From NCBI GenBank assembly GCA_029858345.1, contig JAOUFG010000021.1, positions 1 to 32,972 on the forward strand: a DNA stretch of 32,972 nucleotides, in the 5' to 3' direction. Below the pieces are notes generated by a model, which saw nothing but the letters and a program-made list of their open reading frames with translations, was not told the origin of the DNA and did not search any database. This stretch comes from Phycisphaerae bacterium (GTDB lineage: Bacteria; Planctomycetota; Phycisphaerae; Sedimentisphaerales; Anaerohalosphaeraceae). Positions within the stretch are counted from its first letter, which is position 1. Each line of letters starts with the position of its first letter. The translations under genes and the position numbers were made by a program. Positions 1 through 32,972 of this stretch are shown piece after piece.

Positions 1-107
1 TGATTATTGATTATTGATTATTGGGGAAGGGATGGAAATGATTATTGATTATTGATTATTGGGGAAGGGATGGAAATGATTATTGATTATTGATTATTGA
101 TTAATGG
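1..107. repeat. 38-bp tandem repeat with internal TGATTAT repeats
   Basis: Two complete 38-bp units (1-38 and 39-76) are identical. Each has three copies of TGATTAT followed by TGGGGAAGGGATGGAAA. A third, partial unit (77-107) keeps the three TGATTAT copies and then diverges. The array touches the left edge of the window, so it may be longer. Spacers are absent, so it is not a CRISPR. It ends just before the start of the small ORF at 111 and could supply an AT-rich upstream region, but no function is visible. Confidence 0.9.
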
Positions 108-110
108 CAA

Positions 111-467
111 ATGATGAAGGAGCGTTGTTGTACATATTGCGTGCACTGTGAGACGGTGCATGGGCTGGAGCGGGAGGTTTTGATCTGTTCGCACCGGCCG
201 GGGTACCGGGGACTGTGGGTTGCCGTTCCGTCTTCGCTGCGCTCCGACGCGACAGGCCCTTCGACATTGCTCAGGGCAGGCCCATGCGCGCGGTTTAAGG
301 AGCGGATTGGTTTAAATAGGTCCACTCCACGATGCTTCGCTCCACTTCGCATCGTTCCGGTCGGGATGACACGTTGGGAGAGCGGGATGACATGGATGGG
401 GGACGGGTTGTGCCGCTATCGCAGGGGAGGTTTGCACTGGTGGATGCGGGGGATTACGCGGCGGTGA
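111..467 (+). CDS. small Cys-rich protein, probably disrupted by repeats
   Basis: I do not recognise the family. The first 40 residues look like a real small metal-binding protein, with Cys at positions 6, 7, 10, 13 and 26 (motif CCTYCVHC). Residues 41-57 (231-281) are repeat-derived, and the gene-like sequence seems to resume at PCARFKERIGLNR (residues 58-70). From about residue 71 (PRCFAPLRIVPVGMT) a second repeat begins, and the tail overlaps the HNH-AP2 gene in another frame, so the native stop is probably lost. The start follows a weak purine-rich stretch after the tandem repeats. It may be a pseudogene or a Cys-cluster protein lengthened by repeats. The frame stays open, but codon support is weak. 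Confidence 0.4.
   Translation: MMKERCCTYCVHCETVHGLEREVLICSHRPGYRGLWVAVPSSLRSDATGPSTLLRAGPCARFKERIGLNRSTPRCFAPLRIVPVGMTRWESGMTWMGDGLCRYRRGGLHWWMRGITRR
231..281. repeat. interspersed palindromic repeat, in frame in the Cys-rich ORF
   Basis: The core is the hairpin GCCCT (256-260) / AGGGC (273-277). The sequence resembles a repeat seen in many environmental bacterial genomes whose reverse reading gives peptides of the type PALSNVEGPVASERSE; this resemblance is from memory. It is 51 bp, so it keeps the frame of the ORF starting at 111. Confidence 0.6.
321..391. repeat. interspersed palindromic repeat upstream of the HNH-AP2 gene
   Basis: The perfect arms CGATGC (330-335) and GCATCG (349-354) form a stem. 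They are followed by two copies of a GGGATGACA-type sequence (364-372 and 384-392). One frame reads PRCFAPLRIVPVGMT, a peptide often produced by a common dispersed repeat. It ends at the likely start codon of the next gene, so the element may supply that gene's translation start region. Confidence 0.55.
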
Positions 468-940
468 TGGCGTATAGCTGGTATGCGGCTTCGTCTTACA
501 AACCCCTCTGCGCAAACCCCCTCCCCGCTTCCTGCTTCGCATCAAGCTACGCAGGACAAGAAGCTACGGAGGATAGAACAGGAGAACAGGAAACTTTTTA
601 TGCGGTGCGGAAGGAGAGGGGGCGGACGATCCGGATGCACCGGGAGATCATGGGGGCGGGGCCGGAGCAGGTGGTGGACCATATCAACCACGACGGGCTG
701 GATAACCGGCGGTGCAACCTGCGGGTGTGCCGCCATGCGGAGAATGTGCGGAACCAACGGGGCCAGCGCGGGCGTTCGTCGCGGTATAAAGGGGTGTCGC
801 GCGATCGGCGGGGGAAATGGCGGGCGCAGATCTGGTACAACGGGCAGCATTTTTACCTCGGGCTGTTTGAATCGGAGGCCGCGGCGGCAGAGGCGTATAA
901 CGCAAAGGCACGGGAATTGTTCGGTGAGTTTGCGTATTAA
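392..940 (+). CDS. HNH endonuclease-like protein with C-terminal AP2 domain
   Basis: This 182-aa protein has the order typical of phage- and mobile-type HNH-AP2 proteins: an N-terminal beta segment (PLSQGRFALVDAGDY), an HNH-like core with DHINHDGLDNRRCNL (residues about 97-110), and an AP2/ERF DNA-binding domain (about 129-180, from SSRYKGVSRD to ELFGEFAY). Such proteins are usually homing-type nucleases or DNA-binding orphans. I chose ATG 392 because homology-like sequence begins about seven codons later; the frame is open from 332 through a repeat. Residues about 38-67 (503-592) look like an in-frame repeat inserted between WYAASSYK and TFYAVR, which are normally close together. The HNH core is past the insertion and looks intact, so activity is possible but unproven. 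Confidence 0.8.
   Translation: MDGGRVVPLSQGRFALVDAGDYAAVMAYSWYAASSYKPLCANPLPASCFASSYAGQEATEDRTGEQETFYAVRKERGRTIRMHREIMGAGPEQVVDHINHDGLDNRRCNLRVCRHAENVRNQRGQRGRSSRYKGVSRDRRGKWRAQIWYNGQHFYLGLFESEAAAAEAYNAKARELFGEFAY
503..592. repeat. 90-bp palindromic repeat inserted in frame in HNH-AP2 gene
   Basis: The segment contains a hairpin with arms GCTTCCTGC (527-535) and GCAGGA...GAAGC (551-564). It encodes a low-complexity peptide (ANPLPASCFASSYAGQEATE) unlike the surrounding conserved domain. It interrupts the expected N-terminal strand of the HNH-AP2 protein, and its length is a multiple of three. The exact borders are estimated. Confidence 0.55.
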
Positions 941-998
941 AACGAGACTGCGGAAAATGGGGCTTGAGTCTGCTTTCATATCTGATACAGTGTGAGGC

Positions 999-1421
999 AT
1001 GATGGTCAAGACCGAAACACTGGAAATCGCCACAAAAGGCAACTGCGATATTGTCGATATTACAGGGGATGTGCAAAGGGCAATCGCCAACGCCGGATTC
1101 AACGACGGGACGGTGACGGTGTTTAATGTGGGGTCGACCGCCGGGATCACGACGATCGAATATGAGCCGGGATTGGTCAAGCATGACATCAACGCGGCGT
1201 TTGAAAAAATCGCTCCGAAGAACGGTCGCTATGAACACGAGGAAACATGGCACGACGACAACGGCCACGCGCACGTGCGGGCATCGATGCTGGGGCCGTC
1301 GCTGGTGGTGCCCTTCTGCCAACAGGAGCCCATGCTTGGTACCTGGCAGCAGATCGTCCTAATCGATTTCGACACCCGCCCCCGAAACCGAAAAGTTGTT
1401 TGCCAAATCATCGGGGAATAA
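999..1421 (+). CDS. YjbQ/UPF0047 family protein
   Basis: This 140-aa protein has the usual length for the YjbQ (UPF0047) family. Visible hallmarks are GSTAGITTIEYEPGL, YEHEETWHDDNGHAHVRASM and LGTWQQIVLIDFDTRPR; the His residues in HDDNGHAH are the conserved metal or active-site candidates. Members show weak thiamine-phosphate synthase activity in the literature, but the true role is unsettled. A double ATG-ATG start would allow 139 or 140 residues (MMVKTE or MVKTE). The stop lies one base from the stop of the convergent Nudix gene, so the two transcripts must end into each other. No operon partner is visible upstream. Confidence 0.9.
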   Translation: MMVKTETLEIATKGNCDIVDITGDVQRAIANAGFNDGTVTVFNVGSTAGITTIEYEPGLVKHDINAAFEKIAPKNGRYEHEETWHDDNGHAHVRASMLGPSLVVPFCQQEPMLGTWQQIVLIDFDTRPRNRKVVCQIIGE

Positions 1422-1422
1422 G

Positions 1423-2058
1423 TCAATCAAATTTCGTCGGCAGGTCGGGGTTGCGGTGGTGGTCGAAGAACTGGCGGAGTTCGTGGTGCAGGGTGCGGCC
1501 GTTGGATAAGTTCTCGGGCAGTTGGTCTTCGGCAAACCAGGCGATCTCGCTGGTTTCACTGCTGGGTGTCGGCTCGCCGCCGAGCAGTTCACACAGGAAA
1601 AACAGCTTGTAAATGCTGAATGGATATGACGGCGTGTGGCCCTGATTATCACGGTCATAGACAGCCAGCAGTTTCGTAGCCTTGACCTTGTAGCCGGACT
1701 CTTCACAGACCTCGCGGGCGACGTTCTGTGAGGGCGTCGTTCCGGTATCGCACCAGCCGCCAGGCAGCGTCCATCCGCCGTCGGCGATCTCTTTGACCAT
1801 GAGAATTTTGTCGTCCCTGAACACGACACCGCGGCAGTCCACCTTCGGCGTGGGGTAGCCGGCATCTTCCTGCAGGATGCCCAGCGCCTGTATGGCGTCC
1901 ATGTTCTCGGTATGCTGCTCAAAGATCTCCGCGGCGATCTGCTCGATCTCTTCGTGCCGCTTGCGCTCGTAGTCGTCTTTAGCAAAGTGCCTGCCCGCCT
2001 GCGAGATGGCCTTGAGCCGTTTGGCAATGTCGAACCAGTTGAATTTGGATTCACCCAT
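1423..2058 (-). CDS. Nudix hydrolase with N-terminal helical domain
   Basis: The 211-aa protein has a helical N-terminal domain (about 1-65), common in Nudix enzymes annotated as ADP-ribose pyrophosphatase-like, followed by the Nudix fold. The Nudix box is at residues 101-123. REVCEESGY carries the metal-binding Glu residues, but the first Glu of the consensus (position 7) is Thr107. Substrate class is therefore uncertain; nucleoside-diphosphate sugars or ADP-ribose are typical. An AGGA Shine-Dalgarno precedes ATG 2058. The upstream region has a consensus -10 and several GTATAC sites (see findings). It is convergent with the YjbQ gene, with one base between the stops. Confidence 0.88.
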   Translation of the reverse strand: MGESKFNWFDIAKRLKAISQAGRHFAKDDYERKRHEEIEQIAAEIFEQHTENMDAIQALGILQEDAGYPTPKVDCRGVVFRDDKILMVKEIADGGWTLPGGWCDTGTTPSQNVAREVCEESGYKVKATKLLAVYDRDNQGHTPSYPFSIYKLFFLCELLGGEPTPSSETSEIAWFAEDQLPENLSNGRTLHHELRQFFDHHRNPDLPTKFD

Positions 2059-2080
2059 TGATTTGTCCTGTAATTTTATC

Positions 2081-2163
2081 GTATACGCAGAGATTATAAG
2101 CTATTGATCAGTAAAATGGAAGATGAAAGTCGGGTATACAGGAATGCGTGTATACAAGTATAC
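2081..2163. promoter_or_regulatory. cluster of four GTATAC palindromes upstream of the Nudix gene
   Basis: GTATAC occurs at 2081-2086, 2134-2139, 2150-2155 and 2158-2163. On the minus strand a TATAAT -10 (2093-2098) lies between the first and the other three sites, about 35 bp before the Nudix start. The sites therefore sit just downstream and just upstream of the likely promoter, as an operator cluster would. The binding factor is unknown. Confidence 0.4.
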
Positions 2164-2193
2164 ATCAAGACAGAAATATACCACTACACTTAT

Positions 2194-2778
2194 CTACTTT
2201 TCGGGTGTTTTGTCTCCTTTTTCGAAATCGAGGGCGGCGGAGTTGATGCAGTAGCGCTGGCCGGTGGGGGCCGGACCGTCATTGAAGACGTGGCCGAGGT
2301 GGCCGCCGCACTTGGGACAATAGATTTCGGTGCGGACCATTCCGAGAGTGGTGTCGCGGCGTTCGGCAACGGCCTCTTTGTCAGCAGGCGCGGAAAAGGC
2401 GGGCCAACCGCAGCCGGAGTTGTACTTGGCATCGGAAGAAAATATCTCCGCACCGCAACCGGCGCATTTATAGACGCCCTCTTCGAAAAAATGATCATAT
2501 TTTCCGGTAAAGGGACGCTCGGTGCCTTTTTGCCGGAGGACATAATACTGTTGGCGTGTCAGTTTCTGTTTCCACTGGCGTTCGGTTTGGGGCATTGGGG
2601 ATTGGGGGTTCGAGGCATCCATAGCGGTCTCCTTGGCAACGGCTTTCGTGTTTTCGGTGTAAGCGGGCGGGCTGTTGGGGTCATAGTGCGGCAGAAAGAA
2701 CGTGCGGCACCCCCTGTTTGAGGCCGTTAAGGCCGGCAGCAGTAACACCCAAAATGAGGATAGAACAATCTTGTTCAT
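2194..2778 (-). CDS. msrB: peptide-methionine (R)-S-oxide reductase, likely exported
   Basis: MsrB reduces methionine-R-sulfoxide in oxidised proteins. Two zinc-binding CxxC pairs (CAGC and CPKC), the GCGWPAF motif and the catalytic RYCINS motif are all present in the last 130 residues of the 194-aa protein. The N-terminus has a hydrophobic stretch ([16 protein letters not shown]) suggesting a signal peptide and then a 35-residue linker, so repair of exported proteins is likely. There is no clear lipobox. A -10-like TATAAA (2783-2788 on the complement) lies only four bases before ATG 2778 and no Shine-Dalgarno is seen, so the transcript may be nearly leaderless. A shorter cytoplasmic start at MDASNP is an alternative. 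Confidence 0.93.
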
Positions 2779-2833
2779 GCCATTTATACGTACCGCACAA
2801 ATGGGAGTTCATTTTCCGTCTCGAACCTAAGTG

Positions 2834-2862
2834 TTGACGGGACGGGCGGTTTGCACTATTCT
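2834..2862 (+). promoter_or_regulatory. sigma70-type promoter of the 2895 gene
   Basis: A -35 TTGACG (2834-2839) and a -10 TATTCT (2857-2862) are separated by 17 bp. The promoter lies 32 bp before ATG 2895 and an AGGAG follows at a proper distance. It probably drives the gene pair 2895-4736. Confidence 0.6.
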
Positions 2863-2894
2863 GTTATCGAAAGTATTTGTCACAGGAGAACGAA

Positions 2895-3680
2895 ATGCCA
2901 GAAAACAGTTTCTTCACCGGTTTTTTTCACCCGGTGGTTATTACAATTCTGTTCATTTTTTTGTCAACGGTGATCGCGGCGTTTATCCGCGGGCGCAAGA
3001 AAGACAAGTGCCTGAAGGCCTTTGACGGCTTTGCGGTCACGCTGGAAGACGCCAACAGCAAATATATCTGGGGCACCCTTCGTGTCGAGGCGACCGGCAT
3101 GGAGTTGGTCTATCCGCAGGCCCATAAAGACGCCAACGGGCACATCGAATCCAGCTACATGCTGTACAAATATGAATACGGTAATATCTCTGCGATGATT
3201 CGGTATCATGATATGCTCAGCGATGAGCAGTACCAGCGGCGCGAAAAGGAGCTCAGGCGGACCTATCACCCTCACTGGCTGCGGCGTTTGTGGCGAAAGA
3301 CCGTGAATGTCTTTAAGACGATTCGTGACTCGATCATGGAAGTCTCCAATGTCCTGCTGAGCCAGGCCCAAAAGACAACGGGAGCCGGAGCATTACTCAG
3401 CGCACAGGATAAATACGTCAGCCAGATGAAAAATGAAGTCATCGGATCGGTCGATACCTCGTATGAGCCGCTGTTGGAAAGATATATCGGCCACCAGGTC
3501 GTTGCCGAGCTCCTGCACGGAGATCAGCCGGTCGAGATGGTCGGCATTCTGAAAGATTATACGGCTGATTTTCTGGCACTGCTCGACGTAGCGTACTGGT
3601 TTAACGGAACCGAAGACAAAAAAAAGGCCGATGTACTTTTGCCGCGTAAGCGAGCCATCATCAGACATCTTGGGGAATAG
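2895..3680 (+). CDS. conserved-type membrane-anchored protein of unknown function
   Basis: I cannot assign a function to this 261-aa protein. It has one N-terminal transmembrane segment (HPVVITILFIFLSTVIAAFI, about residues 11-30), then a basic stop-transfer patch (RGRKKDK), so most of it should face the cytoplasm. The body has beta-like segments (about 40-100) and then long charged helices, with one region resembling YEPLLERYIGHQVVAEL. ATG 2895 is chosen over an in-frame TTG at 2877 because AGGAG lies seven bases before it. The gap to the downstream lipoprotein gene is six bases, so the two are probably co-translated and may act at the envelope together. Confidence 0.75.
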   Translation: MPENSFFTGFFHPVVITILFIFLSTVIAAFIRGRKKDKCLKAFDGFAVTLEDANSKYIWGTLRVEATGMELVYPQAHKDANGHIESSYMLYKYEYGNISAMIRYHDMLSDEQYQRREKELRRTYHPHWLRRLWRKTVNVFKTIRDSIMEVSNVLLSQAQKTTGAGALLSAQDKYVSQMKNEVIGSVDTSYEPLLERYIGHQVVAELLHGDQPVEMVGILKDYTADFLALLDVAYWFNGTEDKKKADVLLPRKRAIIRHLGE

Positions 3681-3686
3681 ACTGTT

Positions 3687-4736
3687 GTGGAAAAAATCCT
3701 TAAAAAAATCGTTTTCTACAGATTTATAACAGCCCTGTTGCTGATCATTTCACTGGCGGGCTGTCAGGTCGGCTCCCGGCCGCGGCTGCGTGTCAGCGAT
3801 TATTTCGGGGATCCGACAGGGATGCGGTTTCCCGATCCAAATGACCTTGGACATCACAGTCTGGCTCCCAGCCATGAGGAAAAACTGGGAATGCTCTATA
3901 CCTGCAAAGGCGGATTCATTGACCTGGGGCACGTTCGTGAAGCCGCTGACCGCACGGAATACGCATCCCAACTCGTCTATAACACCCTGCTCCGGTCCCG
4001 TACGAGCGGTACGTACAGAATCATTGAACCTGCACGTTATCACTTAACCATCAGTTACCCGGATCAATGGCGGAATATGTCCTGGCAGCAGAGAAAAAAA
4101 ATCGCCCGGAAAGTGTCGATTTCGTATGGACAGTATCTGGCTCACACCAGCTTGATCTGGCATGAAATACTGACCTGGTACGGGTTCGCTTCGTCCGGCG
4201 TCTTCTCGGAAAATATCTCCGCGTTTTCCTGGGAGGACACTTATTCGGATGTCCTGGGAACACGACTGGCGGTCATGGCCCTGAACACAGCCAATGAATC
4301 GTACGAAGACGCGATGACGCGATTGATTGACGAAACCCTGCGGCAGTTGGACGTCCAACCCGCCGAAACCGCCCGCAAAACGAAACATGCCGTACAGGGA
4401 AAATGGTTTGAAGGCGGATACTATTTCTTCGTAAAGATGAAAGAACGGAATTTGGATGTTGGATTGGATGACGGATTCATTACGCCCTGGCTGATACCCG
4501 GAATATGCCCGGATACCGTGCCGCAGGACTGCCCGGCACCGAACCCGGGCACCGTACTGGAAAAGTATGGATTTAAGATGCGGCTTCAGATAGAGCCGTT
4601 GGAATTTGAAAAAGGAAAAATCTATAAAGCAATCGGTCTTAATCCTTCGGAGTACCTGCGGCCGTCGATCCACTTTCGGGAAATCATCGAACAAATCCGA
4701 CAAGAATCGCGCAAGCGTGAGGGTGGCGATAGTTAG
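3687..4736 (+). CDS. DUF4056-like lipoprotein
   Basis: This 349-aa protein begins at GTG, six bases after the preceding stop. It has a lipoprotein signal with lipobox LAGC (Cys26), so it should be anchored to a membrane facing the periplasm. The middle contains IWHEILTWYG (His159-Glu160) and FSENISAFSWEDTYSD, which resemble the DUF4056 family as I recall it; a His-Glu pair followed by acidic residues could bind metal, but no activity is known. Tight spacing with the membrane-anchored partner suggests a shared envelope function. No other start with a signal peptide is available. Confidence 0.72.
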   Translation: MEKILKKIVFYRFITALLLIISLAGCQVGSRPRLRVSDYFGDPTGMRFPDPNDLGHHSLAPSHEEKLGMLYTCKGGFIDLGHVREAADRTEYASQLVYNTLLRSRTSGTYRIIEPARYHLTISYPDQWRNMSWQQRKKIARKVSISYGQYLAHTSLIWHEILTWYGFASSGVFSENISAFSWEDTYSDVLGTRLAVMALNTANESYEDAMTRLIDETLRQLDVQPAETARKTKHAVQGKWFEGGYYFFVKMKERNLDVGLDDGFITPWLIPGICPDTVPQDCPAPNPGTVLEKYGFKMRLQIEPLEFEKGKIYKAIGLNPSEYLRPSIHFREIIEQIRQESRKREGGDS

Positions 4737-4766
4737 TCCACAGATTACACCGATTTCTCTGATTTG

Positions 4767-4832
4767 TCATGCAGGACTTGATCCGGCATCCAGCCGTTAA
4801 CGCCCTGGACCCCGGCTCAGAGGCCGGGGTGA
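4767..4832. repeat. interspersed palindromic repeat (HAGLDPAS type)
   Basis: The sequence reads CHAGLDPASS in one frame, a peptide typical of a dispersed palindromic repeat found in many bacterial genomes. It ends in a perfect 8-bp stem, ACCCCGGC (4809-4816) / GCCGGGGT (4823-4830), with a six-base loop. It lies between the convergent DUF4056-like and small membrane protein genes, so the hairpin might also help end transcription, though no T-tract follows. Confidence 0.6.
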
Positions 4833-4845
4833 CATGCGTTGTGAA

Positions 4846-5103
4846 TCATTCATCTTTTTTTGTGAGAATATACCGTACAAATGACCACAGGCCGGCGAAT
4901 TTGTAATTGCTGTCAACGTAGTGTTCGATGACGTAGAAAGCAAAATAGTAGGCCCGGCAGAAACACCAAATCGCCAAAGCCAGCATCACCGCAACCTTCC
5001 ATGATGGATGTTCCAGCAGGATAATCAACGATGCCATCATCCCACCGAACAAAAATAGAAATCCTTTGAGGTAAATTAGCTTTTTGTTCTTTAAGTCTGC
5101 CAT
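4846..5103 (-). CDS. small two-helix membrane protein
   Basis: This 85-aa protein is of unknown function. Two hydrophobic helices are visible: YLKGFLFLFGGMMASLIILL (about 11-30) and VAVMLALAIWCFCRAYYFAF (about 36-55), followed by YVIEHYVDSNYKFAGLWSF. I chose the second ATG (5103) because an AGGA sequence lies nine bases upstream; the first ATG (5112) is too close to it. It is transcribed convergently to the DUF4056-like gene, and the intact RAYT element begins just upstream. It resembles hypothetical proteins from planctomycetes as I recall, without a named family. Confidence 0.7.
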   Translation of the reverse strand: MADLKNKKLIYLKGFLFLFGGMMASLIILLEHPSWKVAVMLALAIWCFCRAYYFAFYVIEHYVDSNYKFAGLWSFVRYILTKKDE

Positions 5104-5120
5104 ATAGGCCATTCCTCACT

Positions 5121-5808
5121 ATATCGTAAGTTTTAAAGTTCAATCCAAAACAGTCTGAAAGACTGATGTATTATAGCCCAGGGCAACGCCCTGGGTTTAG
5201 GAGTCACAAAAATAATTATCGCCCTGTAAGGGCAACGTAATCAATCCCACAAATAACGTTCATCGTATTCAACCTTGTACTTTCGCAAAAATTCAAGAAA
5301 TTCTTCTTTGAATGTAACCGTACGATGATGCTCTTCCTGTCCGGCGATATACCGCTTAACCGCTTCCACTCTGGAACTGCTGACAGAGAATGCACCATAC
5401 CCGTTCTGCCAGGCAAATTTTTCATACATACCGCCTTTTGTTTTGAGCCATCGACTGCTGGGACGTTTGATTCCTTCAATGTATTTTGCCAAAGTTACGG
5501 TCCTTGGCAATGTTGATAGAATATGTATATGGTCAGCAGTTCCGTTAATCAGACAAGGAATGCCCTCCATTTGTTTTATGGTCCCAGCCATATAGGCATA
5601 AAGTTGTGGTTCGATGTCTGTTTCGATAAATGGATAGCGTTCTTTGGTACTGAATACAATGTGAACATACTTTTGAGCTAATGATTGTGCCATTTTATTA
5701 TCATGCCCCTTCAGGGCATTCTCCTAATTGGGTGCATCTTAAACCCAGGGCGTTGCCCTGGGCTATATTACAACGGCCTTTCAGGCCGATTAAAACTTAT
5801 CGTATAAA
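5121..5808. mobile_element. intact RAYT element with nested inverted hairpins
   Basis: The transposase gene at 5241-5693 is flanked by two inverted sets of three hairpins. Left set, outside to inside: CAGTC-TGAAA-GACTG (5151-5165), CCCAGGGC-AAC-GCCCTGGG (5177-5195), GCCCT-GTA-AGGGC (5221-5233). Right set, inside to outside: ATGCCC-CTTCA-GGGCAT (5703-5719), CCCAGGGC-GTT-GCCCTGGG (5744-5762), CGGCC-TTTCA-GGCCG (5774-5788). Both outer flanks share AAGTTTTAA in inverted orientation (about 5128-5136 and its complement near 5791-5799). This is the layout expected of a REP-associated Y1 transposase with its own REP-like substrates. Confidence 0.85.
5241..5693 (-). CDS. REP-associated Y1 (IS200-like) transposase
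   Basis: This 150-aa protein is full length for the Y1_Tnp/RAYT family. The HUH motif is DHIHIL (His55, His57) and the catalytic tyrosine candidate is Tyr115 in KRYIAGQEEHH, with Gln and His after it as usual. Conserved WQNGYGAFSVS and a C-terminal YDERYLW are also present. Such enzymes cut single-stranded DNA at hairpins by a 5'-phosphotyrosine link, and RAYTs are thought to move REP sequences rather than whole insertion sequences. The flanking hairpin sets are the probable substrates. All key residues are intact, so it is likely active. The start codon sits nine bases from the ATGCCC hairpin, which may regulate expression. Confidence 0.92.
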   Translation of the reverse strand: MAQSLAQKYVHIVFSTKERYPFIETDIEPQLYAYMAGTIKQMEGIPCLINGTADHIHILSTLPRTVTLAKYIEGIKRPSSRWLKTKGGMYEKFAWQNGYGAFSVSSSRVEAVKRYIAGQEEHHRTVTFKEEFLEFLRKYKVEYDERYLWD

Positions 5809-5824
5809 AACAAGCTGAAGCTTG
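5806..5824 (-). terminator. possible intrinsic terminator of mfd
   Basis: On the minus strand CAAGC-TTCA-GCTTG is followed directly by TTTTT, 10 bases after the mfd stop codon. The stem is short, so termination may be weak. Confidence 0.4.
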
Positions 5825-5834
5825 AACTCTTACT

Positions 5835-9113
<3,279 letters not shown>

Positions 9114-9124
9114 AATATCAAAAA

Positions 9125-9154
9125 CGGCCTGAAAGGCCGATGTAATTTAGCCCA
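9125..9154. repeat. left-end fragment of a second RAYT element
   Basis: The hairpin CGGCC-TGAAA-GGCCG (9125-9139) is followed by GATGTAATTTAGCCCA. This matches the left end of the intact element (14 of 16 bases after the hairpin) and then breaks off inside the CCCAGGGC arm at about 9154. The stem differs from the intact copy by paired changes while the loop TGAAA is kept. Confidence 0.8.
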
Positions 9155-9188
9155 AGATAATATTGCCGATAAATATAAAAAACTTTTT

Positions 9189-11690
9189 TTAGCACAATCC
9201 CTCAGACTCATCTAAAACCCAAAGGTCCTTCTTATGAAAAACATACAAGTCTCCATTGTCATAGCATACAGGAACAACAGAATCACTATTTTCACTTCTT
9301 ACCTTCCATACCACCTGCCCTGCTTCTAAATTCAAAGCATTCAAACCCAAAGCCCCAGAGTACAGCCGTGAACCCCATATACCCCAAAGTACTCCTACAT
9401 AATTTAATTCATCATCGAGAACCCTTGGATCACAGATCCATTTATTCTCATCTGTAGATAAATCAAATGCTCCTAATGTTTGTATATCAGCATCTTCACA
9501 CAAGAGCACCGAATAAACAATACCATCTTGTATGAGAACATTAGACCCTATTCGTTCCTTTGATCTATGTTTAATTGCCCCATTGCTCAGGTCGATGTGA
9601 CACAAATTTTCACCTAAAGAAGCTGCATAAATACATTCACCTGAAATTGTAATGGCAATAATACCTTTTTGGCCAATTATTTGATGCCAAATCTTTTTTC
9701 CAGTAATCGAATCCAACGCACTTAGACCTTTCTTCGGCCCTTCAGTTCCAAAACATACAATATTCCCATTAGATACGATTTTTGTATTCGGCTGTAGCTC
9801 GTCATTATGCCATCGCAGCTTGCCATCGCTTTTTCCGTAAGAACAAACACCACGCCTCGTAGCAACAATGATTAAATCATCAATGACAACCGGATGACAA
9901 TTAAAACCTTCACCTTTCATGCGGCGTTTCCATTTTTCCTCACCGGACTCGGCATCAATCGCATAAATATAACCGGGAGAAAAAAGATCTGAAGTCGTCG
10001 CGAAAATTGTATCGCCTTCGAGGACTATACTCTCTGGCTTTAAGGAAACATCCCGTACCCATTTGGGTTCCCAAAGATTTGCATAGTAAGCACAAATCGA
10101 AGGTGTTATTATGCCATAGGAAGAATCAAGGCTACGTCCAGCAATCATCGTATTTTCAAAAGAAATCATATTGGTTTTCACCCCACCAGGGACTCTGACC
10201 TTTAATTTCGCTTGGATGGTTCCCTCAATTTCGCCCGAAAATGTTTGGATGTCGGGACAGGCCCAAAATGTTTTTCCTTCCAATTCTACGACTTGATTCA
10301 CTGGTTCATTCAAATAGAGTGAAGGCCACTGGACGGTAGTACTATTAGCAACAAGGTCTGCTCCAGGAATCGTACAATAAGGCGAAAATGCTCGTTGCGG
10401 GTCTTCTGCCAGAACTAATTCAGGATCATTAGAAGGAACATCAGGAATACTGATTTCCATCCCTAACCGTAAAGCCGTCCGCTGAATTGCCATCGCAGGT
10501 ATGCAATAGTTGTATTTTTCATAACCAACCCAAACCCCATCCTGAACTTTGGACCAATGCTTTAACATGTCAAGAACACTCTCATCCAGAAGCACGCTAT
10601 CCCGTGTCATTAAACCGATGAATGCCTGTTGATAAGCATAAAGATACTTTCCTTTCAGAGGTTTTACGTCCGGACAAGTCGTATTCTTTGGTGACTCTAA
10701 AAACCGCAATAAGAGAACATTGAAAACTTTATTGGGATTCCATCGGGCTTTATATTTTTTTACCCGTCTAACCCAATTGTCTAAAAAAGAGGTATTGTTT
10801 ACAAGCAATGCTCCCATTGCGCTCTCAAATGAGTATGGTTCTTCTCGCCAATCTGAATAATGTTTCAGTACACCAATATGAGCATTAAGGGCATCGAGAA
10901 CGGTTGCAGCTGTCCCACCGAAGAATCGTTGCAGGATTGGTATCCCAGCAAAATAATAAAATTCATGATCCGCCAAAAGGGAATAATGAGAAATATAATG
11001 TTGCGAAAGACCACCCCATGCTTCCGGCTTTTCTTGTTCAGAGAAATCACCTAAACACATTGCAATATAATGTCTATCCCATAACGGTTTATCGAGAATT
11101 CGCCAAACAGTGCTTGCAATAAGACTACCATACTTGCTCACTGCACTTTTATTATTCTCTGGAAATTCAGGAACAGACTTGTTTTCCCACAATGGCTTTG
11201 GAAATCCCGCAGGCAAGGGATCAATATTTACCGGCTCCCATTTAGCTTTTATATCGGCAGCACATCGCTGGCTAAGATTTTCCGAAATCTGAAACCGCTT
11301 CTTAGCATGTTCTCGAAATGGCTCTTGGATATACTGATCAATTATACCATAATTCAAGCCAAAACCGCCTTCGCTTAACTCAAATCGATGCTCCCTTATG
11401 GCCTCTTCATAACGAGGCCACCACCATTGATCTTTCATTTTTAATGCAGTATCAATAGAGTGAATCGCTGTTACAATTGCTTTATGTCTCCAACCAATTC
11501 CCGGTTCCAGCCGTTCTAAAGCATTCAATAAACAAAAAAGACCTGCATCAACTTCCGGACGGGCAAATAATCCTTTTCCCGACTCTTTCTCGTTAATGGC
11601 AAAATCAAGAATATCCTTTAAGCGTATATATAATTGCTTTTTAAAGGGTGCAGAATACCGCCCATCTAATACAACTACTCCCTGTTCCAC
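9189..11690 (-). CDS. large protein with helical N-terminus and PQQ-like beta-propeller
   Basis: The 833-aa protein begins at GTG 11690 with an AGAGG Shine-Dalgarno at a proper distance. Residues about 1-440 are mainly helical and unrecognised. The stretch ending in AIQRTALRLGMEISIP recalls Imm49-type immunity proteins, but only weakly. Residues about 500-833 carry PQQ/quinoprotein-like propeller blades (DAESGEEKWKRR, ALDSITGKKIWHQ, NLEAGQVVWKV); such propellers often bind partners and need not hold PQQ. No signal peptide or transmembrane segment is seen, so it should be cytoplasmic. Base composition is clearly AT-richer than its neighbours and it lies between two broken ends of a RAYT element, suggesting transfer. 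Function is unknown. Confidence 0.85.
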   Translation of the reverse strand: MEQGVVVLDGRYSAPFKKQLYIRLKDILDFAINEKESGKGLFARPEVDAGLFCLLNALERLEPGIGWRHKAIVTAIHSIDTALKMKDQWWWPRYEEAIREHRFELSEGGFGLNYGIIDQYIQEPFREHAKKRFQISENLSQRCAADIKAKWEPVNIDPLPAGFPKPLWENKSVPEFPENNKSAVSKYGSLIASTVWRILDKPLWDRHYIAMCLGDFSEQEKPEAWGGLSQHYISHYSLLADHEFYYFAGIPILQRFFGGTAATVLDALNAHIGVLKHYSDWREEPYSFESAMGALLVNNTSFLDNWVRRVKKYKARWNPNKVFNVLLLRFLESPKNTTCPDVKPLKGKYLYAYQQAFIGLMTRDSVLLDESVLDMLKHWSKVQDGVWVGYEKYNYCIPAMAIQRTALRLGMEISIPDVPSNDPELVLAEDPQRAFSPYCTIPGADLVANSTTVQWPSLYLNEPVNQVVELEGKTFWACPDIQTFSGEIEGTIQAKLKVRVPGGVKTNMISFENTMIAGRSLDSSYGIITPSICAYYANLWEPKWVRDVSLKPESIVLEGDTIFATTSDLFSPGYIYAIDAESGEEKWKRRMKGEGFNCHPVVIDDLIIVATRRGVCSYGKSDGKLRWHNDELQPNTKIVSNGNIVCFGTEGPKKGLSALDSITGKKIWHQIIGQKGIIAITISGECIYAASLGENLCHIDLSNGAIKHRSKERIGSNVLIQDGIVYSVLLCEDADIQTLGAFDLSTDENKWICDPRVLDDELNYVGVLWGIWGSRLYSGALGLNALNLEAGQVVWKVRSENSDSVVPVCYDNGDLYVFHKKDLWVLDESEGLC

Positions 11691-11711
11691 AATAAACCTC
11701 TCAAAAACACT

Positions 11712-11831
11712 TCATATAGCAACACTATCCCTTGAGACCAAATACTGTTTAATTTCCGACTCAATAAACGGGGGGCGATCTTTGGTGCTGAACACGATAT
11801 GGACATACATTTGGACTAATGATTGCGACAT
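11712..11831 (-). pseudogene. truncated RAYT transposase, N-terminal 39 codons
   Basis: The ORF begins MSQSLVQMYVHIVFSTKDRP and matches the first 27 or so residues of the intact transposase (MAQSLAQKYVHIVFSTKERY). It diverges after FIESEI and stops at codon 40. The HUH motif and the catalytic tyrosine are missing. It ends 21 bases before the start of the PQQ-like gene, which may therefore use the old transposase promoter. Confidence 0.85.
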
Positions 11832-11839
11832 TTTATATT

Positions 11840-11922
11840 GCCCTTTCAGGGCGTATTTTTTATTAGGATACCTTTGGACCCAGGGCGTTGCCCTGGGCTA
11901 TATTATATTGGCCTTTCAGGCC
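11840..11922. repeat. right hairpin module of the second RAYT element
   Basis: Three hairpins lie in the same order as at the right end of the intact element: GCCC-TTTCA-GGGC (11840-11852), CCCAGGGC-GTT-GCCCTGGG (11879-11897) and GGCC-TTTCA-GGCC (11910-11922). The module ends two bases before the pfkA stop codon. Confidence 0.85.
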
Positions 11923-11924
11923 AT

Positions 11925-13022
11925 TTACGTCCCGAAGCTTGTTCCGACGGCTTTGGCGGCGAGGACGAGGGGGTTATTGGTTTTGACGGTTTTTATCTTG
12001 CCGGCGATGCGGCTCAGGGGCACGCTGTTAAGGTGTCCGTCTTTCCAGACGACAAGTCGGTTGGTTTGGCCCTTCATCAACAGTTCCATCGCATAATAGC
12101 CGAACTCGGTCCCCAGCACCCGGTCAAACGGTGTCGGCGAGCCGCCGCGCTGGATGTGACCGAGGTTCACGCCGCGGCAGGACAGGCCGGTGATCTGTCC
12201 CAACTGCTCGGCCAGGACGTTCGCAATGCCGCCCAGGCGAATGGGGTCGGGGCTGTTTTTGATTTTCTTGTAGATGACCTGTTGACCACCTTTGGGTTTG
12301 GCGCCTTCGGCGACGGTAATAATGCTGAATCGTTTGCCTTTTTTCGAACGAGCCAGAACGAAATCAGCAATTTTGTCAAGTCTGTAGGGAATTTCAGGAA
12401 TCAGGATGACATCCGAACCCCCTGCCGCTCCGGCGTGCAGGGCAATCCAGCCGGCATAGCGGCCCATGACTTCGAGAATCATCACGCGATGGTGGGAACT
12501 GGCTGTCGTGTGCAGTTTATCAATCGCTTCCGTCGCGGTGGTGACGGCGGTGTTGAAACCGAATGTAATATCCGTGCCCCATACATCGTTGTCAATGGTT
12601 TTCGGGACGCCCATCACCGGCAGTCCTTTTTTGGCAAACGCCGCGGCCGAGCCCATGGTGCCATCGCCACCAATGCAGAGAAGTGCTTCAATACCGCGTT
12701 TTTTGAGGTTCTCGATACATGCATCGGAAACATCTTTGTTTCGCATACGTTTTCCTGACGGAACAGGGAACGAAAACGGGTTGGACGAATTGCAGGAGCC
12801 GAGAATGGTGCCGCCGAGCGTGAGAATGTTGCTGACATCGTTGTAACTGAGTGGACGGATGCGGTCTTCAATCAGCCCGCGATAACCGTCTTCGATGCCC
12901 CAGACTTCGAGTTGGTGTCGATTGATCGCTGTCTTGGTAACCGCCCGAATGACGGCATTGAGGCCGGGGCAGTCCCCGCCGCCGGTAAGGACCGCGATTT
13001 TTTTGATTTTCTGCTTTGCCAT
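11925..13022 (-). CDS. pfkA: 6-phosphofructokinase
   Basis: The 365-aa protein phosphorylates fructose 6-phosphate in glycolysis. It has GGGDCPGLN at the N-terminus, GGDGT (118-122), PKTIDND (140-146) with catalytic Asp144, and MGRYAGWIA. The residue equivalent to E. coli Gly104 is Gly121, which favours ATP, whereas the equivalent of position 124 is Lys141, as in pyrophosphate enzymes. The Gly/Lys pair is known from ATP-dependent actinobacterial-type enzymes, so ATP is the more likely donor. The start ATG has an AGGAG Shine-Dalgarno. A RAYT hairpin module touches its 3' end and another lies upstream, after tkt. Confidence 0.95.
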   Translation of the reverse strand: MAKQKIKKIAVLTGGGDCPGLNAVIRAVTKTAINRHQLEVWGIEDGYRGLIEDRIRPLSYNDVSNILTLGGTILGSCNSSNPFSFPVPSGKRMRNKDVSDACIENLKKRGIEALLCIGGDGTMGSAAAFAKKGLPVMGVPKTIDNDVWGTDITFGFNTAVTTATEAIDKLHTTASSHHRVMILEVMGRYAGWIALHAGAAGGSDVILIPEIPYRLDKIADFVLARSKKGKRFSIITVAEGAKPKGGQQVIYKKIKNSPDPIRLGGIANVLAEQLGQITGLSCRGVNLGHIQRGGSPTPFDRVLGTEFGYYAMELLMKGQTNRLVVWKDGHLNSVPLSRIAGKIKTVKTNNPLVLAAKAVGTSFGT

Positions 13023-13073
13023 GGTAGACTCCTGAATCGGGATTGTATTTTTCTATACTTTACGCTAATCGGC

Positions 13074-13113
13074 GCAAAAAACAAGGCCTCGCTTTGAGAA
13101 AAACGGGGCCTTG
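13074..13113 (-). terminator. intrinsic terminator downstream of tkt
   Basis: The arms CAAGGCC (13082-13088) and GGCCTTG (13107-13113) form a stem that on the minus strand is followed by TTTTTTG. It lies beyond the hairpin module that follows tkt and before the pfkA start, so it should separate the two genes. Confidence 0.65.
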
Positions 13114-13133
13114 AACAGCGGTTTTTTTATACT

Positions 13134-13213
13134 GCCCTTTTAGGGCGATAATTTATTACTGGCCTTATGCCCAGGGCGTTGCCCTGGGCTAAGTCATATT
13201 GGCCTTTCAGGCC
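13134..13213. repeat. solitary hairpin module without transposase
   Basis: Three hairpins in the same order as in the RAYT right end: GCCC-TTTTA-GGGC (13134-13146), CCCAGGGC-GTT-GCCCTGGG (13170-13188) and GGCC-TTTCA-GGCC (13201-13213). No transposase fragment is attached. It begins 10 bases after the tkt stop codon and looks like a non-autonomous REP-type unit mobilised by the RAYT. Confidence 0.8.
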
Positions 13214-13223
13214 GCATTACGCG

Positions 13224-15233
13224 TTATTTTGCCATCGACTTTTTGGCTGCGACGATGACGGCGTCGGTGGTGATGCCGAACTTCTCGAAGCAGGTTCCGG
13301 CCGGAGCCGAAGCACCAAAACTGCTCATGCCGACAAATTCGCCGTTGGTACCGAGGTACTTCCACCAGCCGGCGTCCAGAGCGGCTTCGACACCCACGCG
13401 GGCCTTGACGGCGGCCGGAAGAACGCTTTCTTTGTAGGCCGCATCCTGTTTTTCAAACAATGCCCAGCACGGCATGGAAACCACCTGTGCCTTGATGCCT
13501 TCGGCGGCGAGTTTTTCATGGGCCGCAATCGCCAACTGAACTTCGGAACCGGTCGCCAGCAGCAGAACATCGGCATTCTTTTCTTCGATAAGGACATAGG
13601 CCCCCTTGTCGAAATGCTTTGTCATATTGGGATATTTGGCCGGATCCAGAATGGGCAGATTCTGGCGGGTCAAAGCGGTTGCCGCCGGAGCATCGTTGTG
13701 GGTCAGCATGTACTTCCACATCAGAGCCGTTTCGTTTGCATCGGCCGGACGGAATGTCAACAGGTTGGGGATAATCCGCAACGAAGCCAATGTTTCCACC
13801 GGCTGATGGGTCGGACCGTCTTCGCCGACGCCGATGCTGTCATGCGTGAAGAGGAAAATCGTCGGGTATTTTGACAACGCCGCGACACGAATCGCGCCTC
13901 GCATGTAATCGGCAAAGACAAGAAATGTCCCGCCATAAGGACGCAGTATTCCGTTGGCGGCGATTCCGTTCATGACCGCGGCCATGCCGTGCTCACGAAC
14001 ACCATAGCGGATATAGCGGCCGGAAGGGTTATCTTTCTGGAAATCCTCGGCCCCTTTGAAATGCGTATTATTGGACGGCGTCAGGTCCGCAGAACCGCCC
14101 AGCACCAGCGGCATGGAAGGCATCAGGGCATTCAAGACGGCCCCGGAAGCGCTTCGGGTGGCCACCGGTTTGCTGACGTCAAATTTTGGCAACAGCGAAT
14201 CGATATCAACCCCGGGCTTGCCATTCAGGGCATCGGTAATTTCTTTCGCCAGTTCCGGATATGCTTTTGCGTATTTGTCAAAGAGAGCCTGGTATTCTGA
14301 ATAAAGCTTTGCGCCCCTTTCTTTGGCCTTGGCACAGTGCGCGGATACCTCTTCGGGAACCACAAAGGACTTTTCCGGGTCCCATCCGTCAGCTTTCTTG
14401 ATGAGCTTGATCTCATCTTCTCCGAGCGGAGCGCCGTGGGCGGTGTGGGTGTCCTGGAAGTTGGGACTGCCATAGCCGATATGCGAACGGAATTTGATGA
14501 GTGTGGGCTTTTGGGTTTGTGATTGGGCCTTTTTGATGGCCTTGTCGAGCGATTCAATATCATGGCCGTTTCCTTCGATGGATATGACGTTCCATCCATA
14601 GGCCTCGTAGCGTTTGGCGACATCTTCGGTGAAGGACAGTTCGGTTTCGCCGTCGATCGTGATGTGATTGTCGTCATAGATAACGATTAAATTGTCCAGT
14701 CCGAGGTGTCCTGCCAAACTGCTGGCCTCGCCGCTGACACCTTCCTGCAGACAGCCGTCGCCGCAAATCGAATAAATATGATAATCAAAGATGTTCATGC
14801 CATCTTTGTTGTAGCGTGCGGCCAGATATTTCTGTGCGATGGCCATGCCGACGGCATTGGAAATACCCTGTCCGAGCGGGCCGGTGGTGACTTCGACGCC
14901 GGGGGTGTGGCCGTATTCAGGGTGACCGGGGGTTTTGCTGCCCCATTGACGGAACTGTTTCAGCTCATCGAGAGGTAAATCATAGCCGAATAAGTGCAAC
15001 AGTGAATAAATCAGCATGCTTCCATGACCGGCCGACAAGACGAAACGGTCACGATTGATCCATTTTGGATTCTTGGGATCGAATTTCAAGTGCCTGTCCC
15101 ACAATGAATAAGCCGCCGCGGCCATGCCCATCGGCATGCCGGGATGCCCGGACTTCGCTTTCTGGACCCCGTCCATCGAAAGAAAACGGATTGTTTGCAC
15201 ACAACGATTGTCGAGTTTATTTAATCCACTCAT
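13224..15233 (-). CDS. tkt: transketolase
   Basis: This 669-aa enzyme has the full length of bacterial transketolases, which transfer two-carbon units in the pentose phosphate pathway using thiamine diphosphate. The N-terminal GHPGMPMGMA, the ThDP/Mg motif GDG (158-160) to DDNH (187-190), and the pyrimidine-domain motif FLFTHDSIGVGEDGPTHQP are intact. A GGAG sequence about 12 bases before ATG 15233 serves as Shine-Dalgarno. The gene is divergent from folC across a 343-bp spacer and is followed by a hairpin module and an intrinsic terminator. Confidence 0.97.
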   Translation of the reverse strand: MSGLNKLDNRCVQTIRFLSMDGVQKAKSGHPGMPMGMAAAAYSLWDRHLKFDPKNPKWINRDRFVLSAGHGSMLIYSLLHLFGYDLPLDELKQFRQWGSKTPGHPEYGHTPGVEVTTGPLGQGISNAVGMAIAQKYLAARYNKDGMNIFDYHIYSICGDGCLQEGVSGEASSLAGHLGLDNLIVIYDDNHITIDGETELSFTEDVAKRYEAYGWNVISIEGNGHDIESLDKAIKKAQSQTQKPTLIKFRSHIGYGSPNFQDTHTAHGAPLGEDEIKLIKKADGWDPEKSFVVPEEVSAHCAKAKERGAKLYSEYQALFDKYAKAYPELAKEITDALNGKPGVDIDSLLPKFDVSKPVATRSASGAVLNALMPSMPLVLGGSADLTPSNNTHFKGAEDFQKDNPSGRYIRYGVREHGMAAVMNGIAANGILRPYGGTFLVFADYMRGAIRVAALSKYPTIFLFTHDSIGVGEDGPTHQPVETLASLRIIPNLLTFRPADANETALMWKYMLTHNDAPAATALTRQNLPILDPAKYPNMTKHFDKGAYVLIEEKNADVLLLATGSEVQLAIAAHEKLAAEGIKAQVVSMPCWALFEKQDAAYKESVLPAAVKARVGVEAALDAGWWKYLGTNGEFVGMSSFGASAPAGTCFEKFGITTDAVIVAAKKSMAK

Positions 15234-15576
15234 GCCGTTTTTACTCCAAAATCAATGATTTCACTCTCTATTTCCCGGAACAGCTTAGTTCCGTATCAAA
15301 ATTAAGGACGCATATATTAACAAACCCCATAGTCTCTTTCAAGAACTTAATTCCGGCACAATCCGAACGACACGAAAAGATTATCTTATATTATGATAAG
15401 AGGAAGATGTTATTTTTTGCCTATCTGATTAAATTTAATCTCTAAAATCAAGTTTCTATCTTCTTTGAAATAAAGAAGTTAAAAGAATGCATTCAAATCA
15501 GCGTCCTCGTTTTTCGTGTAAAAGTAAATGAACACAATTGACCTCGACCGCAGATTATGATAGTATTCAGTAAATT
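15234..15576. other. AT-rich intergenic region between tkt and folC
   Basis: This divergent spacer holds no convincing gene. It has an 18-bp palindrome CGGAAC-AGCTTA-GTTCCG (15276-15293) in the tkt leader, a 14-bp perfect palindrome GATTAAATTTAATC near 15427-15440, a hairpin CTTCTTT-GAAAT-AAAGAAG near 15460-15478, and the folC promoter. Regulatory use is plausible but unproven. Confidence 0.6.
15538..15566 (+). promoter_or_regulatory. candidate folC promoter
   Basis: TTGACC (15538-15543) and TAGTAT (15561-15566) are 17 bp apart. The -10 lies only ten bases before the folC ATG, so the mRNA would have almost no leader, in agreement with the lack of a Shine-Dalgarno. Confidence 0.5.
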
Positions 15577-17019
15577 ATGGAAACTAAGAAAAGTACAGGG
15601 AAGAAGACTTTTAAGAAAGCGAGCAAAAAACCCTCTTCTGCTTCCGTTACAAAAGTCAAACGTCCCGCAAAGGCGTTTCGCACTTATCAAAAGGCGATGC
15701 AATACCTGTTTGATAAGACGGATTATGAGAGGCAGCAGAAGCTGCGCTATAATGTCACAACTTTTGACCTTAAGCGAATGAATCAACTTCTTAAGGGCCT
15801 TGGCAATCCCCACAAAAAGATAAAGATGATCCATATTGCCGGAACCAAGGGTAAAGGTTCCACCGCGGCAATGCTGGCGAAAATGATCGAAGCCAACGGA
15901 TACAGTGTGGGGCTTTACACGTCACCGCACGTAACGACGCTGCACGAACGGATTGCCATCAATTCTAAAATGATTGATAAGAAAATGATGCTGGGCCTGA
16001 TGAATCGGGTGCATCCTGTTATCGAGAAATTAATCAAAACCGACAACGGTCCAACTTTCTTTGAGATTATGACCGCGCTGGCCTTCCTGCATTTTGCCGA
16101 TAACGAAGTGGATCTGGCTGTCATCGAAACAGGTCTTGGAGGGCGGTTGGACAGTACCAATGTCGTCGATCCGGAATTAGTCGGGATCACCTCGATCAGC
16201 ATCGATCACCAAAATCTCCTGGGAACGACCCTTGACAGCATTACCAAGGAAAAAGGGGGCGTTATTAAAAAAGGCGTTCCCGTTGTAACCGTTCAGCAGG
16301 AACCGGGAGCGATGCGAATTCTTAAAAAGCTCGCTGTTTTGCAAAAAGCCCCGCTGGTGATAACGGGCAAAGATATTGATTTCTCTTACCGGTTTGAATC
16401 CTCACGCGAAGACGGTCCGCATACGCGGATCTGCCTGACCACGTCCAGCAGCCGCTTTGAGCACTTGCGCGTTCCGCTGCCCGGCGAACATCAGGCGATC
16501 AACTGCGGACTGGCTCTGGCCATGCTGGACAACCTGAAAAATCAGGGGTACGAAATAGACGACCAGAAAGCCGTTACGGGACTAAGTGAAGTGAAACTGC
16601 CCGGACGGATGGAAATCGTCTGCGAGGATCCCCGAATCCTGATTGATGCGGCACATAATGCCGCCAGCGTTCGAGCGCTGATTCAAGCCATCGGGCAGCA
16701 TGTTCCTTACGATTCGATGATCATTATTTTCGGCTGCAACAACGATAAAGATGTTCGCGGCATGCTGAGCGAACTTCAATACGGCGCTGACAAGGTCATC
16801 TTTACCCGGTCCAACTCGCCCAAGGCGGTTTTTCCTTCCGAACTTGCAGAAATGTATACGGAGATGTGCGGCAAGATGTGCCAGACCACGCTATCGCTGA
16901 AAGAAGCCATTCGGGTTGCCGAAAACGCTGTCTCCAAAGAAGACCTCATTTGTGTCACCGGCAGTTTTTACCTGGTGGGGCAAGCCAAACAGATGTTTCA
17001 CCCGGAAGAAGTGAAATAG
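15577..17019 (+). CDS. folC: folylpolyglutamate synthase/dihydrofolate synthase
   Basis: FolC adds glutamate to dihydropteroate and to folates in the cytoplasm. The 480-aa protein has the Mur-ligase-type P-loop GTKGKGST (89-96), the folate signature TSPHVTTLHERI, ETGLGGRLDSTNV and IDAAHN. A Lys/Ser-rich N-terminal extension of about 35 residues precedes the normal start of the fold. It could be disordered or the true start could be later, such as Met41. No Shine-Dalgarno precedes ATG 15577, but a promoter right before it supports a near-leaderless start. It is monocistronic as far as can be seen. Confidence 0.95.
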   Translation: METKKSTGKKTFKKASKKPSSASVTKVKRPAKAFRTYQKAMQYLFDKTDYERQQKLRYNVTTFDLKRMNQLLKGLGNPHKKIKMIHIAGTKGKGSTAAMLAKMIEANGYSVGLYTSPHVTTLHERIAINSKMIDKKMMLGLMNRVHPVIEKLIKTDNGPTFFEIMTALAFLHFADNEVDLAVIETGLGGRLDSTNVVDPELVGITSISIDHQNLLGTTLDSITKEKGGVIKKGVPVVTVQQEPGAMRILKKLAVLQKAPLVITGKDIDFSYRFESSREDGPHTRICLTTSSSRFEHLRVPLPGEHQAINCGLALAMLDNLKNQGYEIDDQKAVTGLSEVKLPGRMEIVCEDPRILIDAAHNAASVRALIQAIGQHVPYDSMIIIFGCNNDKDVRGMLSELQYGADKVIFTRSNSPKAVFPSELAEMYTEMCGKMCQTTLSLKEAIRVAENAVSKEDLICVTGSFYLVGQAKQMFHPEEVK

Positions 17020-17152
17020 CTGTTCAAGGATACTGATATTGAGGTTTTTTCTCATTTTTCCCCTTGTCCCGACTATATTCAACACACTGAATTTCCGGAC
17101 AAAATCTGTGTTTTTTGGGGAAACTTTTATTGAAAAAATGTAAGGTTTTTGC

Positions 17153-17181
17153 TTGAATTAGTCGATACTTGTGGATGTAAT
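17153..17181 (+). promoter_or_regulatory. promoter of the 17252 gene
   Basis: TTGAAT (17153-17158) and TGTAAT (17176-17181) are separated by 17 bp, close to the sigma70 consensus. An AGGAG follows at 17240-17244, seven bases before the ATG. Confidence 0.6.
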
Positions 17182-17251
17182 ACTACTCAAGGTGTTGTTT
17201 GTGATCGTAAAATTAAGGAATGAAAACGGATTTTTATTTAGGAGATCAAAA

Positions 17252-18088
17252 ATGAAGAAACTGTTGGTGGGAATGGTAGTATTGTTGAGTGTTGCGGGAT
17301 TTGTAAATGCCGCTGAGCAGGCGGCCGCAGCACCGAAGGCCACAGAGCCCATGGGAGTCACTGTCGATCTGAGTTACACCTCTAAGTACATCTGGAGAGG
17401 TTTTGACATCCTCGATAACACCGGCGCTTTCCAGCCCAGTGTCAACGTCGATCTCGGCAACGGCTTCAGCGCCAATGTCTGGATGTCGTATGCCGGTCCG
17501 GCCGGAACCACGGGAGCGGACGCCAGCAGCCCTGCATATGCCAGTACAAGCCGTGTGAATCGGACCGAGTACAATTACACACTGGCTTATAATGGCGCCG
17601 CCTATGAAGATTGCCCATGGAAGACAAATTATCAGATCGGATGGCGTTACTACGATTATATCGACACGCAGACCAAGGGCAGTGATCTGCAGGAAGTCTT
17701 CCTGACCGGTTCTATGCCGGCGCTGTTGGATAATGGGGTTGTTCCTCACTTTGGTGTCATGCAGATGTGGAATGCTAAGAGCTATGCCAGCAATGGCTTT
17801 ACAGGCGGCACCATCTATCTCGCAGGTCTTGGCTACGATTTCACTCTTGACCAAGTTCCGGAACTGCCGATGACCTTTACTTGGGACATTGTTTACAATG
17901 ATGGCGTTGGCGCCGACACAGTCGACCACGATTGGTCACACATGGTGTGGGGCCTGAGCACTTCTATGACATGCCCGATGACCGGCGCGAAAGTCGTACC
18001 GGCCGTTTACTTCCAGAATTCTTTCGAGGAGACGGTTAACACTCAGGATGAGCTGTGGGCGAGCATTTCGTACGCGTTCAGCTTCTAA
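17252..18088 (+). CDS. secreted, probably outer-membrane beta-barrel protein
   Basis: The 278-aa precursor has a clear signal peptide (MKKLLVGMVVLLSVAGFVNA, then AEQ). The mature part alternates polar and aromatic residues in strands such as VDLSYTSKYIWRGFDI and ends in SISYAFSF with terminal Phe, as expected for an outer-membrane barrel recognised by the BAM complex. The SKYIWRGFD segment resembles the first strand of TorF-like putative porins (TIGR02001-type), but the match is from memory. ATG 17252 is chosen over 17171 because of the signal peptide and the AGGAG. It has its own promoter and a strong terminator, so it is probably well expressed. Substrate is unknown. Confidence 0.8.
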   Translation: MKKLLVGMVVLLSVAGFVNAAEQAAAAPKATEPMGVTVDLSYTSKYIWRGFDILDNTGAFQPSVNVDLGNGFSANVWMSYAGPAGTTGADASSPAYASTSRVNRTEYNYTLAYNGAAYEDCPWKTNYQIGWRYYDYIDTQTKGSDLQEVFLTGSMPALLDNGVVPHFGVMQMWNAKSYASNGFTGGTIYLAGLGYDFTLDQVPELPMTFTWDIVYNDGVGADTVDHDWSHMVWGLSTSMTCPMTGAKVVPAVYFQNSFEETVNTQDELWASISYAFSF

Positions 18089-18110
18089 GAATAACAATCC
18101 AATAGATTAA

Positions 18111-18138
18111 AAGGCCGGCAATTGCCGGCCTTTTTTTT
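18111..18138. terminator. bidirectional intrinsic terminator
   Basis: The perfect palindrome AAGGCCGGCA/TGCCGGCCTT (18111-18132) is followed by T-tract on the plus strand, and preceded by AAAA that gives a short T-tract on the minus strand. It sits between two convergent genes and should end transcription from both. Confidence 0.92.
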
Positions 18139-18162
18139 GCGTCATTGATGATGTGACGGGCA

Positions 18163-19122
18163 TTATGAAATATCCGAAATAACGCTCTCGACCAAAGAAA
18201 TCAACGCCTCTCTGGCAGGAGCCGGAATAAACGTCTCCAAGAGATGGCAGGCCTTATCGGTGTATTTTCTCACCGATTCTTTGGCATAGTCAATGCTTCC
18301 ACTCTGCCGCATTTGCTTTGTCAATTCCCGAACATCTGCACAATCCGTTATTTGCTCAATAAGAGCCGGTTTCTGCTCTTGATTGTGGTTGATCCAGTGG
18401 ATCACCGGCAGCGTTAACTTTTTCTCCAACAGATCGGTACCAAGCGTCTTGCCCTCCTGTTTTTCCGTTGACAGGATATCCCGCAAATCATCGGCGATCT
18501 GAAATGCCAGTCCATATTGAAAGCCGAATTTACTCAATGTCTTGGTCTGCTCCTTCGAAGCCCCCGCAGCCATTGCTCCTAATTGACAACTGCAGCGGAA
18601 AAGGGCCGCCGTTTTCGCCTCGATGATCTGGAAATAATCCTGTTCGGTCAACGACCATGACCCTTTCAGAAGATTTTGTTTTAGCTCTCCCTCACAGAGC
18701 GTCTGGGCCGTTTGGCACAGTATCTGGCCGGTGCCGTTAAATTGAGACAATGCGCCGAGTGTAAATGCCCGGCTCAGCAGGAAATCCCCCAGCAGCACCG
18801 CCGCGGTATTGCCCCAGAGCGCATTGGCACTGGCCTGACCGCGGCGCAGTTGTGCTTTATCGATCACGTCGTCATGCAGCAGCGACGCCCGGTGGATCAA
18901 TTCGACCATCACCGCAAGGTCAATGTGCTCGGGGCGAATCTCTGAAATGAGTTTGCCGGATAACAGGACTAGCGCAGGTCGGAGCATTTTCCCCTGCCGT
19001 TTGGAAATCTCCTGAAGAACCCCGGAAAGATCGCTGTCCGAGATTTCGTATTGACGGTCAATTTTCTGCCGAACCGCAAGCATCTCGGTTTGAATCAGGT
19101 TGTAATGGTCCTGTAATTTCAT
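18163..19122 (-). CDS. polyprenyl diphosphate synthase
   Basis: This 319-aa trans-isoprenyl diphosphate synthase condenses isopentenyl diphosphate onto an allylic primer. The first Asp-rich motif is DDVID (84-88), the second DDLRD (211-215), and GKMLRP stands for the usual GKRLRP. The residues just before the first Asp motif (IHRASLLHDD) lack bulky aromatic blocks, so a long product such as a quinone side chain is likely, but length cannot be fixed by eye. It is the last gene of a long minus-strand series, 34 bases after ilvE, and ends at a bidirectional terminator. Confidence 0.93.
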   Translation of the reverse strand: MKLQDHYNLIQTEMLAVRQKIDRQYEISDSDLSGVLQEISKRQGKMLRPALVLLSGKLISEIRPEHIDLAVMVELIHRASLLHDDVIDKAQLRRGQASANALWGNTAAVLLGDFLLSRAFTLGALSQFNGTGQILCQTAQTLCEGELKQNLLKGSWSLTEQDYFQIIEAKTAALFRCSCQLGAMAAGASKEQTKTLSKFGFQYGLAFQIADDLRDILSTEKQEGKTLGTDLLEKKLTLPVIHWINHNQEQKPALIEQITDCADVRELTKQMRQSGSIDYAKESVRKYTDKACHLLETFIPAPAREALISLVESVISDIS

Positions 19123-19156
19123 TTTCGCGGCACTCTATGCGGGTTGGATGGAATTC

Positions 19157-20014
19157 TCAGGAACGGGCATAGTCAAAGAACAATTTTCGCAGCCGCTTTG
19201 TGACCGGACCGGGAACACCACCCCCGATGACACGCCCATCCATCTCGACGACACCGATCACCTCCGCCGCGGTTCCCGTCAAAAACATTTCATCGGCAAC
19301 ATACAGATCGAACCGGGTCAGATCTTTCTCCTGGACGCCAATGCCTTCCTTTTTCGCCAGCTTAATCACAACATCACGGGTGATGCCGTCCAAAGACCCG
19401 GCCTGAGTCGGCGGTGCACAGACGACGCCATTGCGGACGGTAAAGACATTGTCACCGCTGGCCTCGGCAACGTAGCCCAGATGATTATACATAATCGCCT
19501 CGGCGGCACCGGCTTGAATCGCCTCGATTTTGGCGAGGATATTGTTCAGATAGTTCAAGCTCTTGACCTGCGGCGGGCAGGACAGGGGATGGTTGCGAAT
19601 CGACGAAACACTAACGACCTTCAGACCTTTTTCGTAGAGTTCCTCCGGATAGAGCCGAATCTCACTGGCAATAATGATGGTGGCTCCGTTTTTACAGATG
19701 AAGGGATTCAACCCCAGGTCCCCGACACCTCGTGTTACGATCAGACGGATATACCCTTCCTGCACATTGTTGGCTCGAACCGTCTGTTCCATCGCATCGG
19801 CCAGCGTTTCAATGTCCATGGGAATATCCAGCATAATCACTTTCGCCGATTCATACAGGCGTTTGAGATGGGCCGGCCCTTCGAAGACGTTGCCGTTATA
19901 GACCCGAATGCCCTCGAACACGCCGTCGCCGTACAGCAAACCGTGATCAAAAACGGACACTTTCGCATCCCGCTCATCCACTAATCCATCATTCAACCAA
20001 ATTTTTAATCCCAT
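19157..20014 (-). CDS. ilvE: branched-chain amino acid aminotransferase
   Basis: This fold-type IV PLP enzyme (285 aa) transfers amino groups to branched-chain keto acids. The PLP lysine is Lys151 in PPQVKSLNYLNNILAK, and FDHGLLYGDGVFEGIRVY and VTRGVGDLGLN are typical. The distinction from D-amino-acid transaminase rests on the N-terminal FEGIRVY motif and is not certain. The next upstream gene (lolD-like) ends 43 bases away, across a weak GACGCC/GGCGTC stem, so partial operon linkage is likely. Confidence 0.9.
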   Translation of the reverse strand: MGLKIWLNDGLVDERDAKVSVFDHGLLYGDGVFEGIRVYNGNVFEGPAHLKRLYESAKVIMLDIPMDIETLADAMEQTVRANNVQEGYIRLIVTRGVGDLGLNPFICKNGATIIIASEIRLYPEELYEKGLKVVSVSSIRNHPLSCPPQVKSLNYLNNILAKIEAIQAGAAEAIMYNHLGYVAEASGDNVFTVRNGVVCAPPTQAGSLDGITRDVVIKLAKKEGIGVQEKDLTRFDLYVADEMFLTGTAAEVIGVVEMDGRVIGGGVPGPVTKRLRKLFFDYARS

Positions 20015-20057
20015 CTTTTACTCCACAATTAGGACGCCTGAATCCTGAAATCGGCGT

Positions 20058-20747
20058 CTATTCCTGTACTTTTCCGTCGATCAGCCGAATGACACGCGAG
20101 GCCTGCGATGCGATCCGCTCATCATGCGTCACCATAATAATGGTCTGACCTTCGTCATGCAATCCTTTTAAGGCCTCTAAGATACCATGTCCTGTCCGAG
20201 AGTCAAGGTTTCCTGTCGGTTCATCCGCTAAAAGCAGAGGCGGCTGGTTGATCAGCGCCCGGGCAATCGCAACCCGCTGCCGCTCGCCGCCGGATAATTC
20301 ATAGGGTTTGTGCCGGAGCCGCTCTTTGAGGCCAAACCGTTCCAATAATTGATGGGCCCTCTCGCGGGTCCTGGATTTGAGTGACATCCAGCCCAAAAGC
20401 CCGGCCGAGGCCATGGCCGGCGCCATGACATTTTCCAATACCGTTAATTCGTCCAAAAGATGGTAAAACTGAAAAACAAACCCCACCTCTTTATTGCGAA
20501 AATGGTTCAATTTGCCCCATCGCAGGCCGGCCAGGTTCTGTTTTTGATAAAACACCGAGCCACTGTTGGGCCTGTCCAATGCCCCCAGAATATGCAACAG
20601 CGTGCTTTTTCCGCTGCCGGAAGCCCCGACGACCGCCACAAACCGCCCCTTTTCAATGGTCAGGTTAACGCCGCGAAGTACGTCCAGTTTGGTTTTGCCC
20701 ATCGTGTAGGATTTGGTTATGTTTTCTGCTTTAATCATTGTTTCCAT
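20058..20747 (-). CDS. lolD: LolD-like ABC transporter ATPase
   Basis: This 229-aa ATPase belongs to the LolD/MacB-type family. Walker A is GASGSGKST (41-49), the signature [14 protein letters not shown] starts at 151, Walker B is LLLADE (171-176), and a D-loop GNLDSRTG follows. With the two FtsX-like permeases just upstream (gap 14 bases) it makes a LolCDE-like complex, which releases lipoproteins from the inner membrane for transport outward. A MacB-type or other exporter cannot be excluded, but the one-ATPase, two-permease arrangement behind lysS favours LolCDE. Confidence 0.9.
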
Positions 20748-20761
20748 TGTCTCTCTGTTTC

Positions 20762-22111
20762 CTATAGCTGATTGACCTGCAAACTCTGCACGGGCCTTTT
20801 GCGGGCGGCCTGTAAACTGGGAACCACCGCCCCGATCATGCAGGCAAGCATGGCCGAACCGACGATACTTGCCAGCACATCCATTTCGACTTTATTGGGT
20901 ATTTTTCCAATCGCGTAAACGCTGCGGTCCCAGAGCTGCCAGTGGTAATGCTCATAAAGCCATCCTTCGATATCATTAACTTTATATAAAAACGCCCATC
21001 CGGCAGCCGACCCAATCAAGACACCGATCAACGCGATATACACCGAAAACAGCAGGAACATGCATACAATATCAGATAGGGATATGCCGATACTTTTCAG
21101 GATGCCAATGTCTTTGCTCTTGTGGCTGATGATCATATACAGTACCACAAAGACAATAAAGACCGTAATCACCCCCAGCATTAAAAAGAGCATCGTCATC
21201 ATGGTCTGCTCTTTTTCCATCGGTGCGATCGTACTGCGGCGGTTTTCCTGCCAGCTCTGCACGCGAACATTAGCAAACAAATCCCCGCCGGGACGGCTGG
21301 CGTTTTGAGCGGCAAACTCATTCCATCGCTGCCGGACTTCTTCCACGCTCGCTCGCTGGGAAACGCCCTTTTGAAATTTAATGTGGAGCGAACTGATACG
21401 CTTGATCGGAATGTCCATGCCGCACAGGGTCTGGGCCTGTTCCAGCGGAACGTACACGACCATTCCGTCCACTTTGACCAATCCGCTGTGACTGTCATCA
21501 CTATAAGAAAATGTTTTGGTGCTGACCATATCGATGGACCGCTGCAGGCCGCCCTTGATATTCAGCGGAAATACACTCAGCATCAGGTTGTACTGTCCCG
21601 GCTGCGGCGCATGAGCATAACTGCCGTCCGGCTGTCGATAGGAAGGCGATAGGTCAATACCGAGAATGCAGCCATCGGCCTGCGGAGCGTACATCGGGCT
21701 GAACGCCAACGCCGGATTTTCCCGGCGATAGTACAGTGTTTCGGCAAAGTTGGTCGCCTGCGAATGCAGCATCGGATCGACACCGTGCACCTCAACACCC
21801 ATGTTCCAGTCTCTACCGGGCTGGCTTAATAATCCAACGCCCCTAACGACGGGGGAAACCGCTTCGATAGTGGGCTGTTTTTGCAAAAACTCCATAAGCT
21901 CTTCGTAATAGCCGAATCCCACCAGTGAATCGGATGCGATGATGCAGTCACCGGCGTAGTCGTGGTTTTTCTGCTTAAAATCCCGCACCAGTCCGTTCAT
22001 GACCGTCATGACCACCAGCACGATGAATACGCAAAGCGCCACCGCCGTGACCGCCAGAATCGAAATCGGTCGCTTAAAAAAGTACCGCCATGCCAATAAC
22101 CACTTAATCAT
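20762..22111 (-). CDS. LolC/LolE-like ABC transporter permease
   Basis: This 449-aa permease has the MacB/FtsX plan: one N-terminal transmembrane helix (ISILAVTAVALCVFIVLVVM), a large periplasmic domain (about 45-320), then three C-terminal helices, the first with LFLMLGVITVFIVFVVLYMI. The cytoplasmic loop HKSKDIGILKSIG is the coupling segment that contacts the ATPase, as in LolC/LolE. It pairs with the permease at 22148 and the ATPase at 20058. The 36-base spacer to the next gene includes three near-repeats of AGTTC(T/A)T. Confidence 0.88.
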   Translation of the reverse strand: MIKWLLAWRYFFKRPISILAVTAVALCVFIVLVVMTVMNGLVRDFKQKNHDYAGDCIIASDSLVGFGYYEELMEFLQKQPTIEAVSPVVRGVGLLSQPGRDWNMGVEVHGVDPMLHSQATNFAETLYYRRENPALAFSPMYAPQADGCILGIDLSPSYRQPDGSYAHAPQPGQYNLMLSVFPLNIKGGLQRSIDMVSTKTFSYSDDSHSGLVKVDGMVVYVPLEQAQTLCGMDIPIKRISSLHIKFQKGVSQRASVEEVRQRWNEFAAQNASRPGGDLFANVRVQSWQENRRSTIAPMEKEQTMMTMLFLMLGVITVFIVFVVLYMIISHKSKDIGILKSIGISLSDIVCMFLLFSVYIALIGVLIGSAAGWAFLYKVNDIEGWLYEHYHWQLWDRSVYAIGKIPNKVEMDVLASIVGSAMLACMIGAVVPSLQAARKRPVQSLQVNQL

Positions 22112-22147
22112 TATTCAGTTCTTAGTTCATAGTTCGTCGTTGGTAGA

Positions 22148-23497
22148 TTATTCGTACTGCAGGGTTTCCACCGGTTTGACTCGCGCTGCTGCTACGGCCG
22201 GAATTAACGAGCCAATTGCCGCCGCCGTAATACCGGCACCTGTTACCCACAGCACCGAGCCCCAATGCATCGTGTTGGGAATTTGCGTGAACATATAGGT
22301 GCTGGCCTTCCAGAGCTTGAGCCCAAAGACAGATGCAATCGCTTGTTCAATCGCGTTAATGTTATCAATAATCAGCCAGCCCAGCCCGATGCCCGCAATC
22401 GCGCCGACAATTCCCACGACGACCCCAAAAAGAACAAACATGCCCGCCACAGAGGGATTGGACAGGCCGCAGCTTTTCAGGATGCCGATATCTTTGCGGC
22501 GGGTCATAACGATCAGGTAAAAAATACAGAACACCAGCAGGATAATCCCGGCGCTGACCAATCCAAAAATGAATAATAACACTTTCATTTGCTTCTTGTA
22601 CTCACCGATCAACTGGGCCTGCATGCGTTTGGTTGAAATGATCGTCACAAAGTCGGACCAGTTATACCGGTCGCCTGCAAAATCGCGCCAGATGCCGCGA
22701 ATCACCAGTGTCGCGGCTTCCGCGTCAGCACCGGGCGCCAGGCGGATATGCAGCATATTCGCACAGGTTGCTTCGTCCGGATGCAGTTGGGCCGACAGGG
22801 CCCCTATCGGCAGCAGCACCAGGGATTCGTCAAACTCATTGATGCCGGTTCGGACCACATCGGCCAGCGAAAATTTGATGACTCTTCGCGAAAAGCGCAC
22901 TTGTGACGTTTCTGTGTTTTGCGGGTCCTGAATGACGGTGCCGGTCGTCAGCGCCATCGGCCGGCCGAGCATTCCTTTGACCGCATCAATATCGTACTCA
23001 TCCGTCAATTCATCGGGCTGGGTTAAAAGGCCGATCGCCGCAATTCCGCCTGCGGCGTCGGGATTATCCGGAACCGTAAAACGGATATCCGGACGGCCGT
23101 TGTCTTTCTGGAAGAGCATCGCCTCATTCAATGGGGTCACGGCAAGAGCACGTGACGGTTCAATGCCCCAGACGCGGGTCGCTTTTACTTTTCCGGGGGA
23201 TGATAACAATAAGCCCTGGCTTCTGAGGACGGCGGTGGCCGATTCAATGCTTTCGGCTTGGTTTAAACGATCAATGAAGGCATCGTATTCGGTCAGGGTC
23301 TTGCCCGGAGGCGCTTCAAAAACAACATCGCCGAGATATTGACCGACACTGTTTTCAACTGCATTGATGAAACCGGTAAAAAGACTGTCCGTCACGATCA
23401 GCAACGCACAACTGAGCATGACTGCCGCCATGCTGAGAATGACAATCCTGCGATGCTGAAGATAACGAAGACATAATAAGATACTGATCTGCTTCAA
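22148..23497 (-). CDS. LolC/LolE-like ABC transporter permease
   Basis: The second permease is also 449 aa and has the same plan: N-terminal helix (IVILSMAAVMLSCALLIV), a periplasmic domain, and C-terminal helices starting near VLLFIFGLVSAGIILLVFC. The coupling segment is TRRKDIGILKSCGLSNPSV. The two permeases share only the family pattern by eye, so they probably form a heterodimer as LolC and LolE do. It is first in the transporter group, separated from lysS by a repeat-rich 98-base spacer. Confidence 0.88.
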   Translation of the reverse strand: MKQISILLCLRYLQHRRIVILSMAAVMLSCALLIVTDSLFTGFINAVENSVGQYLGDVVFEAPPGKTLTEYDAFIDRLNQAESIESATAVLRSQGLLLSSPGKVKATRVWGIEPSRALAVTPLNEAMLFQKDNGRPDIRFTVPDNPDAAGGIAAIGLLTQPDELTDEYDIDAVKGMLGRPMALTTGTVIQDPQNTETSQVRFSRRVIKFSLADVVRTGINEFDESLVLLPIGALSAQLHPDEATCANMLHIRLAPGADAEAATLVIRGIWRDFAGDRYNWSDFVTIISTKRMQAQLIGEYKKQMKVLLFIFGLVSAGIILLVFCIFYLIVMTRRKDIGILKSCGLSNPSVAGMFVLFGVVVGIVGAIAGIGLGWLIIDNINAIEQAIASVFGLKLWKASTYMFTQIPNTMHWGSVLWVTGAGITAAAIGSLIPAVAAARVKPVETLQYE

Positions 23498-23519
23498 ACC
23501 TTACCTTCCTTGATTTTAA

Positions 23520-23594
23520 CCACGGATCTCACGGATTTTTGCGGATTGTTAAAAAATTTATAAAAAAATCCGTGTAAATCTGCGGAATCCGTGG
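23520..23594. repeat. 75-bp imperfect inverted repeat (MITE-like)
   Basis: The ends CCACGGAT and ATCCGTGG are exact complements, and the inner arms ACGGATTTTT (23531-23540) and AAAAATCCGT (23564-23573) are a perfect 10-bp pair. It lies between lysS and the next permease gene, one base from the lysS stop codon. Confidence 0.8.
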
Positions 23595-23595
23595 T

Positions 23596-25107
23596 TTATA
23601 TTTTTTCCTCTGTAACCTCTGTGTCCTCTGTGGCAAAATTCGTTTTAGCTGTCAGCGGCTTCAACAGGGGGAACAGGACGACGTCCCGAATGCTGGTGGC
23701 GTTGGTCAGCAGCATGATCAACCGATCGATGCCGACGCCCAGGCCGCCTGCCGGAGGCATGCCGTATTTCAGGGCATTGACAAAATCCTCGTCCATCTTG
23801 GCCATGGTTTCCTCGGTGGACAGTCCGCGAAGCTGGCTGCGGAAGTTGGCTTCCTGCACATCCGGATCGTTCAGTTCGGTGTAAGCATTCGCCAGTTCCA
23901 TTTTCCCGATGAACAATTCGAACCGCTCCGCATAGCGAGGGTCGGCCTTGCTCTGCTTTGTTAACGGGCAAATGGCCGCAGGATAATCGATTACAAACGT
24001 CGGATTCACCAGATGCTCTTCTACCGTCGCCTCAAAGACTTCGTTAATCACAACCACGTCATCCATATTTGCTTCGTTGAGTTCAAGCTGCCTCGCCTTG
24101 GCGCGAACGGCGGCAACGTCTTCAATATCGCATCCGGCGTGTTCTTTCAGGAGATCGGCGTATTTCGCCCGCCGCCACGGACGGTAATAATCGATTTCGA
24201 GATTGCCAAAGGGCAGTTTCCAGCCGTCACAATGCTTTTCGATAAGCAGGCAAACCATCTCCTCGGTCAAATCCATCATCACGTTGTAGTCGGCATAGGC
24301 CTGATACAACTCCATCATCGTAAATTCCGGGTTGTGCCGGATACTGAGGCCTTCATTGCGGAAATTGCGATTGATCTCAAAGACTTTTTCCATGCCGCCG
24401 ACCAGAAGCCGTTTCAGAAATAACTCCGGGGCAATCCGCAGAAACAGATCCAGATCCAGTGCGTTGTGGTGCGTCACAAACGGTCGTGCCGCGGCGCCGC
24501 CGGCCAGTGCCTGCATCATCGGCGTTTCCACCTCAAGAAAGCCGCTTTCCGTTAAAAACCGGCGCATGGTTGCAACCATGGCACTGCGCATTTTAAATCG
24601 CTGCATGACCTCCGGATTGGCCCACAGATCGACATACCGCATGCGGTATCGCATATCCACATCGGCCAGCCCATGAAACTTTTCCGGCGGCTGAAGCAGC
24701 ATTTTGCTCAACAGTGTTATCTCTTCAGCCCAGATTGTGATCTCGCCGGTTTTGGTTTTGCCCAGCGAGCCGCGAGCCCCCACGATATCACCCAACTCCA
24801 GCAGTTTCAGAAGCGGCCATTGATCGGCGAGCAGCTTTTGGCTCAGTCCCAACTGAATGGTTCCGCTGGAATCCCGCAAGGTGATAAAAATCAGTTTGCC
24901 AATGTCACGAAGGAGAACGATACGGCCCGCACAGCAGGCGTGCTGGCCCTCGGTGTCGTCGATGTAGCCGGCCTTAACATCTTCGGCAAAACAAACCCCT
25001 TCAAAACGACCGCCATAAGGGTCGATCTGAAACGCTTTCATTTTTTGCAGTTTCTCACGACGCTGCTGTTCAAATTTATTCGTGATACTCGATGCCTGAT
25101 CCGTCAA
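23596..25107 (-). CDS. lysS: lysyl-tRNA synthetase, class II
   Basis: This 503-aa enzyme charges tRNA-Lys. It has an OB-fold anticodon-binding domain (about 55-135), class II motif 2 in NRNFRNEGLSIRHNPEFT (about 245-263) and motif 3 in GLGVGIDRLIML near the C-terminus. The canonical end of the family is at about FPLLKP. The last 19 residues, ending FATEDTEVTEEKI, are additional and coded by a dispersed repeat (23599-23640), so the gene seems to have lost its native stop and gained a repeat-derived tail. It follows the protease gene by 18 bases, suggesting an operon. Confidence 0.96.
   Translation of the reverse strand: MTDQASSITNKFEQQRREKLQKMKAFQIDPYGGRFEGVCFAEDVKAGYIDDTEGQHACCAGRIVLLRDIGKLIFITLRDSSGTIQLGLSQKLLADQWPLLKLLELGDIVGARGSLGKTKTGEITIWAEEITLLSKMLLQPPEKFHGLADVDMRYRMRYVDLWANPEVMQRFKMRSAMVATMRRFLTESGFLEVETPMMQALAGGAAARPFVTHHNALDLDLFLRIAPELFLKRLLVGGMEKVFEINRNFRNEGLSIRHNPEFTMMELYQAYADYNVMMDLTEEMVCLLIEKHCDGWKLPFGNLEIDYYRPWRRAKYADLLKEHAGCDIEDVAAVRAKARQLELNEANMDDVVVINEVFEATVEEHLVNPTFVIDYPAAICPLTKQSKADPRYAERFELFIGKMELANAYTELNDPDVQEANFRSQLRGLSTEETMAKMDEDFVNALKYGMPPAGGLGVGIDRLIMLLTNATSIRDVVLFPLLKPLTAKTNFATEDTEVTEEKI
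23599..23640. repeat. CCTCTGTG-type repeat forming the lysS C-terminus
   Basis: The plus strand has CCTCTGTAA-CCTCTGTGT-CCTCTGTGG, three near-copies of a 9-mer (23607-23633). It matches a dispersed repeat known from many genomes whose translations include TEDTE or HRGHRG peptides (from memory). On the minus strand it codes the last 14 residues of LysS. Confidence 0.65.
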
Positions 25108-25125
25108 AGTAATTCCTTTCCTGGC

Positions 25126-27402
25126 TTACTGCACATCATTTTCAATAGATTGTGCCGATGAATTTTCCGCAACCACCGGATTCAAATCCAGCGTCTGCCC
25201 CTGTGCAACCAGTTTGCTCTGAAGCACCAACAGGCCAATGGAAAGCTGGGGGTCCGCCCGCAGGGTCTCCTGAAGGGTGTGACGATCGGATGAACCGCCG
25301 TTGACGCCGTGATCCGTGCGTGTCAGCACATCATTGCCGCGCTGAATATCAATCATGTCCTTCACTTCATTGTTGAGCATTTCGACATCGACATCCGGCG
25401 CAATTCCCCAATCGTCGCGGCCCAGTTTTTCCATCTGGTAACGATTTTTCACCTGCTGATCGCTGGGCAGATGATAATACGCTATCGTGTACTTAATCTG
25501 GGACCCGCCGCCGGTAAAGGGACTGACAACCTGGACGCTGCCCTTGCCGTAACTGCGCTGCCCGACAAGCGTAGCCCGTTGATATTTGGAATCCTGCAGG
25601 GCGCCGGCAACGATTTCCGAAGCGCTGGCACTGAAATTATTCATCAAAATCACAAGCGGGTAATCCGGGTGAGTACCGCTGCGATGGGCTATTTCATAGG
25701 TCGCAAGTCCCTGCCGCGGGTTACTCTTAACAATCACGCCTTCCTTAATGAACAGGTCGACCACTTCAGCGGCCGCCTTCAGGTATCCGCCGCTGTTAAA
25801 GCGAAGGTCCAGGATAAGACCCGTCATTCCATCCTTTTCCAGTTTACGAAGCACCTCGTCCAGGTCGGGACCGGAACTTTCGGTAAACGCCGTCAAGCGA
25901 ATATAGCCGACCTTATTTTCAGGATCGGCCCAATAGTTCCAATCCCCATTCTCTTCCCGTACCCATCCCCGCAAGGGCTGCACGACAATTCTGTCACGGA
26001 TGATGTCGATCTCTTTGGTTTCGCCGGTCGCCGGTCGCCGGATCGTCAGCGTTACTTTCGTACCTTTCGGCCCGGTAATTTTATCGATGGCACAATAGAT
26101 GGTCATATCTTCGGTGGGCTCGCCATCAACCGCGACGATCTCGTCATCCGCATCCAGCCCCGACGTATAAGCAGGCGTATCCGGCAACAGACTGACCACT
26201 TTCAGAACTCCGGTGCTTTTGGATATCTCGACACCAATGCCGGTAAACTGCTGGGTCATATTCTTTTCGAAATCCTTAACGTTCCACGGCCAGACCAGAT
26301 TCGTAAAAGGATCCAATGACGCCAATGCGGCCTCGGCATAGTGAGCAATCATCACCTCCTGGGGCATCCTTAATGTCTTTGAATTTAATGCCAATGCTTC
26401 ATAAAAAAACTCCGCAGCGGTCCCCATCTTAACGGTTTCGGCATCCTGCAGCGCCGCCGCAAAGCGCGTCTCCAACTCATCCAGGCCCGTGTTCCATTCA
26501 GACACCTGCTCCTTTGAGGCCGTCCAGGCCAACTGTTCGTTTGTCCTGGCCAGCACCTTACCCATCAACCGGCAGCGTGTCAGCGCCTTTTCAGTCATAT
26601 CACGATAATCGACCGGATGAACATAATTTCCGTCGAGCAACTGAAACGCCCGCAAAAACATCTCCACGTCAATCCCTTCGTAGCGGTCAGTGGCGGTTTC
26701 ACCGCAGGTGCTGTTTTTCAGCGACAGTTCAATCGCCGCCAACTCTGTCAATTCATCGGCCTTATCCTTGTAGACCTTGTCATCCTTGTACAGTTCGGTC
26801 AACCAATAATAACAGTGTGCGTAAGCATCCAGCCACTTGCCCTGCTGTTCATTGGTGTCGGCGTTGACTTCCATCGTCGCCAGGATCGTTTGCACAAACG
26901 GATCGCTCATTAACTCCGTTATTTGTTCCGAGAGCGCATATTCACGCGACTGAACCACCGCCATCATCGTTTCATCAATGTCGTTGACGTCCGGCGTATC
27001 TTTGGCGGACACTTTTTCTTTGATTTCTTCGAGTTTCTGCAACTGCTCCTGGTAAGCCGCTTGCCGCTTTTGGTCACGCTGTTTTTCAATCGCAAAATAG
27101 CGATCCACCAATTCCTTCATCTGGCCGGCGGCAGGTTCGGCGGGCGCCTTTTGGAGGAGTTGCCGGGCCTGCTCAAAATCCCCCCGACAGATACTGTCAA
27201 CAATAAGCCGAATGCCCGTTGTCTCCGGAGACGACGGAAGCGACTGCTTCTTTACCGAAACCGATACCGTCCCGGGGTCGCTTTGTTGTTTGGTATCGCA
27301 CGAACTGCCCATCAGGGCCGTCAACCCCAACACGACAACACCGAAACACAATGCCGGTTTTTTCCGGCCGAACTTTATGAGCTTTAGACCCATCATAGAC
27401 AT
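25126..27402 (-). CDS. S41 family carboxy-terminal processing protease
   Basis: The 758-aa protein has a hydrophobic N-terminus ending at GSSC, so it is exported and perhaps a lipoprotein, although the lipobox is atypical. A Gln/Lys-rich helical domain (about 60-400) is followed by a PDZ domain (about 385-470, QQFTGIGVEI to TIRRPATG) and the S41 catalytic domain with NNFSASASEI (catalytic Ser) and SYGKGSVQ (catalytic Lys). Such Tsp/CtpA proteases trim or degrade periplasmic proteins. The length is close to Tsp-type members, not the shorter CtpA. Stop to lysS start is 18 bases. Start choice between the clustered Met codons is not certain. Confidence 0.9.
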   Translation of the reverse strand: MSMMGLKLIKFGRKKPALCFGVVVLGLTALMGSSCDTKQQSDPGTVSVSVKKQSLPSSPETTGIRLIVDSICRGDFEQARQLLQKAPAEPAAGQMKELVDRYFAIEKQRDQKRQAAYQEQLQKLEEIKEKVSAKDTPDVNDIDETMMAVVQSREYALSEQITELMSDPFVQTILATMEVNADTNEQQGKWLDAYAHCYYWLTELYKDDKVYKDKADELTELAAIELSLKNSTCGETATDRYEGIDVEMFLRAFQLLDGNYVHPVDYRDMTEKALTRCRLMGKVLARTNEQLAWTASKEQVSEWNTGLDELETRFAAALQDAETVKMGTAAEFFYEALALNSKTLRMPQEVMIAHYAEAALASLDPFTNLVWPWNVKDFEKNMTQQFTGIGVEISKSTGVLKVVSLLPDTPAYTSGLDADDEIVAVDGEPTEDMTIYCAIDKITGPKGTKVTLTIRRPATGETKEIDIIRDRIVVQPLRGWVREENGDWNYWADPENKVGYIRLTAFTESSGPDLDEVLRKLEKDGMTGLILDLRFNSGGYLKAAAEVVDLFIKEGVIVKSNPRQGLATYEIAHRSGTHPDYPLVILMNNFSASASEIVAGALQDSKYQRATLVGQRSYGKGSVQVVSPFTGGGSQIKYTIAYYHLPSDQQVKNRYQMEKLGRDDWGIAPDVDVEMLNNEVKDMIDIQRGNDVLTRTDHGVNGGSSDRHTLQETLRADPQLSIGLLVLQSKLVAQGQTLDLNPVVAENSSAQSIENDVQ

Positions 27403-27428
27403 ATCTCATATCCTATAAATCAGAACTT

Positions 27429-27454
27429 GGCAGGACGGCTATCGCCGTCCTGCC
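27429..27454. promoter_or_regulatory. strong hairpin between fba and the S41 protease gene
   Basis: The arms GGCAGGACGGC (27429-27439) and GCCGTCCTGCC (27444-27454) form a perfect 11-bp stem with loop TATC. No T-tract follows on either strand, so it is more likely an mRNA-processing or stabilising hairpin, or a partial terminator, than a standard terminator. It lies 43 bases after the fba stop. Confidence 0.55.
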
Positions 27455-27497
27455 GTTAAATTATTCACGCTTACTTTTTCAGCATCGTACCGTCAGT

Positions 27498-28448
27498 TTA
27501 GAAGCACTCTGCCGCCTTGCCGGCACAGCCCAGCACGTGCAGTTTGCGTTTGACCATGGCCTTGATCGCTTCGCGGCCGGGGCCGAGGTAATTACGCGGG
27601 TCGAACTCGCTGGGCTTGGTCGCATAGACTTCGCGGATTTTTGCCGTCAGAGCCATTCGCAAATCGGTGTCGATATTGACCTTGCAGACCGCCATCTTGA
27701 CGGCTTCTGAAATCGCGCTCTCCGGAACACCCACCGCGTCAGGCATGGCCCCGCCATACTTGTTAATCAAATCCTTGAACTCTTTCGGCACACTGCTGGA
27801 TCCGTGCATGACCAGCGGAAATCCCGGCAGTTTCTCCTGGACCTTCTGGACCACATCGAAAGCCAGTTTCGGCTCCGATTTGAATTTATACGCCCCGTGA
27901 CTGGTTCCGATTGCAACCGCCAGCGAATCAACGCCCGTCTTGCCCACAAACTCAACGACCTGGTCGGGATCCGTCAGGTGCTTCATAACGTCTTCGTGAC
28001 TCAGACCGACAACGTCTTCTTCGATGCCGCCAAGCTGACCGAGTTCGGCTTCCACAACAACACCATGGTCATGGGCATAATCAACAACCTGCTTGGTCAC
28101 CCGGATATTTTCCTCAAAGGAATGATGCGATCCGTCGATCATTACGGAGGTGAAACCGTCATCCACACACTGTTTGCAGGTATCAAAGGTGTCGCCATGG
28201 TCCAAATGCATACAAATCGGAATGTCCGGATTTTCCGCTACCGCGACATCAATGATCGCCTTCAGATAGCTCATGCTGGCATACTTACGGGCACCGCGGG
28301 AGATTTGCAGAATCAACGGCGCCTTTTCTTCAGCGATCGCCTCTACGATTCCCTGGGTAATTTCCATATTGTTCACATTGAACGCCCCAACGGCATAGCC
28401 GTTCTTATACGCCATTTCAAACATTTTTTTTGTCGTTACTAAAGCCAT
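27498..28448 (-). CDS. fba: class II fructose-bisphosphate aldolase
   Basis: This 316-aa zinc enzyme splits fructose 1,6-bisphosphate in glycolysis. Key residues are Asp83 and His84 in HLDHGD, Glu135 in EAELGQLGG, His184 in GTSHGAYK and His215 in VMHGSSSVP. The end VNIDTDLRMALTAKIREV is a family hallmark. GGAG lies before ATG 28448. The gene heads the long minus-strand series toward lysS and follows the LptD-like gene by 84 bases. With pfkA and tkt it makes three carbon-metabolism genes in this window. Confidence 0.96.
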   Translation of the reverse strand: MALVTTKKMFEMAYKNGYAVGAFNVNNMEITQGIVEAIAEEKAPLILQISRGARKYASMSYLKAIIDVAVAENPDIPICMHLDHGDTFDTCKQCVDDGFTSVMIDGSHHSFEENIRVTKQVVDYAHDHGVVVEAELGQLGGIEEDVVGLSHEDVMKHLTDPDQVVEFVGKTGVDSLAVAIGTSHGAYKFKSEPKLAFDVVQKVQEKLPGFPLVMHGSSSVPKEFKDLINKYGGAMPDAVGVPESAISEAVKMAVCKVNIDTDLRMALTAKIREVYATKPSEFDPRNYLGPGREAIKAMVKRKLHVLGCAGKAAECF

Positions 28449-28532
28449 ACAGTCTCCATAACTAAAAATTAATATTGTTGTTTATCTCTCATAGCAGAAC
28501 ATTTTTCATCTTAAAAATCGACCGATCCGTGA

Positions 28533-31500
28533 TTAGTCTTCCCATCGCGACCCGGTCAGGCCGATATGTTTCCGCGATCCGACCGCCAGTTCCTTAACCC
28601 CCTGCGGCCAGATACTGAACATAATACCACTGCGATCCAGCGACTCATCCAAAGAGAAGCTCAACGCGTAAAACAGGCGATGATACTGACGGACAATGGT
28701 CAGGTCACTTCGGATCGCTTTACCAAAATCAAAATTATATTCCTGTGAAAACGTCGCGACATAACGAGGACTCAGCCGGTACGTTATCGCGCCTACAAAG
28801 GAATTGGATCCTTTCTCGTAATAATCAACAGGTCCGCCATCTTTATTGACCGGCAACAGGACCGGACGCAGGTAACGGGTCCCGACATAATAACTGATGT
28901 CCGGATACACATAGCGGCTGACGCCGGCATCGAACTGCTGAATATTCCCGCTGTCAACGTCGTAATTGAAATCGCTCAACAGTGAAAAGGTGTCGGACAC
29001 ACGCCACACATATTCGCCATTGATTGTATCCCTTACCATTGAAAAATAGGGGTCTTCGCGACGCAGCAGGAACGGAATGGACGGGTCATTGTATACAAAC
29101 GCCGCCGGACCATACGTCTGATACGGTCCGATCGATGAATCCGCATCGTCGCTGACCCAGGTGGACTCTAAATCCAATCGCATCCAGTCCAGAGTTCGCT
29201 GGTTTTCCTCGCTGCCCCGGTGTGTCTGCCACCGCTGCGACAGGCCAACATGAACCGTGTCCCGCATATCGATAGCATCGTCGCTGGATTCATACATAAC
29301 CGCCTCAGCATACGGGGTAATAAGGTGACGCATCCCGTTCAGATCCCACATCGACGACCGGACAGACGGGTCCTCTTTCCAGAACATCGTAGACGCTCGA
29401 AGTCCCACCTCGCCCAGAAAGACATTATCCTCGCCGGAAACCGTGTTGCCGTGAATGTCGGTCCGGTAGCCGTCGTTGTCTTCAAATCCATAGCTGCCCG
29501 CCACATAAGGAACCAGTTTGATCGTTTCCCACATCAGCGGCAGGTCCACTTCATTCCGCGTAAAGGCAAATGTATAGAAATTGCTGCCCTGAAGCGCGGC
29601 ATTGTCATCGTCGACACGGTCACGCATACGGGCGATCTGGTTGTCGCTGTAGAACGTCAAACGGTGATCCCAGAAGGACTGGCCCTTTAAGTGGTACTCA
29701 ATGCTGGGTAGTTCCTCGGTCATGGTTTCAAAGTCATTGATGCGAACCTTGCCGAGAATCGAAAATGCCCAGTTATCACGAAGCCGCTTCAAATAAATCA
29801 GCGTTTCCTGGGCCTTGTCATTATAAAATTCATCCCGGTACATCCACTCCAGGAAATTACGGTCCGACAGATAACTGACCTCGGTGGTCAACTGCCAGTC
29901 GTCGGGCAAATACTGACGATGCCGAAAACTGAACCGCCCGCGAATATCCTGATCGGGATCAATGTTTCTCCGGTAGCGGCCCAGGTCATCTTCTCCCCGG
30001 TCATTCATCACATAACTAAAAAGATTCCCCTTCGCGTCATCGGTTTCATATTCCGCCTCAACGCCGGCCCCGAAACCGCGCTTGCTGAAATAATCCAGCG
30101 CCAACTCGCTTTCCATCCATTCAGGGTCGCTCCGTCCCAATAATCTCGCCAGGTGCCAGCGTGTTTCCAAAGACGTTCCGAATTCGCTGTCGTTTCCGAT
30201 GCGAACCCGTTTGATGGGCACATCCGGCCGGGCAAAATTGGTCACCATCTTGGGCCACGCAAAGAAGGTCGTGTCTCCGACGCTGGCGGTAACGCCAACC
30301 AGTCGGCCTTCGTATTGTCCGGCAACGTCCTTCTGCTCGGTCAATCGGTAGTGCTGTTCGAGCGCCTCACCTTTGAGCAGCACCATCTTGGACGCATTCA
30401 GGGAGACCTGCGGCAGGTAGAATTCACTGCTGGTCAACTGCACATCCTGCGCCTCGAAAATATCCTCACTGACCCGGCCGAGCTTTTTGGCACGCAGGTA
30501 AATCGGCAGGCCCCGGTTTTCATCGAAGATGCGCATCGATGCGTTCACCACCAGCGCCCGGTGATAGGAAAAGTCATAATAAATCTCATCGCACCGGATC
30601 GTTCGCTCGCCCTCGGTCATGACGATATTTCCGGACAGGTAAACCGACTGAATCTTTCCCATGCCGATCTCATTGCCCTGCTTTTGTTCAATCGAAAAGC
30701 TGTCCGTCTGCGTAAAGATCACCAGGTTGTCGGCCATGAATTCGACCGTCTGTTCTTTCGAACGCTTTTGCCATAGATAAAACCGCCCGGACGCGGTATA
30801 GACTTCCTGCCCGTCAGGCATCACACTGCGGCGGATCTGCGGCGCCGGCTCCCACAAGGCCGACACATGGACCGGAAACTCCGGAGCAGGCGGCTCTTGT
30901 GGCTGTTCTTTCGGAGCGGTCCCTTCCTCCAATTGTTGTGCGATAGCGGCTGCGGCCGGCTTTTGCGGTTTTTCACCGGGCTTGTAGGTGGGGTCCGCGA
31001 CAACTTCGGCCGCATTGGGAACCCTCGCGCTGGACGGAATCGCCGGACCGTAAGGAATTTGGCTGCCGGCTTTCAAGGCACGCCCATATACGTCATAATC
31101 CGACAAAAGTTCGGGCGTGATTTGTGTTTGGAAATCCGCCGATGCGAACACCTCGCCGGTGACCATAAACTGCGTCACTAAAACCTCCGCCCCTTCGACC
31201 ATCGAATGCTGGATCGGGGTCGTCCGCGATTTGGGACCTTTTTGAACGGAAACCTCCCCTTCCAGATATAACCGGGCCAGATACGCTTTTCCTTCGCCAT
31301 AACGGGCCTGCTCGGTGCCTTGCGGCTGGAGCCAGAGCACCGCACTGCGGCCGCTGAGAAGATTGTCGCCGATTTGTGCCGACACGCCGCCGTCCAGCAG
31401 TATCACATGGGACCACCCCGCCATCGGGGCCGCACAGGTTGTCATTGCAGGGGCAGCGACGTGAAGATCCTGCCCCGCCACAGACACACCCTGAGCCGGT

Positions 31501-31601
31501 AACGGTCCCGCGGCAAACCCGCCGCAAACCACCATGAGTACCACAACACTGTTAATCATAAGGTCCATCCCGCCGAATGCATTCCGTTTTTTTTGCTCCA
31601 T
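28533..31601 (-). CDS. LptD-like outer-membrane assembly protein
   Basis: The 1022-aa protein has an N-terminal hydrophobic segment (INSVVVLMVVCGGFAAG) with probable signal cleavage near PAQG. Residues about 40-185 form one beta-rich region and about 285-430 a LptA/OstA-like region (VEFMADNLVIF, MTEGERTIRCDEIYYDF, FDENRGLPIYLRAKKL), separated by a Pro/Glu-rich linker (about 195-245). The rest, about 450-1022, has alternating strands like the LptD barrel, and ends with SRWED. LptD inserts lipopolysaccharide into the outer leaflet. The N-terminal region is larger than in E. coli LptD. No lptE or lptA neighbour is seen here. The start could also be at the internal Met residues 12 or 15. Confidence 0.82.
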   Translation of the reverse strand: MEQKKRNAFGGMDLMINSVVVLMVVCGGFAAGPLPAQGVSVAGQDLHVAAPAMTTCAAPMAGWSHVILLDGGVSAQIGDNLLSGRSAVLWLQPQGTEQARYGEGKAYLARLYLEGEVSVQKGPKSRTTPIQHSMVEGAEVLVTQFMVTGEVFASADFQTQITPELLSDYDVYGRALKAGSQIPYGPAIPSSARVPNAAEVVADPTYKPGEKPQKPAAAAIAQQLEEGTAPKEQPQEPPAPEFPVHVSALWEPAPQIRRSVMPDGQEVYTASGRFYLWQKRSKEQTVEFMADNLVIFTQTDSFSIEQKQGNEIGMGKIQSVYLSGNIVMTEGERTIRCDEIYYDFSYHRALVVNASMRIFDENRGLPIYLRAKKLGRVSEDIFEAQDVQLTSSEFYLPQVSLNASKMVLLKGEALEQHYRLTEQKDVAGQYEGRLVGVTASVGDTTFFAWPKMVTNFARPDVPIKRVRIGNDSEFGTSLETRWHLARLLGRSDPEWMESELALDYFSKRGFGAGVEAEYETDDAKGNLFSYVMNDRGEDDLGRYRRNIDPDQDIRGRFSFRHRQYLPDDWQLTTEVSYLSDRNFLEWMYRDEFYNDKAQETLIYLKRLRDNWAFSILGKVRINDFETMTEELPSIEYHLKGQSFWDHRLTFYSDNQIARMRDRVDDDNAALQGSNFYTFAFTRNEVDLPLMWETIKLVPYVAGSYGFEDNDGYRTDIHGNTVSGEDNVFLGEVGLRASTMFWKEDPSVRSSMWDLNGMRHLITPYAEAVMYESSDDAIDMRDTVHVGLSQRWQTHRGSEENQRTLDWMRLDLESTWVSDDADSSIGPYQTYGPAAFVYNDPSIPFLLRREDPYFSMVRDTINGEYVWRVSDTFSLLSDFNYDVDSGNIQQFDAGVSRYVYPDISYYVGTRYLRPVLLPVNKDGGPVDYYEKGSNSFVGAITYRLSPRYVATFSQEYNFDFGKAIRSDLTIVRQYHRLFYALSFSLDESLDRSGIMFSIWPQGVKELAVGSRKHIGLTGSRWED

Positions 31602-31961
31602 ATCTGCACGGACTGCCCCAATACAGAGGCACAGTCGATGCGATTATAGTGATTCCGGCTTCTAAATCCAGTCAAAAAACCCGAATATTAGTACTGAAAA
31701 TGCTCGAAAGAAGCGGGCGGCACTTTTTAGCGGCATCAAGGGGTACGAAAGCGTGTGACGGCAGTAACACGATAAAGCGTTTACCCTGTGCGATTCGTCT
31801 GCCACAGGGGATCTATCCGGCCCAAAAACCCCAATTTTGGCCCAATTCCCTCGTTATGAGCAAAAGGGGGGACTGGTACGTTTTGACGACAGGCAGGTTG
31901 TACCTGTACCCTTTTTGCGAATAATCAATTGAATCGCCTGCCCTGAGCTACCTTACTCGCG
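31602..31961. other. intergenic region before the LptD-like gene
   Basis: No gene is supported here; a short plus-strand reading frame has no family features. A perfect TATAAT on the minus strand (31643-31648) stands 42 bases before the LptD-like start, with TTGACT (31670-31675) 21 bases further, longer than the usual spacing. A GCCTGCCCTGAGC stretch (31936-31948) repeats 13 bases of the repeat at 269-281. Nothing else is seen. Confidence 0.5.
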
Positions 31962-32738
31962 TTAGAGGGTCTGGTAATGGATGACGGCGCGGTAGAGGCC
32001 GTTGATACGGGTGCCTTTGATGATGATGGGGGGCAGCATCTCATTTCTCGGCTGGAGGCGCACCTTCTTGTCCGGCTCGAAAAAGACACGCTTGAAAGTG
32101 GTTTCGTGGGGATTGGTCAGGCGGACAAAACAATCGTCGCCGTTCTGGACGTCGGCGGCCGGCGAGAAAATCACCACATCGCCCTCGGAAAACTTCGGCT
32201 GCATCGAATCTCCCACCACCCGCACCGCGAACGCGTTGGGGTCGTGGATATCGGGACAGCGGACATAGTCATCGGCAAACCCGACGGGATAGCCCATATC
32301 ATCGAACTCGGCGGGATAGCCGGCGGGGACCTTGTTGATGACCGGGACGACCCGGCCGGCTTTGTCCTTTTGGGCCGGGGTTGGTTTAATATCGATGTCA
32401 TGCTGATTGAGCAGCTCGCCAAGCTTGCCGGGTTTGAGCTTGCGGCTGATGATATCTTTGAGAATCTGCTTGTATTGCCGGTTTTCCGCGTCGATGGCCT
32501 CGTAATCCTGCCGCACATCCGCAGGCATCCGCTCGATGTGGGCCAAAAGCTGCAAATGGCCGGAATCAAACTCAAGACACTCCTCCAGCCTGGACAGCAG
32601 CTTGTCGCCGGGGGGCTTGACCCGGCCGGTTTCGATGGTGGACAGATAGGGCTTGGAAAAGCCCGTAAAGTCCGCGACTTCATCCAGGGTAAGATGAAGC
32701 TTCTCACGCTTGTTTCGTATGATCTGACCTAAAGACAT
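31962..32738 (-). CDS. HTH-S24 regulator (LexA/CI-like)
   Basis: The gene codes for a 258-aa regulator (261 aa from ATG 32747). Numbered from ATG 32747, an XRE-type helix-turn-helix is at about 6-60 (LTLDEVADFTGFSKPYLSTI), a linker follows, and a S24/LexA-like peptidase domain begins near 130. The candidate cleavage site is Ala142-Gly143 in KVPAGYP, with Ser181 in GDSMQPKF and Lys219 in TTFKR as the dyad. Such proteins repress genes until DNA damage activates self-cleavage. I prefer ATG 32738 because the -10 overlaps ATG 32747, so transcription should start at about the second ATG. A LexA-like role or a prophage-like repressor are both possible; no prophage genes are seen. Confidence 0.88.
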   Translation of the reverse strand: MSLGQIIRNKREKLHLTLDEVADFTGFSKPYLSTIETGRVKPPGDKLLSRLEECLEFDSGHLQLLAHIERMPADVRQDYEAIDAENRQYKQILKDIISRKLKPGKLGELLNQHDIDIKPTPAQKDKAGRVVPVINKVPAGYPAEFDDMGYPVGFADDYVRCPDIHDPNAFAVRVVGDSMQPKFSEGDVVIFSPAADVQNGDDCFVRLTNPHETTFKRVFFEPDKKVRLQPRNEMLPPIIIKGTRINGLYRAVIHYQTL

Positions 32739-32745
32739 GACCGGC

Positions 32746-32773
32746 ATTATATGTGTCCTGCCGGCAAACGCAA
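32746..32773 (-). promoter_or_regulatory. promoter of the HTH-S24 gene
   Basis: On the minus strand TTGCGT (32768-32773) and a perfect TATAAT (32746-32751) are 16 bases apart. The -10 includes the first ATG of the gene, so the start should be about seven bases later, at ATG 32738. TTAGATAATTAG further upstream is a candidate operator. Confidence 0.55.
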
Positions 32774-32872
32774 GCGCATTTTTGCTAATTATCTAACTTT
32801 TTCGGGCATGCGCATCCCGGGCGCCAGGATAACCGGTTCCCAACGCCCCCCCCCCGATTCGACAGTGTGTGC

Positions 32873-32972
32873 TTATCCGGTGGTCTGAACGCCCAGATAT
32901 TGTCCGATCAGTTCCTCGAGTTTTTTACGGTCAATCGGTTTGGACAAATAGCCGTCACAGCCGACGTCGATG
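32873..32972 (-). CDS. response regulator receiver domain, C-terminal end (partial)
   Basis: Only the last 32 residues are in the window, running off the right edge. They read GCDGYLSKPIDRKKLEELI and end QTTG. The SKP motif, with the conserved Lys, and the following helix are the standard end of a CheY-like receiver domain. The protein stops soon after, so the receiver domain is C-terminal, as in single-domain regulators or hybrid sensor kinases. Confidence 0.85.
   Translation of the reverse strand, partial: IDVGCDGYLSKPIDRKKLEELIGQYLGVQTTG

Follow-up and report, generated by a model that had tools for sequence, protein, structure and literature searches.

Mirrored three-hairpin modules around a Y1 transposase gene of subclass 1.2 type and their overlap with the Acido-Lenti-1 RNA family

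What kind of element is a short transposase gene that lies between two sets of small hairpins arranged as mirror images? The question is raised by a locus in a window of 32,972 nucleotides (the whole stretch of DNA analysed here) from a Phycisphaerae bacterium. At positions 5151-5788 a gene for a 150-aa Y1 (HUH) transposase is enclosed by two copies, inverted relative to each other, of a module H1-H2-H3, with H1 outermost. The left module, on the plus strand, begins with the terminal hairpin H1 (CAGTCT-GAA-AGACTG, 5151-5165), the first base of which is the first conserved base of the module, followed by the H1 tail ATGTATTATAG, a spacer with a TA-type motif (5166-5176), by H2 (CCCAGGGC-AAC-GCCCTGGG, 5177-5195), by H3 (GCCCT-GTA-AGGGC, 5221-5233) and by the H3 tail AACGTAAT (5234-5241), which is continued by the adjoining stop codon TGA of tnpA. 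The tnpA gene, of subclass 1.2 type as judged from the protein sequence, occupies 5241-5693 on the minus strand. The right module, also on the minus strand, possesses H3 (GCCCT-GAA-GGGGC, 5705-5717) directly upstream of the tnpA start, H2 (5744-5762) and the terminal H1 (CGGCCT-GAA-AGGCCG, 5774-5788). H1 and H3 are of a common design, stem-GAA-stem, with GTA replacing GAA in the left H3.

The initial annotation had described two sets of three hairpins in mirror order around the gene, and this is borne out by the coordinates, the mirror score and the folding. The inverted arms at 5148-5214 and 5725-5791 are 81% complementary, and the two sides align in mirror fashion with a score of 75, a value that 5000 dinucleotide shuffles did not approach (highest 28); one of 5000 such shuffles gave at least two triloop hairpins on each side. 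With DNA parameters each side folds, on either strand, into H1/H2/H3 (z -4.8 to -5.7), and none of 200 shuffles was equally stable. Some finer points need adjustment. The loop, given as TGAAA, is indeed kept, and is precisely a GAA triloop with a T-A closing pair. It had also been ascribed to the inner hairpins; the left one carries GTA, and the right one has either a T.G closing pair or a loop of 5 nt. The change from CAGTC to CGGCC in the outer stem is present and taken alone is a single comparison, so that the weight falls on the genome-wide test below.

The initial annotation named the enzyme a RAYT, a name that does not stand. The window protein matches Pfam Y1_Tnp (80.8 bits) and narrowly passes NCBIfam transpos_IS200 (56.1 bits, cut-off 55), and it fails NCBIfam REP_Tyr_transpos (20.2 bits, cut-off 80). 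Its motifs DHIH, WQ and YIAGQEEHH form the signature of subclass 1.2 (DH[IV]H, WQ, Y---Q--HH). RAYT identity was rejected on the failed REP_Tyr_transpos model and on Y---Q--HH in place of the NP motif after the tyrosine. By its sequence the protein is a TnpA_Y1 of subclass 1.2 type and not a classical RAYT. Among 80 homologues Y...Q..HH is present in 78, DH[IV]H in 77 and WQ in all 80, and a conserved C-terminus is visible in protein alignments. An AlphaFold2 model of the window TnpA (pLDDT 87.6, pTM 0.76) found the IS608 and ISDra2 transposases as best structural matches (2vic, E 1.7e-9), with the REP transposase 4er8 only at rank 30 (E 5.7e-5). According to the parts of Quentin et al. 2018 (PMC6006769) consulted, subclass 1.2 is low-copy, has REP 'no' in Table 1, generally lacks typical terminal IS200 structures, is without IS properties and occurs mostly in Cyanobacteria and Bacteroidetes.

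The close tnpA copies of this genome share only 74-85% identity with the window gene and hence give no sign that tnpA itself moved recently. Homologues were absent from phages at E 1e-15 and occurred in two plasmid records, thus giving no strong sign of phage or plasmid carriage. The genome further contains four TnpAs of 35-41% identity (C132, C95, C162 and C57), those at C95 and C162 adjoined by matches to the Rfam family RF01687, and three longer Y1_Tnp frames of 225-227 aa from some other subclass (C190, C79 and C96).

Further copies of the module are present in the window. A second, truncated element on the minus strand comprises the first 32 codons of a tnpA (11736-11831) and an H1-H2-H3 module (11838-11923). 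A solo H1-H2-H3 module (13126-13214, minus strand) lies beside the transketolase gene, and a remnant with H1, its tail and the beginning of H2 is found at 9122-9154 on the plus strand. Several modules sit directly 3' of genes, in the window those of pfkA and tkt. Across the whole genome (198 contigs, 3.0 Mb) an exact match to CCCAGGGCNNNGCCCTGGG occurs at 25 sites and the backward control pattern at none; related copies number at least 36, since BLAST with the 116-nt right end as query gave 36 matches. Chance palindromes were rejected as an explanation on this control pattern and on the shuffles. The distance from H1 start to H2 start is 26 bases in all 35 parsed modules. Information content does not exceed 0.43 bits at any of 30 positions beyond H1 and rises at its first base; because conservation begins there, with almost none outside, H1 is the tip of the module.

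The initial annotation had proposed compensatory change with a kept loop, and the genome-wide alignment gives a clear excess, in H1 and H2 only. It comprises 33 of the 36 BLAST matches, leaving out the remnant at 9122-9154 (no H2), C117 and C96:34389 (both with no H3 in place). Standard pairs fill 96.8% of the pair cells, 40 pair cells are changed on both sides (12.0 +- 2.9 in shuffled alignments), and the covariation score is 0.233, against 0.098 +- 0.010 for shuffled alignments and 0.002-0.074 for slid structures. The number of pairs with a double change is only 7 (4.9 shuffled; 39 of 500 shuffles as high). Covarying pairs make up 5 of 6 in H1 and 2 of 8 in H2; H3 is nearly fixed, with no double change among the 33 modules. 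H1 stems are of the types GGCC, CAGTC, TGCAC, CGCAC and GGTC, and H2 occurs as CCCAGGGC/GCCCTGGG and as CCCAGCCC/GGGCTGGG.

Other repeats are present in the surroundings. Both H1 hairpins of the window element are bordered on their outer side by an imperfect inverted repeat of 17 nt, TATATCGTAAGTTTTAA (5120-5136 and 5790-5806), which may be a former hairpin that received the element. A repeat of ~70 bp at window 4763-4836 has many copies across the genus. A dispersed repeat GTAAG[N]GTTCA is found 15-45 nt beyond several H1 tips (window 5811-5833, C56, C57, C96, C146, C160, C179 and C112:29802); in the window it is followed by a CAAGCTTCAGCTTG hairpin, and at C112 it forms a small inverted-repeat element of its own.

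The same flanks surround homologous genes in other phyla. A genome scan yielded 80 homologue loci, found via shared peptides, from Bacteroidota, Verrucomicrobiota, Ignavibacteria, Planctomycetota, Kiritimatiellota, a Desulfococcaceae and others; 78 of them possess enough flank. Perfect GAA triloop hairpins reading toward the gene are present upstream in 44, downstream in 52 and on both sides in 36 of the 78, against 1, 0 and 0 of 68 control positions at 1 kb and 1, 0 and 0 of 55 at 2 kb. Conversely, the perfect GAA triloop is missing on one or both sides of 42 of the 78 loci, which counts against a role of TnpA in spreading the hairpins. GAA outnumbers TTC loops upstream (54:6) as well as downstream (76:11), so that hairpin orientation relative to the gene is kept on either side. 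In a second set, 40 loci from 40 genomes of the phylum Planctomycetota, GAA loops occur on both sides in 13 of 40 loci (0 of 38 at 500 nt), and the loops GTA, GCA, GGA, AAC and AAA are frequent too. Counting any triloop, both sides carry one in 34 of 40 loci in this set (control 3 of 38) and in 63 of 78 in the homologue set (control 3 of 68). The upstream flank of a locus resembles its own downstream flank with a median score of 43, against 17 for mismatched pairs, and the own downstream flank ranks first in 39 of 118 loci, against 2 of 109 for controls at 600 nt. Flank similarity moreover tracks protein similarity (Mantel r 0.40; 0 of 500 permutations as high). The mirrored three-hairpin layout is general to this transposase clade across several phyla. 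At one locus (L231) a cobalamin riboswitch is present at 1637-1884, ~190 nt from a TnpA gene.

A conserved motif accompanies the hairpins. With inner hairpins from the 80 loci aligned on the loop (n=70, perfect hairpins required), positions +11 to +14 show A (0.93), T (0.76), C or A (0.96) and A (0.66). A search for loop and motif that made no demand on pairing found all five stem pairs in 44 of 80 sites near tnpA, against 8 of 511 distant ones. Modules of the own genome mostly have TAA or TAT at one and the same distance behind H1 and H3. H1 and H3 are thus one kind of hairpin, with a stem of ~6 bp, mostly a GNA triloop, and R-T-[AC]-A at a fixed distance from the loop. The tetranucleotide GT[AG]G is absent from the 5' foot of the hairpins in the own-genome modules, and no base 5' of H1 is conserved there. 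The layout, as the initial annotation had suspected, is accordingly unlike that of GTAG REPs, with its R-T-[AC]-A tail on the 3' side. R-T-[AC]-A is a candidate guide or cleavage motif.

One part of the module is already filed in Rfam, a point that the initial annotation had missed. In the direction leading away from the gene, H2+H1 matches RF01687 (Acido-Lenti-1 RNA; gathering score 37) over all 46 positions of the model, with 40.1 bits in the right end (5744-5788, plus strand), 39.7 bits in the truncated element (11879-11923) and 39.1 bits in the solo module (13170-13214); the left end contains an RF01687-like stretch of 34.5 bits, below the gathering score (5151-5195, minus strand). No other Rfam family matches in the window with E <= 1. 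The own genome yields 71 RF01687 matches at E <= 1, 18 of them above the cut-off, and 14 control genomes yield none above it. Among 214 genomes of the same phylum RF01687 is present in 53 (E <= 1e-4) and TnpA in 50 (profile E <= 1e-20), both in 45, RF01687 alone in 8, TnpA alone in 5 and neither in 156 (Fisher p 3.5e-32). In a second sample, 194 genomes from the phylum to which a Kiritimatiellota genome belongs, 28 have both, 9 RF01687 alone, 10 TnpA alone and 147 neither (p 7e-18). The RF01687 counts of both samples were obtained with Infernal's stricter filters, and leaving out the two centre genomes changes the co-occurrence little. It may in part be due to genomes that carry much mobile DNA, and RF01687-positive genomes that have no TnpA match (8 of 53 and 9 of 37) count against a spread driven by TnpA.

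At 21 of 40 TnpA loci an RF01687 match (E <= 0.05) is present no more than ~1 kb away. In the second sample at least 13 of 36 TnpA matches have an RF01687 match within 500 nt, a lower bound and not a sample, the 22 RF01687 matches compared having been picked for sharing a contig with TnpA. RF01687 is found at E <= 1e-3 in 14 of 16 transposase-bearing genomes from other loci. A scan of 20 of the 80 loci at gathering score placed it above the cut-off in four (L093, L113, L134 and L156), hence the Rfam model covers only part of the diversity of the module. One genome (G068, L315-L320), in which no subclass 1.2 match reaches E <= 1e-20, has 16 matches to RF01687; most are dimers that carry additional conserved arms on the outside.

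Modules also occur in forms that lack a gene. Inverted dimers with the H3s inside are present about ten times in the own genome (188-196 nt), and 15 more of 181-207 nt occur in six other genomes. In two own pairs, C83 and C175, the H1s face each other; these are near-identical copies with similarity running on into the flanks, and therefore give no element boundary. Tandem arrays of a hairpin-H2 unit have a period of 64-75 and up to 7 copies. Arrays with a period of 50-100 nt were detected in 17 of 240 flank stretches and in none of 144 control stretches; by inspection 12 of the 17 array-bearing flanks, at 9 loci, consist of the hairpin-H2 unit. Several of the statements on dimers, arrays and missing duplications are readings of the sequence by eye. 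The dimer at C54 is missing at all 8 congener loci compared and the solo module beside tkt at all 5, so that both were most simply gained by the own lineage. Intergenic DNA of the congeners is too diverged to have provided exact insertion junctions. For the window element itself one of 5 congener loci (G004, L277) keeps both neighbours adjacent without tnpA, a weak case of an empty site.

We consider it likely that the window contains one autonomous copy of a REPtron/REPIN-like family of mobile elements run by a TnpA_Y1 of subclass 1.2. Studied relatives of this enzyme cut single-stranded hairpin DNA beside the hairpin and on one strand only, and IS200/IS605 elements use a guide tetranucleotide. 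By analogy with IS608, ISDra2 and E. coli TnpA_REP, TnpA would bind the GAA-strand hairpins in single-stranded DNA, cut at or near R-T-[AC]-A beside the hairpin, and then join the ends; it could thereby move or copy modules and dimers in trans, and we infer that modules move by TnpA. Since H1 and H3 point the same way on a single strand, processing may act on the module as a unit, each module then being a tiny IS200-like element with H1 and H3 as left and right ends. Repeated joining of module ends would give tandem arrays, and inverted pairs of modules would present the enzyme with a substrate on each strand, regardless of the direction in which the replication fork moves. For E. coli TnpA_REP the sections of PMC8266576 consulted report action on REP, not on its complement, with cuts at CT 5' or 3' of REP. 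More tentatively, it is possible, though we would not presume it, that the mobile unit is the hairpin module and not the gene, that RF01687 is one lineage of ends, and that the 'REP-less' subclass 1.2 is a REPIN-like system spanning phyla.

Three other explanations have to be weighed against this element run by TnpA. The repeats might be MITEs of the usual kind, mobilised by a DDE transposase from a different family, with tnpA merely lying between two of them or captured. Such an enzyme probably does carry dimers in the Desulfobacterota genome G271 (149 RF01687 matches among 150 candidates scored), where the dimers are enclosed by a larger element, present in many copies and bounded by inverted tips GGGCG[CT]ATTTACAA (L295-L314); 9-bp target duplications surround this larger element, exact at 3 of 11 tip pairs and close at the others, and thus point to another transposase. 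The own dimers C56 and C57 likewise lie inside another repeat, between GTAAG-GTTCA-like inverted tips. As a general account MITEs are nonetheless unlikely: mirrored hairpins around tnpA are the rule in several phyla, own-genome conservation begins at H1 with nearly none beyond, and no target duplication is visible by eye at the bare dimers C54, C112, C160 and C24 or at three in G231, insertions that may be old. A domesticated system, in which TnpA moves nothing and the hairpins near genes terminate transcription, stabilise mRNA or provide single-strand processing sites, would suit the divergent tnpA copies, the modules placed directly after genes such as pfkA and tkt, and the lack of IS properties given for subclass 1.2 in the consulted parts of Quentin 2018 (PMC6006769). 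We regard it as improbable, since modules missing in all compared congeners, near-identical arrays and many-copy dimers imply a fairly recent spread.

Finally, RF01687 might be a functional structured RNA, which the transposase has co-opted or with which it hitch-hikes. Rfam curation speaks for this, as does the rating 'y' (probably) as RNA for Acido-Lenti-1 in Table 1 of Weinberg 2010 (PMC2864571, as far as consulted), and both strands fold. More recent texts give Acido-Lenti-1 as a count (PMC10059132) or suggest that its ncRNAs may regulate protease genes in Tannerella and that 'little is known' (PMC13298647, 2026). Yet RF01687 covers no more than the outer portion of a larger module, and its copies are paired inversely, lie on both sides of tnpA, are lineage-specific in place and track tnpA by genome, which leaves a functional RNA very improbable. 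If the reading as a TnpA element holds, RF01687 would be a DNA transposon end read as RNA. Compensatory change and membership in a database are no proof of RNA, and an orphan Rfam 'RNA' of 2010, still taken for a regulator, gains a candidate explanation.

How does the element compare with known systems? None of five typical hairpin strings occurred in the full-text literature searched, which excludes all preprints and the majority of subscription papers, and no title or abstract there connected ends of this type with subclass 1.2 or RF01687. The nearest published layouts, judged from the parts consulted, are those of PMC3733652 and PMC2817692. TIRYTs/TIRtrons (Di Nocera 2013, PMC3733652, in part) are alike in having a Y1 gene between terminal inverted repeats, some of them self-complementary; 20 of 26 TIRYTs belong to subclass 2.1 according to the sections of Quentin 2018 (PMC6006769) consulted, and their common motif GGGGWSAS was not seen in the present ends by inspection. 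RF01687 is filed in Rfam as an sRNA gene, whereas here H2+H1 is part of a putative transposon end. IS200/IS605 elements (IS608, ISDra2) share the enzyme class, the fold and, within one module, the two hairpins on the same strand; their element ends are subterminal hairpins on the same strand and lack inverted repeats, whereas the ends of the whole element here are mirror images. Subclass 1.2 as described in the parts of PMC6006769 consulted shares DH[IV]H, WQ, Y---Q--HH and a length of ~150 aa, and is given there as generally lacking typical terminal hairpins; here hairpins are the rule, and the carriers include Planctomycetota, Verrucomicrobiota, Ignavibacteria and others. A subclass to which the 2018 description denied REPs and IS features thereby gains a candidate cognate DNA substrate.

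The closest likeness is to REPtron/REPIN systems with their RAYT, in which a Y1 gene is bordered by inverted palindromes; these are also scattered through the genome and form inverted doublets. The window element has the layout of a REPtron, and inverted doublets of the palindromic unit, as in REPINs, are present in the own and six other genomes. The differences are an enzyme of class 1 where RAYTs belong to class 2, the lack of a GTAG foot, three hairpins per end, a candidate motif 3' of the GAA-strand hairpin and tandem arrays in direct orientation. On the best reading, a REPtron/REPIN-like system of single-strand elements is new for subclass 1.2.
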